The notes under the pieces: generated by a model
Told to the model about the DNA's origin: nothing
Databases searched by the model: none
The model's input: only the letters and a program-made list of their open reading frames with translations
Shown here: positions 1-64,000 of the stretch, one piece after another
How the letters are laid out: each line of letters starts with the position of its first letter
Position numbering within the stretch: the first letter of the stretch is position 1
Program-made: the position numbers and the translations under genes
DNA from: Hydnum rufescens UP504
Taxonomy: Eukaryota > Basidiomycota > Agaricomycetes > Cantharellales > Hydnaceae
DNA: 64,000 bases
Direction: 5' to 3'
NCBI GenBank assembly: GCA_014904985.1
Contig: MU128985.1
Location: 1 to 64,000, forward strand

Positions 1-239
1 AATTCGCTTTGCAATTAGGGATATCGTGCCTTATTGAGCTCTAACTTACTATCGCCCTCTTTTTCGTTTTTTTTTGGGAAAATATTTGCTAAATATTACT
101 TTATTACATGTCTATATGCCCGTTGTTACTATGTATTGTGCTTGTAACGCCAGCACGCTTTTTGAGTACCGGCAATTGCCGGCGTTGAATTGTACCGCCA
201 CAACTACACGCAGCAACGACCCCAGACAGCCTAGCCCAC

Positions 240-387
240 GACCACACACCCGCCGCTGCGGGTGTGTGGTCATAAGGTGAGTTTCTTTTCTAGTAGATAC
301 AACTGCGCAAAAAGAGCAGCGAAAGCTGCTCTTTTTGCGCTCCTTTGAATCTTTATACTAATCTATCCTTCATTATTATGGATTGAG
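240..387 (+). repeat. Array unit 1 (hairpins A1 and B1, putative intron 277-387)
   Basis: Hairpin A1 at 240-271 is a perfect 14-bp stem with loop CGCT. The donor GTGAGT starts at 277. Hairpin B1 at 305-340 is a perfect 16-bp stem closed by GAAA, a GNRA tetraloop. A branch-like ACTAAT lies near 358 and the acceptor AG is at 386-387, giving a 111-nt intron candidate. Confidence 0.75.
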
Positions 388-516
388 GCCTGGGCCAAGG
401 CACGACGAAAACGCGCGAAACGGCGAGGGCCCAGGCGGCAAGAGCCAAACCAAACCAAACAACAACGCACCAAACAAGAACCCGACGACAGATCGCCCAA
501 CGAGTGGCCCCAGAAA

Positions 517-656
517 CCACACCCGCTACGGCGGGTGTGTGGCACTGTTTATCGTGAGTCCCCCCCCCATAGATACAGCCGCGCAAAAGGTGCAGCAATA
601 GCCGCTCCTTTTGCGCTGCTTTAAATTTCTAACTAATCTATATTTTAATATTCTAG
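517..656 (+). repeat. Array unit 2 (hairpins A2 and B2, putative intron 554-656)
   Basis: Hairpin A2 (517-542) carries a TACG loop closed by C-G, a UNCG-class tetraloop, with a 2-nt bulge. The donor GTGAGT is at 554. Hairpin B2 (581-616) has 14 of 16 pairs and loop AATA. TAACTAAT precedes the TTCTAG acceptor ending at 656. This is the most eroded B stem in the array. Confidence 0.7.
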
Positions 657-746
657 GTACCAACATCCGTACGAGCCCCCAAACCGTGCCAAGTGAAAAC
701 CCGACGAACGCCCCACCAAAAATCGCCGAGCAAAGAACCGACCCAG

Positions 747-885
747 ACCAGATACCCGCCACGGCGGGTGTCTGGTTCTATGTAAGTTATAATTCTCGTG
801 TACCCATCAGCGCAAAAAGAGCAGCGAAAGCTGCTCTTTTTGCACTGCTTTCAATTCCTTTACTGACGGACTTTTATTATTTCAG
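747..885 (+). repeat. Array unit 3 (hairpins A3 and B3, putative intron 782-885)
   Basis: Hairpin A3 (747-776) pairs 13 positions around a CACG loop. One pair is switched relative to the other units (G-C where they have C-G) and pairing is kept. The donor GTAAGT is at 782. Hairpin B3 (810-845) has a GAAA loop and one mismatch near its base. The acceptor TTTCAG ends at 885. Confidence 0.72.
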
Positions 886-1070
886 GTCATGGCCTGGTCC
901 CAAGCACCAAACGAAACCCCGCCAAACGGAACCAAGCCCACAACACCACGCCAAATAAGCCACGCCGAGCCACGCCGAACGAAACTCCACCGAGCAAAAC
1001 CACGCCAAACCACAACGCAATACGACGAGAACGCGCGAGATGGGGACGCGCCAATCGAGCGGCCATGCGA

Positions 1071-1218
1071 ACCACACACCCGCTGCGGCGAGTGTGTGGT
1101 TCTATATAAGGTGAGTAAGGTTGTGCACCCCCAACAGCGCAAAAAGAGCAGCAAGTGCTGCTCTTTTTGCGCTGGTTCTAATTTATTTAACTAATACATG
1201 TATTATTTAGTATTTTAG
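1071..1218 (+). repeat. Array unit 4 (hairpins A4 and B4, putative intron 1111-1218)
   Basis: Hairpin A4 (1071-1100) has loop TGCG (UNCG class) and one mismatch. The donor GTGAGT is at 1111. Hairpin B4 (1137-1172) is a perfect 16-bp stem with loop AAGT. The branch-like AACTAAT is followed by TTTTAG ending at 1218. Confidence 0.74.
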
Positions 1219-1330
1219 GCTGAAGCCTGGTGAAACAAATACCCCCCGCCACGATACCCCACCCGCAAAGTGAAACCCACGAACGACGACGCGCCAAACG
1301 AAGACACAGGACGACGCCAAAATCGGTACG

Positions 1331-1463
1331 AACCACACACCCGCTATGGCGGGTGTGTGGTTCTATACAAGGTAAGTAATGCATCCCCAAGGGCGCAAAA
1401 AGAGCAGCCTTGCTGCTCTTTTTGCGTTCATTTTAATTTTAACTAACAAGCTTATTATTATAG
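1331..1463 (+). repeat. Array unit 5 (hairpins A5 and B5, putative intron 1372-1463)
   Basis: Hairpin A5 (1331-1362) is a perfect 14-bp stem with loop TATG. The donor GTAAGT is at 1372. Hairpin B5 (1394-1426) is a perfect 15-bp stem around CTT. AACTAACAAG is a strong branch-like motif. The acceptor TATAG ends at 1463. At 92 nt this is the shortest candidate intron of the array. Confidence 0.74.
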
Positions 1464-1571
1464 GTTATCGCCTCAACCACCCGCCAAACGAGAGCCGCAA
1501 ACACGACCCGTCCAGGAACATCCACCGACAACGGGAACGCACGACGCAAGACCCCAGGGACCCCGGGCGAG

Positions 1572-1720
1572 CCACACACCCGCTTCGGCGGGTATGTGGT
1601 AATTTTAAGATAAGTATTCCTCCCTATATAAGTACAACCGCGCAAGAGGAGCAGCGTATGCTGCTCCTCTTGCGTGGCTTTTCTTTTTTTTTTTTACTCA
1701 CGTATTATGCATTATTCTAG
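1572..1720 (+). repeat. Array unit 6 (hairpins A6 and B6, donor ATAAGT)
   Basis: Hairpin A6 (1572-1599) has a TTCG loop closed by C-G, the classic very stable UUCG tetraloop, with one mismatch in the stem. The expected donor reads ATAAGT at 1610 instead of GTAAGT, so splicing may be lost. Hairpin B6 (1641-1674) is a perfect 15-bp stem (CGCAAGAGGAGCAGC and its complement) with loop GTAT; two A-T pairs of other units are G-C here on both sides. The acceptor TTCTAG ends at 1720. Confidence 0.72.
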
Positions 1721-1854
1721 GTTATCGTCTGTAGCCAATCAAGACCCGCGACCCCGCCGAAGAAACACGCAAGAACGGAAACCCAAGAAACGAACCGCCC
1801 GCCCCCCCGTGCAAAACTGACTGCAAACTACGCGCAACCGCGGGCCAAAACGAG

Positions 1855-2001
1855 TACCACACACCCGCCTCGGCGGGTGTGGTACTACAAGGTAATTTGT
1901 TTTTGATTTTCTATATGTACAGTGATGCAAAAGGAGCAGCGCAAGCTGCTCCTTTTGCATGACTTCAAATTTTTTTTTACTAACATATGCAATTATTTTA
2001 G
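1855..2001 (+). repeat. Array unit 7 (hairpins A7 and B7, putative intron 1892-2001)
   Basis: Hairpin A7 (1855-1884) has loop CTCG with a 2-nt bulge. The donor is GTAATT at 1892. Hairpin B7 (1925-1960) is a perfect 16-bp stem closed by GCAA, a GNRA loop; one internal A-T pair of the main type is G-C here, changed on both sides. TACTAACATA precedes the TTTTAG acceptor ending at 2001. Confidence 0.73.
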
Positions 2002-2136
2002 AAGCTCCCGAAACGACGACCCACCCCAACGACGACGTGTGATCGGTACAAACGACCCGCCCAACGGTGAACCGCCAAGCCCCGCCCTCCCAATGGCCAC
2101 TGATAAGCCGGCCGAGCCCCGATGAAGCAAAGGAAG

Positions 2137-2248
2137 GCACCACACACCCGCTAGGGCGGGTGTGTGGTGCTACTAAGTATGTGATGACCCCGTCCAAGCT
2201 CCCGAGGAAGCAACGGAGTGTACCACACCCGCTACGGCGGGTGTGGTA
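2137..2248 (+). repeat. Terminal A-type hairpins A8 and A9 without a B partner
   Basis: A8 (2137-2170) is a perfect 15-bp stem with loop TAGG. A9 (2221-2248) is a perfect 12-bp stem with the UNCG-class loop TACG. No B hairpin follows either one. The sequence before A9 (AAGCTCCCGAGGAAGC) resembles that right after the unit 7 acceptor, so A9 may belong to a unit that lost its intron. The array ends here. Confidence 0.65.
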
Positions 2249-2606
2249 TGTTGTTTTAGTTGAATTTTTAGATAAATAAATAAATAAGTTAATAAGAATA
2301 AAATACAAGACTGCCAAATGAAAGCTGCCCCCTTATGATTATAATGAAACACCAGAGGGGGAATACAATAATAAATAATGGTGATTATCCCAGAGAAGCC
2401 TGTATGGTCCACTGTTGTCTGAGAATCTCCAAGTCCCAGTTTCGGCCAATTTTCGGCCATTTCGGCCAATTCTGGGCCAGGAGTGAAAGACCGAATTCGG
2501 CCGGAATAGTGATGGGACCTACTTAGGTACCATTATCTGCCCCGGAAGTGGTATCTAATTGGGTAGGCTTAGGTGACTGACCAAGGTGGCATGTTGGTGA
2601 CGTTCA
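2249..2606. other. Intergenic stretch with a short TTTCGGCCA repeat
   Basis: No gene is supported. Near 2440-2480 a nonamer close to TTTCGGCCA is repeated about three times in tandem. The stretch ends at the 5-bp target duplication GTTCA of the following LTR. Confidence 0.4.
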
Positions 2607-2915
2607 TGTTGGATTTACACTTGGTGTCGGTGGACGGGTTATAATTCAGCGGGGGAAATACATGATATATGTACCGTAAATATATAGGGGTTAGAGGGCA
2701 ATAAATCGCCCAGGGTAACAATGCGGAGCTACCACAACCGCCGATAAGGCGCCTCACCAAAGCGCCGATAGAGCACTGGGTGTCAGCTGACCTCCAAGTC
2801 GGCTGCTACCTCCAAATATCCTTCGGCGCCTCCGAATATCCTTCGGTGCCTCTGACAGTCCTCGGTCGGTGCCTTCGGCGCCTCGGACTTGTCTGCAGAC
2901 CTTACACTGCCAACA
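2607..2915 (+). mobile_element. Solo LTR, copy 1 (309 bp)
   Basis: The element starts TGTTGG and ends CCAACA (TG..CA with a 6-bp terminal inverted repeat) and is flanked on both sides by GTTCA, a 5-bp target duplication. Its 3' half holds repeated CCTTCGG boxes. Related copies lie at 11384-11602 (inverted) and 13309-13565, each with its own 5-bp duplication. Known LTR retrotransposon integration leaves 4-6 bp duplications. No internal retroelement genes are attached, so a solo LTR or a very small non-autonomous LTR element fits. Confidence 0.8.
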
Positions 2916-3271
2916 GTTCAATTGGAGAACATGTGCAGCCCATTTAAAATAAATAAATTGCAGTGTTTCCCCAAATCGGAATGACCACTTCAACTACTCC
3001 ACGGCACCGATCATATTCTCAACCTTATCTAATCCTGCAACCCGAACTACACCACAACCCCTTGTTGTTTCCCGGACGCCACTCCCACCTGAATTCCATA
3101 GGCAACATGTGGACCTGTAACAATTTAAGTCAGTAATGTCCATGGCAAGGATGGCATGAACTGCCTCTCACCTCAAAACAAGTTGACTATTTCCCCCTCC
3201 CACATCGCAAGCCCAGACCACTGGTTATTGAGCAATCCAAATATGGAAATGCGATCCTAGACAACATGCCG

Positions 3272-3740
3272 TTAGAATAGCTCCAGAAAATAGACTGAAA
3301 GTGCACATACCTCTCGGGGTGGCAGGGGAGGGGGCCACACTGGGCCAAATATCGAGAATACATGGATGAAACTCCAACCTGGATGGCCCGCACTCACATA
3401 AGTCAGTGGAGCTCTTGCGACACCCCCGATCACAAACAACGACATTATCTGAGTGCGGGCCAAACCCGTTCCGGTGCCGGCGCCTGCAACCGTACTAGAG
3501 CGGAAAGAAAGCAGGAGGGTGGACAGTCCTCTGTTTCCGATCCCCAGGCATACAGGCCAAAGAATCAAAAGGGATTTATGAGAAGATGTAAATGGGGTCC
3601 AAAGAAAAAATGCTACCAGGTCAAACACAGCCCACCAACTGGCCCGAAGACGTAGACGCCCGTGCGGAATGAGGGGTCATACCCGACTTCCGCCAAACAC
3701 GTTATGAGAAGAAATAGAGGGGGATGAAGAATGAAGGCAT
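3272..3740 (-). pseudogene. Hydrophobic minus-strand reading region, paralogous to 10801-11250
   Basis: On the minus strand an open frame at 3628-3272 (118 codons) contains Trp/Phe/Leu-rich stretches and a GAGTGTGLARTQ motif shared with the paralogous region at 11064-10801. A preceding frame up to 3740 is also hydrophobic but is broken by a stop at the same place in both copies. I do not recognise the family. It may be a decayed membrane-protein gene or a transcribed non-coding region. It is divergent from the gene at 4241 and shares its upstream region. Confidence 0.3.
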
Positions 3741-4169
3741 GAATAAGCGCCCCTTTATGTGGAGATTCTCGCGAATTTCCGAGCGCTAAAAATGTCTGTG
3801 CGCGGTGTGACGGAATTGTGGGATGTTGTTCAGCACCAAAGGTTTTCACAATGCTGGATGATTCTCCATAATTTTGCAGCTTCTGGATGCCTGCAACGTT
3901 CTTGCCCAATCTTCATACGAAAGAATAATTATACAATCAAGCTTACTGAAGGAGGAGGAATCTTGTTTATATCCCGCATTAGGCTGCCGGGCGGCACCGA
4001 GAGCGGTCTCGTACTAAGCTAATGTACATATGTGTGCTATATATATGTGCGAGAAGGAGAAATCAAGGGGACTGGGGTGTGTGCAGTGTGGCTAGGCCGG
4101 GGTGTGGGGCCGAGGTCAAGCTTACTGAATAGAGATTGTATAGAAGCGCCGGAACCAACCATCTGCTCC

Positions 4170-4211
4170 TATATAAGAAGGGGTTCGAGGTGGAAATCAC
4201 CCCCCTCTTAC
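4170..4211 (+). promoter_or_regulatory. Core promoter of the 4241 gene: TATA box and CT-rich start site
   Basis: TATATAAG at 4170-4177 is followed about 25 nt later by the pyrimidine-rich ACCCCCCTCTTAC-type block and then by the conserved ATG at 4241. The same order occurs at 11753 (TATATAA) and 18393 (TATAAG) before the paralogues, with the same CT-rich block. Conservation in three paralogues supports it. Confidence 0.6.
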
Positions 4212-4240
4212 GACCAAGGACACCCCCTCCTCTCAAACTC

Positions 4241-5407
4241 ATGCGCTACACAATCTCGGGGGAATTCGTGAATCCCTCCAACCGGGGGCGCATAATACGT
4301 CAAGTACATCGCTTCTTTTACAAAATGTTAAGCTTCCCTTTCATGGGACGCGTGTTTGAGACGTGCTGATCTGTCCATCATAGTCGGGAATTCCGGTTCT
4401 CGCGTTCACAAACTGCTCTGCTGGACGCGACTCCCGTCCCCAATCTCCAGTTCCCCCTCAGTGTGCCCCTTCCTGGAGCTAAGGAAGCAACCATCGTGAT
4501 CGACGTGGCGACCGAGGAAGAACATGACGAAGTATTATTTTATTTTATTTTTTCAGAATGTCACGATAATTCATCCTATTTCCTCAGGTCCATTTTGCTC
4601 CTCACCACGAAGTAGAAAAGACAGTTAGGCAGCCAGAAGCCCCAGCTCCGAGCACTTTCCCTGAACTGGAGCACCAACCTGGCAAGGTACTTAATTTCCT
4701 TTTTTGTTTGTTTTTCTTCCTGAATATAAGGTCAATCCATGGTATTTCCTCAGGACCCATTTTCTGTCCAGCACGAACTGGACCGAACGATTGTGAGCAA
4801 GAGACCGTGTCCAGTAGGGTCGGGGCCTGCTCAGGTCGACGCTGAAGACGGGATCGCCGAAAGCAATCTCGCCGAGATCACTCCTGAAAGCACGCACCCT
4901 GTCCCCGAACAAAATGTTGCTCAGCATCACGGGGGAAACACAGATTCCCAATTCCATCTCCATTCCTCTCGCTCTTTTTCCCGCTGCATCATTCTCACAT
5001 TCCTTCTCGTCCTCCTGATTGTTTCTTTATTGCACTATCATCACTCCCGGGCCGTGGCGGCCGTGTCCCACAGGATCGAAGTCGCAAAATCGCATTCGAT
5101 TAATTCTCATCATGTTTTCGAACACGCAACCCTTGTCGCGGGCACTTCAAGTACGAATGCCAAAATCGTGGAAAGGCACGCCGAGGTTGCTGTGGAAGTG
5201 GCCAAAAATGGACTGCAGTGGGCCTCGAAATGCGTGGAACTGGCCGCTCAGCGTGTGGGTGACGACAGGGCGAAGATCGCACAGCTGGAAGTCGAATTGG
5301 ACAAAATCCAGCGAGACATATGGAATCCTTGGGGCGTTCTCAGGATGTTGCGAGGTGCCGGTCTAACCATATTTACTCGTTTTTCGGATACACAGGACCA
5401 CGCTTAA
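4241..5407 (+). CDS. Small single-pass membrane protein with C-terminal helix, family member A
   Basis: Four exons (4241-4326, 4384-4531, 4588-4686, 4754-5407) with GT..AG introns of 57, 56 and 67 nt encode about 328 residues. The start ATG (MRYTISGEFV) is conserved in all paralogues and sits just below a TATA box. Exon 2 carries a conserved LQFPLSVPLPG segment. Exon 3 and early exon 4 are Pro/Glu-rich. One membrane span (CIILTFLLVLLIVSLL, about residues 189-205) is followed by an Ala/Glu/Lys-rich helix of about 80 residues likely to form a coiled coil. Paralogues lie at 11824, 18457 and 30244 (minus). The first intron sits at the same phase-2 position in all four. The function is unknown and no named domain is recognised. 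Confidence 0.7.
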
Positions 5408-5653
5408 CACTCTACACTCGACACTTTCCGAGTCCATTTACGCTTCTTCTTTCTATCCTTCCTATGTACTTCTTTCTCGGTCTGTACTTTTTCCTTGATC
5501 ACGAATGCGGATAGCTACAGAACTTGTGCGTTGAAGAATAAATGATACAAATAGAGGCCATGCGCCCACCGTCTCGCACTAGAGTGTTGAGAGATCGATT
5601 GCGTCTAACAGCGACCCAAAGCATTTCACCTTTCGTACTTCGCGAGCTCTACA

Positions 5654-5960
5654 TTATGAACCGGGGACAAAACCCCGGGGCGCATTATCCACATCGTCGA
5701 CGTCCTCGATCTCATCGTCCTTGCTCGCATCTGAGGCGTCCCAAAGGGTGTAAATTCCGGTTCCGTTCCATCCACAGTGCCAGAAACACAACAGTCAAGC
5801 AGCTCACGAGTATGGCGCCCAGTGGCGCGGTGGGCTGTGACCAGATCGTGAGCCTACCAGGACCTTGCAAGAAACAGTGAGAACCAATGCATTGATAGGT
5901 GTTCTTACCTCAGACTGTGGGAACGAACCCCCCTTCGAGGGCTTGATTCCATCCCCACGG
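5654..5960 (-). CDS. C-terminal part of a small membrane protein
   Basis: On the minus strand an exon at 5863-5654, preceded by a 45-nt GTAAGA..CAAG intron (5908-5864), reads a hydrophobic segment (TAPLGAILVSCLTVVFLAL). In a shifted frame it then reads an acidic tail ending APRGFVPGS and a stop. The acidic tail keeps its frame in the inverted copy at 29041-29187, which suggests past selection. The shift between span and tail may be a one-base error or decay. The family is not recognised. It lies just downstream of the Rad54B-type fragment at 6300-5964. Confidence 0.4.
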
Positions 5961-5963
5961 GAT

Positions 5964-7040
5964 TCACTGTCTCATCAAGGACTCGCTCAGCCCAATACTA
6001 GTGATGGCATGTTGAAAGATCTTGCCATCCATGGTCCCGCAAGTGAACAGTCGAGAGATAAAGACAGGTCGCTTCTGACCATCACGATGAATACAGGCCG
6101 TCGCTTGCAGGTCGTGCGACGCATTCCAGTCACTATCAGGCGGGATCCTTGGATTAGGTTTAATTCCCCCGGCTTTCGCACTCAGGAGAATGCGCGTCAA
6201 ATCGGGGACGGACAGAACGTTGATCAGCTTGAGTGGTCTGGTTAACCTTGTCGACAAGCATTTCCCATCTACTTTTGTGGATTGGCATAATAACAATTAG
6301 TGCTTTTGATCCCTGCGGTAGTCCTAGCGCTCACTCATCGAGACGAAAATACATATACATTATCTCGGTGCAAAACCTCTCGATGACGTTTAGGGTCGCA
6401 GTGTAGTGTGAAACAACAGTAGCCCTCCCGTCAGTATCCGAGGTTGGCACATATTAGAGACATGGATCGTGCCATCAGTTCCTGAGTACCCCGCACTCGT
6501 CGAATGGGCACCCACATTTTGCCTGCTAGTATGCACCCTCGACCATCATGCTGCCTCATTCCAATCACGCCCTCGTACATGACCGTGACCCCTTCCCCGT
6601 AACGAGGCCGCAGGTTCTTCCCAATAACGGGGTCAACCACGACGGGAACAATCTCGCTGCCTCTAAGAGCGAAGCAGAACTCAGCAATCAATTAGCGTCA
6701 CGACTGGACTCATCATTCCTGGGACACTCACTCTCTATTGATTTTTTTTGATGCGACTCGGACTAGGCATAACAAGCACATTCGGTGCGCCTGCATCATG
6801 CCTACATTCAGCCTCTCGCTCAATGCACTGCAATCTCCTGATCTGGAAATTGGACTTGCCCCTGTCCCCACTTCTTAGGAGGTCCACGGAATGAATTGGC
6901 TGATACTGCATTGGCGGGCAGAAGGCAGGTCAAAACAGTATTGATGGAATGTGTAGGCACAATCACAGGTAGGATGAATTTAGAAATAGAACTAGGCCTT
7001 GGCTCCAGCATTGTTGTGGGGAGCTTAGACGAATGGCATG
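5964..7040 (-). pseudogene. Rad54B/Rdh54-type SNF2 translocase remnant, internally deleted
   Basis: On the minus strand, 6691-6445 reads an N-lobe start (VVVDPVIGK, LRPR, EGVTVMYEGVIGMRQHDGRGCILA) typical of Rad54B/Rdh54. The Walker A region that should follow (DEMGLGKT in the family) is replaced by unrelated residues. About 150 bp further on, 6250-5964 reads helicase motifs V-VI: LLSAKAGG, DSDWNASHDLQA, IHRDGQKRPVFI. Nearly the whole ATPase core is missing, so this is a deletion derivative. Rad54B-like proteins remodel DNA during homologous recombination in the nucleus. The 6445-7087 part is duplicated in inverted and direct orientation downstream. Confidence 0.75.
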
Positions 7041-7885
7041 AAGAGAGGGCGCTGCTGGGACGATAGTGACGCGTGTATCCGTGTCAATGTGCATTTTGAT
7101 GACCATAAATACCAGAGCCACAATGACCGCAACAGTGCCCTCTCAGAGATGGAGAGTTCAACGCCGCTGTGGAGGATCCTACTCCACTGGCGCAATGCTT
7201 CAGAACTGGAAACCCCGGCCGGTACATCCCGAGAAACTATACAACTGTACGGATACACGCGTCACTATCGTCCCAGCAGCGCCCTCTCTTCATTCATTCC
7301 TCTAAGCTCCCCACAACAATGCTGGAGCCAAGGCCTAGTTCTATTTCTAAATTCATCCTACCTGTGATTGTGCCTACACATTCCACCAATACTGTTTTGA
7401 CCCGCCTTCTGCCCGCAATGCAGTATCAGCCAATTCATTCCGTGGACCTCCTAAGAAGTGGGACAGAGGCAAGTCCAATTTCCATATCAGGAGATTGCAG
7501 TGCATTGAGCGAGAGGCTGAATGTAGGCATGATGCAGGCGCACCGAATGTGCTTGTTATGCCTAGTCCGAGTCGCATCAAAAACAATCAATAGAGAGTGA
7601 GTGTCCCAGGAATGATGAGTCCAGTCGTGACGCTAATTGATTGCTGAGTTCTGCTTCGCTCTTAGAGGCAGCGAGATTGTTCCCGTCGTGGTTGACCCCG
7701 TTATTGGGAAGAACCTGCGGCCTCGTTACGGGGAAGGGGTCACGGTCATGTACGAGGGCGTGATTGGAATGAGGCAGCATGATGGTCGAGGGTGCATACT
7801 AGCAGGCAAAATGTGGGTGCCCATTCGACGAGTGCGGGGTACTCAGGAACTGATGGCACGATCCATGTCCCTTATATGTGTGACT
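6445..7885. repeat. Inverted repeat with arms of about 640 bp
   Basis: Left arm 6445-7087 and right arm 7249-7885 are near-identical reverse complements around a unique spacer of about 160 bp. Both arms carry the Rad54B-type N-lobe fragment, so the reading appears on minus in the left arm and plus in the right. Confidence 0.8.
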
Positions 7886-8781
7886 GTTTTGTTAGATTCC
7901 GCATCATCTGAGTCGAATATTCCTCACTCTTGACCCCTATCCACAATAGTGAGATATATGCAGTCGTTCTCTCCTTGTTGTCCTCTGATAGTGTGTATCT
8001 TTCTCATATCTCCAGTGCATACCAGGAACGGTACGGTGCAGCGACGACGATAGCAGTACGCTTCAGAAATCAGGATCCGCTAGTCGATGCTTAGGCAGTC
8101 ACGAGGTTTTCTTTCAGCAAAGCCATCTGATTTTTCGTCTTCAGCCCAGCTACATTTCGATGACCGAAAATGAGCGGAGACGCAACGACAGCACCGAAAG
8201 GCCTTCCATCCATTGCCATTGTCCTGGGTCGCCCGCCCCCTTGTCTGGGACAAACAACCAAGACTAGCGATAACACGTCTGCAATGGACTGGGTGAGGTC
8301 GGCGTCGCTAATCATCGAGTGTCCATGAATTCATAATGAGAACGAATCTGATGACTGACTTCGCAGTGGGGAGGCAATCGGTAAGTTTGGCCTGAAAGCT
8401 CACTCTGTTAGGAAAAGCGTGGTCACTATGGGAGAAAACAGCATACGATTTGCATCCTTTCGTTTCCGCTTGAAATGGGCAACCTTGGCGAGAAGCACCC
8501 ATCTAGAGCTCCCGGGAGCATCTAATTGCGCTCTTACTTCACCCGGGCCACTATCTGCTTGGTCCTGGGCAAGTCCGACTTCGGTCCTACTGCTCACGAA
8601 GGAGAGCTGCATCTCCTGCGAATCCCAAAATATTCAAGACTACTATATATATAGTTGGAAGAAACATAGGTCGCACTTTGAGTTCATCCACTTCCTCTTT
8701 CATCCAATATTCTCGACTTGAAAAATGTGTAAGCCTGGGGTCACGCATCACAGCTGTTATCTGAGTTCGCGAACTGGCTGT
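7294..8781 (+). repeat. 1.5-kb tandem duplication, unit 1
   Basis: This unit is repeated at 8787-10279 with an offset of about 1,493-1,496 bp. Differences are few: a handful of substitutions and one-base indels. It contains a Rad54B-type N-lobe fragment on plus, an unassigned reading region on minus (8315-8091) and a coiled-coil gene fragment on minus. Near-identity implies a recent event or an assembly duplication. Confidence 0.85.
7300..7933 (+). pseudogene. Rad54B/Rdh54-type N-lobe fragment, copy 2
   Basis: The segment reads into VLVMPSPSR, then an intron-like stretch (GTGAGT near 7598 to CTCTTAG near 7664), then GSEIVPVVVDPVIGK and EGVTVMYEGVIGMR. As in copy 1 the Walker A region is replaced by unrelated sequence, and the reading ends at 7933. 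VMP-rich linker followed by VVVDP is the Rad54B/Rdh54 arrangement. No helicase core follows, so it cannot encode a working translocase. Confidence 0.7.
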
Positions 8782-8790
8782 TTGCTTCAT
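8400..8790 (-). pseudogene. Coiled-coil gene fragment (unit 1)
   Basis: The minus strand reads SREYWMKEEVDELKVRP, then LSFVSSRTEVGLAQDQAD. Both blocks are paralogous to the plus-strand coiled-coil gene at 31700-33760. The fragment is repeated at 9896-10415. Frames are interrupted, and only internal exons of the parent are present. Confidence 0.5.
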
Positions 8791-10279
8791 TCCTCTAAGC
8801 TCCCCACAACAATGCTGGAGCCAAGGCCTAGTTCAATTTCTAAATTCATCCTACCTGTGATTGTGCCTACACATTCCATCAATACTGTTTTGACCCGCCT
8901 TCTGCCCGGCAATGCAGTATCAGCCAATTCATTCCGTGGACCTCCTAAGAAGTAGGGACAGAGGCAAGTCCAATTTTCCAGATCAGGGGATTGCAGTGCA
9001 TTGAGCGAGAGGCTGAATGTAGGCATGATGCAGGCGCACCGAATGTGCTTGTTATGCCTAGTCCGAGTCGCATCAAAAAAAATCAATAGAGAGTGAGTGT
9101 CCCAGGAATGACGAGTCCAGTCGTGACGCTAATTGATTGCTGAGTTCTGCTTCGCTCTTAGAGGCAGCGAGATTGTTCCCGTCGTGGTTGACCCCGTTAT
9201 TGGGAAGAACCTGCGGCCTCGTCAAGGGGAAGGGGTCACGGTCATGTACGAGGGCGTGATTGGAATGAGGCAGCATGATGGTCGAGGGTGCATACTAGCA
9301 GGCAAAATGTGGGTGCCCATTCGACGAGTGCGGGGTACTCAGGAACTGATGGCACGATCCATGTCCCTTATATGTGTGACTGTTTTGTTAGATTCCGCAT
9401 CATCTGAGTCGAATATTCCTCACTCTTGACCCCTATCCACAATAGTGAGATATATGCAGTCGTTCTCTCCTTGTTGTCCTCTGATAGTGTGTATCTTTCT
9501 CATATCTCCAGTGCATACCAGGAACGGTACGGTGCAGCGACGACGATAGCAGTACGCTTCAGAAATCAGGATCCGCTAGTCGATGCTTAGGCAGTCACGA
9601 GGTTTTCTTTCAGCAAAGCCATCTGATTTTTCGTCTTCAGCCCAGCTACATTTCGATGACCGAAAATGAGCGGAGACGCAACGACAGCACCGAAAGGCCT
9701 TCCATCCATTGCCATTGTCCTGGGTCGCCCGCCCCCTTGTCTGGGACAAACAACCAAGACTAGCGATAACACGTCTGCAATGGACTGGGTGAGGTCGGCG
9801 TCGCTAATCATCGAGTGTCCATGAATTCATAATGAGAACGAATCTGATGACTGACTTCGCAGTGGGGAGGCAATCGGTAAGTTTGGCCTGAAAGCTCACT
9901 CTGTTAGGAAAAGCGTGGTCACTATGGGAGAAAACAGCATACGATTTGCATCCTTTCGTTTCCGCTTGAAATGGGCAACCTTGGCGAGAAGCACCCATCT
10001 AGAGCTCCCGGGAGCATCTAATTGCGCTCTTACTTCACCCGGGCCACTATCTGCTTGGTCCTGGGCAAGTCCGACTTCGGTCCTACTGCTCACGAAGGAG
10101 AGCTGCATCTCCTGCGAATCCCAAAATATTCAAGACTACTATATATATAGTTGGAAGAAACATAGGTCGCACTTTGAGTTCATCCACTTCCTCTTTCATC
10201 CAATATTCTCGACTTGAAAAATGTGTAAGCCTGGGGTCACGCATCACAGCTGTTATCTTGAGTTCGCGAACTGGCTGTT
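8787..10279 (+). repeat. 1.5-kb tandem duplication, unit 2
   Basis: This is the second copy of 7294-8781. It starts again at TTCATTCCTCTAAGC and ends at GCGAACTGGCTGTT, after which the two copies diverge. The copy runs on into coiled-coil gene sequence (to about 10415) that unit 1 lacks, so unit 2 probably holds the older junction. Confidence 0.85.
8790..9429 (+). pseudogene. Rad54B/Rdh54-type N-lobe fragment, copy 3
   Basis: Nearly identical to copy 2, with an intact reading from about 9133 through VVVDPVIGK and GMRQHDGRGCILA and the same replaced Walker A region. It differs by a short change (LRPRQG instead of LRPRYG). Read as a passenger of the tandem duplication. Confidence 0.7.
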
Positions 10280-10415
10280 CGTAGTCAGTGAACATTCGCA
10301 GGCGAGAAAAATCATGGATCACTTGCAGTAGAGAGTAAGCATTAACCAATATGAAAAACTCCGTATAAGACAATGGTGGAAGATACGGCGAATAATTTTT
10401 CGTTTGACATAGCAC
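9896..10415 (-). pseudogene. Coiled-coil gene fragment (unit 2, longer)
   Basis: On minus it reads SYTEFFILVNAYSLLQ, then after an intron-like gap MFTDYEQPVRELK, VMRDPRLTHFSSREYWMKEEVDELK and further on LSFVSSRTEVGLAQDQ. These match the genes at 34585-34211 (minus) and 31700-33760 (plus). This copy bridges two blocks that are separate elsewhere. No full reading frame. Confidence 0.55.
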
Positions 10416-10800
10416 TCATCACTTTTGGCTGGACTTAAACTCAACTACGTGTGGGTGACATTTAATTGGAGAATGTGTAGCCCATTACAGTTTGAAAAAA
10501 AAATAAAAAATAAAAATCACAGTGCTCCACAACACCGATCGCACTCTCAACTTTGTCGGATTCCACAACCCCAACTGCACTGGAAATCCCTCTGGCGCTT
10601 CCCGGACACCACTCCTCCCTCGATTCCATGGGCGACACGTAGACCTGTAGCAATTTAAGTCAGTAACCTCCATGGCAAGGATGACGTGAACTGCCTCTCC
10701 ACCTCAAATCAAGTTGAGTATTGGGCCCCGGCACCTCGCAATCCCAGACGACCGGTCATCGAGGGATTGAAATAGAAATGTGATCCTAGAAAACATGGTG

Positions 10801-11280
10801 TTAGAATGGCTCCAGAAAATAGACTGAAATCATAAGAAAAATGCACATACCTCTCGGGGAGGCGGCAGCACCGGGCCAACTATTGAGAATGCACAGACAC
10901 AAAATGGAACTCCACCCTGGATGGCCCACACTCACAAAATCCAATGGAGCTCTTGTGACACCCCCGATCACAAACAACGGCATTCTCTGAGTGCGGGCCA
11001 AACCTGTTCCGGTGCCGGCGCCTGCAACCGTACTAGAGCGGAAAGCAAACAAAAGGGTGGACAATCCTCTGTTTCCAATCCCCGGGCATACAGGCCAAAG
11101 TGTCCAAAGGAATTTATGAGAACATGTAAATGGGGTCCAAAGAAAAAAATGCCAACCAGGTCAAACGCAGCCCACCAACTGGCTCGCAGACGTAGAGGCG
11201 CGTGTGGAATGAGGGGTCATACCCGACTTCCATCATCACGTTATTAGAAGAAACAGAGGGGGATGAAGAGTGAAGGCATG
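10801..11280 (-). pseudogene. Hydrophobic minus-strand reading region, paralogous to 3272-3740
   Basis: The frame at 11064-10801 repeats the GAGTGTGLARTQ and FVIGGV motifs of the copy at 3272 and diverges toward the end. The upstream part is also homologous and carries a stop at the corresponding place. The family is not recognised and coding status is doubtful. Confidence 0.3.
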
Positions 11281-11383
11281 AATAAGTGCCCCTTTATTTG
11301 GAGATTCTCGCGAATTTCCGAGCGCTAAAAATGTCTGTGCGCGATGTGACGGAATTGTGGGATGTTGTTCAGCACCAAAGGTT

Positions 11384-11602
11384 TGTTGGCGGTGTAAGTC
11401 TGCAGACAAGTCTGAGGTGCCGAAGGCACCGACCGAGGACTGTCAGAGGCACCGAAGGTCCATCAGAGGCGCCGAAGGATATTCGGAGGTAGCAGCCAAC
11501 TCGGAGGTCAGCTGACACCCCCTATATATTTACGGTACATACATAGTGTATTTTCCCCGCTGAATTATAACCCGTCCACCGACACCGAGTGTAAATCCAA
11601 CA
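11384..11602 (-). mobile_element. Solo LTR, copy 2 (219 bp, inverted)
   Basis: It starts TGTTGG and ends CCAACA and is flanked by AGGTT on both sides. The uninterrupted target, CCAAAGGTTTTCAC, is preserved in the paralogous block near 3837-3850, so the insertion and its 5-bp duplication are directly proven. It is shorter than the copies at 2607 and 13309, mainly through fewer internal CCTTCGG boxes. Confidence 0.88.
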
Positions 11603-11823
11603 AGGTTTTCACAATGCTGGATGATTCTCCATAATTTGCAGCTTCTGGATGCCTGCAACGTTCTTGCCCAATCTTCATATGAAAGAATAATTATACAATC
11701 AAGCTTACTGAATAGAGATTGTATAGAAGCGCCGGAACCAACCATCTGCTCCTATATAACAAGGGGTTCGAGGTGGAAATCACCCCCCTCTTACGACCAA
11801 GGACACCCCCTCCTCCCGAGGTC

Positions 11824-12968
11824 ATGCGCCACACACTCTCGGGGGAATTTGTGAATCCCCTCGGCCGTAAGGGTATACTACGCCGGTGGTTTCGTAAAAT
11901 GTTAAGCATCCCTTTCATTGGACGCGTGTTTGAGACGCGGCTGATGTGTTCTTCATAGTCGGGAATTCCACTTCTCGCGTTCACAGACTGCATTTGTGAA
12001 CGCGACTCCCGTCTCCAATGTTCGCTTGTCCCTCACTGTGCCTCTTCGCGGATCTAAGGATGCAACCATAGTGATAAATGTGGCGACTGAGGAAGAACAT
12101 GACAAAGTAGTGTTTTGTTTTATTATTTCGGAATATAAGGATAATTTATCCTATTTCCCCAGGACCCCCCCGCCCCCCACCCCAAAGTCCTTGCTGAATA
12201 TAACGATAATCCATCATATCTCGCCCAGGCCCCCTTTTCTGTCCAGCATGAACTGGACCGAACGATTGTGCTGCAAGATCCCCCGATGCCTCGCCCTCGC
12301 CCTCACCGCAGTCGTGGTAGCGTCCCGAAGCCCATCCCGGAGAGCAAGAGACCGCGTCCGGTAGTGTTGGGGCCTGCTCAGGTTGATGCTGAAGATGGGA
12401 TCGCCGAAAAAAATCTCCCCAAGAACAGCATTCCCCGACACGACATGGTCCCACATGAACTCACTCCTGCAAAGTACCCACCTTGTCCCCGAGCACAATT
12501 CTGCTCAGCATCACGGAGGAAACACGGATTGCCAATTCCACGTCCATTCCTCTCCCTCTTTCTCCTGCTGCATCATACTCTCCATTCTTGCCCTCCTGAT
12601 TGTTTCCGTTTTGGACTATCATCACTCCTGGGCGGTGGCGGCTGTGTCCCACAAGATCGAACTTGCAAAATCGAATTTTATTAATTCTCATCATGCTTTT
12701 GAACAAGCAACCCTTGTCGCGGGCGCTTCAACTATGAATGCCAAAATCGTGGAAAGGCACGCCGATGTTGCTGTGGAAGTGGCCAAAATCGGGGCACAGT
12801 GGGCCTCGAAATGCGTGGAGCTGGCCACTCAGCGTGTGGGTGACGACAGGGTGGGGATCACATTGCTGGAAATGGAATTGGAAAAATCAAGCGGAACTTA
12901 TGGAATCCTTGGGACTGTCTCAGGATGTTGCGACTCACTTGTTTTTTGGACATACAGGACTATGCTTA
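11824..12968 (+). pseudogene. Membrane-protein family member B, frame-disrupted
   Basis: Exon 1 (11824-11900) and exon 2 (11959-12106) match member A with the same phases and introns (58 and 56 nt). Member A's exon 3 is missing or merged. From 12229 the sequence matches A's exon 4 but changes frame at about 12472 (one extra base before the conserved HHGGNTD block) and again near 12887, altering the C-terminus. The membrane span (CIILSILALLIVSVL) and the Ala-rich helix remain. Either two real frameshifts or assembly errors; the missing exon favours decay. The TATA box at 11753 is intact. Confidence 0.6.
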
Positions 12969-13075
12969 ACACTCTACACTGCGCACTTCCCAAGTACATT
13001 TACACTTATTCATTCTTATCATCCTATGTACTCTTTTCTGGACATGAATACAGATAGAACTTGTTTCCTATGATT

Positions 13076-13308
13076 ATATTATATACCAGGCATCAGTCGA
13101 TTAAGACAAAGTAGAAATAACGGTAAGAGGAATATATTCAATACCACCGTCATTGCATTCGGGTGCCAAAGTCGACCGAGGAATTGACGAGTCGGGCGCA
13201 TATGATGCCAAATCATCCTGATAATACAGTGACAAAGATGGGGGCTTCATAGAACACTCTCCCTCGGCTTCTGGACAGCTTAATGTTGCATTTCTCTTGA
13301 GGGGAAAA
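13076..13308. other. Intergenic, nothing recognised
   Basis: No supported gene or repeat. It ends in the GAAAA target duplication of the next LTR. Confidence 0.3.
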
Positions 13309-13565
13309 TGTTGGATTTACACTCGGTGTCGGTGGATGGGTTATAATTCAGCGGGGAAAATACACGATGTATGTACCATAAATATATAGGGGTTAGAGGG
13401 CGATAAATGGCCCAGGGTAACAATGCCGGGCTGTCAGCTTACCACCGAGTTGGCTGCTACCTCTGAATATCCTTCGGCGCCTCTGATGGACCTTCAGTAC
13501 CTCTGATGGTCCTCGGTCGGTGCCTTCGGCACCTTGGACTTGTCTGCGGACTTACACCGCCAACA
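13309..13565 (+). mobile_element. Solo LTR, copy 3 (257 bp)
   Basis: Same family as 2607-2915: TGTTGG start, CCAACA end, CCTTCGG boxes in the 3' half. GAAAA is duplicated at 13304-13308 and 13566-13570. It lies about 75 bp outside the giant palindrome. Confidence 0.82.
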
Positions 13566-14756
13566 GAAAAGGTAGGGAGTGGGGAGGTGGTCAGACAGTT
13601 GCGGATTTTGTTGGGTAATGACCTTGCGTCTTGGCACCATGGTTTCATCCGTAGTCAGCTTGAGGCTTGTCCAGAAGACACACCCAGAGGGTGCATGAGG
13701 CCTCGCCCGGAGATAATTTGATTTTAAAATCTATACTCAACCCTAGAATAGGTGCCCCGTCCTAGAGCAATTATTGCTCCGTTTTCAATCTGGGCACTCC
13801 GGAAATCTCGGGCCCCATCGTAGTCTTCCAAAATATGCATGTGCTTGAGGTTTTGGGCGTAAATTCCCATATTTAGAATACACAGGAAATGCCCAGAATG
13901 GGTTGATTTATGTGAATATTTATGTCCGGAATGACCGAGGACAGCTCCAATGTATGCACTGCCTTTATTTACGGGGCCGTAGGGTGTCACTGGGCCCATT
14001 TAATTTAAACCAATTTCTTGTCACAGCATATGGGCACTTGCACATCTTAACCAGTGGTGCATATACAAATATAATGGTCAAAAGATTAATTTTACACAGA
14101 TTCTGGGGGAACACTCTGGGAACCAGATCCCAATACATTTAACTGAAATTGTCCAAAATGTGGAAACAAATGAAAATAAAAATAAAATAAAACTTTAGGA
14201 ATGGCTTGATTATTAGTCCGGAATACCTCCTAGCACTGCTAGGAATACCTGGTTGACAGTCGTATCCAAACGTGGATGGGAGCGGATGCATAGATGGTGC
14301 ACTCCGGAAGGGGGAGGGGGAGCAGGATGGGGATGTGAATCTCATAGACCACAAAGGCCTGCAGATTTCATGTTTGGTGGCGCTTACAACCACCTCAAGC
14401 AGCCCTATTTCCACACTTAATTAAACTATCTTTTCCTGGTATTATAGCACACTCTGATAGTTTTCCTGAGTCCGCACATCAACCATCTTGACTTTCTTCA
14501 TCACTACAGTCTTTTTTTTTCTTAGTTGGAGCCCTAGTCCTTATTTATTACTATTTTATTCTATTATAGCGAGTTGCAAGTGTGTATTTTGACACAATGA
14601 AACTCAAAAAAAAAAGAAAAAACACAAGACCAGCACCTATAGGCACTGGCCAGGGAGTCCTAATTTCCTAGGAGAGTAGAAGACACCCAGGAGCCCATGC
14701 ACACCAAGTTTGGTGTGCCGGGGCTCCAGGGTTATCGCGGTATTCGTGGGTTTGTG

Positions 14757-14781
14757 CCGGCACTACAATAGGTAGTGCCGG
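14757..14781 (-). repeat. Hairpin D, left arm
   Basis: CCGGCACTAC and its exact complement enclose a 5-nt loop. The right arm keeps the same stem near 16930 with one G-T wobble. It lies downstream of the intron module in the outward direction. Confidence 0.6.
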
Positions 14782-14907
14782 ATATCATTCGTCCGGGTAC
14801 TGGGGCACCCAGGTTTCGTTCCCGCTTTCATAATCGTTGGTGTTGGCGCGGTTATCCCGGATGTAGGGGCCAGGACCCTTGCCAAGCTCCAGCAATGTAC
14901 GAGCCAC

Positions 14908-14943
14908 GCAAACAGCACCGGCCCTTAGGCCGGCACTGTTTGC
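14908..14943 (-). repeat. Hairpin C, left arm
   Basis: A 16-pair stem starting GCAAACAG with a 4-nt loop and two wobble-type pairs. Compared with the right-arm copy at 16766-16801, one G-C pair here is A-T there with both sides changed. Confidence 0.65.
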
Positions 14944-15029
14944 GCCGCTTTTACACCACTTGGGGCCGGGAAAAGGGGGAGAGGGGGGGGGGTTGTTACT
15001 ATCAAGGGAGACCCCTGGGGGGAGCGGGC

Positions 15030-15165
15030 CTATAGGGCGGAGTAGTGTCAGCAAAAAATCAAAAGGAGGGCAAGAAGAGCAGCTGAGGCTGCTCTTCTTG
15101 CCCAAATGTATATAATAATAATAAAGACCCACCATATCCCACACCCCAGCCTTTCTGGGGTGTGG
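15030..15165 (-). repeat. Double-hairpin intron module, left arm
   Basis: Read on minus: hairpin A (15139-15165, stem CCACACCCCA), donor GTGGGT at 15132, hairpin B (15068-15103, perfect 16-bp stem GGGCAAGAAGAGCAGC), acceptor CTATAG ending at 15030. The intron candidate is 103 nt, the same length as in the right arm, and the spacing matches the 1-2.2 kb array. Confidence 0.72.
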
Positions 15166-15826
15166 TGGGTCTCCCGCTCGTCGGCGTCGCATACTGCGTT
15201 CATTCGAGTGCCGGCAAGTGCCACTGCACTCAACGCCGGCAATTGCCCGGATTGGCGCCAAAGCAACCACAGAAAGACACAATACAGCTTAGTAGAAATA
15301 GACACAACAATGTAAATACATATTATATGTATTAGTTTAATTTTTATTCCAAAAGACCGAGGGAAAGGCCCAAAATGAGCAAGTTCCATTATAGGGCTGG
15401 ATTGACAGCTCAAAATTTTATTTGAGGGGCTTCTGTGCATCAGATTGATCCTATTTTCTAATATGTTACTCATATGCATATTTAATGCTAGTGAAATGGG
15501 TTAGCAGAATGCTCCCTGAGATTTTAGAACCCATCAATCCCACATCCCCCTTAAGGGTGTTGCACCATATTGGACATTTTGGAGGCTAAATTTCTTGAGT
15601 GTTTATTTAAGTAATTATCCATGGGACTCTATTATCCTACATTTCTGGTTTCTATATCCCTTAGGGATGCTTCAAAACCAGAATTCCCATATTTGGGTAT
15701 GTGTATTTCCTGCCTTGTGAGCTTGAATCTGAATATTTGGAGGCAGTATTTGGGATTTGCATTCTACTAGGGCGTGTCCACATTACCGGGATATTTCCGG
15801 AAATGTATTCCAAATTATGATTTTCG

Positions 15827-15878
15827 TGGCTTCGGCAGTTCCAGAAGTCTAGCTAGACTTCTGGAACTGCCGAAGCCA
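15827..15878. repeat. Perfect 52-bp palindrome at the axis
   Basis: Both halves are exact complements and meet without a spacer. Such junctions arise at fold-back or head-to-head joins and are hard to replicate and clone. Confidence 0.9.
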
Positions 15879-16440
15879 TGAAGATCACAATTTGGAATAC
15901 ATTTCCGGAAATATCCCGGTAATGTGGACACGCCCTAGTAGAATGCAAATCCCAAATACTGCCTCCAAATATTCAGATTCAAGCTCACAAGGCAGGAAAT
16001 ACACATACCCAAATATGGGAATTCTGGTTTTGAAGCATCCCTAAGGGATATAGAAACCAGAAATGTAGGATAATAGAGTCCCATGGATAATTACTTAAAT
16101 AAACACTCAAGAAATTTAGCCTCCAAAATGTCCAATATGGTGCAACACCCTTAAGGGGGGATGTGGGATTGATGGGTTCTAAAATCTCAAGAAACATTCT
16201 GCTAACCCATTATACTAGTATTAGATATGTATATGAGTAACATATTAGAAAATAGGATAAATCTGATGCACAGAAGCCCCTCAAATAAAATTTTGAGCTG
16301 TCAATCCAAGCCCTATATGGAACTTGCTCATTTTGGGCTTTTCCCCTGGTCTTTTGGAATAAAAATTAAATTGATACTATATAATATGTATTTACATTGT
16401 TGTGTCTATTTCTACTAAGCTGTATTGTGTCTTTCTGTGG

Positions 16441-16677
16441 TTGCCTCGGCGCCAATCCGGGCAATTGCCGGCGTTGAGTGCAGTGGCACTCGCCGGCACT
16501 CGAATGAACGCAGTATGCGACGCCGACGAGCGGGAGACCCACCACACCCCAGAAAGGCCGGGGTATGGGATAAGGTATGTATTTATTATTGATTATATAC
16601 ATTTGGGCAAGAAGAGCAGCCTCAGCTGCTCTTCTTGCCCTCCTTTTGATTTTTGCTGACACTACTCCGCCCTATAG
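16441..16677 (+). repeat. Double-hairpin intron module, right arm
   Basis: A leader (GGCAATTGCCGGCGTTGA, near 16461) identical over 17 bp to the start of the 1-kb array is followed by hairpin A (16542-16568, one mismatch), donor GTATGT at 16575, hairpin B (16605-16640, perfect 16-bp stem, loop CTCA), branch-like TTGCTGAC and acceptor CTATAG ending at 16677. A-to-donor is 6 nt, donor-to-B 30 nt and B-to-acceptor 37 nt, as in the array. Confidence 0.75.
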
Positions 16678-16765
16678 GCCCGCTCCCCCAGGGGTCTCCC
16701 TTGATAGTAACAACCCCCATACCCCCCTCCCCCTTGTCCCTGACTCCAAGTGGTGTAAAAGTGGT

Positions 16766-16801
16766 GCAAACAGTGTCAGCCTAAGGGCTGGTGCTGTTTG
16801 C
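16766..16801 (+). repeat. Hairpin C, right arm
   Basis: GCAAACAG plus eight further positions pair fully with the 3' strand, three by G-U wobble, around a 4-nt loop. It lies about 90 nt after the putative acceptor of the module. Confidence 0.65.
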
Positions 16802-18085
16802 ATGGCTTGTACATTGCTGGAGCTTGGTGAGGGTCCTGGCCCCTGCATCCAGGATAACCGCGGCGACACCGACGATTATGAAAGCGGGAACGAAACCCGG
16901 GTGCCCCAGTAACCCGGACGAACGATATCCGGCACTACCTATTGTAGTGTCGGCACAAACCCACGAATACCACGATAACCCGGAGCCCCGGCACACCAAA
17001 CTTGGTGTGCATGGGCTCCTGGGTGTCTTCTACTCTCCTAGGAAATTAGGACTCCTGGCCAGTGCCTATAGGTGCTGGTCTCGTGCTTTTTTTTTTTTGA
17101 GTTTCATCATGTCAAAATACACACCTGTAGCTTGATATTATAGAATAAAATAGTAATAAATAAGGCTGAAGACTCCATCTAAAAAAAAGACTCTGTAATG
17201 ATAAAGAATGTCAAGATGATTGATGTGTGGACTTAGGAAAAGTATCAGAGTGTGCCATAATATATTACCAGGAAAAGATATTCAAATTATGTGTGAAATA
17301 GGGCTGCTTGAGGTGGTAGCAAGCCCCACCAAACATGAAATTTTCAGGCCCTTTGTAGTCTATGAAATCCACATCCCCCTCCTGCTCCCCTCCCCCTTCC
17401 GGAGTGGACCGTCTATGCATCTGCTCCCATCCATATTTTGATGCGGCCATCAACCAGTTATTCCTAGCAGTCCTAGGAGTGTTCCGGACCGATGATCAAG
17501 CCCTTCTTAAGGTTTTTATTTTTATTTTTATTTGTTTCCACATTTTGGACAATTTCAGTTAAATGCATTGGGATCTGGATCCTGGTGTGGCTCTCCTAGA
17601 ATTTGTGTAAAATCAATCCATTTGACCATTATATTTGTATACACACCACTGGTCAAGATGTGCAAGCGCCCATATGCCGTGTGACAAGAAATTGGTTTAA
17701 ATTGAATGGGCCCAGCAACGCCCTATGGTCCCGTAAATAAAGGCAGTACATGGTACTCATAAGAGTGCATACATTAGAGCCATCCTGGGTCATTCCGGAC
17801 ATAAATATTCACATAAATCAACCCATTCTGGGCATTTCCTGTATATTCTAAATATGGAAATTTACGGTCAAAACCTCAAGCACATGCATATTTTGGAAGA
17901 CTAGGATGGGGCCTGAGATTTCCGGAGTGTCCGGATTTAAAACGGAGCAATAATTGCTCTAGGACGGGGCGCCTATTCTGGGGTTGAGTATAGATTTTAA
18001 AATCAAATTATCTCCGGGCGAGGCCTCATGCACCCTCCGGGCGTGCCTTCCGGACAAGTCTCAAGCACTGTTTACGGACTAATAT

Positions 18086-18392
18086 AGCCTGATGCATGTC
18101 TTTCTTTGACGCGGCTGCGAAAATTTGGTTCCGCGGCTCAACTTGCTTCCGAAGCAAGCGGAAGTGCTGAATAAGCACCCCCTTTATATGTAGATTCCCA
18201 CGAATTTCCGAGCGCTAAAATGTCTATTAGTGCCAATGGGTTTTGGCAATGCTGGATCGTTGCTCTGTAATTCACTGCTTCTGTCTTATCATGGATGCCT
18301 GTGAAATTTTCATGTGAAAGAATAATTATACAATTAATTTTACTATCTGAATAGAGATTGTCTGAAGAAGCGCCGGAACCAACCACCCGCCC
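18086..18392. promoter_or_regulatory. Conserved upstream region of family member C
   Basis: It shares blocks with the regions upstream of members A and B, including a CCCCTTTATRTGTAGATTC-like block (minus-strand TATA candidate) and AATTTCCGAGCGCTAAAA. In all three loci this forms a divergent promoter-like spacer. Here the giant palindrome ends immediately to its left and the minus-strand partner is absent. Confidence 0.45.
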
Positions 18393-18456
18393 TATAAGAA
18401 TAGCTTTGAACTTGAAATCACCCCCCTCTTACAACGAGATGCCCCCCGCTCACAAT

Positions 18457-19535
18457 ATGCGCTACACCCTCTCTGGAGAATATGTTCAGAGTGCCAACCA
18501 AGACATGATCCTCAGGGAGCTACACGACCACTTCTGCAACATGTTCGTTCCTTTCCTTGGGTGTGATTTAAAACACGCTCTCTGATGGCTCCTTCATAGT
18601 CGGGGAATTCACTTCCCGTATCCACAGACTGCCGTTCTGGACGCGTCACCAATCAACAAGATTCACTTCCCCCTTTCTGTGCCCCTTCATGGGGCTACGA
18701 GTTCAGCCCTGACGATCAACGTCGTGACGTCGCGACAACTTGGCGAGGTAATATTTCGTTATTCTTTTGGTCATATAATGATAATTAATTTCCTGTGCAG
18801 CAGGAACCAATTGGAGCCGCTCATATGTATACCGAACGCAGCTTCCCTTGCGCCCCCGAAGACCTCAAGATGAAAAAGAGAGTACGCATGATTCTTTTTT
18901 TTTCAAAAATGGAAGGATGTTCAAATACTGAATGAACAGGATGAAATTAAGTTAGCATCGGAGGCCACTCGGGCCGAAGTTGAAGTTCCCCTGCACACCA
19001 TACCTCACCCTCACACCCCCAAACCTGACCTCCCCGCCCAAGATACCCCCCCGTCCTCGCCCAAGATGTCCGCCATAACCTCCATCGAAACGCCGGTGCC
19101 CAAGTCCGTCGTCGCTGTCGCATTATCTCCTGGAACATCATATTTTTATTATTTTTCGGCCTCCTATTCGCTTCTGGGTTTCGGTATCATTACTCCAGGG
19201 CCGTCGCGACTCTGTCCTACAGGATTGGACTCGCGGAATCGAACTCAGTGAGTTCTCGTCACGCTTTGGCGCAGGCAGCGCTTGTCGCCGGCGCTTTGGC
19301 TTCAAATGTGGAAACTGTTCAAAGGCACACACTGGTTGTTGTCGAAGCGGCGAAACATGGGGCACACTTAGCCTCACAAAGTGCAGAACTGGCCGCTGAG
19401 CGTGTGGCTGAAGATACGGCGAGGATTATGCTGCTCGAAATTGAACTCCAGCGGATCCAGGGGGATCATTGGGGTTACTTCAAGTCGTTGGGAACGACTA
19501 TACGCACTCATTTTTCCAGTATAATCCACAAATAA
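18457..19535 (+). pseudogene. Membrane-protein family member C, one frameshift
   Basis: Exons 18457-18542, 18600-18747, 18801-18881 and 18940-19535 keep the family plan, with introns of 57, 53 and 58 nt and exons 1 and 2 of exactly the same length as in A. Exon 2 reads KIHFPLSVPLHG. Exon 4 shifts frame by one base at about 19100, before the membrane span (IIFLLFFGLLFASGF) and the Ala/Glu-rich helix that ends at 19535. An in-frame ATG at 18439 could be an earlier start; 18457 is chosen because MRYT is conserved in the family. The single shift may be an assembly error, in which case the gene is intact. Confidence 0.6.
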
Positions 19536-19984
19536 CTGTCACCACGCGCATCCTTATCAGATTAGAACCGTATATGCTACGCCCCCTATACCACGTTCAG
19601 ACGTTACTACATTCCTCACTTATTCACTCATATACTGTACTTTTCGAATCGTCAATGTGATCATGAATAGAACATTTGTCAAGGGATTAATTCAAAATTA
19701 TGATAAATCCATGGGACTATCTAACGTAGTGCTCTCGCCTGGTCAACACCTTTCGTACTTTGCGAGCTATTCATCCGCTTTGAAGAGCAACTTGCCATTA
19801 AGTCAACAGCACCAGGTCCAGCCGTCTAAGTGCGTCTACAAAAATGCGTGTATCATTGTGGCTACTACATAGAAATGTACATTTGTGTGCTCTATAGTGC
19901 TTGTACGAGTTGAATTTGGAATAAAAAATTAAATGTTTGAGAAGAGAGCCAGCCACACCCTTAGAGCCCCTCGGTCAGTTGAAG

Positions 19985-20317
19985 TCATCCCCCAATGAGG
20001 AGCTCGTCCCGCTTAATCCGAGACGATTTCGTACGCTGCATTCGCGCTGTCGACAACCGATTTCGCGTTCTTTCCGCCACCAAGCCTGCATTGTGTACAC
20101 ATATCATCCCACGCGAAACCGAGTCTTCGAAGTCACGAACAGCTTCTCTGACGGCCGCCTTCCTGTGATTAAGTATGAGAGCGATAGAAAGCAGCGAGAT
20201 CGATAGTAACACAAGTATCGCCATCCATTTAATATCGAAGGACGCGACAGTGACATTTGAAGTGGGTTCGATGGGGTCATCGACGACGACAGACGCGCCC
20301 TGACCCTGTTGAGTCAC
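19985..20317 (-). CDS. Last exon of a single-pass membrane protein (possible fifth member)
   Basis: On minus, after a TTAATGCTCTAG acceptor, about 110 codons read an acidic/Pro lead, a membrane span (WMAILVLLSISLLSIALIL) and a basic helical tail. The order matches the C-terminal half of members A-D, but sequence identity is low. A plausible upstream exon ends near 20370 at GATGAG with donor GTAAAG. Further exons could not be placed. Assignment to the family is by architecture only. Confidence 0.4.
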   Translation of the reverse strand: MTQQGQGASVVVDDPIEPTSNVTVASFDIKWMAILVLLSISLLSIALILNHRKAAVREAVRDFEDSVSRGMICVHNAGLVAERTRNRLSTARMQRTKSSRIKRDELLIGG

Positions 20318-21929
20318 CTAGAGCATTAAATTGAATAGTCTTTGTGGCCCGATTATATCTCCACTTTACCTCATCTTCAGCCTCAGGGATAAAATAGCAC
20401 GACCTCGTGGTTCAGGCAGGTAATCGTCATCATAGAGGGGGGTTTCGTATTTTATCGCGGTTTTGCATAGACACTTGCTGTTTTATTACCATAAAAATGG
20501 ATATCTTGCCTACGAAGAGGTATGCGTCACTGTACATCTCCACTGGAGGGCCGGTGAGCCCCTAGACTTACACAGGACTAAAGTGACGGAGGGGCTCTCT
20601 ATGGATCACGTCCTGGTTGCGGTCTGAGACGATTTTTCCGGAAACGCGGTAGTCGTGGTTGTGCATTGTTCGTGGTAAGGAGGGATTTTGGATTCGACGC
20701 GGTCTTTTGATTTGGTTCCGCGGTTGTTGGCACTATTCCCGGAAACAGCCGGAACGTTGTCATATACAGCAACCCGACGAAAAACTCAGTTATCTGGCTG
20801 GGACTCGCTAGTTGGACAAAAATAAAAGATCGAAAATGTACTGAGATGACCCCCTCCTCGACTGAATGCGACACCTGCTGTTGACCATAAGGTAGGCTGG
20901 CTGGCCGAGCTCAGGCTCATCGAGGCTACAGCAACACTCACAAAGCTGAGCGTGGCATAAACTAAATCGAAGCACCCATCTCACACCCTATTTATTCGTA
21001 AATATGTGCACCGTGTCTAAAAGTATTGTAAGGGAAGTGATAGTATAGCACAACAACGAAGAGAATGCCGGAAGAGGAGGGGGGGACGCCAGAATATTTA
21101 GCCCTGTACACCATGTACTATCAGTAAGGAGCGCCTTGGGTGCCTTAAAGATATCGGTGGGCAGTCTGAGAGAGTTCCACTACCACCACCTTCCCTGCTG
21201 GAGCAACTTTCAAACCTAACCCGAACTCGGTGCATTGGGGATTTCCACACCAGCACCCTTGTTCAGGCATTGTACGGTACTCGTTAGGGAATCCTGTCTA
21301 GGCTTCGAGCGGTACTTCAGAACTTTGAGATGAATGAGTTCGACGTGAAGATATTCTTAATTTGTCTCTGCCAAAGTCCCGTATATACTACGGTATAGAA
21401 CGCGGGTGTCGGGCTGACCAACCTGGCCGCGTGCGGATAGTCCAAAGATGCGTGTGCGTCGCACCGCGAAAAGAAGAAACTTCTCCCTAGGATGCCATTC
21501 TCGTCCGCTCATTCGGCCACTATTCCGTAATTGTCGACTTACCGATTTCGGCCAGTCCCATAAGCTAGTACACAGATGGTGCCCCGCCCTCCGCCCTCTA
21601 ACATGATATCTAATCGACGGGACCTGCCATGACCTGGACCACCACTGTTTCTAAAGGGGAATCTGGCCAAAATTGGGTATCTACGTTGGCCGCGCTTGCA
21701 GGTACGAGTGGCAGACCGGCAGACCGTCCTATTGTGGCCACATGGAGGCGGACACCACGACGCTCATCATGGGCATCAAACCAGTGTAGATATATGCTCT
21801 TGCAACGCGCAGCGGTGGATCCCTATTCTTTGATTCGTTCTGCAGTGTTTTCGGTGGATTCTGGGTTGATTTCCCACTCGCCTTGCTGAATATGCACAGT
21901 CGGATCGTCATTGTGGTGCATGGCGCCAG
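20318..21929. other. No confident gene
   Basis: A minus-strand frame at 20874-20599 is short and partly hydrophobic and might be a 5' exon of the gene ending at 19985. Another frame at 21629-21889 (plus) has no recognisable features. Otherwise nothing is seen. Confidence 0.3.
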
Positions 21930-22175
21930 TCTGTCCCATCAAGGACTCGCTCAGCCCAATTTTAGTGATAGCACAATGAAAGGTCTTTATCGATAGTGCC
22001 ACAAGTCAACGGTCGATAGATAAAGACAGGTCACTTCTGACCATCACGATGAATACGGGCCATCGCTTGCAGATTGTGACGGGTCCCAATCACCGGCGAG
22101 ATGCTCCGATTAGGTTTAACCCGACACCCCCGGCTTCCGCGCTCAGGAGAAAAAGTCGAAAAGCTAATTGTGAGC
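21930..22175 (-). pseudogene. Rad54B/Rdh54-type helicase C-terminal fragment
   Basis: On minus, FLSAEAGGVGLNLIGAS (motif V) is followed, across frame changes, by IHRDGQK and then a stop where the sibling at 6000 has RPVFI, and by ITKIGLSESLM. Clearly homologous to 5964-6250, with nonsense and frameshift changes. It lies close to the long Rad54B-type copy (23482-26470) but on the opposite strand. Confidence 0.7.
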
Positions 22176-22666
22176 ATACACACGCACCTCCGACTTGTAC
22201 ATTCTGTGCTTTGGCGAGGTTCTCAATGGGGGTGTCGTTTGACTATGAAACTATGTGCTTCATGCCATTGGTTTCTCTCGCTATCATCAAGATCCAGATA
22301 GTACATCACCTTTCGTGATCAAGAGTGGTGGATGACCACGCTTGGTCCGTCTTTTCGCCAGCTTCCAACAATAACGATCGGGGGAGAATAATCCCGAGTA
22401 CCAACCTGTGCTTGTTGAGTCACCGAAGCCACTATATTGTCAAAACAGCTGAAAAAGGGGGGAAGACGATTAGATTTTCCACCATTATTACGTATCTCTC
22501 GTCATCTTCGCCGTGGGGTTCTCCGGTTGATGGCCCGGCCGGTGTAGGGGGGATCGGATGGATTGGATGACACGGTCGCATTGAAATGGGGGGTGGGAAA
22601 GTGGGGATTGTGGAGTAGGCCAGGGCACTTCCTTATCTCGAACCGAACAGCCACTTCACACGTTGC

Positions 22667-23150
22667 ATGGCTCATGTCGATGCCATTCTCAGGAAATGTC
22701 AAAGTCATGGATTCGAAAAAGAAGAGATCCTGGTATTCCTGGCCACGAAAAAAAAGCATTCGGAAGCCCAGAAATGTGTTGGAGTACAGCCGGGTGCGGG
22801 AAGCTCGGCGATGCAGCCGGATACGGAAACCTCGGCGGCTATGCCTATTTCGGCAGTTGCCCCTATTTCGGTACCTCTGATTTATGCCCCCTTTAATTCC
22901 TTCTATGCCCGCCTTCCTGATTAAACATGCATTCCTATTGTGTACTTCAGTATATACTACCTCCGAGGCTCCTGTGCCCTTCATTTCTTTTTTCCGAAGA
23001 CTGAGGTTAGCTCTGTTATCTCTTCCTTTGTAGTTTAGCTACTTATTCGGATCTACCATAGTACCGACTGTTCTACGTACTATTCTCAATAATAGTTTTT
23101 TTTACGAAGACTGAGTACCGACTGTTCTAGTATAACCGAGTACTCCGCCA
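22667..23150 (+). repeat. Duplicated gene tail and 3' flank, copy 1
   Basis: A plus-strand frame ends (22924) with VGVQPGAGSSAMQPDTETSA and APISVPLIYAPFNSFYARLP. The same tail in the same frame occurs at 35190-35326, and about 230 bp of 3' flank (two CCGAAGACTGAG blocks, TAACCGAGTACTCCGCCAAT at the end) is shared too. This is a dispersed paralogous gene end. The family is not recognised. Confidence 0.5.
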
Positions 23151-23481
23151 ATAAAATGACCATCCCTGGTGTCGGCGGCTGGATCTGTTGCTGCCTATTT
23201 GGTGTCTTCGGTTATTTCCGCTGTCCTTTGACCAACGAACGCGTCGTGTGGACTGCACAGAGAGGCCCGAGACCAGGCTAGGCCTCGCGTGCCCCGTTCA
23301 TTAGCTTCCTCGGTGTGTCTCCGTGTCGTTGGATGCTTCCACGAAAAGAAAGAGTGATGCAGGGGATGGGAACCCTCGCTCTCTACAGTGACCACATTAG
23401 GGAGATCTCCATGTCCATCTTCAGTCCGGCAATTCATCAATAGAATATTAGATGGTTCAATGGTGATGTTTTGATCATGGC

Positions 23482-26470
23482 TTGTACAACTTTCTCCATT
23501 TACACTTTGATGTTAGGAGGAGGCCTCAAGCGAAGAAACACAAAATGTGGGATGGCATATGCATCGTGATTTCAAACTCTAAGATTACCCTCAATTGCGA
23601 TCCCCTAGGTGATAGTGTTCTAATAGTGGGAGATCACCGGTGCGAACCACAGAGCCTCGATGGCCAGAAGTATGTCTTCGCATTGACCTTATCTAATACA
23701 CTTTTCATGGCTAGGATGTGTAGTGTTCGGTCTCCCGTGGCCGGAGAGTTGATCACGGAGATATTTTGAGCATTGCTGGGAGGGGGGTTGGAATTGACCA
23801 TAGTACCCCCCCTCAAGACTTCATTTCCGGCAAATGTTTTGATACCGCAGGGAGATCGAATCCTGTTGCCGAACCCTTTCCTCCCTCTCGCTCTCTAGAC
23901 TCGTCTGCACTGTTCAGACCCCTGGTTCCCAAAGTCACCATGAAGCCTCGGGGCTCAGGCAGGCACGACTACCGAATATCCTGCTCCCCGAGTCTGCTGG
24001 TCTCAATGTTCCCTTTGTCGACGCCGCAAATGCTCCAATATTTCCTGTACCACAGAAACCCGAGAGAGTCCGCCATTAGCCCATCGAGTAGCGGAAACCT
24101 CAGATGCGCAAACATAAGTCCTGGGATGGTGATGGATACCGAGGCAAGAAGGGACGAAGATCACCCTGTTCGACGAAGACGGTGTAAGGTGGGTCATCGA
24201 TTAACTGCACGGGCTGTAATCAGGCTGACGAATTCATTCCAGCATCGGGAGCATAACTTATGCGAGTGGGAAACTTAGCACCGGTATCAAACTATTCATC
24301 TGTAAGAGTGTCCTTTCGCCGTGATCGCATTTTCACCCATTTACGGTCATTGAAATGCAGCTGGGAAAGAGATTGAGGTGGATGCACGAGTCGCTAACAT
24401 CCCGGTGGCGGGTCCAGGAAGGCCTCCCTCTATTCTCCTTCATCTGACGTGTCTACGACCATCTCAGACAAGACCTCCCCCTTCTGAATTTATGCCCCCT
24501 ATGACTGTGCCTGCATGTTCCATCAATACTGTTCCAACCCGTTTTCCGCCCATCAATCCAGTCCAGCCAACTCATTCTATGGACCTCCTAAGAAGTGGGA
24601 ACAGAGGCAAGTTCGATTTCCAGGTCAAGGGTTGCAGTTTATTGAGCAAGAGGCTGTACGTAGGCATGATACAAGTGCGCCGAATGCGCTTGTTATGACT
24701 AATCCGAGCAAGTCGTGTCCAAAAAAAATTCAATGGGAAGTGAGTGTCCCGGGAGAGATGAGTCCAGTCACAACCTTGATTGAGTGACGAGTTCCATTCC
24801 GTTCTTAGAGGCAGCGAGATTATTCCAGGGTGGTTGACCCCGTCATTTGGGAAGATTCTGCGGCCTCATCAACGGGAAGGGGTCACTTTCATATGCGAGA
24901 GCATGATGGGGATGAGGTAGCAGGTGCATACTAGCGGACGCAATGTGGGTGCCTATTCGTCGAGTGCGGGGTCCGCAGGAACTGATAGCGTGACTTGGAA
25001 AGACGATACAGGTGTGACAATGAACACTGGCTATCATTTGCACATTTTGGTTTACTTCTTCGATTTCCTGATAGAAGTCACCGTTTAGAGCACAATCCGT
25101 ATGCTGATTGTGGGCCGGCCGTTGGGAAAGTGCTCATCGTCTGCCCAGTTTCTCTCTTAAGTGCATGTCTCTATTCATCACTGGCGCTTGGCATGAGCGT
25201 AATGTTTTACACCGTTTTCCTCTTTCTACATGTGTCTAGAATTGGCGAAAAGGTGTGGTTGTTTGGTCGGAAAGGTGGTGGTTCTTCTGCTGAGCATATT
25301 TTGCGACGAAGAAATCCACAAATCGCACACTTTGTACACTGCCGAGGGATATAATCCCATGCTCACTACATTTTCAGGCTTGGCCGAGACCGGACCGAAG
25401 TTCTGCTGGGCGATAAATATATAAACACCATAAAGGCGTTTAAGGACAGGTATTAACTGTGATTTATACAGATCGGGTCTCTTAAGCTTACCGTCACCAG
25501 CAAACACCAAGTTTTGATGATTGGTTATGAACTTCTTCGTTCCGTCATGCATGTTTATTTTATCATCTCGGAGTTTGTTTGGTCCTTGCACTCACGTCTT
25601 ACTCCCTTCTGGAATCTTCAGCGATGACCTACCAATATTGCCAGTAAGTCGTTTGGGACCTCGGACACCATTACTCATCGGTGGTCCTTGTAGTCCTCCT
25701 ATCGGACTCATCATTTGCGATGAAGGTTCGATTATTATGCGATTATTCTCCCCCTTCTCATTCTTATCCCTGGGATCAGGTCACCGTCTCAAGTCTGCGG
25801 ATAGTAAGAACGAAGATGCTTGAAGCACTGGCTGTGCCACGACGTAACATTCTTCCCAGCACCCCTGTCCAAAACAACCTGGGCGAATTTCATGTGATGG
25901 TGAGAACCACCGAGATTTCTTGATCTCCAAGCGCTCACGGCGGCAGACTTCGTCAATCACGCCCTTCCAAGTTAATCAGCTGGTGATGAGTGATTTGTAT
26001 CGTGGTGATCCACCATTTCACTCTTCAGATACATATAAGATGTTCTCCCGAGTATATGAGAACCCCATTTTAAAGAGTCGGGGACTGCACTCCACAAGAG
26101 TTTGAAATCGGAAGAGGTCGGGAAGAGTACGTCGGTTTCATCTGCCACCAGCTGATTATTTTTTAAGGCCCGTCGTACCAGCTTGCCGAATATTCCATAT
26201 CATTCGTTTCACGGCGAACTGCTGATATTCTCTCGAATTATCTTTCTCCCAAAAGTTTGCAACCCTCAAGGTTTGCCATGAACCTGATTGATGATCGAAG
26301 CATGACAGATTAATGCGTTTTTTTCGTCCGATGAAGTGGTACAGAGCACTGCTAGTGCTGCCATCAAGAATGCACTGGGTTTATTGCCTGAATCCACCCG
26401 AATGAATGATACGACTCTGAGTGGCACTTTGAGACTTCGATTCCTCCGTTTCCTTAGGCTCATGGCTCCC
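23482..26470 (+). pseudogene. Rad54B/Rdh54-type SNF2 gene, long copy with frame breaks and no C-terminal helicase
   Basis: In order: RRRPQAKKHKMWDG with a strand-rich N-terminal module typical of Rad54B (about 23500); a Pro-rich linker and NALVMTNPSK (about 24690); an intron-like gap; ILRPHQREGVTFICESMMGM (about 24855); VGKVLIVCPVSLLS (about 25120); GHRLKSADSK (about 25785) continuing as MLEALAVPRRNILPSTPVQ (motif III region); YENPILKSRG (about 26060); SRRTADILSNYL (about 26215). Walker A is not readable. Several frame changes interrupt the reading, and helicase motifs V-VI are absent downstream, where a hAT-like element is inserted at 26644. Rad54B family proteins are nuclear dsDNA translocases acting with Rad51/Dmc1. 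Best source candidate for the fragments at 6-9.4 kb. Confidence 0.72.
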
Positions 26471-26643
26471 GTTCATGGTAACATTACTGCGTTAATCTTG
26501 ATAGGCGAGGTGGGTTGCTTTTTTTTTGGGCCGGCGGCACCCGATTACTTCAATTCGTGACAATCAATTCAATAGTGCTTATGATTCTGGATCGTGATGT
26601 AGACCTCGTGCCTATGGTATTTAACTCATGGACGTATCAGGCC

Positions 26644-27775
26644 AGGACCCCCGCGAGCGCTAATTGAACATTGATTCGCCAGACGGCATTTGCCCTTCAA
26701 AAATCCGTGAATGGGCTGACCCCCTGGGGAGCCGGAAATCCGTGAATTCTGGATCTAGGTTCGCCCCGACCTCGAAAAATACGTGATTCCAGATCTACGT
26801 TACTATAAAAATTACAAAAAAAACAGCATGTTTGCAGTAATGGGTTTCTGGCGCCTCCCATGAGCTTAGTATCCCCCCCCAGCTGCCAGGCCCCAATCCG
26901 AATCCTCGCCACTCTCATCTTTGTCAGCATCGTCGTCGGCATCCAATTTTGAGCGTCGAAGCCTCCTTTTTTTCTGACCGAGTTCCTTGACGGCCCTTAA
27001 AATGTGGCCCTGATTTCGAGTGACCTTGCCCAGCATGGTATTGGCAGTGCCTGAGAGAACAAGCGAGCCATCATCGTTGAACGGGGGCATCCGACCCAGT
27101 AGACAAACAAATGAGCTGGCAGTGATCAATGCGAAGCGCTTGTGGCCAGATGATTGTCGTCGAAGAAGTTGCCACCGTTCTTGTAAAGTAGTTCCGGAAA
27201 GAACTCCTCAGTCCAATACAACTGAACGACAATATTCGAGACGGCAGGTATTTGAGGAACCGTCAACGTGCCGGGGCCATGGCATTAAGCTGCATTAAGA
27301 TTAGGCAGATCCGGAGACAGCCGGAGGCTAAAAATTGCACTTGGGGGGTATGTTCGTCCTCGTTTCTTCCTTGCGTCTTTTTTTGGTCCATGACAGGTCC
27401 ACATGCCTTACACCGTAACTGACGTGGCCCAGATTCCGGGGCAGACCCCCTATCTTCCTAATTTATTCTGTCGGATTGACGCTGTTTCTTGGAGTCCCTG
27501 CCAGCCTTACATTATTCCTGTGTGGAACCAAGGGGCTCAAAATATTTACACCCAACCCGCACAACTCAACCACTCAGCCACTTAAGGACAGCACTCCGGG
27601 TTCTGGAATGTGGATCTACATTTCACGGGACACCCCCAAAATCCATGAGCAGAGCACCTACGTTTGCCGGATTTTTTCACCCAAAATCCGTGAACTGGAT
27701 CTACGTTTTGCGAAATTTTCGTCCGAAAATCCGTGAATTCCGCCTCAAAGTGCTAATAGAGCTCGCGGGGGTCCT
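26644..27775. mobile_element. hAT-like non-autonomous DNA transposon (1,132 bp)
   Basis: Perfect 15-bp terminal inverted repeats (AGGACCCCCGCGAGC and complement) are flanked by the 8-bp direct repeat ATCAGGCC at 26636-26643 and 27776-27783. Eight-bp duplications are typical of the hAT superfamily. The interior holds repeated AATCCGTGAAT and GGATCTACG motifs toward both ends, and a minus-strand coding-like segment at 27129-26866 (KRRLRRSKLDADDDADKDES) of unknown origin. No transposase is recognised. Confidence 0.8.
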
Positions 27776-27783
27776 ATCAGGCC

Positions 27784-28190
27784 CTGTTTCAAGACTTTAT
27801 AGATGTGTCAGATGGAATTGGATACACTGCTTGGCAAGCACTGGTTCGATTCCCTTCGTCTCAAGTGGCAATCCGCGAGATTGACTTGGATTTTCTGATG
27901 CAATCATCCATTCCCATAACACCTCTCATTATCTATCTACAGAGCACGAGATACCCCTATACTAGTACCCCCCATTGCGCAACCATCGCCCTATTACTTC
28001 TATCAACACTACTTTCATTGACCATAACTCATGTAATCAGATTTGTCATAGCACCTAAATATCCGCGAATTCATGTGCACTGAGTTTGTGTGAATGATTT
28101 ATTGGTATATATTCCAAGGTAGCTATGGGACAGTGGATCGCTCTCGGCGAACCCCGCCTACGCGATGTACAAGTCCAGATTTCTCGAGGC
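27784..28190. other. Intergenic, nothing assigned
   Basis: A 92-codon plus frame (27805-28083) has a hydrophobic C-terminal half but no recognised motif. Confidence 0.3.
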
Positions 28191-28985
28191 TTTAGCGTAT
28201 CGTTTTGCCTGCAATTTCCTGTGGATGCTGGGTGTATGTGCACTATATTTCAATCCTCCACCGGCACATCCTGCGGGCTACTCTACCCACCAATAAATCC
28301 CACCGCCGCAGAGTCTCCTACGAACACGATACAGCATCTGATCGCAAAGATACCTTTGACCCTGTGGAGCGCAACGCCGCTTACGCAGGCTAAGGTAAAG
28401 ATTTACAATGATATGCTTCCCCCGTTCCTTCCATACTCGGACCATGCAAACACGCCCCACTCTGTCCCCGGCCTTAAGGTTGTGGTAGTGCAGAGCTTTG
28501 CGATCCTTGAAGTTGACCACGTTCTTCTCGCTTTGCTTCGTAGGCTCTTGAGGCGCCCCGCCATGCAAGTTGCCAGCCGGTTGACTCTTGTATGGAGCAT
28601 CGTTGAGAATTTTGCAGAGGTACTCCAAGCTCACTGCCATATTTTCTTGTGTCCTCACTCGACACTTAGACCGGCACCAATCCGATTTATGCGAGAATGG
28701 TGACGGCTTGGTCGATTGCAGAAGTTATCAGATATACTTTCTATGCACTGGTGCTGCTTGGGTACGAACGGTGGGCCCCATCTTCTCTTCCTTCGGATAG
28801 CAGTCTAATGAGCATTTTCTGATAGGCGTTCCTGACCTTCTCCGCCCTATTTTCGAGGAGTCGGACCATTAAGGGATACGTACAGCTTGCCCTTGTCATT
28901 TCCTGGTGGCCCGGTGCGTCATTGGGCGAAAAGAACTCAAGCTATGCCCTGATGTACTTCATTTCCCAGGTCTGTACAATATGAT
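28190..28985 (+). pseudogene. Phs1/PTPLA 3-hydroxyacyl-CoA dehydratase, decayed copy 1
   Basis: The reading VQSFAILEVDHVLLALL then MQVASRLTLVWSIVENFAEV matches the second and third helices of the Phs1/PTPLA family, whose members dehydrate 3-hydroxyacyl-CoA in very-long-chain fatty acid elongation in the ER membrane. An exon after a GTACTC..TTAG intron reads NPIYARMVTAW and an EVIRYTFYAL-like motif across a frame change. The region that follows is shortened against copy 2 at 30500-31488, and the terminal RQRRKVL block is degraded. Confidence 0.6.
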
Positions 28986-29040
28986 GCGTACGTCGCAAGC
29001 TTCTCAACAAGACTGAATAAACTAGACGTTGGATCCAATA

Positions 29041-29187
29041 GGAGCTGCTTGACGGCCATTGTGTTTCTGGCACTGTGGATGGAACGGAACCAGAGTTCAC
29101 ACCCTTCAGGACGCCTCAGATGTGAGCGGGGAGGACGTCAGCGATGCAGATGATGCGCCCCGGGGTTTTGTTCCTGGTTCATAATAT
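29041..29187 (+). pseudogene. Copy of the small membrane-protein tail at 5654-5863
   Basis: Homologous, in inverted orientation, to 5654-5810. It keeps the hydrophobic SCLTAIVFLALWMERN segment and, in another frame, the acidic tail DASDVSGEDVSDADDAPRG ending FVPGS and a stop. The duplicated unit lies next to membrane-protein family members in both places. Confidence 0.4.
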
Positions 29188-29458
29188 AGAGCTCGCAGAG
29201 TACGGAAGGTGTTGACCAGGCGAGAGCACTATGCTAGATAGTCCCATGGATTTATCATAATTTTGAATTAATCCCTTGACGAATGTTCTATTCATTATCA
29301 CATTGACAATTCAAAAAAGTACAGTATAAGGAAGAATAAGTGAGGAACGTCGTAACGTCTGAACATGGTATAGGGGACGTAGCCTATATAGTCCCAATGT
29401 GATTAGGAGGCGCGTGGTGACAGTTGTGGATTAAGTCAAAAAGGTGAAAATTCTCCCA

Positions 29459-30244
29459 TCAAGGCTCCCTATCTGCTGCCTCTGCCAAGTGAACCCAAAT
29501 TTCGGCTTGTTTCATCCAAAACTCAGATGTGTGCATCTCAGACAAATATTTGGCCTGGCTCCTCCAAAGATCAGCCTGCTTAGCCCGCAACTCGGATCTG
29601 TATGTAGAGGTGGCTGTCTTAAAAATCGCCGGTTCGAGATCGCGAGACATAGCCGTGGTTTCCCCGTGACGATCGATGATGAGGGCCAAACATGCAATTA
29701 GGGCGGATAGGAAGAGGAGAGTGGGGAAACGGAATTTGGGTTGCTGCATTTGGGTCAATTCCGCGTTGAGTTCCGCGTCGGGTTCCGCATCGGGTTCCGC
29801 ATCGGGTTCCGCATCGGGCTCTACGTTGGGCTGTATGTTGGGCTCTGCTGTGGAAGCAGGTCCAGGGCCAGGGGCTTCCAGGAATGGTACGTCTGGCTGC
29901 CGTATCATTCCAAAATAGAAATGAGGCCTTGAAAGAGAAATAGATTGGGACTTTACTCACTGGATAGTACGCCCTAGAATGACCAGGTGGTGACTGAATA
30001 ATAAGAAAATCATTCTTTCTTCCGGGAATTCTAACGGTCAGGGGAAACTGGATGTTTTTGCCAGGAATCCCTTCCAGTACCGCCATCTTGCGTCCAACTA
30101 CACGGAATTCATTTCTATGAGAGGCATCTCAGTGAGCAGATCTATCCTGGTTCCCAATACGTACATGCGGCGAAAGTGATACGAAATCCTAGGGAGGACG
30201 CAGTCTATGTCAGATGGAAGGTTCCCGGTGATGATGTAGCGCAT
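29459..30244 (-). CDS. Small single-pass membrane protein, family member D (intact)
   Basis: Three exons on minus (30244-30165, 30114-29961, 29896-29459) with GTACGT..CATAG (50 nt) and GTGAGT..GGCAG (64 nt) introns give 223 residues without a break. The first exon starts MRYIITGN and joins in phase 2, as in members A-C; exon 2 carries NIQFPLTVRIPGRK. Exon 3 has a short Glu-Pro-Asp-Ala repeat (EPDA, about four times), one membrane span (FPTLLFLSALIACLALII, about residues 136-152) and a Gln/Trp/Ala-rich helix. An upstream in-frame ATG at 30364 is possible. It lacks member A's separate exon 3. Function unknown. It lies between the two Phs1-like copies. Confidence 0.7.
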
Positions 30245-30499
30245 GGTATGTTGTGGTGGCACCGTAGGTAGGGGGTTGGTTCCGTCTGATTCCGATCCAC
30301 CCTCACTCTTCCACTCTTGACGATCTCGCTGAATTGCACTTGTCAATGAGGACATCGTATACATGCTTTGGTCAACCCCCTCTCACTGAGGATTGACTGG
30401 AGGATCTTTCCAGAGCCTCAGTTACTTGGCTTTGTGCGCTTCCCCGATATATAAACATTAGCAGATATCAGGCTAATTTATCAAAACGCATCTCCTTAC

Positions 30500-31488
30500 G
30501 CCGTCAAGGTGTGTGTACCCAGTACCTCAGTGGTGCTTCTTGTCGCGCTTATGCCCATCGCCTCAGGCCAAAATATTTTTACCTGCAATGCCCTGTCGAC
30601 GGCCGCCTGGGCCTACGTGCTTTATATCAGTCTTCCATATCTTGGGGGCTATTCCAGCCCCGCCAATATAGCCCGCCACCGCCGAGACTGCTAGGAACAC
30701 AATACAACGTCTGATTGTGAGGATACCTTTGACCCTGCGGAACGCGACCCCAAGGTAAAGATCTTCAATGTTATGCCTCCCTCGCTCCTTACGCACTCGG
30801 ACCGCGCAAAGACGCTGTACCCTCTTGTCGGTCTGAGAGAGTTGCGCTAGTCCAGAGCTTTGCGATCGTTGAAGTTGTCCATGTCCTTCTTGGCCTGGTT
30901 CATACTTCCCTGGGGACTACCGCCATGCAAGTTGCCAGCCGGATGACTCTTGTATAGGGCATTGTTGAGGATTTTGCAGAGGCACTTCCACCGTCTTTGT
31001 CTCATTTTCTTGTCATCTCACGCGACACTTCAGACGCGCACGAATCCGATTTATGCGAGTATGGTGACGGCCTGGTTGGTTGCAGAAATTATTCGATATA
31101 CTTTCTATGCCCTGGCGCTGCTTGGGTATGAACTGTATGTTATGCAGTACATTTGGTTGGCCCCCTGTCTTCTCTTCCTTCAGATAGCCATCTAATCAGG
31201 ATTTTCTGATTGAGATATGCTGCCTTTTGGGTAAATTATCCCGTGGGCACCTCTTCTGGGGCGTTCCTGGTACTCTCCGCGGTTCTGCCTCTAGCCACCC
31301 TGTTTTCTAGGAGCTGGACAGTTAAGGAATCGCCTTATCCTTTTCATTTCCTGGTGGCCTGGTGCGTTATTGGCCGAAACAAATTCAAGCCTTGCACTTA
31401 TATACTTTATTTCCCAGGTCTGTACATAGTGATGAGCCATATGGCGCGTCAACGACGCAAGGTTCTCAACAAACGCAAGAGTCAATAA
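30500..31488 (+). pseudogene. Phs1/PTPLA 3-hydroxyacyl-CoA dehydratase, copy 2 with nonsense codon
   Basis: Blocks in family order: NALSTAAWAYVLYISLPYLG (first helix), VQSFAIVEVVHVLLGLVH, AMQVASRMTLV followed by TAG at 30955 where copy 1 and the family have Trp, GIVEDFAEA, then TNPIYASMVTAW and AEIIRYTFYALALLG (family active-site region with the Glu), RYAAFWVNYPVGTSS and MARQRRKVLNKRKSQ at the end. One donor reads GC where copy 1 has GT. An otherwise well-conserved gene disabled by a stop, unless the stop is a base error. Confidence 0.68.
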
Positions 31489-31699
31489 ACTAGGCCTTGG
31501 ATACGATACCCGCCTTCCCTCTTGTATTGTCGGATTGCATCATCATTGCAAAGTCAGTACTGGATTCATTCCCATCGTGAATTCACTGAACGTCGATGAT
31601 TAGCGAGGCCAAGTTCACATAGCACACCACAGGAGCCATGGCTCGTCGTGGGGTTCCGGAGGGACTTAGATGAATGTACCATAGTACCTTCTTTCTGTT

Positions 31700-33760
31700 G
31701 GAATGATATGGACCAGAAGTGCATCCCCCATATCCCAACGTTCTAATACCTTTCTCGAGGAGGAACGGTATGGTGCACAACTGAATGAGCATTTTGCATT
31801 CGCAGGGGGACACCTCCAAGCTCATGATTCGTTCTCCACCCCTCAAGACCGAGAGCAGAGTCCCAGCGCTTCCCGATCCCCATCGTCTTTGGATGTGTCT
31901 ACTTCGCAGCTGACTGGTATCACGCCGACCCTAACAGCTTGTTCCCCGCGGCCGGAAGACGCTCGCTTCGCATGTTTAAATGCCTAACTTGAAAATCTGA
32001 CCTCCGAGTGCAATGCGGTGCGGAAAGATGCCGAAGTGACCAAAGAGAAAAACTTTGCATTGCGAGAAATTCGGCAGTAATACACAGAAGAGAAGCAGGA
32101 TTGGGTTGAACTGTGTGAAACGGTTCGCACCGTCGTCTTTTACTGAGTCTTTTGTCTTGGTCGATGCTTACTCTCCAGATACAAGCGATCCATGGTCTTC
32201 CTCCCGTACAAGTCGAAATGGACGAGGAACGTTTGCGAATGCTCACTGATTACGAACAGCCGCTTCGCGAACTCAAGATAGTAGCTTTGATGCGTGACCA
32301 CAAACTCGCGCAGTTTCAACACCAGGAGTATTAGATGAAAGAGGAAATCGAGGAACTCGAAGTGCGATTTATGTCTCCCATAACTATGTACTTCCGTCAA
32401 TGTCTTGAATATTTTGGATTCCCAGGAGGAGAGGCGGCTCTCCCTCGTAAACAGCAGGACTGAAATCGGACTTGTCCAGGACCAAACAGATGCTAGCTTG
32501 CGAGAATTAAGAGTGCAATTAGATGCTTCCGAGAGCTCTCGACAGGCCCTTCTCCCAAGCTTGCCCGCCTCAAGCGGAACAGTGAGGACCTGGAAGTGGG
32601 TTCCATGCCCTCTTCTCCAACAGTGAACACGCTTTCCCCAACCCAGAATGAACTTTCAGGCAGAACTTGACCGCACTCGGGTAGCTCACGAGGTGCTTGA
32701 ATCTAAATTCACAGATGTTTCAGCCAAATTAGAGCAGGCCGAGCTGAACCTGGGGTCTGCGAAGCAGGACTTGGCGGAGAAGGTCGAGGAAATCAAGAAA
32801 TGGCATAGGCTGGACTGAGAACTCGAAGAACTTTGGAAAATCAAGCCAGACTTGGAAACCAAGGTCAACCAGCTGGAGGACCGTGTCCAGGATGATATAA
32901 TCAAGCTCAGGAGAACTACTTTCTTCCAAAAAAGAAATTGCCCGGCTCGAGGTCAGCTACCCATTGCCTCCGGCGGAGTCCATTACGGTGTCATATCCAG
33001 TCCGAACTGGGGAATGCTCGTGAAACTATCGACCGCTTTCAGGAAGCAACGAAGTCCAAGCCACAGCCCAACAAATAATCCCGGAATGCGACATATAAGA
33101 GGACTCAGTCGCAAGCACGATCGCCCATGGGGGAGCAATGACGATAAGGCCCAGGAGCAGAATATGGACGAATCTGCCTCCGAGGCAACCCCCCCTCGAA
33201 AGCCAAAGAAGATCCCGGAGAAGGCACGTACCGTCTGTCTCACTTATGGCTTGGGAAAATGCCAATGCGGTATGGCGTTGATATTTTAACCAGCGAGGAA
33301 GGCACCGTCGAGGAAACCTGTTATGTCCTCCGAGGACGAAATGGTCGGATCCGATGTGGATGAGAAGGACTCGGGACGTGGATCTAGTGGTCTTCCGCCT
33401 CCCCAGCCTAAAACGCAGCCCAAGCCCGAGTCCAGGCCTCCGAGGTTATCCAAGGATACGACCGCAAAGCCTGCATCAAAGCAACGCCCAGTCGTCAATG
33501 TGGAAATAGACGATGAGGAAGAGGAAGAGGGACCAGTCAAACCGAGTTGTACAGCGCTCGGCAAACGTGCGGCGAGGGATGAAGAGGAGCAACCTTCTGC
33601 CCCTCGGACTAAGAACACTGGCAACCACGGTGTCCAGTGGAAACGATGGTCCTTCGTCCGGGACTAGAAGTGCACGCTCCGCATCGCGTCCACCTGCACC
33701 CGAAGAGGCGGAAGAACCGACGAAGAAACGAATACGCAAGGCAGCCGGCGTACTCGGCAG
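31700..33760 (+). pseudogene. Long coiled-coil protein gene, interrupted
   Basis: Blocks on plus: a Ser/Thr/Pro-rich N-terminal part (SPSASRSPSSLDVSTSQ), KEKNFALREIRQ, LTDYEQPLRELK, then SRTEIGLVQDQTDASLRELR and a heptad-rich stretch (SAKLEQAELNLGSAKQDLAE, ELEELWKIKPDLETKVNQLE) broken by a TGA at about 32818. An acidic Ser/Pro-rich segment with DDEEEEEGPVK follows (33323-33667). Several frame changes occur. Related copies lie at 8400-8790, 9896-10415 and 34211-34585. No named family is recognised; a structural or chromatin-associated role would be a guess. Confidence 0.5.
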
Positions 33761-33762
33761 GG

Positions 33763-34199
33763 TATGGGCATTATACTGTAAAAAAAAGAAATATCTGAAC
33801 GAATGAAGAAATGAACGAACGGACTTTTGAACAAATGAACAGATTTTTGAATGAACAGATTTCTGAACGAACGGATTTTTGAACGAGCGGATTTTTGAAC
33901 ACAGGCAGCCCTATTTCGGTACCTAATTAGATAGTCTTTTCTTGGTAAAATAGTCTAATAGGCCTATTGGACTATTTTACCAAGAAAAGACTACCTAATT
34001 AGGTACCGAAATAGGGCGGCCTAAGGTGTGTTCAAAAATCCATTCATTCAAGAGTCTGCTCGTTCAAAATCCCGCTCATTCAAAAATCCATTCGTTCAAA
34101 AATTCGTTCGTTCAAAAATCCGTTCATTCAAAAATCCGTTCATTTCTTCATTTCTTCATTCGTTCAGATATTTCTTTTTTTTACAGTATAATGCCCATA
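33763..34199. repeat. 437-bp inverted repeat with minisatellite arms
   Basis: From TATGGGCATTATACTGTA to its complement at 34199 both halves match. The core (33902-34023) is a near-perfect fold-back around 33962/33963 and contains CCCTATTTCGGTACC, the sequence of the gene-tail repeat at 22858 and 35268. Outside it, both arms are made of a degenerate 16-18-bp tandem motif close to ATTTTTGAACGAACGG. MITE-like, but no clear target duplication. Confidence 0.8.
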
Positions 34200-34210
34200 T
34201 CATGGATCAC

Positions 34211-34585
34211 TTGCAGTAGAGAGTAAGCATCAACCAATACGAAAGACTCCGTATAAGACAATGGTGCGAATCGTAGCACATAGTTCAACCCTGTGTTGCT
34301 TCTCTTGTATGAATGTTGCCGAATTTCTCGCAGTGCGAAGTTCTTCTCTTCTTTTGTCACTGCAGCGTCTTTCCACGCCGCATTGCGCTCGGAGATGAGA
34401 TTTTCAAGTTGGGCATTTCGAGTACGCGAAGCGAGCACCGGTCGCGGGGAACGAGCAGTCAGGGTCTGCATGACACCGGTCGGAGACGAAGTGGACACAT
34501 GCACAGATAACGACCGGGAACGCGGATCCATGCCAATTTGTGCAGGGGTCCCATGCACAGCCTTGGGAGGCAGAGAATCAATCAT
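34211..34585 (-). pseudogene. Coiled-coil gene, N-terminal exon
   Basis: From the ATG at 34585, 125 codons stay open on minus: MIDSLPPKAVHGTPAQIG, a Ser/Thr-Pro-rich stretch, NAQLENLISERNAAWKDAAV and FVLVDAYSLLQ, then a donor GTGATC at 34210. The next exon is not found because the 437-bp inverted repeat lies immediately downstream, so the gene is cut. The missing exon exists in the copy at 9896-10415. Confidence 0.55.
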
Positions 34586-34789
34586 AATGAGAATGCGCAA
34601 GAGAGAGAGAAATCTGAATTTGTATATACCGTGCAGGCAGGGTTCATCGAGAGCGGTCCACCGGAGAACTAAGTGAACCCATGTATTAGATTCCCACTCT
34701 CTTTGGGAAAAATCAAGGGAGTGGGGATGTGTGATTTCATTAAGGGGCTTCACAGTACAAAAAAATGAGACAAAACTGTTGCAAAACCA

Positions 34790-34814
34790 ATGCAAAACTG
34801 CCTCAGTTTTGCAT
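34790..34814. repeat. Short perfect hairpin
   Basis: ATGCAAAACTG pairs exactly with CAGTTTTGCAT around CCT. The neighbourhood (34770-35050) repeats the AGTTTTG/CAAAACT motif several times, perhaps part of a small unclassified repeat. Confidence 0.5.
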
Positions 34815-35189
34815 GAGTTGTGACCTGTAGTTTTCCTTCAGTTTTGCTTTCTCAAAAGGGCCTCCACACACCTGGCTTATGAGTAAGCTGACCAGAGTGT
34901 GAATCAGGCTTTGTCATCATAAGTGCAACATGACTGAAATGAAGTGTACAATTGGAGCAGAGTTTGAGAAAGGGAAAGTATGGTACCTGGCCCAGTTTTG
35001 TTTCTCTTGCCCCTCTGGAGGCTGAAGACAAAACTGGCAGTTTTGTGTCACTTTGCCAAGAATTTCCTGTTTTGCTACCATGAAGCCCCCTATTGTGGCT
35101 CAATTGATTTTGTTTGTTGATAAAAAGGACTGTCTATGTGTGGGGATTTACCCCTGTGACCAATAGTATGCACTATACATCTAAGACTG

Positions 35190-35560
35190 ACGTTGCATCT
35201 GTTGGAGTACAGCCGGATGCGGCAAGCTCGGCGTTGCAGCCGGATATGGAAACCTCGGCGGTTGCCCCTATTTCGGTACCTCCGACTTATATCCCTTTTC
35301 CTTTCTATGTCCGCCTCCCCATTTAGGCATGCGGTTGTATTGTTCTTTAGTATATAGTACTTCTGAAACTCCTGTGCCCCCTCAGTTCTTTCTCCGAAGA
35401 CTGAGGTTAGCTACATTATCACTTCTTCTGTAGTATAGTTACTTATCCGGATCTCCTATAGTACCGTCTGTTCTGGTACTATTCAAAATTATAGTTCTTT
35501 CTCCGAAGACTGAGTACCATCTGTTCTAGTATAACCGAGTACTCCGCCAATAGCATCCAG
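35190..35560 (+). repeat. Duplicated gene tail and 3' flank, copy 2
   Basis: The frame ends (35326) VGVQPDAASSALQPDMETSA, then VAPISVPPTY and a stop, paralogous to 22667-22924. The 3' flank with two CCGAAGACTGAG blocks and TAACCGAGTACTCCGCCAAT is shared as well. Both copies diverge right after that motif, marking the duplicated unit's right end. Confidence 0.55.
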
Positions 35561-36550
35561 CATAGGGGCCATCAGGAAAATCAAAGCCACTGTGAAGACT
35601 TCTGAAGCTCTGAAGTCCAAACACAAAGGTCCCCTTTTCAAAGCCTTCAGAAGTGAACTTGGGGAGTCTTCAGAGGCTTCAGAACCTTCAGGCAGTTGCA
35701 GCAGCAAAACAATTAGGGATGCTTACATAAGCTGCCATATATAGAAATCTTACATATATGGATATCAGCTACTATCTCTGGGGTAAGCTGAAAATATTAC
35801 ACAAGCCACGACTAGAATGATCCTTCAAATAAATAATTATTATATTTTCTGTCTTCGCGAAAGGGAATGTATTGATTCTCCCATGGCCAAGCATCTTCCC
35901 TTTCAATTCCGTCTCAATGGATCTCAAATCCTATCTATAATCTATAGCTGGTCTGTCTTGTATTTGCAATGGCTGTTGTTGTTGTGCCCTTCTATCGACT
36001 GCTTTTCGCGGAGCGTAATAAAATCACCACGTGGAGTTTTTTTTTTGCAATGGATATTCGGTCGGTCAGTTCCTCGGTTCATTTCAGTGTACAGTGTACG
36101 TACTGTTACTGTTACTGTTACGCATGTGCACAGCAAAGCGGCGGAAAATGGATGGTCCGCTAGTCGCCCGCCACGTACTGCTGCATATATATATCATCGC
36201 GTGATCCGATCAATCAGCATTTATGTCGACTCAACAGCCCGCCTATCACTCACTCTCTAGATCTCTAGGAACGAACAAAAAAAGGAAACACCAAATTCCA
36301 TTATAACAGATAGCATAACAGTGGAAGGAATGACAACAACACAGAAGTAATTTATTTAAAGGGAAAAAAAGAAAAAAAAGTCGAGGCTCGCATATAGGGC
36401 CTGTGAACATTGTATAGGTGTGTATAAATGTAGGAGTGTGTTCCACAAGGTTCAGATGAACTGTGCAGTTATTAGTGTGCCGCACAACGAATTGCGGTCG
36501 CCGAGCGCCCCCGGCTTCAGGCCCCCGGATTTCAATGATTGTCTCCATCT
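35561..36550. other. Intergenic with a small inverted repeat and a hexamer microsatellite
   Basis: At 35598-35697 two CTTCTGAAG-rich arms form an imperfect inverted repeat. At 36100-36121 TGTTAC is repeated about four times. No gene is supported between them. Confidence 0.4.
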
Positions 36551-36554
36551 TCAT

Positions 36555-38349
36555 TCATTTTCTCCGCAGCCACGCACGTATGACACGGCCATCGATCACA
36601 CCGTGCTCGGAAAAGCCTTCCTTTCCAGAAGTGGGACCCTCTTTGGATGGCGGCGTACAAGCTCCCGATCCTTCTTCACTCAGCTGGAATCGGTCGAGGA
36701 CGCCCCGTCCCACGGCCTCTATGCATACCTCCGCACGTCCGAAGCCCGTGAGGCAACTCGAGCGGTATTCATCCTCGGGAATACCGATGAGAGACGACAC
36801 CGTGACAGTGGGGGCGGCAGAGTTCTTCGATTCGTCCCCGTCCCCATTGACGGGAACGATGAGGGACATGAGCTGAAGTCGGGGAAGGAGGTGCAGGAGG
36901 ACGGGTAAGGCAATAAGGACCGGGACATTCTCCGTCTTCTCTAACAGGGCGCTCCACAATTCCTCGGGCCCGATGGGATCCGAGGCCGAGGCCAGACTGA
37001 CCGCCCACTTGAGGAACCCCAGAAAAGCATCGAAAGCGTCGTAGGCTTCATCCACCGCTTCGCGAGCAAAGCTCCCAACCGCAGGGCTGGGAAGTGTCGT
37101 CATCAGCGACAAGGTTCCCTGGGCATCAAGGAAGAGTCGCTGCAGGGGCTGCGGGGGTGTGGGTTCCTTGTTCCTGTGAGTGTTTGCGTTCGCATGACCC
37201 GGAGATGGAGGTCTAGAAAGGGAGGAATGGGAAGGCCTATGAAGCGCGGTGTGGCAGGCGGGCTAGCTGTAGCTGTAGCACCCGATACCGCGGTGGCGAT
37301 TGCATGCGAGCTTGAACTGGATGAAGGGCGAGAAAAAGTGAATGAACTATCCTTCTTGACTTTGGGTGCGGCAAGGGCTGGTTTGTTATTGGTGGAGTAT
37401 AGAGTAGCACCAGGAAGAGGACGGGAGGAAAGAGCTACCAGCGAGTGCCAGACCAGTCCGATGAGCAATGAGGCCATTGCTGACTGGGGGATTCTCCCCG
37501 GGAGCGAGCTGAACAGTGCCAGGCGCTGAGCAGCCGACGGCATGGCGCCGATAGGGCCATCAAGGGATGAGTGGCTCCAGAATTGGATACAGGGTGGGCT
37601 AGCGTATCAATGATAGGACTCAATTCGAGCTTTATCATGGTGAAGAGCGGTGCAATTACTCGCTTGACCAGAGACTCTAGCCCATCTCGTATTCCGCGGA
37701 GGCCATCGCCACGGGCTGAATTATCTCCGCTGGAGCCCAGGGCAATCGAGTCCATACTCTCTATTAACTCAGCAGCAAGAGTGGCGAAGGCAAGTGCATG
37801 GCACTGAGCCAAAGAGCTAGTTTCCAAGTAGGGTAGAACGCGAAGCAGCATGCTGGAGAGGTTATTATGAAGGACTGATAGAGGACGATGCATAAGACGG
37901 AGGATAGCACGATGAAGATGCACGTCGGAGGATGATGCTTTAAGCTCTTCTATAATGAGATTGCCCAAGGCAGTGCCGCGCCCTGGGGGCAGAGGTTTCC
38001 TGCCCTGGAGTATGATGAGGCACGGGTCCGAGGTCGGCAGTGCAGGAGGATGAGGGCCAGATGGGTTGGCAAGAGCTTTGGATACAGCGTCTGCAAACTT
38101 GAGATCGATGACGTCTAGGTATTGGCCGCCTCTGGGCACATCATCTATGGAGGACATGGTGGGTGCGGGGGCAGGAGATGAAGAATTGGAGCGCCGGAAT
38201 GGGTTATGAAGGCGAGCGAGAGGCCGACCATGGGTAGTGGGGGCAAATGTTGCAGGCTCGTCGGTGGTTGTGGAAAGCTCGTGGCCTCGACCGGAAGTAG
38301 ATGAGGGTGGGGTTGATTTGAGGAAGGGGAGAGTCTTGGTTGGATGCAT
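36555..38349 (-). CDS. Three-exon gene of unknown function, about 559 residues
   Basis: Exons 38349-37591, 37525-37199 and 37148-36555 (all phase 0) join through introns of 65 nt (GTATCC..CTCAG) and 50 nt (GTCATG..CGCAG; weak donor). Residues 1-70 are Ser/Pro/Thr-rich. The region about 75-250 is helical and Leu-rich (DVIDLKFADAVSKALA, TALGNLIIEELK, LLRVLPYLETSSLAQCHALA). A Ser/Pro-rich linker with SRPSSSSSSHA follows. The third exon is a second helical block (AREAVDEAYDAFDAFLGFLK) ending WLRRK. No membrane span or known domain is recognised. Continuous frames over three exons argue for a real gene. It is the first gene of the more ordinary half of the window. Confidence 0.65.
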
Positions 38350-38561
38350 TGTTAGTCGGGGAGCCCCTCGTTGGGTGAAAAATGGCTAGAAGGCGGGTGG
38401 GCAAAAAAAACTATCGTAGGGTATAATGAGGATGCTTTAGCCCATAAGAATGGAAGGACTACAGAGGCGCAGGTTTGTCGAGGGTGTCCTAAGGGGGCCT
38501 GTCGGATGACACGAGATATGGAAGAGGAGAGACGATCAGGATTGCAAGGACGTATGCAGCA

Positions 38562-39120
38562 CTAGGAGAGAACGGATGAGCAAGTAGGACACCCGACGAT
38601 GGGATAGGGCGCTACGCACGAGAGGACACCAGCGATCATAAGACGGAGGGAGGGGTCAAAGTAGTTTTTACGGTCTGGCATCAATCGACGCTTAGTGAAA
38701 AATTCAACCGCAGTCTGCCGGAGAAACGAGGGACCCTGTGGAGAGTCGTGACGTTTTCTCGCTTCTGCCAGTAATTCCAATGTTCTTCCCCGTGGTTGCT
38801 ACGTGCTCACTGTCCACGATGTCGCTGGGAACATCGTCGCCGTCTCCTACGATACTGTCAGCATTCTCCGGAGCTTCATTTTACGACGCTGATTTGTTTG
38901 ATGCCAAGTGTTTGGAGCTCATCAGAAAGGGGAGACTGTAACAAAACAAGCCACACCGTCTTCGCCTTTTGTGATACGAGGACCGGGCCGTGCCCCCCGC
39001 CGCGCCCCCCGCCTTTGGAATCCACCCAAACAAGGCATCCATCTGTCTCGTGGTCGAAGCGAAAATACCTCTCGGCGCTTGTATCTCAAACTTGGCAATG
39101 TCGTCGAATAGAGCTTTATG
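38562..39120 (-). CDS. Short minus-strand gene, unknown, exons only partly placed
   Basis: Two coding-like blocks on minus: 39120-38960 (FDDIAKFEIQAPRGIFAST, RQMDALFGWIPKAGGA) and 38780-38562 (AVEFFTKRRLMPDRKNYFDP, LRLMIAGVLSCVAPYPIVG and a stop). The intron between them and the true start are unclear, because the first block has no upstream ATG in frame. No family recognised. Confidence 0.35.
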
Positions 39121-39179
39121 CAATGTTCATTCGTGAAGCCACTTTGTTCCGCCCTTCTGTGCCGTCTTTCTGCTTATGA

Positions 39180-40432
39180 TGCTCAATGTCCTGGAGACAC
39201 CTAGGGACTACCGAAGCTACAGCTACTCATGTACCGTTTCCACCTTCGAGATGTAAGTCAACCTACCTTGGAGGCGATTCAGAACACCCATTCTCTGCGG
39301 GGCGATGTCGCAGGTATATTACCCCACGTGACCCCGCCCCCAACCATGCATGAGTCGTGATCGTCAGTCGTTATCTCATGAGTCTCTTAACCTTCCGTTG
39401 ACTGCATTTTTTCTCTGAAGTTGTGGTGATACCACACTCCCCCCATCAAGGGATACCTGGAGGCTCATCTACCAGTTTTGTGTTCGGAATCATCGGGGGA
39501 CCTGCCTTTGGTGGAATGGTCATTAGTGTCGGTCATGGGGACATGCTCCAATCTACAAGAGTTGTACGGCGCTTATCATACCCTGTTCTTGGCAATGATC
39601 TCGTATCTATTTGATTCTGTAGCGCCTTCCTGTTTTAATCCTGGTCCCTTGCCTGATGTGGTTGCATGAATTTGCACACGGCCTCCTTCCTCTGTCGCTT
39701 GGTGACGGCATGACCCCTGCGAGCTCTGCAAGTTCGTTCCTTGTAGGAATACAATACAATATATCTGAATAAAACAGTCTCCTAAATAGTCTCGTACGTA
39801 AAAAGAATGCGATGCCTCTAGATTCTCAATCGCATTCGATCTCTCTGCCTTGAGCTCGTTATCAAGGGTCTGGAAAGCTGACGTCTTTCTGCCGAGGTGG
39901 ACGCGAGGACTATCTATCTTGTCTAGTGTAATTACTCTATCCAGTAGCGGAATCCTCTTGTCCGCACCAGGTCGGTATTGTGGGAGACCTTTGAGCTCCT
40001 CTGAGAGCCCAATTGTTCATATAGCGCGAGAGTTTGAACATGTGTGCGAAAATCAAAACAGCATCGGAACAAGCCACGTTCATGGACTGCGGTAAATTAG
40101 GTGCAATATTAACCGGGCCCTGGAGTGCCCTCGTCGACGAGCATTTTCATCTGTCAACTGTTCGGTGCACACCTCCCGTGGACGTTGCTGTTGTCGTCTG
40201 TCAGTTAAGGGCCGACAGGCTCTTCCATTCCTAGAGTTCGAAATTGTCATTCTTGTCAAATTCGAATTGAACTTGTCCGGAACATTTGCTCCCGATAATC
40301 TCATTATTTCTTTTGCTTGCGAATCTACCTTGTTAGCATTGACCACCACCCCCCAGACGCTGCCAGCGTCTCCCTTTCCGATGGCTTTGGTGGCGGAAGA
40401 TCAGTCCTCTAGACCCGGCTCAACCTCTCCCG
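39180..40432. other. Intergenic, no gene supported
   Basis: Short frames on plus (39423-39614, 39850-40095) show no domain or codon pattern. The last part is a probable promoter region for the gene starting near 40433. Confidence 0.3.
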
Positions 40433-43400
40433 ATGCATCGCGCTCCAGCTCACCTCCACCCACTCTTCTCCCCCGCATCCTCCGACTTTCTTCCCAGCGA
40501 CACAGCACTTCTTACCAACTGGAGCACATATGCCAACTCACCCATCACAGACCCATTTGACGAGGACAGGAAACCGTCATTCGATCACTTCGCTGGTCTT
40601 GACCTCCCCGACCATTCATACCAAGCGCTCGAGGATCCAGGCATGCTTCTAGAGGATCTCATGCAAGAAGATGCCTATGAGTACGTTGATATCCCCCTCC
40701 CACTCCTTTTCCGCTTCTGCTCACACTACAGTTCATTAGAACTAATCCTATAAACTCTACCTATTTTCCCTCTTCCCAACCTCTCCCACCGGCCAAGTTC
40801 GAGCCCACCCTTCCCGCTCTCCCGTCCTACCCTTCTCCCCCCGCATCAGACGATGCGAGGCAACCTCTCACGGTGCATGTTCCCCCCTCGGATGAGTCTC
40901 CTGCTCCTTCATCCCCCAAGACCCGTTTCTCCATCGAAGCAAACTCTTTCGAATCCTCATCTCTTCAGAATCTCCTCGTAACTACACCTAATGCCCCTGT
41001 CCTAATACACCCATCATCACCCCACCACGAACATCCTTATCAAAGTTGGTCCCTGCTCTGAACCCCTACTGGACCCTGCGAACTGACCCTCTCCTAGCTT
41101 GCCCATCCTTATTCACAATGTGCCTAGTGTGGGTGCAAAGTCTCGAGTGGAGACACAGATCAAGATGACTTTAGATCTTGCTCTCCCCACTGACCCCGCC
41201 CTTTCTGCGTATGAACGAGTCGGTAGTTGGAAGTGGCTCCGGTTGCCTAAGGGGAGCTCTACGAGACGCCGCCCCCGCAAAGAATGCAAGCCAGGTAAGA
41301 AGGAACTGACCCCCTTACTCTTGCTACGAGAAACTAACATAGTCCAACAGAAGCTCAAGTGGACGAGACACTAACGCTGTCGGTCGCGGTCACCTGTGCC
41401 TCAGATCCGTCCATGCCTGTCAGTGCATGCACGAACTGTCTGGCACGCGAAGCCAAGCGAACCGAGCGCAAAAAGGCCGCTCGTGTCCGACCGCCGCGAC
41501 GCTGAATCCTCAGGATTCTGAGGACGACATACCCAGAAATTCGTCTCCCAAGTCACCCATCCAGAAGGACGGTGGTGGTATCGTCGTGTTCAACTGTCCC
41601 GAGCTCAACGAATTTGCAGATGGCAGGGTCGTCCTTACCAGTTCGGGTCACTTGTTACTGCCGACATCACCGCGAAAAGCTAGGATTCAGGTGCAGCTTT
41701 TGTTCCAAATACAATCTAGTCCGAGAATTTGGCCGACCATGCTCATGATCTGCTCCATCCGTAGGATTGCTTTCACGATGGCTGATACTCAAGGTCGTGT
41801 GGTTGGACGAGGAAGTACACCTCCAATCATGATCACTGATGATCACAAGAGTGTTATGAAGAATCCGCTCCCAACCCCTGCTGTCGAGGAGCCCGAGGAG
41901 CAACCCAAACGGAAGCGTCGTCTAGCGAAGGATGCTCCGGATCCAGAGAATGAGCCTCGATCCAAGCGTCGTGCCAAAGAGCCATCGCCAGCAATTGTGA
42001 CCCCCAAGACCATCTTCCAATCTCAGTCTTACGCACATGGGAACGACAGTAGCCCTAGCATCTCTCATGCGACCGTACCAGGACACACTTCTCAGTCTCC
42101 ATCAACTTTCACAACAGCTCCATCCTCACCACAGATCATATCACTTCCCTCCCCCTTGGGCGTGTATCTCCATTATCCGGTGACCAACGACAACGATACG
42201 TTCATGCAAACACCCGAAGAACTAGATGTCCTCTCAGCATCCTTGGCTGCGGCCTCTGCTGCATCCGCTGAGCTACGGAATCCCACATCTCCACCCAACG
42301 CGTTTTCCCCTAGCACCCTCTTCAACACCACCTATCCTTCCCCTTCCCCTTCCTCCCGTGGCCCCCCACCAGGTCCGCAGATTCATCGTCTCATCCCTGC
42401 ATCAGGTCCCACGCATGGTGGGATCGAAGTCACCGTTCTCGGGCCAATTTCTTACCCACTCATCGATGCGTTTTCGGTGATACTGTGGCCACCTCGACAC
42501 AGATGTGGAGCGAGAATACCCTTGTATGTCTTTTGCCCCCCAGTGCTTGTCCTGGCCCCGTGGTCGTTAGCTTTGAGGGAATTCCCCTTGCTGTTGGGGG
42601 TGGTGCACCAGGTGACGGGCGGATACTGCAACTATTCAATTATCTTGACAATTCAGATCGGGCGTTGTGAGTGCTTGTGAATGACAGGGATTTGATCCAA
42701 GTTCTAATGGCCGTTTTTCTGGTTTCCTTAGGATGGAACTTGCCCTTCAAGTTGTCGGATTGAAAATGACTGGCCGAATAGAGGAGGCAAAGAATGTCGC
42801 CATGCGCATCGTTGGTAACAATACCAATGGTGGCCCTGAGCCATCCTCGATGACCTCCACTGGCCTCACGTCAATGAATAATCTCGTTGCTGACGCGGAA
42901 GCAGTCGCCCATTCCGTACATTCCCGAGCGGGCTCAGACTCCGAATCAACGCATCTTATGCTCTCGTCATCATCGAGCCGTGACTTCCAATCCGTTATCA
43001 TCGAGTTCTTGTACCTCCTCGATGTAGATGTGCCGACAACGTCAGTCGTCACGACGCACGAGGCCGTCTCGCATCCCAACGATTCAGGACAGACCCTTCT
43101 CCACTTGAGCGCTATACTCGGTTTTCACCATCTTCTTAAGCATCTCATCAGCCACGGCATCGACCTGGACGCGAGAGATGCCAATGGTTACACAGCATTG
43201 CACTTTGCAGCCTTGTGTGGTCGACTGGCCTGCGCTCGTATTCTCGTCGAGGGTGGTGCGGACGTCGAGATCGTGGAGGCTCGTGGACGCACGGCACGCG
43301 AAATTGCGAAATGGAGGGACCAAGTCGACGTTGAGATCTTATTGGAGGATATCGAGTCTCGTCTTGTGTTTGGGTCCACATCCAACGGTGATGAAGCAGA

Positions 43401-44658
43401 CGAGAGTGACATCGAGGGTCTCGTAGTGACGACGCGGCCCTGTACTCATCCAACGACGCGGAGGGGATGGAAGATTCGTTCTACTCCATATCACCAACGA
43501 TGACTATCAGACCTAGCGGTGCAAATGATATAGATCATATCCGATACCTGTCAGATTCAGGTGACTCTGGCAGTGAGGATAATCTTCTCGAGTCGGAACC
43601 CCAATACGAGGAGAAAAAGCTTCCTTTGGAGCCTGTAGCACCTCCTCCCCACCCCCCGATTACCCTTCCGCCGTCCCCGAAAAGTCACCACCGTCTCTCT
43701 TCCACCGCACGTTGTCTCATCTCCAACCTCCACCCCTTCCTACATTACCTGCAATGCCAGGACTCCCCATGCCACAGTGGGGTCTATTCCCTAATCAGCT
43801 CCAGCTCCCCCAACTCCAATTCCCTCAATTGCCCCACCTACCACATTTCCCCGACATCCCAATGGTCTTCCCGGTTCAGATGCCAACACCATCGTGGCCT
43901 GCAAATTTCCCGTGGCAAGCCGGCCCTGCCCAGAGCGGGAAGCCGGAACACGTTCAGCAACAGCAGGGCCAGGGCATGCTTTGGGGTGCGTACGGTCTAG
44001 CTTCGCCATGGCTTGGGTTCTACCCCGGTCGAGGGCCACCTCCCAATCCAGAGAAGGAGCAAGAGCAAGAGCCACCAATGTATACTCCACCAGCGCCTGC
44101 CGGTGTGGCCGTGCCTGATCCTTTGGTACCACCACCAAGCTCTGCTGAACCTGTGCAGTCGTCATCATTGGGCCTGACTGTCGACACCGAATCGAGCAGT
44201 GAGCTATCGATACCGAAGCCATCCCTTTCCACCAAATCGGCGAAGCTTGCCCGTCGTGCTGGCTACAAACAGACACGCTTCGAGGAGCGTGACATTCGTG
44301 CATATGAGGATCGCTCGAAGAAGGTCCAGAAATTGAAAAGTACGAGTATTTGTTTGCTGCAGAAACTATGGAGTAGATTTTCTGATGGGACTCCCCTTTC
44401 GGTTCATTCAGGTGATCAATTTTTGGGATTAGATCGAATGCTCGTTTTGTTCTGGCTCCCTATTTTACTTAGTGAGTTGCGGTTCTTCATACGCTTGTCG
44501 AGTTTTGCTGTGGTTCAATCGCTGACGAATGATCCGTTTCCTTTTTTTCAGTCGTCTTAGGATATGGTTTATATCAAGGCGTCCCGGTGGTATTGACCAC
44601 GGTGTACGACGTTGCTGCTTGGGTGCTGCCCGAACAACGCATCGCTGCTCTCGCGTGA
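40433..44658 (+). CDS. Mga2/Spt23-like membrane-anchored transcription factor
   Basis: Domains in order: an acidic N-terminal activation-like region (about 40433-41048); a conserved family block with GAKSRVETQIKMTLDLALPT, ACTNCLAREAKRTERKKAAR, IVVFNCPELNEFADGRVVL and TPPIMITDDHK; an IPT/TIG domain (LIPASGPTHGGIEVTVLG); two ankyrin repeats (SGQTLLHLSAILGFHHLLKH, NGYTALHFAALCGRLACARI); a Pro-rich linker; and a C-terminal hydrophobic anchor (DRMLVLFWLPILL) ending at 44658. Placed introns: 41295-41350, 41691-41764, 42667-42731, 44340-44411, 44472-44551; less sure 41049-41097 and one near 40690-40798. In yeasts the family is ER-anchored and released by ubiquitin-dependent processing to control fatty-acid desaturase genes. 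Five one-base shifts (about 41495, 41637, 42441, 43423, 43678) break the frame though every domain is well preserved, which suggests sequence errors. Start choice uncertain. Confidence 0.8.
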
Positions 44659-44881
44659 ACACTTATTCCTAGTTTTCGTTTTCTCTTTGCTTAAATGCAT
44701 CGACTGTTTAAGTGCCTTGTGGTTTTTTTTTTGTGGTTCCCCCGGTGTTAATTTCCGATATCTGTTTTTCTTATTTGCTTGTGCGGTGGGCGATGTATCG
44801 CCCCATATGTCATGTGTCTGGTAGAGTAGAATGGACGCCACAAAAAAATACATATCAACAGCGAGACTCAAAAACGATTGC

Positions 44882-47800
44882 CTAGGAGAACGTGGACAGG
44901 GGTGATGTAGATATAGACGGCGGGAGATCCGCATCTGCAGTGCCCCAGCTCGAAGGCGTCGACCCGAGAGTGAGCTGCAGCACACCCCCATTTGCGAACA
45001 GCTCGCGGTGCGCGAACCAAGCCCGGGTGAACGGCGCGCCGTTCAGTGTCGCAGACACGACGTACTTGTTCGTGATTGCGCCGTCAAAGTTGACGGTGGT
45101 GATCGTCGCTGTCTTGTTCTTGGATGGGTCGTCTGTCGGGTAGGTGATCGTCCGGAATAGAGGGATTGAGATCAAATAAATCCCGGTGCCTGAATTTTTT
45201 TTTTTTTTTTCGAATGGGAAGGGGGAAAAAAGGAGGAAAGCGGAGTGAGTGAGCGGGTACTGCTCAGGGGATTCCGAACTGGTTGAGTCATAAAATGTTA
45301 TTCTTACCTGCTTGCGGATAAAATCCAAACGTCGCGAAGACGACGAAACCACCCATAGCGCCGGCCTGATGGGAAACAACCCCTATACCATGTGAGCCAC
45401 CCCCCATGTACGTCTTCGAATGGACCAACAAACAAAAACTCACGTCATCATTACCAGGCAACCCAGCCACACTGGTATTGTAGTGATCCTTATCGAGACA
45501 ATAAGAACCTTTGTCAGCCAACCACCATCCTACACATTGATCAATGGAAAAAGGATCATGATGATACATACACGAAGCAACCCGAGTACTCGGTCGACAG
45601 TCTTGTCTGGACGGCCTGCATAGTTGTAAAGGAATGGTGGCAGGAAGCCAGGCTTTCACAGAATGGCGAATCTCAGGATAGGTCGTTTTCGATAAGATGG
45701 AGAGGTGCAACACTCTGCTCACCTCATCGCCAGGATCATGAAAGCCGTTTGCGAAAAAGGCGTCCAATCGCTGGATGAACGTAGTCTTTCCGCCCATCAG
45801 TTTCACAATGGTGGCCATGTCCTGGGGCGCTATTAGGTGATTGAGAATGATTAGTTGAATATGCGCCCGTGACTAAGGACGCCGAAAATCCGCGAACCGA
45901 AGAAGCTGTACGCCCAACTTGAAGCTAGGACCATAGCAATGCGTTAAAAATGCCATTTACAGGCAACTCAACTGTATAGGATTTGCGCACCTTCATAAAA
46001 TTCACCACCTCCCGGGCCCAGAAAGCAGCTAAAAGGGTTAAGGACTGGACTGCAATGCCTCCTAGAGATATATTCGATAAACTGAGGCAAATGGGGATAT
46101 ATAGACTAAACTCAACGGATCGACATTGTCCCAAGCACCATTGATGTATCGTGGCTGGATGAAGCCAGAGTAGCCCGAGTTGGTAGTGTTGGGGTTCCAC
46201 AAGTACTGCCAGTCCCCGGAGGCTTTCTGATACTGAGCAGCGATCTCTGTATGCCCGAGTCCGTTGGCCACGAGAGCGATCCCAAAGTCGTTGAAGGCAT
46301 ATTCCAGCGTTCGCGAGGCGCTCCTACATGCTCTGAGTGAGCACAGTACAGTGTAGATAATATGAGACTAGTGCACACCTTGCTGGGGCTTGTCCTCCCG
46401 GAGTATCATCATCGACCGGTACGTAGTGCAGTGTCTTTCGTCTCTCAATCCCGCCGCGCCCTTCAAATATCCAGTCCGGAGGTGTCACAGTCGCATCCTT
46501 GATCATTGCGGCCAAACCATCTTCCCAATTGATCCCCGCTGTTATTCCTTTGAGATAGGAGTCCGACAGCAAGTTGTCTGCATTCGATCCCTAGCCGAGG
46601 GAATCAGTGATGCAAACGTACATAAAATATCGAGAAGGGAAACATACTCCTTGTGTGTACCCTTTATCCAAGGACATTCGGCAATCTGGTAAAAATCCCT
46701 CGTGACGATATATATCAATCAGCGCTCGCACTATCTCTGCCTGAGTGCTACGTTGAGTGATCGCATACAGCGGATGGACCTGGGGAATAAATTTAAAGAT
46801 ACTTAGGTGGATTCTGCACAGGCCCCGCACATGATGTGACTTACCACACGGAAAGAATCCCCTGCAAAAATCAAAATGCGTTAACTAACCAAACAAAACC
46901 GCAACTGGATGATATGAGCCTACAGATGCAATAGAAGCTGTCGTAGTACGGCTCGGTCGATTGCCACAATGGGTTGTCGCCAGTAATATTCATGGGAGAG
47001 AGGTAAGAGCGGTATAAAGAGGAGTAGAAAAGAGTGGCAAAGTCATTAGATATGCCCGATAGTATCAATTGAAATGGTTCCAAGAGTTTGATCCCATTTC
47101 TTGGTGGCGGCTGTCTGGGTCACAGCAAAACTAGAAGGGTCGATCCCTGGAATCTCAGCCTGCGCATACGAACACGCGCGGTCCGCAGAGGACCAGGATA
47201 CTCCGACCCGAGCGAAGGCCACATTGCCTGATGAGTGAAGACTGGAAGAGGCTATATGATGCTAGAATACCAGCTTCCTGGCCAGAACTAACAGTTATAG
47301 TCTGAGAACCGCTCAGGGGGTGAATACACCGCCGATGTAATACCCCATTGCTGAGACATTGGGAATGTCAATGCATGAGTAAACCTACCAGGCCAAGTGT
47401 GAGATTCATCCAGAGAGACAGAGAGAGGTATTAGAAACCACTCACCTTATAACTTCCGAGTCCGAAGCTGGGTCTGATACTGTCCAGCAGCACGGAGGCG
47501 GAGGGAACCAGGGGCTTGAGTGTAAGTGATGTCCAGAACGCCTTGGCCTTGAAATGAGTGTTGGAGGTCATTGGTGAGGTCAAATAGAAGCACCGCAGAG
47601 CTGACAGAGTCGTTCAGGTACTGTGATTTAGAGTCAGTCGGAGTTATCGAGAAGGAATATAATTGGCCTTACAGCGGAGAATGTGAAACGATGGAGTGCC
47701 GCATGTTCTGTGACAGTGACTTCGGTCTAATTGCCAAGTAGGCAAGTAAGTTCGAAAGCCACACCAGGTTTCTGCGGCAAAACACGTACCTTGATGCCCC

Positions 47801-48398
47801 CTGCGAGAGAAATACTAAAATAACCAGGGCTACCGACCGCTGACCGCTGCACTTGGGCGGCAGAACGCGAGGATTCCGTAGTCTTGCACGCGCCTAGAGA
47901 GGTGCAATACATGGGAAGTACTTTGAATTGACCCAGACTAGGACTTCCCCCGGTCCCTATAGATAAAACAGGGCATGAAGTGCCACGAGAATGCGGGGTA
48001 GTGGGAACGGACATACCATCGTCATGAAGGACGGAGATCCCACGAATGGGAGAGCCATCTGACACATACCCAGCTTGATTGTCTGCCGAATTGCAATCTG
48101 CCACAGCTTTGACCGAGCCAAAGGGTAGTGAGGCGCCTGAGGCGCGCCAAACGTCAGAAACCCGTCGAGAGAAGAGATATACTCTAGAACAGCGGCATTA
48201 CCAGCGAAGACATGTCCGCCATTACTTGTTCCAATGAAATTGTTCACTTTTGCAGTGGTATATGAGGCTCTTAGGACTGCGACGGTTATAGGGACGATGC
48301 ATACCATATGACGAGGGCGAGACGGCCAATACAGGAAGCGTGAACGGAAAAGACACAAGCAGCGTCAGATATGAATAAAGAGCGTGAACACCCATCAT
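44882..48398 (-). CDS. GH92 family alpha-mannosidase, secreted, many exons
   Basis: From the ATG at 48398 (MMGVHALYSYLTLLVSFPFT, a signal peptide) the minus strand reads VNNFIGTSNGGHVFAGNAAV, GYVSDGSPIRGIS, GTGGSPSLGQFKVLP, MLSDSYLKGITAGINWEDGL, PVDDDTPGGQA, DFGIALVANGLGHTEIAAQY, NPNTTNSGYSGFIQPRYING and near the end RAWFAHRELFANGG. These are conserved blocks of GH92, calcium-dependent exo-alpha-mannosidases (often alpha-1,2) that trim mannose from N-glycans or cell-wall mannan. Expected length of 750-800 residues fits the 3.5-kb span with about 10 or more short introns, not all placed. The stop is at 44882-44884. Its 3' end faces the 3' end of the Mga2/Spt23-like gene about 220 bp away. Confidence 0.82.
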
Positions 48399-48399
48399 T

Positions 48400-49354
48400 A
48401 CACGTCAGACTGTAAAGAACGAGGTAGTCTCTTCCGAAGATATAGGCAAACGAGGGGAGCGGGTGTGTCAGAGGACAGGGCTCACTACCCCATCATTTTT
48501 GGAACAATTCTGATTCCCATGTCCGGGTACTGTATGCCGCGACTCGAAGTCGCAAAAAACATAGCGTCTATCACACCACTTTTTGCTTACAGCTCAATGA
48601 CTTCTGCTGTTTATTGACCTCTCTTTCATACCGCGGTAAAAAAAAAATCCATCATCTGTTGTAGTTGGTGAGACAATTTGTGCGACTTGACTCGACTTGA
48701 CTCAATTCAATTGAGCACGTCGCGGCAACACTACCGTGCCGAGAAAGCAAGTAGCATCTTTCTTTCTTGTTTAGAAGCCATCATAGATGCTGCACTCAGG
48801 CAATGGACTCCAACAAAATTATGAACGACCTCACCAACCCTGTCATGGCGTGAGGAATGCTGCCATATCTGCACAGACGACACTGCCGAACATCCGTCAG
48901 CGGGCTGTCATGAGACCCTCTCCGGCTTTCTCAACAGATAGCCCTGGCTGGCACTGGCGGCGAGGTTGGCAGGCTTAAATACTCGTTACTGGTGACCTGA
49001 TCCTTTGCCATTGCCAAAACTGACACCATGCGTAAGTGCGCATGATGCATAATGAGTACAGTAGCTCAATTGCAGATAATTCAGGAAGAATTCCAAGCTA
49101 CACCTCACAAAGGGTGGTCAGAATACCGGGGTGTCTTAGCCATAAGAAAAGGATGGTTTAGCTAAGATTAATAAAGGGCACTTTTATCTATAAATATTCA
49201 GTCGTGAGTCGACGTGGAACTCGACTAGGACCTGCGTCATGAGACACCTTCATGAACTTATGAGGAGCATAATGCGCGCCTTCATCAGTTTGTGGAAGGA
49301 GTTGGGTGTTCTCTCTGTCGAGGAACCATGCTACGAGGAAATGGAGCAAAAGAT
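48400..49354. other. Intergenic, no gene seen
   Basis: At 48685-48735 a TTGACTCRACTTGACTC repeat is followed by CGTCGCGGCAACACTACC, a motif that recurs near 59150 and 59330. No open frame of interest. Confidence 0.35.
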
Positions 49355-49436
49355 CGACACCTGTGCGATTCGAACACACGCGAGCAAAGCTCATACCCTT
49401 AGCAGGGGTACCCGTTAACCACTCCGGCAAAGTGTC
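49355..49436 (-). tRNA. tRNA-Ser (anticodon GCT)
   Basis: On minus, GACACTT pairs with AGGTGTC as a 7-bp acceptor stem. The D arm (CCGGAGTGGTTAACGGG), an anticodon arm with GCT at 49403-49401, a long variable arm typical of class II tRNA-Ser, and the T arm with GTTCGAATC follow. Length 82 nt, no intron, CCA not encoded. It fits a nuclear tRNA-Ser decoding AGY. Confidence 0.9.
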
Positions 49437-51501
49437 ACACGCTAGCTATCTCCAATCCCGTTTCCCAAGAGCCAAATGCGAGACTTGCTGTCCCTGTTTC
49501 ACTCCCAAGGTATAGTTTGGGCCGAAGACCCTCGTGATCTTGACGTTACCTCCATTTCCCAGGGTTTTGTCGTTCATGCATTTGAATTCAATTAATAGAC
49601 CTCCGCCCAAAATCGTGTCACGCCAGTGCTGCGACGGTTGTTTCTCTGATACTCTGATACCTCTAAGGGTCATGTGGTCTAGTTGGGTTCTCTAGCTTTC
49701 CGATGTGTGGGCAACTGTGATGCTATGTCGAGGTTATCTATAACAGAAGTATAACATAGTCTATGATTAGCTCATCTTCGGACTATTCATTCAGCTTTCG
49801 CGCCTAATTACTCTCTCGAGTGCTTTTCTCTCGTTCTCAAAAGTCAGAGGCCACGGCATATTTGAATACTGGAGTGGCGAGGGTGCTTGGGAGGAACCTG
49901 GTCCCAGCAAATCAACGATCTAATTGGAGCCCTTCCGCGCTGGCACAAGCGTTCCCGTCCCCGGCGTATGTGTAGGACATATTCTTCAGCCCAATGGCTC
50001 CATATGTCATTTCCGTCCCTCACGTTCAGACCGAATGAAGATAAGCCGAGAACAACTTGGGTTATTATACGCTCCCCAGTGAGACTTCAGCACGTTGTCT
50101 TTTCAAGACGAGACATCTTGTGAATTTGGGCAGATCCCATTCCTCTTGGACCGAGATACTCTATCCTCGATAATTTGTTGGCCTCCTTTACATTGTTGTG
50201 GGCAGCAATGCCATTGTTCGCAGCGCAGATAGCCACCGAATCCTACGGCACAGTGTCGCCCAGGGAGCGGATGAATCGCGGCACCTCTTTGTAATGTAGA
50301 TGCTGGTAAATGAAACAAATCTTCTCCGGCATTCCTTCTGCTCGACACCGTAAAGGGGATCTATAATAGGACGGAAGGATGCCACCAGCGAACCGAGGTT
50401 GGAAGATTCCTCATCTAACGTGACCGCAGCTCAGTGTGAAAGAACGGGAAGACGAGGGGAGCCATCGTCCAGGGGGAAAGGCGGGTCTTTTGATTAACTA
50501 ATCGATTGTAGCGCACATAGGGCATCCGCGGTTCAGTGATCCTCATCAGGCTATCTCTGTTGATTTCGACAAAGTACGCAGTACGCGCATTCGATGAGGT
50601 CGTCGAGAGCATCAAGGATGATGCGTGATGCGTGCTGATTCGGATTCACCTTCAGGGCTGGTGTGATTATCAATCCCTGCACCTGAGGTGGATAGTGTCT
50701 TCATTCTGGGAGTCCAGGATAACCTCCTTAAATTCGTCGCCAGATTGAGTGAGTGGGAACACTATTCAAGGGGATCTCAAATAGAAGCAGTGTCGATGAT
50801 GGTAGTAGGACGCAAGAGAAAAACTCAGTAAAATCGACTAGCAGGTCCCAAAGGTCCCAAACAGCCGCGCCGGTGATTAGGCTCGGGGATTGGCTGTCGC
50901 CGCTACCCGTACATTTTCGCTGATCAGCTCGTTGTCTTGCATCACTTCGCCAGATGGGTTGCGGTGCTTCGGGCGCACGTGCCAGTGCCACACTCATTCT
51001 CACGGGGCTGTGGTCGCATTGTCTGTCGGTGGTCACGATATGGAATCTAGATCGCCAGTCGCACCACTAGTATGGCCTCTAAATTACCTGCAGCAAGCCC
51101 TGGCTATGTTCTCTCGCTTGATCTTCAAGGCAGAACGCTGCCTCGGACAATCTGGTGAGACGTATTCCTCTGCTTGATACGTACTTAAGGCCAGATGACA
51201 TGCATATGTCTCTCGGATCGTGCGACTCGTGATGACGCTGTAGTCCTCATGCTTGATGCAGCATGATAGAGAGTGGAGCGATCGATGTCCTGCAGAGTAT
51301 TCCTTTCTGTCGTAAATCTGGGCTTGGACGGACGAAGGCCGACGTACTACATCCGAGCCAATTCGAGCCAATTACGGAAACGTTATCTGGCTCCCTCGAA
51401 TCATTCTGCAGAGGTTCACCCCCATCGCGCCGATAAATCCTTCACCGCTTCTACATTCGGACGCTCACTCCACCAACAAGAACCGTGTTACACCGACCAC
51501 A
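49437..51501. other. Intergenic or decayed gene, nothing confident
   Basis: Minus-strand frames between 51371 and 50188 show several short coding-like pieces (for example KIKRENIARACCR before a GTAATT at 51091) but no domain could be assembled. Promoter of the GNAT gene probably lies in the last few hundred bases. Confidence 0.3.
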
Positions 51502-52554
51502 ATGAGCTTTATCGTGAATGTTTTCCACTCTGCTACTCATCTTCTGGACGCTGTCCCGGAGCTTGTTCACAATCCCATACAAGCAAACACAATACTGCCC
51601 TATGCCCTCAAGCGAAAGGCGCAGGAAGAGAGCAATCTAGCTTCATCCGCATACTCCTCTTTTCCCCGTGGTGTTCCTCCTCTTTGGGTAGCATTATGGA
51701 CAGAGCGTCACGGAACCCAACGTCCAATGCTCGATTTTGTCGTGGCCATCACGAACTCCAATATCTCCACCCTCCCGCTGTTCATATTTACACCCCACCA
51801 AGCCGCTCTCACGACTCCTGACTTCCTCTTTCCCCGAATAGTAAGACTTATCGATGTCCTCACAACAGTGATCCACGTCTCTCGGGTTTTCGCCGTGTTT
51901 GCACCTGTCGAGGTGACGCGGCTGTTCGCGAACTTGTGGAGCTGGAAAACAGGGATAGCTGGCGTAGAAACGCCATATTATCGGGCGGTCCTCGCTACGG
52001 TCACATTGGACTCGTTGGTGTCCTCCTTGGCAGACCCCCAATCCTTCCGCCGCAACCGACCCGCGCGGATGGCGGATCTCGAGGAAGTTGTACCCCAATT
52101 TAAAGCGTTCGCCGACCACAGCGTGATTTACTCCATGACGCTCGATCAAGCCCGCGAGGAGGCGTGTGAACATACCCGAGAGCGCAAGTTGTGGCTGTGC
52201 GAGGTTGAGCCTGAGGGAGATGGTGTGCGGACGATCGTGTCGATAGTGGCCGCGACGCGCAACTCGGGGACCCATGCCTTTATCACCAAGGTGTTTACGC
52301 CACGCCGGTTCAGGCAACGGGGATATGCGAAGCATCTCGTTGCATGGGTGTCCAAGACTCTCCTAGTTCAACTAGGATATACGGCGGTGTCGCTTTACGT
52401 GGACGAGGAAAATGTGGGAGCTGCCCATACGTACACCGAGGTCGGATATAGGGGCATCAGGACACATGGCATCGAGGCTCCTGCAGAAGAGTGGGAGCAA
52501 ATTGGATTCGACCCAAGGATGTGTGACCCAGGGCTAGGGCCACCTATCCTCTGA
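51502..52554 (+). CDS. GNAT-family N-acetyltransferase, 350 residues, single exon
   Basis: An uninterrupted frame with no intron or frameshift. The C-terminal third reads ITKVFTPRRFRQRGYAKHLV, the acetyl-CoA pyrophosphate loop (motif A, R/Q-x-x-G-x-G/A form) of GNAT enzymes, then YTAVSLYVDEENVGAAHTY and TEVGYR (motif B region). The N-terminal 200 residues contain a moderately hydrophobic block (LPLFIFTPHQAAL) and a helical segment with no recognised motif. Substrate unknown; a small-molecule or protein acetyl transfer from acetyl-CoA is expected from the fold. Neighbours give no clue. Confidence 0.8.
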   Translation: MSFIVNVFHSATHLLDAVPELVHNPIQANTILPYALKRKAQEESNLASSAYSSFPRGVPPLWVALWTERHGTQRPMLDFVVAITNSNISTLPLFIFTPHQAALTTPDFLFPRIVRLIDVLTTVIHVSRVFAVFAPVEVTRLFANLWSWKTGIAGVETPYYRAVLATVTLDSLVSSLADPQSFRRNRPARMADLEEVVPQFKAFADHSVIYSMTLDQAREEACEHTRERKLWLCEVEPEGDGVRTIVSIVAATRNSGTHAFITKVFTPRRFRQRGYAKHLVAWVSKTLLVQLGYTAVSLYVDEENVGAAHTYTEVGYRGIRTHGIEAPAEEWEQIGFDPRMCDPGLGPPIL

Positions 52555-53155
52555 CTGTATTCTCTTCAAGGGCCCGAAATAACCCCCCTGATTTTTCAGG
52601 AGCCTGGCATAGCGCCAAAATAGCGTCGGAGAGCCCGCCCTAGATAGTGTTTGGGAGTCTGTTTGGTGTATAGTCAGAGGATTATCCAGTTCGGTTCCAG
52701 TACTTAATTCCATCTCGCCAGGCTTCCACCCCCGCAATTCGGCTCGTTTATGTAGTGTTTACAGATAAATCAATTTTGCTATCCATTAAAGACACACCTC
52801 ATCTATCACTCCACAGCCTGCAAGCCACAATCTTGACTCTATGTCTAGGCCCAACGTTCCTCCGGCAACGCATAGATACTGATTATCAGCGGCTGGGTGT
52901 AACAAGTACGCGGGACTAGAGGAGTACAACTAAGGTATACAAAGTCCATGTATCAAGAAACACTGGGCGAAGGTCAAAAACGCACACTAAAGCATAAATT
53001 AAAACCAACCACAATTCGCATTCCTCCTGCTGCAAGGCTGGTCGCCCACGGCTCCGCACATCTTGAAAGACACGTATGTAGTCCAAAGCAAAGATGGATG
53101 TCCTTCATAAAATGGACAAAAAGCGCAAGCAACACACCGCGCACTGAGTCCGCAG
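52555..53155. other. Intergenic, no gene seen
   Basis: A 96-codon plus frame (52948-53238) overlaps the end of the minus-strand regulator and is taken as chance. Confidence 0.3.
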
Positions 53156-55289
53156 CTATATCAAAAGATACGCTTCACTGCCCTCCAATAGAACACGCAG
53201 TTTTTGCATGCATGGGACTGTGCAAATATTATCAATAAACAAACTGCTCCCCGCGGGGAGCGTTCCAACTGAACAAACAAAGAAACACGTACGCCAGATG
53301 GGGTACAGGGTTGTCAGATCATAGAGGGTGTCGAGGAGAGCTTCAAGCCCTTGCTCCGCCACGAAATAATCGTACGCTTCTTCAGGTGAAGATCGAGCCT
53401 TGACTCGACGCATTTCACGTACGAACACTTCACAGCCCCCGTAAATATGCGGCTGGTGCAACGGCATTAGCACGCTCGGCAAGACTTGTTAAAGATCCCA
53501 GTGGTTGGGCGCACGCACCATAACTGTTGGAGATGCATGAATAGGTGCAACAGCACCCGGGCACGCATACGACGTGCCAACTGTGCCATGGCAAGGGCTG
53601 CTTCCAATACTTTTTGGTATGCTTCCGGTTCATCGTCGATTACACAATTCAAGAGCAAGATCGCAGAGATATAGAATCCATAATGTATGGGGACCAGGTT
53701 CGGGTTGATAGGACTGACTGCTTCGAATGGCTGAAGTCCAAGGACGTCATCCACAGGTGGCAAAGCATGCTGCAACTTGGACAGTGCAGTAGCGAGAGTA
53801 TCGAACTTGAGTTTGGCGCTTCATCCCACAGATTTCTCGAGTGCCCTGCATGTGTTGGTTCACGCCATGATCTTCAGAAGTGTTAGAATGGTTGGTTGCT
53901 CACCAGGGATGGTATGAGAAAAGTAAGTGATCGCGGAAAACAATGCAGTGACTTTAACTTTAAACAACACATCCGAATCATTCATTCCCCAAGCCTATAT
54001 GACACCTATAAATGAAACAGGTTGAGGCACCCTTGGCGGTTGTACGTGCCTTGGTCATTCGAAGGGGAAACAGTGTATCGAAAGAAGTGGCACACTACCC
54101 ATCCCAGAGCGGTTAGAATGCAACTTCCGCGATTCGACAAGAAATGAAAATGCACCTTTTCTGGGACCGAAGTAGGCAGACTACCTCCAGCTGAGATCAA
54201 GGCGTCAGTATGATACATCGCGTACCATAGAGTCATTGGATCATCGGCTTGAATTTCTTCCTCTGGGGGAAGGTGGATAGAATCGAGGGCGCTATCCGCC
54301 CGCTTGCGATGGAGGCCGCACCCAATGGCAAATCTAGAAAGCGAGCATTGGAAACTGTAGCGCTCTCATCCCACAATTGCTAACATACCGCACCGCAGCG
54401 GACATTGTATTATATGCCTCAAGGATTCGGCTAGTCAAGCCATAATAAATGGCGAGTATCTGAGAAGTCCACATGAAATGGGTAAGCCGGTCGGCTAGGC
54501 GAGGGAACGCTCGAGGTGCGTGCGGGTGGCCCTAAGAATATCGGCTCATATTTTGACAACTCTCCGCCAGCGATGGTGCATGCAACGAGATAAATGACAT
54601 TTAAGAGGGCCGGATGGAGAGAAGCCGGGTGTTCTTGGGGGAGGTCGAGACGCTCGAGGAATTTGGGCACATTGACGTGGAAATTGTATTGGCCACGGAA
54701 AGGAATAAAAAGTCGGACACTTGGAGAAAAGTGAGAAAAATGAGTGGAAGTGTGATGAAAACATACAGGTAGCCTCGTAGCTCCGCGGAGATATCAGATA
54801 CCTGGTCCCACCGAAGGAAACTGGATTCGACTATGCTGCGGGGTAGAACGGAGCCATAACCTTCTTCATAATCAGACCGGGAGACGCTGCCGGGCATAAG
54901 CAATGCAGGGCCATGTCTGTCGCGGGGATAGACAGGCATAGAGGGGCGAGGAGGGCCAAGCCGAGCTTTATGTGCGTCTCCGGCTTTGGCAAGTTTCTGG
55001 ACGATTTCATGGGAGTTGGGCGCTGAACGATTGGAAGCCAATTGGATCTCTTTCTCTAGTCGGAGAATCTTTTCTTGCAAATAGAGGAGACGGGGTTGGT
55101 GCTGACCACTTTCGTAGTAGCAGGGCTTGTACAGACGTAAACACCGCGTGCAAATGGAACCGCCGCTGCATTTCTGAAATTCAAGAAATTGGAGCCGAGA
55201 ACCGCCTGCTTGTGATATGACTCACGGTTTTGATTCTTCTGCATTCCATACATGCAACTCGGCGGTTTTCTGTCTCTGAGTTGGGCATT
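53156..55289 (-). CDS. Fungal Zn2Cys6 transcription factor
   Basis: The start ATG at 55289 opens MPNSETENRRVACMECRRIK. After an intron (GTGAGT..TTTCAG) the zinc cluster is completed: C-x2-C-x6-C-x5-C-x2-C-x6-C with residues CMEC, C, C, CTRC..LRLYKPC. It is followed by a coiled coil (LYLQEKILRLEKEIQLA) typical of dimerising members. A basic/Pro-rich linker and then the helical middle-homology region (YLVACTIAGGELSKYEPI, ALGWVVCHFF, YGFYISAILLLNCVIDDEPE) run to about 53200 across several introns. DNA-binding regulator in the nucleus, target unknown. The exact end is uncertain: the last frame closes at 53156 but an earlier end is possible. Confidence 0.8.
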
Positions 55290-56075
55290 GTGAAGTCGAC
55301 AAAACAACTAGGAAGCCTTAGACTGAAAGACAGAAATGCGGAAGATTCAGGCCAATGTCGATGAGATTTTCAGGGCAAGGCGGGCTGTCAGCACGCCAGC
55401 ATCGCCCTGCTGCGATACGGTAAGGTGGTAATGCACTCGTACAAAATTCCGGATTAACCCCTAATATTTGCAGCCGCAGCTTCACAGCATTACGTAATAG
55501 GCGATAAGGCACAGCGCGTCACCTGATTGACGAATCTACGTCATCTCCTCCTGGATTACCCACGATTTCAACCTCGCCGGCACCTACTAGGGAAGGTAGA
55601 CAATGCCTCACCCGCACCCTCTCGCCTCACCACCTTTCTGGAGAAGTCCAGCGCTCTCGACAAAGACCACACCCCCAGACCCATAATTAATCCATACACA
55701 ACATGCTCCGTTTCCTGTACATAATATTATTAGCATACATTGCCTGCACTATCTAATATAATAGTGTCTGCATCTTATGCCTCCCTTCCCTTTTCCTCTA
55801 TCTACCTTCGCAACCATTGACTCCCGCACCAACCGTCCCGACCTCAGCCTTTTTCCCATTGATACATCATTTTGACCATGCATTAAGCCACTGTAAAACC
55901 CTAGATAGTGACAGTGCCGCTCTCTGCGATTCCCACCTATGCGGCTACAATCCAATCTCTCTCAGGAACGGTTCCCCACAGCAAAACGGATCCGAATTTT
56001 TATTTCGCTGCGGCTAGGACACAGGTAACCTTCTTTACGTATGTAGATCCCGGTAAATTAGCAAGGACCGGAAAT
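55290..56075. other. Intergenic, no gene supported
   Basis: Nothing recognised. Two head-to-tail minus-strand genes flank it. Confidence 0.3.
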
Positions 56076-58397
56076 TCATCCAACAAGCCGCCTTGCGAGG
56101 ACGAGACAGTGCTGCCCTCCGGCAGCCGCCATCTCCGCATGCCACCCTTCCATGCCTTTGCTCTTCACCCTCTGAGGGTTTTCGAAAACTCCACATCCTT
56201 CCCTAGTCCAAGCGCACACTGCGTACTGAACCCCAAGCATAAACATACCCCATTTTAGTAACGGCAAGATTATGTCTGGTTCCAGCTGATAGGTGAATGA
56301 TGGGGTCCACCGGGGGTGTCGTATATGCGGAATCGTTCCAAGGTGGGAGGGTAGGATCATCCGGGGAATTTGACGATACAGGAGGTGGAGGGAAGATAAT
56401 AGGAACAGGTTCAGGGACGTACTCGTCCACCGGTGGCGGTTTTTCCGAGGTTTGGGCAGGCTTGGGATCTTCTTCGTTGTCCTCACCGTCTCTTGCGTCT
56501 CCTACAGCAGCGGCCTTCGCTGCGCGTTTAAGAGCTTCCCTTGCACGCTTCGTGGCCTCCCTTGCCCGCTTCTCTCGCCACCGTTGCTCGGCTTCTTGAC
56601 GTCGCACCTCCACCTCTTTCATGGCTGGATGATCCTCTGCCAACCCGAGTTCGAAGCCGTCGCATCGTCTGGAAAAGATACGTAATCAGCAAAAAAGGAG
56701 AGCCCAATAAGGAAAACCTTATACACACCCACATCCCCAGACACTTCCGTCACTGAGGAGAAAGAGCGTATGATGTTCGCCTCCACTGATGGACACTACT
56801 GTTCGGCCCCCCAAATTCTTCGGATCGAGCGCATCAACGGGAGTTGGGATTGGAATAATGGCCTCTCGGCCTCCTTTCTCACTATTCACCCCCGTCTGTC
56901 GCATGCTGTTCAAGCCCTAAGAAACCACTCAAATCCTCAGCCAGTGAATATCGATACGCCACTAATCGACGGCTCGTCATGACGAACCCATGCGTACACA
57001 ACTCCTTTGTGATCAACAGCAAAGCTGTGATAGCTCCCAGAACCCACGCGTGCCACTTTTCGTAGAGCAAGTCGTTCAGGTGCTAATCCATTTATTTTTC
57101 TGCGCTCAATGATTTTCCGCCCGAGCTGAGCTTGTTGAGCCGTTTCCCCTGTATAACCAGACGGTCAGTGAGAGAACTGAGGACTAGCTGTTACCTAGGG
57201 GGAAGGAAAAACCCTCGACGTACCAGACATATACGTGGCCTGTGGTAGTCAAGGCAAGGACATGATCCGTCCCACACGCGACACCAACAAATTGATATTG
57301 TTGCAGGGTAGGAAGGCAAAGAGGAATGAATTTGAGTTTTTGATGACCCCGGTTTCCCGTCGAAACCTAACAATCCATCTGAGGCCTGAGAAATCGGATA
57401 CAATCAAACGAACAAGAATTAAGGGATGTAAGTTCTACGAAACAAATATGACGTACCCGGAAGCTCCCCCATACTCGGAGCTGGCCCGTGGAACCCAGAG
57501 CGACACTAATGCTATCGCCAGCGGATACCTTGACTGCCCTGAATCCTTCCTGGACAAGTGATTCGACTACCAGAGGTTGACTCTCCAGAATCTCAGTATC
57601 GATAAAATTACCGGGATTTTCAGGATCGGGCACGTTCACTGTCGGCCTCCCTAACGCTGCATTGTCATTTATGCCGAAAGTCCAGACCTATTGGGCGTCA
57701 ATCCAGAGAAATTCAAGACCAGGGACTATTCGCCAAGCGAAGACGCCATAACAAGAAAAAAAAAACACGAACTTTCCCAACCTCATCGACGATCAATGAG
57801 TGCATCCCGCCCGCACACAACGTTTCCACCCCTGCGCCCGGTTCTTTGCCAAGAATACCACTTGGGACAGCCTCCTCGAACCAGGAGTGTAAACGAGGGC
57901 GAACGATATCTCCCAGCTAACCAAAAAACAACAGTGAGACAGATTCTCACTCAGACAAAGCAGACGCATTCAAACGAAAGAAATGAACGAAAACAAAATT
58001 AGCGTACAGTCTCTGTACCCAATCCAAATTGGCCCATATCTCCATTTCCCCACACAAAAATATGGCGCGCAGGTCTGGAGTGGGAAGGTGGAGCCAATAA
58101 ATCTGCTCTAACGACGATCTTAGCGGCGACATCCGCTTTTGACGATTCGTACGTAGAAGGAGTGACGCTGACGGCTCGTCTCTCGCGTTTTCGTTTTGGT
58201 GTCGATTCTCCAGGGTCCGAGATAGTTGGCGAAGGTGAAGGCGCCCGTTTCCGTTTTCCGAGAGCTCCACCAATGACATTACTTATGATCTCTCTCAATG
58301 AAGGATATTTTGAGTTGACTGCTAGAACAGGGGTTTCAGATTGAGCTCTCCGAGGCCGGTTTGTCGCCATGGATTGAGAACGCGTGCGGGAGGGCAT
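56076..58397 (-). CDS. RCC1-repeat protein, likely Ran guanine-nucleotide exchange factor
   Basis: From the ATG at 58397 a basic, Ser/Pro-rich N-terminus (RTRSQSMATNRPRRA, KRKRAPSPSPTISDPG, PKRKRERRA) with nuclear-signal character precedes RCC1 blades: HIFVWGNGDMGQFGLGTE, VKVSAGDSISVALGSTGQLR, VVSISGGEHHTLFLLSDGSV, IIHLSAGTRHNLAVTK and near the end AAAGGQHCLVLARR. An inserted helical, charged stretch (REATKRAREALKRAAKAAAV) and a Pro-rich loop interrupt the propeller. In fungi (Srm1/Pim1) the full-length RCC1 protein loads Ran with GTP on chromatin. Two one-base shifts near 56232 and 56188 affect the last blade, again in short homopolymers. Introns only partly placed. Confidence 0.8.
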
Positions 58398-58399
58398 GA

Positions 58400-59950
58400 T
58401 ATAGAAAATTGAAAAGTTATAGAAAAAATATGAAAGGAATGAAATATTCTTTGTTTGGAGGCGAGGTGACAAGCTTAGACTGCTTAGTCTCGTTACAAGA
58501 GACAAGTTCGGGAATTTCCTTTATTTACAGGCATCTGCATCCGAGGCGCTTCTCCGGCCAAGATTTCTCACACTTTGTGTTCTTGACCTCTAATGTTACG
58601 CTCAATCTGTATTTAGCCGCCATGATTAGACATGCATGTTCGGATTCAGGACTGGACTGGACTGTGACTCCTACGGTTGCCCTGCCAGGCCAGGTCAAAC
58701 ATTTTATCTCGCCGCGGCGCTCCCACTCGGTATTCCCCATTTGGTGGTTCCAATGCGATTTGCTGGCGTGTCCCAGTTGCCTCAACTCTAGGTTTTTTAT
58801 GCTTGCATGTCAATGGTCAGGAAAGCCGATCCTCTGCGATCCCGGTCTGCAGGGTTTCTAACATATACCGGAAGGAGCGGAGACCGCCGAAGCTTTTGCT
58901 TCCGCTTCGTTTCGCCGTGCGCAGGGCTCTTGTGGGAAACCTAGTCCTAGTCACCTAGCTGATGATGATGGTTGGCGCTCGTTAATCGCACAATCGGGCC
59001 GCGTGCCTGCGGCAATTTCCACACACCTGGGCAAAACCCCTCATGCTCTCAAAGGTATAGGAGTCTCCATGGTTAGCAAGAGAGAATACTTGTAGTCAAA
59101 TGGCTTGGCTTTGACTTGAATGAAACGGACTGGCTCGGACTCAAGTCAGCTTAAGTCCGAGTGCACGGCAACACTAAATGGCAAAATGTGCGGAAGGAGG
59201 AGCAATAGCTGACTAACATCCCGCTGAAAACCACTCAGAAAAATTTCACTCCGTGAACTGAACCTGGCTTTAAACTTCAGAGATAAGTCAAGTTTCCCGG
59301 AAGTCCTGCGGAGTCGCCCGAAGTCACGCCGTTGCGACAACACTACCATCATTCAACACCATCTCGTTGCCGAAGCAGACGGGAGCAACACGTTGCCATT
59401 AGTTAGCTGCAGGCTCATTTGAACTCTCTATGTACTCTATATTCATTCAAGAGAACTTCCAGGATGATACACCCTGTATCTCCTTGAGGAGCTTAAGGTC
59501 TCGTGACTATGTGAGTACGATTTATGTCGAACGTTCCCTCTTGGTTCTTGAATGTTCTAGAGCATCGGAGGAGCCCCGGAGCCGAGCCTGAATCCCAGTC
59601 TCGGTGCCTGGGATTCCTTCAAACTATATGAACATCACGACTGGCCAAATGGGGAAAGCGGGTGGGATCCGTCAATTCCGAAATGGGAAAAGCCGCCGCG
59701 AAGTAAAATGTTTGACCTGGCGCTGGGCAACCGTAGACTCCACAACTTATCGCTATCGTTCATGGAACAGCTAGTATGATATTCATATTGTCACATTGAG
59801 GGGTTATAGGCAGTTCCACGCATGCTAGAGAAACGCGATTACGTGTCTAGGATCCGAAAGGATTCTGATAGTTACGGAACGCTCCCACTGGAAAATTTTT
59901 CGATTTTGGACACCTATCTAGCACGGTTTCCCGGGAGTCTGGGAGCCAAA
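58400..59950. other. Intergenic with motif repeats, no gene
   Basis: The motif ACGGCAACACTA / GCGACAACACTACC occurs at about 59163 and 59330 in the same orientation and also near 48718. Otherwise nothing supported. Confidence 0.3.
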
Positions 59951-59954
59951 TTTT

Positions 59955-60205
59955 TTGGGGCCTAGCCCATTTCACCGGGAGCGGGGTCATGGTGCTAAAC
60001 TACCTATCACGGAGGACACCAGGAGTTCGTTCAGAGGGAGGGCGGGTCCCGTCCTTCGTTGTACATGTGGCTGCGGGTTGCAGGTTCGAAACCTGTTATG
60101 GCTGCTCCTTTTGCTTCGGTGGCCTCAACCAGCCAATTCCCCGCTTTTTCCACGGCATGCAGATACCATCTACATACGCGCCTGAGCACCAATAGGTCAT
60201 CTTTT
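59955..60205 (+). repeat. SINE-like element with Pol III B box (tentative)
   Basis: GGTTCGAAACC near 60083 fits the tRNA B-box consensus within a T-arm-like GCAGGTTCGAAACCTGT. A T7 run (about 60199) could end Pol III transcription. No convincing A box was found at the usual distance, and flanking direct repeats were not identified. The stretch 59910-59990 resembles 60520-60640 (CTAGCACG..CCGGGAGCGG). Confidence 0.3.
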
Positions 60206-61101
60206 TTTGTGGCCACTTTTTGCTCCTCATCCGTTTGTGCTACCCTTGACACTGAAGAATGGTGACATGAGGATACTGAATGAGACACTAGAGGACCTCT
60301 TGAGGTGGGTCACCATGGAGGCACAGCTGACTGGGTGACACTACTCAGCAAGGCAGTCATTAATGCACATAAGGATAAATTTGCCAAAAAAAAAAGGACA
60401 TTGCGAGGATCAACAGAGTCCCAAGTTCACAAAGATGACTGTTACAACTCCCAAGGATGTGGGGATTTTTTGAGGTTTTTTGGGGCATCTCTTGAATTTG
60501 TTTGGGATTTTTTCCAGTACCTAGCACGTTCTCACTGGGAATCTGACCCGATTTTGGAACTCAAGCACGGTCCCCACGTTTTTGGCATTTTTGGGCGTAT
60601 TTAAACCGGGAGCGGACCCCCCAAATCACGTACTGGGTGGCAACCTAATTATCCGGGGTCCTGATCCGAATCACTCCTAATAAGTTCTAAGCGAGAAAAG
60701 TCCCATCGCACGCACACATTCAAGACTCAAAGCAAGTTCCGGGAGAACAATCTGCTCGCCGTATATCCTAGAATTCGGAGTAGGTCTTTTCTGGGTATGT
60801 CAATTCTCTTCTGCTTTCATCATTCTGAGTCGTCCCGTATGCGTCTCATTTGCTTGTGCTAGAATCATTGTACAGAAGGCCATATGTAGGACTTATCGAT
60901 TAACCCGAATAGCATGCGCGTGTGCGGCAGGATCATCATGTACGGCTGCCTCCTGATCGCGAGATCGTGGATATTAGTCGGCAGTCGGGCCTGTGATGAC
61001 ACTGCTAAATTCGGCATTCAATTGGCATCCGATAAGTATTTATTATATCGTCTCAGGTAAACGCAAGTGTGCGACAAGCCCTCCCTCACCGCGATTTATT
61101 G

Positions 61102-63150
61102 CGATGGGTTTGGAACCAAACCCCGCTCTCGACTCCACCTTGGGGGCGGCATTTGTTAGTGTCATAATCTCAGCTGTGTAAGAACGCTTCGTTTGGATAC
61201 CCCACCCCAGTTCTCTTATTGCGGTGAATCCCCATCAGATTATTCGGAATGGTGAGCCAGAATATTTGGACATCTGAATGTGTGATGAACGCCTGGGACC
61301 AGTTGACCACGCAATGCTATTATTATTTTTTCCGCTCCAAACACGATCCCCGCTGGCTCAAATGCATTGTCATTGGACTCTGGTACGACACACCTGCCAT
61401 TAATAGTTTTTATCAATACTTAGCAATGATCTCCCCAGGACCATCGACTTTGCACACCAGTTCTCTGCCAGCATCATGATCTTCCAATACAGTGTATGAG
61501 AGACTTACACTGCTGTCAGTTCGCATGCATGCTCAACTCCTGTTTCAAGTTGTGCCACTTTGGTGACTTCCAATATCTTAAAAAGACCACTTGGTAAGGA
61601 CTGCCGCAGGTCGTTGTGTATATTATTCATTACCAGGCTAACCATATGTGTCGAAGGCCCCCCGCAGTATGTCCAGTTTTATCCGATACAACGATTTCGA
61701 ACGCTTGAACTTTTGCGACGTTCCAGCTATGCGTCATGCTAGAGGTTAGATGGGTGTTAAATGACGGGTTGCAACGCCTGCCCTGATATATGACTCTAGC
61801 CATTTCCAGCGTTTGTAGTTCAAATGTCCGTCCCTGTTTTTGAGGGGGTTAAAATGTCTGATTCAGAATCCACCTATCGATCTTATCTTCGCAGGTATTT
61901 CACTCGTCGATCGTATTGCCGTGAGTCCCGTATGTTTTGTTTCCCTAAAACCTCTTCTTGACCTTGGGTTCCATCACGCAGTCAATCCGAAGCTTTGGCC
62001 CATGACTATTTTTATCGTGACGCTTTCTGTTCTCACACTTGGTACGATCAAGATCTCTTGAGAAAGAATATCCTGAATGAAGTTCCCCCCTTATACGGAT
62101 AGGAGTTGGAGAAGGCAAGCCACACACTCCTCATCTTCATAACCCGCTAAGATATAGATGTATTCTAGCCTGTGGTATCAATACGTTCGTAGCACTTATT
62201 CTCCTTCTTGATGAGCCTTAATGGGTGATGTCCTTCAATAGACTCCTCATTGATCGCTTTGCACAGCTCAAAGACTACACGGTCCGTGACGTTCCTTCCG
62301 CCCAATACTTTCACCCGACTTAATTTCCGTGACCAGTGGCTTGTGGCATTGTGGCTTGTGACGTGCAGTGTCTGTGACATCTCTGTCACACTCTCGGTTG
62401 TTTGGACACTGTACACCTCGCGTACAGGATTCAAGGAGTGAATCCACCTTTTCTGCCACCCATCAGTTCCTCTTACTGACTACCAAGGGATTGGCCCTAT
62501 GTAGTACAGATGCTCTGCTCACAAAGCTTATTATATGGACTGTGAGTACTGGAGCGTTGCGTGCGTGCGTGTTGCTTTCTACTGTTCCTGGGGAGTCTCT
62601 GATTCAATTTTTATCTCTACTCAGCTCCTTTGCCCTTTTTCAACTCATCATGGTTGGCTGATTTGTGTCTTCCACATAATTGGGTTCCTAACGACATCGC
62701 TCCACAGTTCATTATAAAAAATGATACTCTAATCCATCTAGCGGCCAATATTGGTACGCTTCCCTTTATTAAGTTTTGACATTCTCTCCTAACAGCCAGG
62801 TTAATTCTTGGAATGCGCCAGTTCTCGCTAAGTTGTACAGGTGAGCAGAACCAACGACTGTACTCCCTGGCCAATTGTCTTTACCCATCATATACGAAAC
62901 CAGCAACACATTTGTCGCTTCGTGAGCTTCTCGTTTTTATTATTCTGGTGGAGACGATCGTTCATCCTCAAAAAAAATCACCATTGTGACAGCTTGAATC
63001 GGCGGGGCCACCCCTTGAGAGCGCGCCAGATAGTCCCGACTGTTCAGATGACATAGATGTGTTCTCCCTGACCTCCCAAGGCAATCCAATTCATGAAGCA
63101 CCCAGAAATCGCGAAGCTCGCATTTATCCGGCATTTAATAAATATGTTAG
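61102..63150 (+). CDS. DUF6534-like multi-pass membrane protein, frame uncertain
   Basis: Exon 1 (61102-61177, MGLEPNPALDSTLGAAFVSV) joins by GTAAGA..CATCAG to LFGM, and a second intron (GTGAGC..GACCAG) leads to LTTQCYYYFFRSKHDPRWLK. This pattern, LG..(V/I)SAVL(F/Y)G..YYYF...D...WLK, is typical of the Agaricomycete DUF6534 family. Later TDALLTKLIIWTVSTGAL and SLLTARLIL match the family's conserved last helices (intron-split), and an acidic tail PDSPDCSDDIDVFSLTSQG follows with a one-base shift at a C run (63011-63014). The middle helices are only partly readable. Function unknown; expected in a cell membrane. Either error-containing or decayed. Confidence 0.5.
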
Positions 63151-63547
63151 TCTATTTTTCCCAAGTTCGGTCTGTTCCTTTCACCCTCTTTACTTATGTG
63201 ACAATCCACCCAACAGCTAGACTCACAAAATGATGCTCATGGACCAATTCAGGTCTCCGTGACAACTCACCATTATCGTGTGGGGGAGCCAAGTGATCCT
63301 GAACTGCACCAAAATGTCCTTCCGCCGCTTGTGCCATAGTCCTTAGTTCGAGTAACCGGCAGGTTTTACTTTTGTAACTGTTGCGTGACCCGCTTCTCCG
63401 GAAGAATGCAGGGGGGTTCTAACAATTCGTCACAATCCCCGTCATCTTTGCGTTCATCTTGTATGCCATACTGTAGATCTCTCGAGACGCTCACACTGTC
63501 ATTGTACATAGAATCGGAATATTGTTATTAACACTTACTCCCATTGA

Positions 63548-63826
63548 ATGAAGGTGGTTCCCAGCCTGACAGAGCCAAATATGGTGACAAGGATTGGATA
63601 CAAGGAGAAGCACGCTTTCTCTGTACCTTGCCATCAAGCACATTCATTCAGTAAGTCAGGTTACCTCCATGCCTTGAAGATTAAGAGTGGTGCTCCCATA
63701 ACATCGAATTTATTTCTAAGTAAACCATACGGCATGATAGGAGAACAGAAGTTGTACCGCCCCAATCGAGCAAAGAATTATTTAAATGTGGTATTAAGGA
63801 GGCAAAATGTATTATTCTCCCTCTAA
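63548..63826 (+). CDS. Open frame of 92 codons, unknown
   Basis: ATG to stop without a break, basic, no domain or paralogue in this window. Could be chance. The rest of the window to 64000 shows nothing recognisable. Confidence 0.15.
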   Translation: MKVVPSLTEPNMVTRIGYKEKHAFSVPCHQAHSFSKSGYLHALKIKSGAPITSNLFLSKPYGMIGEQKLYRPNRAKNYLNVVLRRQNVLFSL

Positions 63827-64000
63827 TGATTACCGACTGCTATCAACTCGTTGTATCGTAAAGAACGTGCGTATCACCCGACTATGCGTATAACCGCAAT
63901 GATCATGTCCAATATTATTTGATCGACCCTTCGCCAGACTGGGGCGTCGCTAGACACACATCCAAATTAATCATTACGTATCGAATCCAGCCAATTTTCC

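Follow-up and report, generated by a model that had tools for sequence, protein, structure and literature searches.

The 64,000-nucleotide window of Hydnum rufescens DNA analysed here opens with an array of hairpin-bearing units, which comparison with other genomic copies identifies as the right arm (to about position 2588) of a dispersed, foldback-like DNA element with long inverted repeats. The sequence evidence supports these being the intron-like units of a putative multi-exon non-coding RNA, and each arm of the element is most likely its outward-directed non-coding gene, the mature RNA of which would be a string of exon hairpins (A).

The array at the start of the window

Between positions 240 and 2252 the window carries seven units, each with an exon hairpin A followed by a donor, an intron hairpin (B), a branch motif and an acceptor; after the seventh unit there are two further A hairpins without an intron. 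The order was present in 7/7 units, two of which have one damaged splice site, and the tandem repetition of this order that a sequence-only reading of the DNA had claimed was borne out. A scan of positions 1-2300 that allowed G-T pairs and loops of 3-6 found 11 uninterrupted stems of at least 13 bp, compared with none in each of 30 neighbour-preserving shuffles. A covariance model of A plus B gave the seven units scores of 70-113 bits, all seven being among the 24 source sequences of the model. The distances within units are tight, as had been noted, but the earlier figures of 5-11, 22-33 and 37-47 nt were corrected on measurement to 4-11 nt (A to donor), 19-33 nt (donor to B) and 34-44 nt (end of B to end of intron).

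The intron coordinates listed by the earlier reading were reproduced for units 2-5 and 7, but the end given for intron 1 (387) was wrong and the sixth unit had been omitted. For intron 1 the acceptor position of the family is 381, and four related copies (L013, L015, L020 and L026) read TTCTAG followed by ATTGAGGCCT, whereas the window reads TATTATGG followed by ATTGAGGCCT; as the family AG has been lost in the window copy, 387 is merely a fallback AG. The sixth intron lies at 1610-1720, with its donor altered to ATAAGT. With the acceptor of intron 1 and the donor of intron 6 damaged, 5/7 introns of the array are intact.

The extent previously assigned (1..2250) falls short of the feature at both ends, as alignments to other copies continue past 2250 to about 2588, and the start precedes the window. 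Base 1 of the window is base 1 of its contig (C77), which truncates the element; because the element begins before this point, it lacks its left arm here, along with one half of its centre. Positions 1..239 show 72-82% identity, in both orientations, to stretches in the centres of other copies, and the copies do not keep a start codon found near 131. The features of the window, with strand and basis, are as follows.

1..239, +: right half of palindromic centre and 5' part of first exon; putative promoter/start region (comparison with copies)
240..271, +: hairpin A1, 14 bp, 4-nt loop (stem scan, covariance model)
277..381, +: intron 1, donor GTGAGT; family AG at 380-381 reads GG here (comparison with L013, L015, L020, L026)
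305..340, +: hairpin B1, 16 bp (stem scan)
516..542, +: hairpin A2 (covariance model)
554..656, +: intron 2, GTGAGT...TTCTAG (splice motifs)
581..616, +: hairpin B2 (covariance model)
746..777, +: hairpin A3 (stem scan)
782..885, +: intron 3, GTAAGT...TTTCAG (splice motifs)
808..847, +: hairpin B3 (stem scan)
1071..1102, +: hairpin A4 (covariance model)
1111..1218, +: intron 4, GTGAGT...TTTTAG (splice motifs)
1135..1174, +: hairpin B4, 18 bp (stem scan)
1330..1363, +: hairpin A5, 15 bp (stem scan)
1372..1463, +: intron 5, GTAAGT...TTATAG (splice motifs)
1391..1429, +: hairpin B5, 18 bp (stem scan)
1571..1600, +: hairpin A6 (covariance model)
1610..1720, +: intron 6, with an altered donor, ATAAGT, in the window copy (splice motifs)
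1638..1677, +: hairpin B6, 18 bp (stem scan)
1855..1884, +: hairpin A7 (covariance model)
1892..2001, +: intron 7, GTAATT...TTTTAG (splice motifs)
1925..1960, +: hairpin B7, 16 bp (stem scan)
2136..2171, +: terminal hairpin A8, without a following intron unit (stem scan)
2217..2252, +: terminal hairpin A9, without a following intron unit (stem scan)
2265..2310, +: A/T-rich, AATAA repeated; possible polyadenylation region (read from sequence)
2575..2588, +: right terminus GACTGACCAAGGTG (7 alignments stop at 2588)
13658..18066, no strand: second palindromic element, one A/intron-B unit per arm (self-alignment)
15066..15167, -: left-arm A+B unit of second element, GTGGGT at the donor position (78.9 bits, from a model that had its right-arm twin among the source sequences)
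15818..15887, no strand: centre of second element, 33-bp stem, 4-nt loop (stem scan)
16540..16642, +: right-arm A+B unit of second element, donor GTATGT at ~16575 (75.1 bits, itself in the model)

The second element aligns to itself over 4.47 kb and is 90.9% self-complementary; a search for a target-site duplication around it found none.

A dispersed palindromic element

At least 237 matches to the element DNA were present in the genome (from the best 40 of 1545 candidates), and a 17-base right-end pattern with up to two mismatches was found at 396 genomic sites, against one for the control. Two divergent arrays with a palindromic segment in between were seen in 15/20 array loci fetched, and in most array copies read the arms of tandem units face away from a palindromic centre that they share. 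The self-complementarity of this centre was 98.6-99.4% in L013, L018, L021 and L022, 92.4% in L017 and 90.5% in L010. The A/B unit also occurs in further palindromic families with different ends. Inverted repeats that are long, nearly perfect and account for the bulk of the element, as in foldback transposons, were found in L032 (98.1% over 3.6 kb), L040 (99.6% over 3.9 kb) and L041 (97.8% over 3.3 kb); the family-1 arrays (e.g. L018 and L021) share this feature in part, because they are near-perfect at the centre only. Matching terminal inverted ends starting CACC were present in L029, L030, L031, L032, L037, L040 and L041, and the ends of L018 and L021 are imperfect (CAGCCTGGTCAGCC / CAACTCAGTCAGCC).

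Exact 8-bp target duplications were found in 4/25 element loci scanned, two of the array family (L018 and L021) and two of other palindromic families (L040 and L041), with partial duplications in L037 (7 of 8 bp), L022 and L023 (7 bp each) and none found in the rest, among which L036, L038 and L039 had poorly defined outer ends. The scan kept the best four hits per locus, so that in palindromic loci a genuine duplication might have been masked, and its many hits to self-palindromic 8-mers within palindromes were disregarded. The exactly duplicated targets flank whole elements of 3.3-4.8 kb.

No transposase belonging to the element itself was recognised in the elements read (the frames of L029, L031 and L036-L041 were listed, not each profile-searched), which suggests that they were probably mobilised in trans. 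A DDE_3-like gene lying centrally in L037 was considered as the element's own transposase and rejected as part of a nested element, since a relative on C141 has the same gene within the same boundaries and no arms; those boundaries are a 40-bp TIR adjoining TA, and a search of solved structures for the nested protein returned nothing relevant. KDZ transposases have at least 154 matches in the genome (from the best 150 of 584 candidates). The A/B unit was absent from the three KDZ loci examined (L033-L035), which gave no support for KDZ elements as its carrier. Listed KDZ positions showed no overlap by eye with the 20 array loci; the element ends listed were the first 100 of 396, and a member bearing KDZ may exist.

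Hairpins, splice signals and exons

Genome-wide, cores of hairpin B numbered 4,974 (control 5) and those of A 1,441 (control 0) in 63 Mb. The paired hairpins that the earlier reading had noted, at set distances about a 5' splice site, are supported, and they occur in many dispersed copies. Rfam, at its gathering score, gave 0 matches in the window. In 24 units, hand-chosen from those found, 12/30 pairs had changes on both sides (41 cells), a result reached in 0/500 shuffles, although such controls overstate covariation among related sequences; structures slid along the same alignment gave at most 4 pairs. The same trend appeared when every hairpin with an intact core was aligned on that core. 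A process that perfects palindromes could also mimic covariation.

Information per column was determined for 28 thinned units, from 70 kept by filters that required, among other things, a loop of 4 and an intron of 80-130 nt; it averaged 1.49 bits for A and 1.43 bits for B and was 0.29-0.40 bits for exon bodies and for the spacer that precedes B, values for hairpins and exons being less biased than those for donors and acceptors, which were chosen by pattern. Loops were of 4 bases with variable sequence in 91/98 units for A and 85/98 for B, and the outer parts of the stems pair without fixed sequence. Thermodynamic prediction on the first 36 thinned units gave a donor accessibility of 0.44, compared with 0.41 when both hairpins were scrambled, and an effect on donor and branch exposure in the expected direction in 24/36 and 20/36 units, respectively. 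This effect was too small to claim that the hairpins expose the donor or branch site. The hairpins may control splicing, as the earlier reading proposed, but a direct role of A is unsupported, since predicted access to the donor hardly depends on them.

Of 251 unit hits, 104 were set aside because both stems of at least 8 bp were not recovered. Strict patterns identified both donor and acceptor in 98/147 of the remainder, with a median intron of 104 nt, and donor, branch and acceptor followed in order at the functional spacing of a U2 intron in the same number; one or other splice site was missing in 49/147. No donor motif was present on either side of 74/179 A cores, terminal A hairpins counted. 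On the sense strand, with both arms pooled, the T content of 129 exons averaged 12.6% versus 37% for 187 introns.

Alternative readings, mechanism and known systems

The earlier description of the array as multi-exon and non-coding is supported by exon lengths that keep no frame (46/43/40 modulo 3 among 129 exons) and by the unconserved start codon. Hairpin A is moreover read in differing frames from exon to exon, exon bodies are not conserved, and related copies lose the start codon or break the frame; on these grounds a protein-coding array was rejected, and we regard a multi-exon protein gene, as in the public annotation (BS47DRAFT proteins), as extremely improbable. It would account for the few stops in the T-poor exons and for the similarity of the spliced translation to 14 annotated proteins, but all 14 are from H. 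rufescens itself and are software predictions. Two of the 14 (P0101 and P0112) were mapped onto fetched loci: introns open at the donor after an A hairpin in 5/6 cases for P0101, which uses some other acceptors, and in 3/10 for P0112, most of whose introns open elsewhere, several within an A hairpin. The public annotation of this genome calls for caution, as it includes proteins predicted from transposon exons that are probably non-coding. The suggestion that the units are remains of a hairpin-based mobile intron did not find support, because the target duplications, where found, flank whole elements; the boundaries found were likewise those of whole elements and not of the unit itself. It is very unlikely that the A/B unit moves by itself to create new introns, as introners do, even though related structured introns number thousands and fungal introner-like elements are structured too (PMC8469720, in part). 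Among the best 40 units listed, 26 lack a listed partner within 5 kb and could be single units or arms with an unscored partner, and two of the first 50 B cores listed are isolated (C1:444897 and C2:7611), but the other 48 lie in clusters of at least five, and none of the loci read showed a unit within an ordinary gene, though single units of that kind may exist elsewhere.

Two further explanations dispense with the RNA. The hairpins might act as DNA, A and B being inverted repeats for transposase binding or cruciform extrusion that transposition or the upkeep of the palindrome would depend on, with the introns incidental. Loops of variable sequence and near-constant length are what dimer sites or cruciforms would have, palindromy in several elements reaches as far as the full length, and terminal A hairpins lack introns; we nevertheless consider this unlikely, as a DNA role would not call for hairpins ordered and spaced in a constant way relative to donor, branch and acceptor, for a scarcity of T on the sense strand that is confined to exons, or for outer stems that pair without fixed sequence. 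A quite unlikely reading is that the hairpins have no function, a palindrome-perfecting process (template switching or hairpin-templated repair) keeping hairpins and arms self-complementary while arrays arise by tandem duplication. Palindromy is near-perfect from 40 bp to 3.9 kb, and such a process may well operate and could alone yield the paired changes, but it would not hold donor, branch and acceptor in constant positions, preserve the same hairpins across several families whose exon bodies are unconserved, or produce T-poor exons.

The best explanation as a whole, to which we give about an even chance, is a foldback-like element whose arms are non-coding RNA genes with hairpin introns, the RNA serving the element. 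The palindrome would provide two near-identical outward promoters, from which RNA polymerase II would transcribe U-poor exons broken up by short introns. Hairpin B would fold away ~37 nt, presenting the spliceosome with an intron of roughly 67 nt, and splicing would leave a mature RNA of strong A hairpins on U-poor linkers with an A-only end. More speculatively, this RNA might act as a multivalent binding platform for the element's transposase or for a host factor that binds RNA or mediates silencing, and a cleanly spliced transcript might be spared splicing-coupled RNA silencing. It is rather doubtful that the elements form a transposon class encoding no protein but a dedicated structural RNA, with divergent multi-intron transcripts off a palindromic promoter that are spliced to multivalent hairpin strings and needed for mobilisation or escape from silencing, the RNA module being common to several families with unrelated ends.

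Non-autonomous DNA transposons are usually viewed as inert passengers for which the ends suffice, and foldback or long-TIR transposons (e.g. MULEs) have long inverted arms, repeats in the arms and target duplications. In this mushroom, several palindromic families have in common a covarying hairpin module with fixed splice signals. If transcribed, such passengers would harbour non-coding genes on which selection acts, and would offer thousands of natural variants for the effects of donor-adjacent and intronic hairpins on splicing, as well as material to ask whether well-spliced transposon RNA is protected from silencing. In the open-access titles and abstract openings searched, which included introners, stwintrons and MULEs among others, we found no precedent for palindromic transposons that carry paired-hairpin introns in tandem, nor a description of one tight hairpin in each short intron with another just upstream.

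The elements share long inverted arms, intra-arm repeats and, at some loci, target duplications with foldback elements and MULEs, among which is Muta1 (PMC5225508, in part), but differ in that the arms bear tandem arrays of spliceosomal intron-like units that contain hairpins and lie between non-coding exons poor in U. KDZ (Zisupton) transposons are abundant in Basidiomycota (PMC7550596, in part), and their numerous transposases in H. rufescens could act in trans, although the three KDZ loci carry no A/B unit. In Cryptococcus, also a basidiomycete, SCANR ties silencing to how efficiently transposon transcripts are spliced (PMC5851062, in part), whereas for Hydnum this is solely a proposed selective pressure. 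With introners, some of which carry TIRs and target duplications, and fungal introner-like elements (PMC9860276 and PMC8469720, each in part), the Hydnum units share many structured intron copies per genome; here, however, the introns are cargo in a larger element, often in tandem, and the exon hairpin is part of the unit. The symmetrical stwintrons of Hypoxylaceae are likewise self-complementary introns multiplied in a fungus, but they are nested, at gene positions, without flanking duplications and symmetric at the intron ends (PMC8469720, in part), whereas those of Hydnum are simple introns with one internal hairpin each.

Paired hairpins and splice signals

Seven units with the order that the sequence-only reading had described (exon hairpin A, donor, intron hairpin B, branch, acceptor) were present in the window, together with two additional A hairpins and, further along, an element of a second kind:

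240-2001, seven A/B units in tandem
2136-2171, terminal A hairpin without an intron unit, after the seventh unit
2217-2252, second terminal A hairpin without an intron unit
13658-18066, element that is 90.9% palindromic over 4.47 kb, each arm holding one A/B unit

Positions 1-2300 held 11 uninterrupted stems of at least 13 bp, compared with none in each of 30 shuffles, and an Rfam search of the window gave no match. The sixth donor is damaged in this copy (ATAAGT), as is the first acceptor, judged by comparison with four other fetched stretches of the genome (L013, L015, L020 and L026). The window covers positions 1-64000 of contig C77, in a genome of 63.2 Mb and 539 contigs. Across that genome the B core RAGCAGCNNNNGCTGCTY occurred 4,974 times, against 5 for a reversed control, and the A core CACACCCGCNNNNGCGGGTGTG 1,441 times, against 0 for its control; by eye, clusters of five or more spanning up to about 6 kb accounted for 48 of the first 50 B cores listed.

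When donors were not preselected, the donor motif was found on exactly one side of 105 of 179 A cores, on both sides of none and on neither side of 74 (expectation, 4.4% per side). Branch and acceptor lay on at least one side of 124 of 161 B cores (expectation, 10.6% per side), and 94 of the 161 had an A core within 110 nt. The median intron over 98 units was 104 nt, or 67.5 nt without B. In 28 thinned units, A averaged 1.49 bits of information per column, B 1.43 and the T-rich stretch that follows B 1.00, with 0.29-0.40 bits in the exon bodies and in the spacer that precedes B; the hairpin loops were variable. For covariation, 24 units were chosen from several families, and 96.6% of the cells in their alignment paired. 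Changes on both sides were seen at 12 of 30 pairs (41 cells), a level reached by 0 of 500 shuffles, and the number of pair types was reached by 2 of 500, with the caveat that related sequences may exceed shuffles even without structure; sliding the partner gave at most four such pairs. A core-anchored test gave the same trend at a number of outer positions (B position 17, for instance, showed four pair types), other positions being no better than shuffled. Families L037, L038 and L040 have an A core that is itself altered on both sides, from CCCGC/GCGGG to CCAGT/ACTGG. C-to-T type differences were plentiful in the hairpins of copies such as L012, L019, L022 and L023 (CACCCGC to CACCTGC), and look like decay driven by RIP or methylation.

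A protein gene was rejected, since the lengths of 129 exons modulo 3 were divided 46, 43 and 40, hairpin A occurred in different reading frames, related copies lacked the start codon or had a broken frame, and all 14 annotated proteins of similar sequence came from Hydnum rufescens. The non-coding product proposed earlier is thereby supported at the level of sequence. Sense-strand T averaged 12.6% in these exons, against 37% in 187 introns (both arms pooled). Two of the 14 gene models could be placed, full-length, on L026 and L016. In BS47DRAFT_1422667, five of six introns open at the donor following hairpin A; in BS47DRAFT_1360946, three of ten do so, the others opening inside an A hairpin or elsewhere. 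Introns agreeing at both ends were 108 nt (GTAAGT...CTCTAG, L026) and 104 nt (GTAAGT...TTCCAG, L016). These models are gene-finder support for part of the predicted splice signals, not proof of splicing. Judging from the two that were placed, these proteins and the 12 similar ones seem to have been translated in silico from transposon exons that do not code for protein.

The array as an arm of a palindromic element

The dispersed copies by which the idea was to be judged were indeed numerous, a 201-base array piece giving at least 237 matches across the genome (40 of 1545 candidates scored). Twenty loci were fetched, and later 15 further stretches. With a profile of the window's units, outward-pointing pairs of arrays (left on the minus, right on the plus strand) were found in 15 of the 20, and one main orientation in L009 (the window itself, cut by the contig end), L012, L015, L016 and L028. 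Both arms were present in L031; L029 and L032 had at most one weak unit per arm, and L030 had A hairpins alone. Sequence shared between loci stopped sharply at unshared flanks. These copies identify the array as one arm of a mobile element.

Right ends read GATGACTGACCAAGGTG, found at 396 genome sites with up to two mismatches (control, 1), which is not a count of arrays because some elements have this end twice and others lack arrays. Left ends read CAGGCTGGTCAGTCA; a longer pattern of fixed spacing found 15 sites only, because the spacing varies. Complete copies with exact 8-bp duplications were L018 (2102-6801, CACACAGT) and L021 (1389-6138, AGTTAAAC); L022 and L023 had 7-bp duplications, and none was found at the other array loci. 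At the right flank of L031 the end of a family-1 element abuts a B hairpin of another unit (...GCTGCTCCTTTTG|CACCTTGG), suggesting nesting at hairpins.

The segment between the arrays was itself a palindrome: 654 bp in L018 (99.4%) and L021 (99.1%), 665 bp in L013 (98.6%), 549 bp in L022 (98.7%), 673 bp in L017 (92.4%) and 1 kb in L010 (90.5%). L030 and L032 were palindromic throughout and L031 over most of its length. A search with the element at 13658-18066, for which no duplication was found, led to further families, several with divergent pairs (40 of 158 candidates scored). Six of these loci (L036-L041) had arms of 0.8-2.2 kb or were whole palindromes, at 97-99.7% identity, each arm with one A/B unit; duplications were exact over 8 bp in L040 (CACATTTG) and L041 (ATGTTATG) and matched at 7/8 in L037. 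Among 40 of 222 candidates scored with the L037 unit, 14 had a divergent partner no more than 5 kb away and 26 had no listed partner. The window also holds a palindrome at 33812-34114 (83%; 29-bp stem near its centre, 33932-33993), and, within 6448-10279, a tandem duplication of 1.49 kb (7293-8782 and 8786-10279, 99.2%) accompanied by an inverted copy of 0.6 kb at 6448-7082 (98%).

The search for a transposase

Some relatives of a 681-residue frame in L037 carry Pfam DDE_3, and its best matches were BS47DRAFT_* proteins of Hydnum rufescens UP504; a Pfam search of the frame itself gave no match. A relative on contig C141 has the same two end points without arms, so the DDE_3-like gene is nested in the palindrome centre and was ruled out as the element's own transposase. 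This DDE_3-like transposon (L037:1980-5218; C141 in L042 and L043) lies exactly at the centre in L037, and both copies have telomere-like GTTAGGGTTAGGGTTTAG at the end. L040 has a different centre at that place; palindrome centres may be preferred insertion targets. KDZ transposases were abundant (at least 154 genome matches, 150 of 584 candidates scored; several frames of 700-980 aa), and the A/B unit was absent from the three KDZ loci inspected for it. As no transposase of their own was found in the loci read, the elements are probably non-autonomous. Elsewhere in the window, a gene at 41427-43500 combines ankyrin and SPT23/MGA2-like DNA-binding regions in neighbouring frames, the DNA-binding match falling below the curated cut-off.

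Possible function and relation to known systems

At the level of genomic sequence, these results establish mobile palindromic elements with outward arms, in which paired hairpins and splice signals occupy fixed places and the exons are T-poor and non-coding. We infer that the palindrome would supply two outward promoters and that the arms would be spliced into a string of A hairpins. More speculatively, the resulting RNA might be a binding platform, and splicing quality might protect it from silencing, a possibility that SCANR in Cryptococcus brings to mind (PMC5851062); these are the weakest steps. Thermodynamic prediction speaks against the hairpins directly affecting how exposed the splice sites are. 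The main rivals to an RNA-level role are that the hairpins act as DNA, or that they arise from a neutral process that perfects palindromes, but both leave unexplained why splice signals and T-poverty occur together with the hairpins.

We know of no close counterpart of the RNA-like module. A search of open-access literature found no description of tandem paired-hairpin introns within palindromic transposons, and the one paper that it gave for Hydnum rufescens with transposable elements, PMC7550596, makes no mention of such introns in the sections consulted. There is precedent for transposons with inverted repeats, for introners and for structured introns in fungi (PMC9860276, PMC8469720). Set beside these, the element is classed as a foldback-like, probably non-autonomous DNA transposon that carries an RNA-like module.
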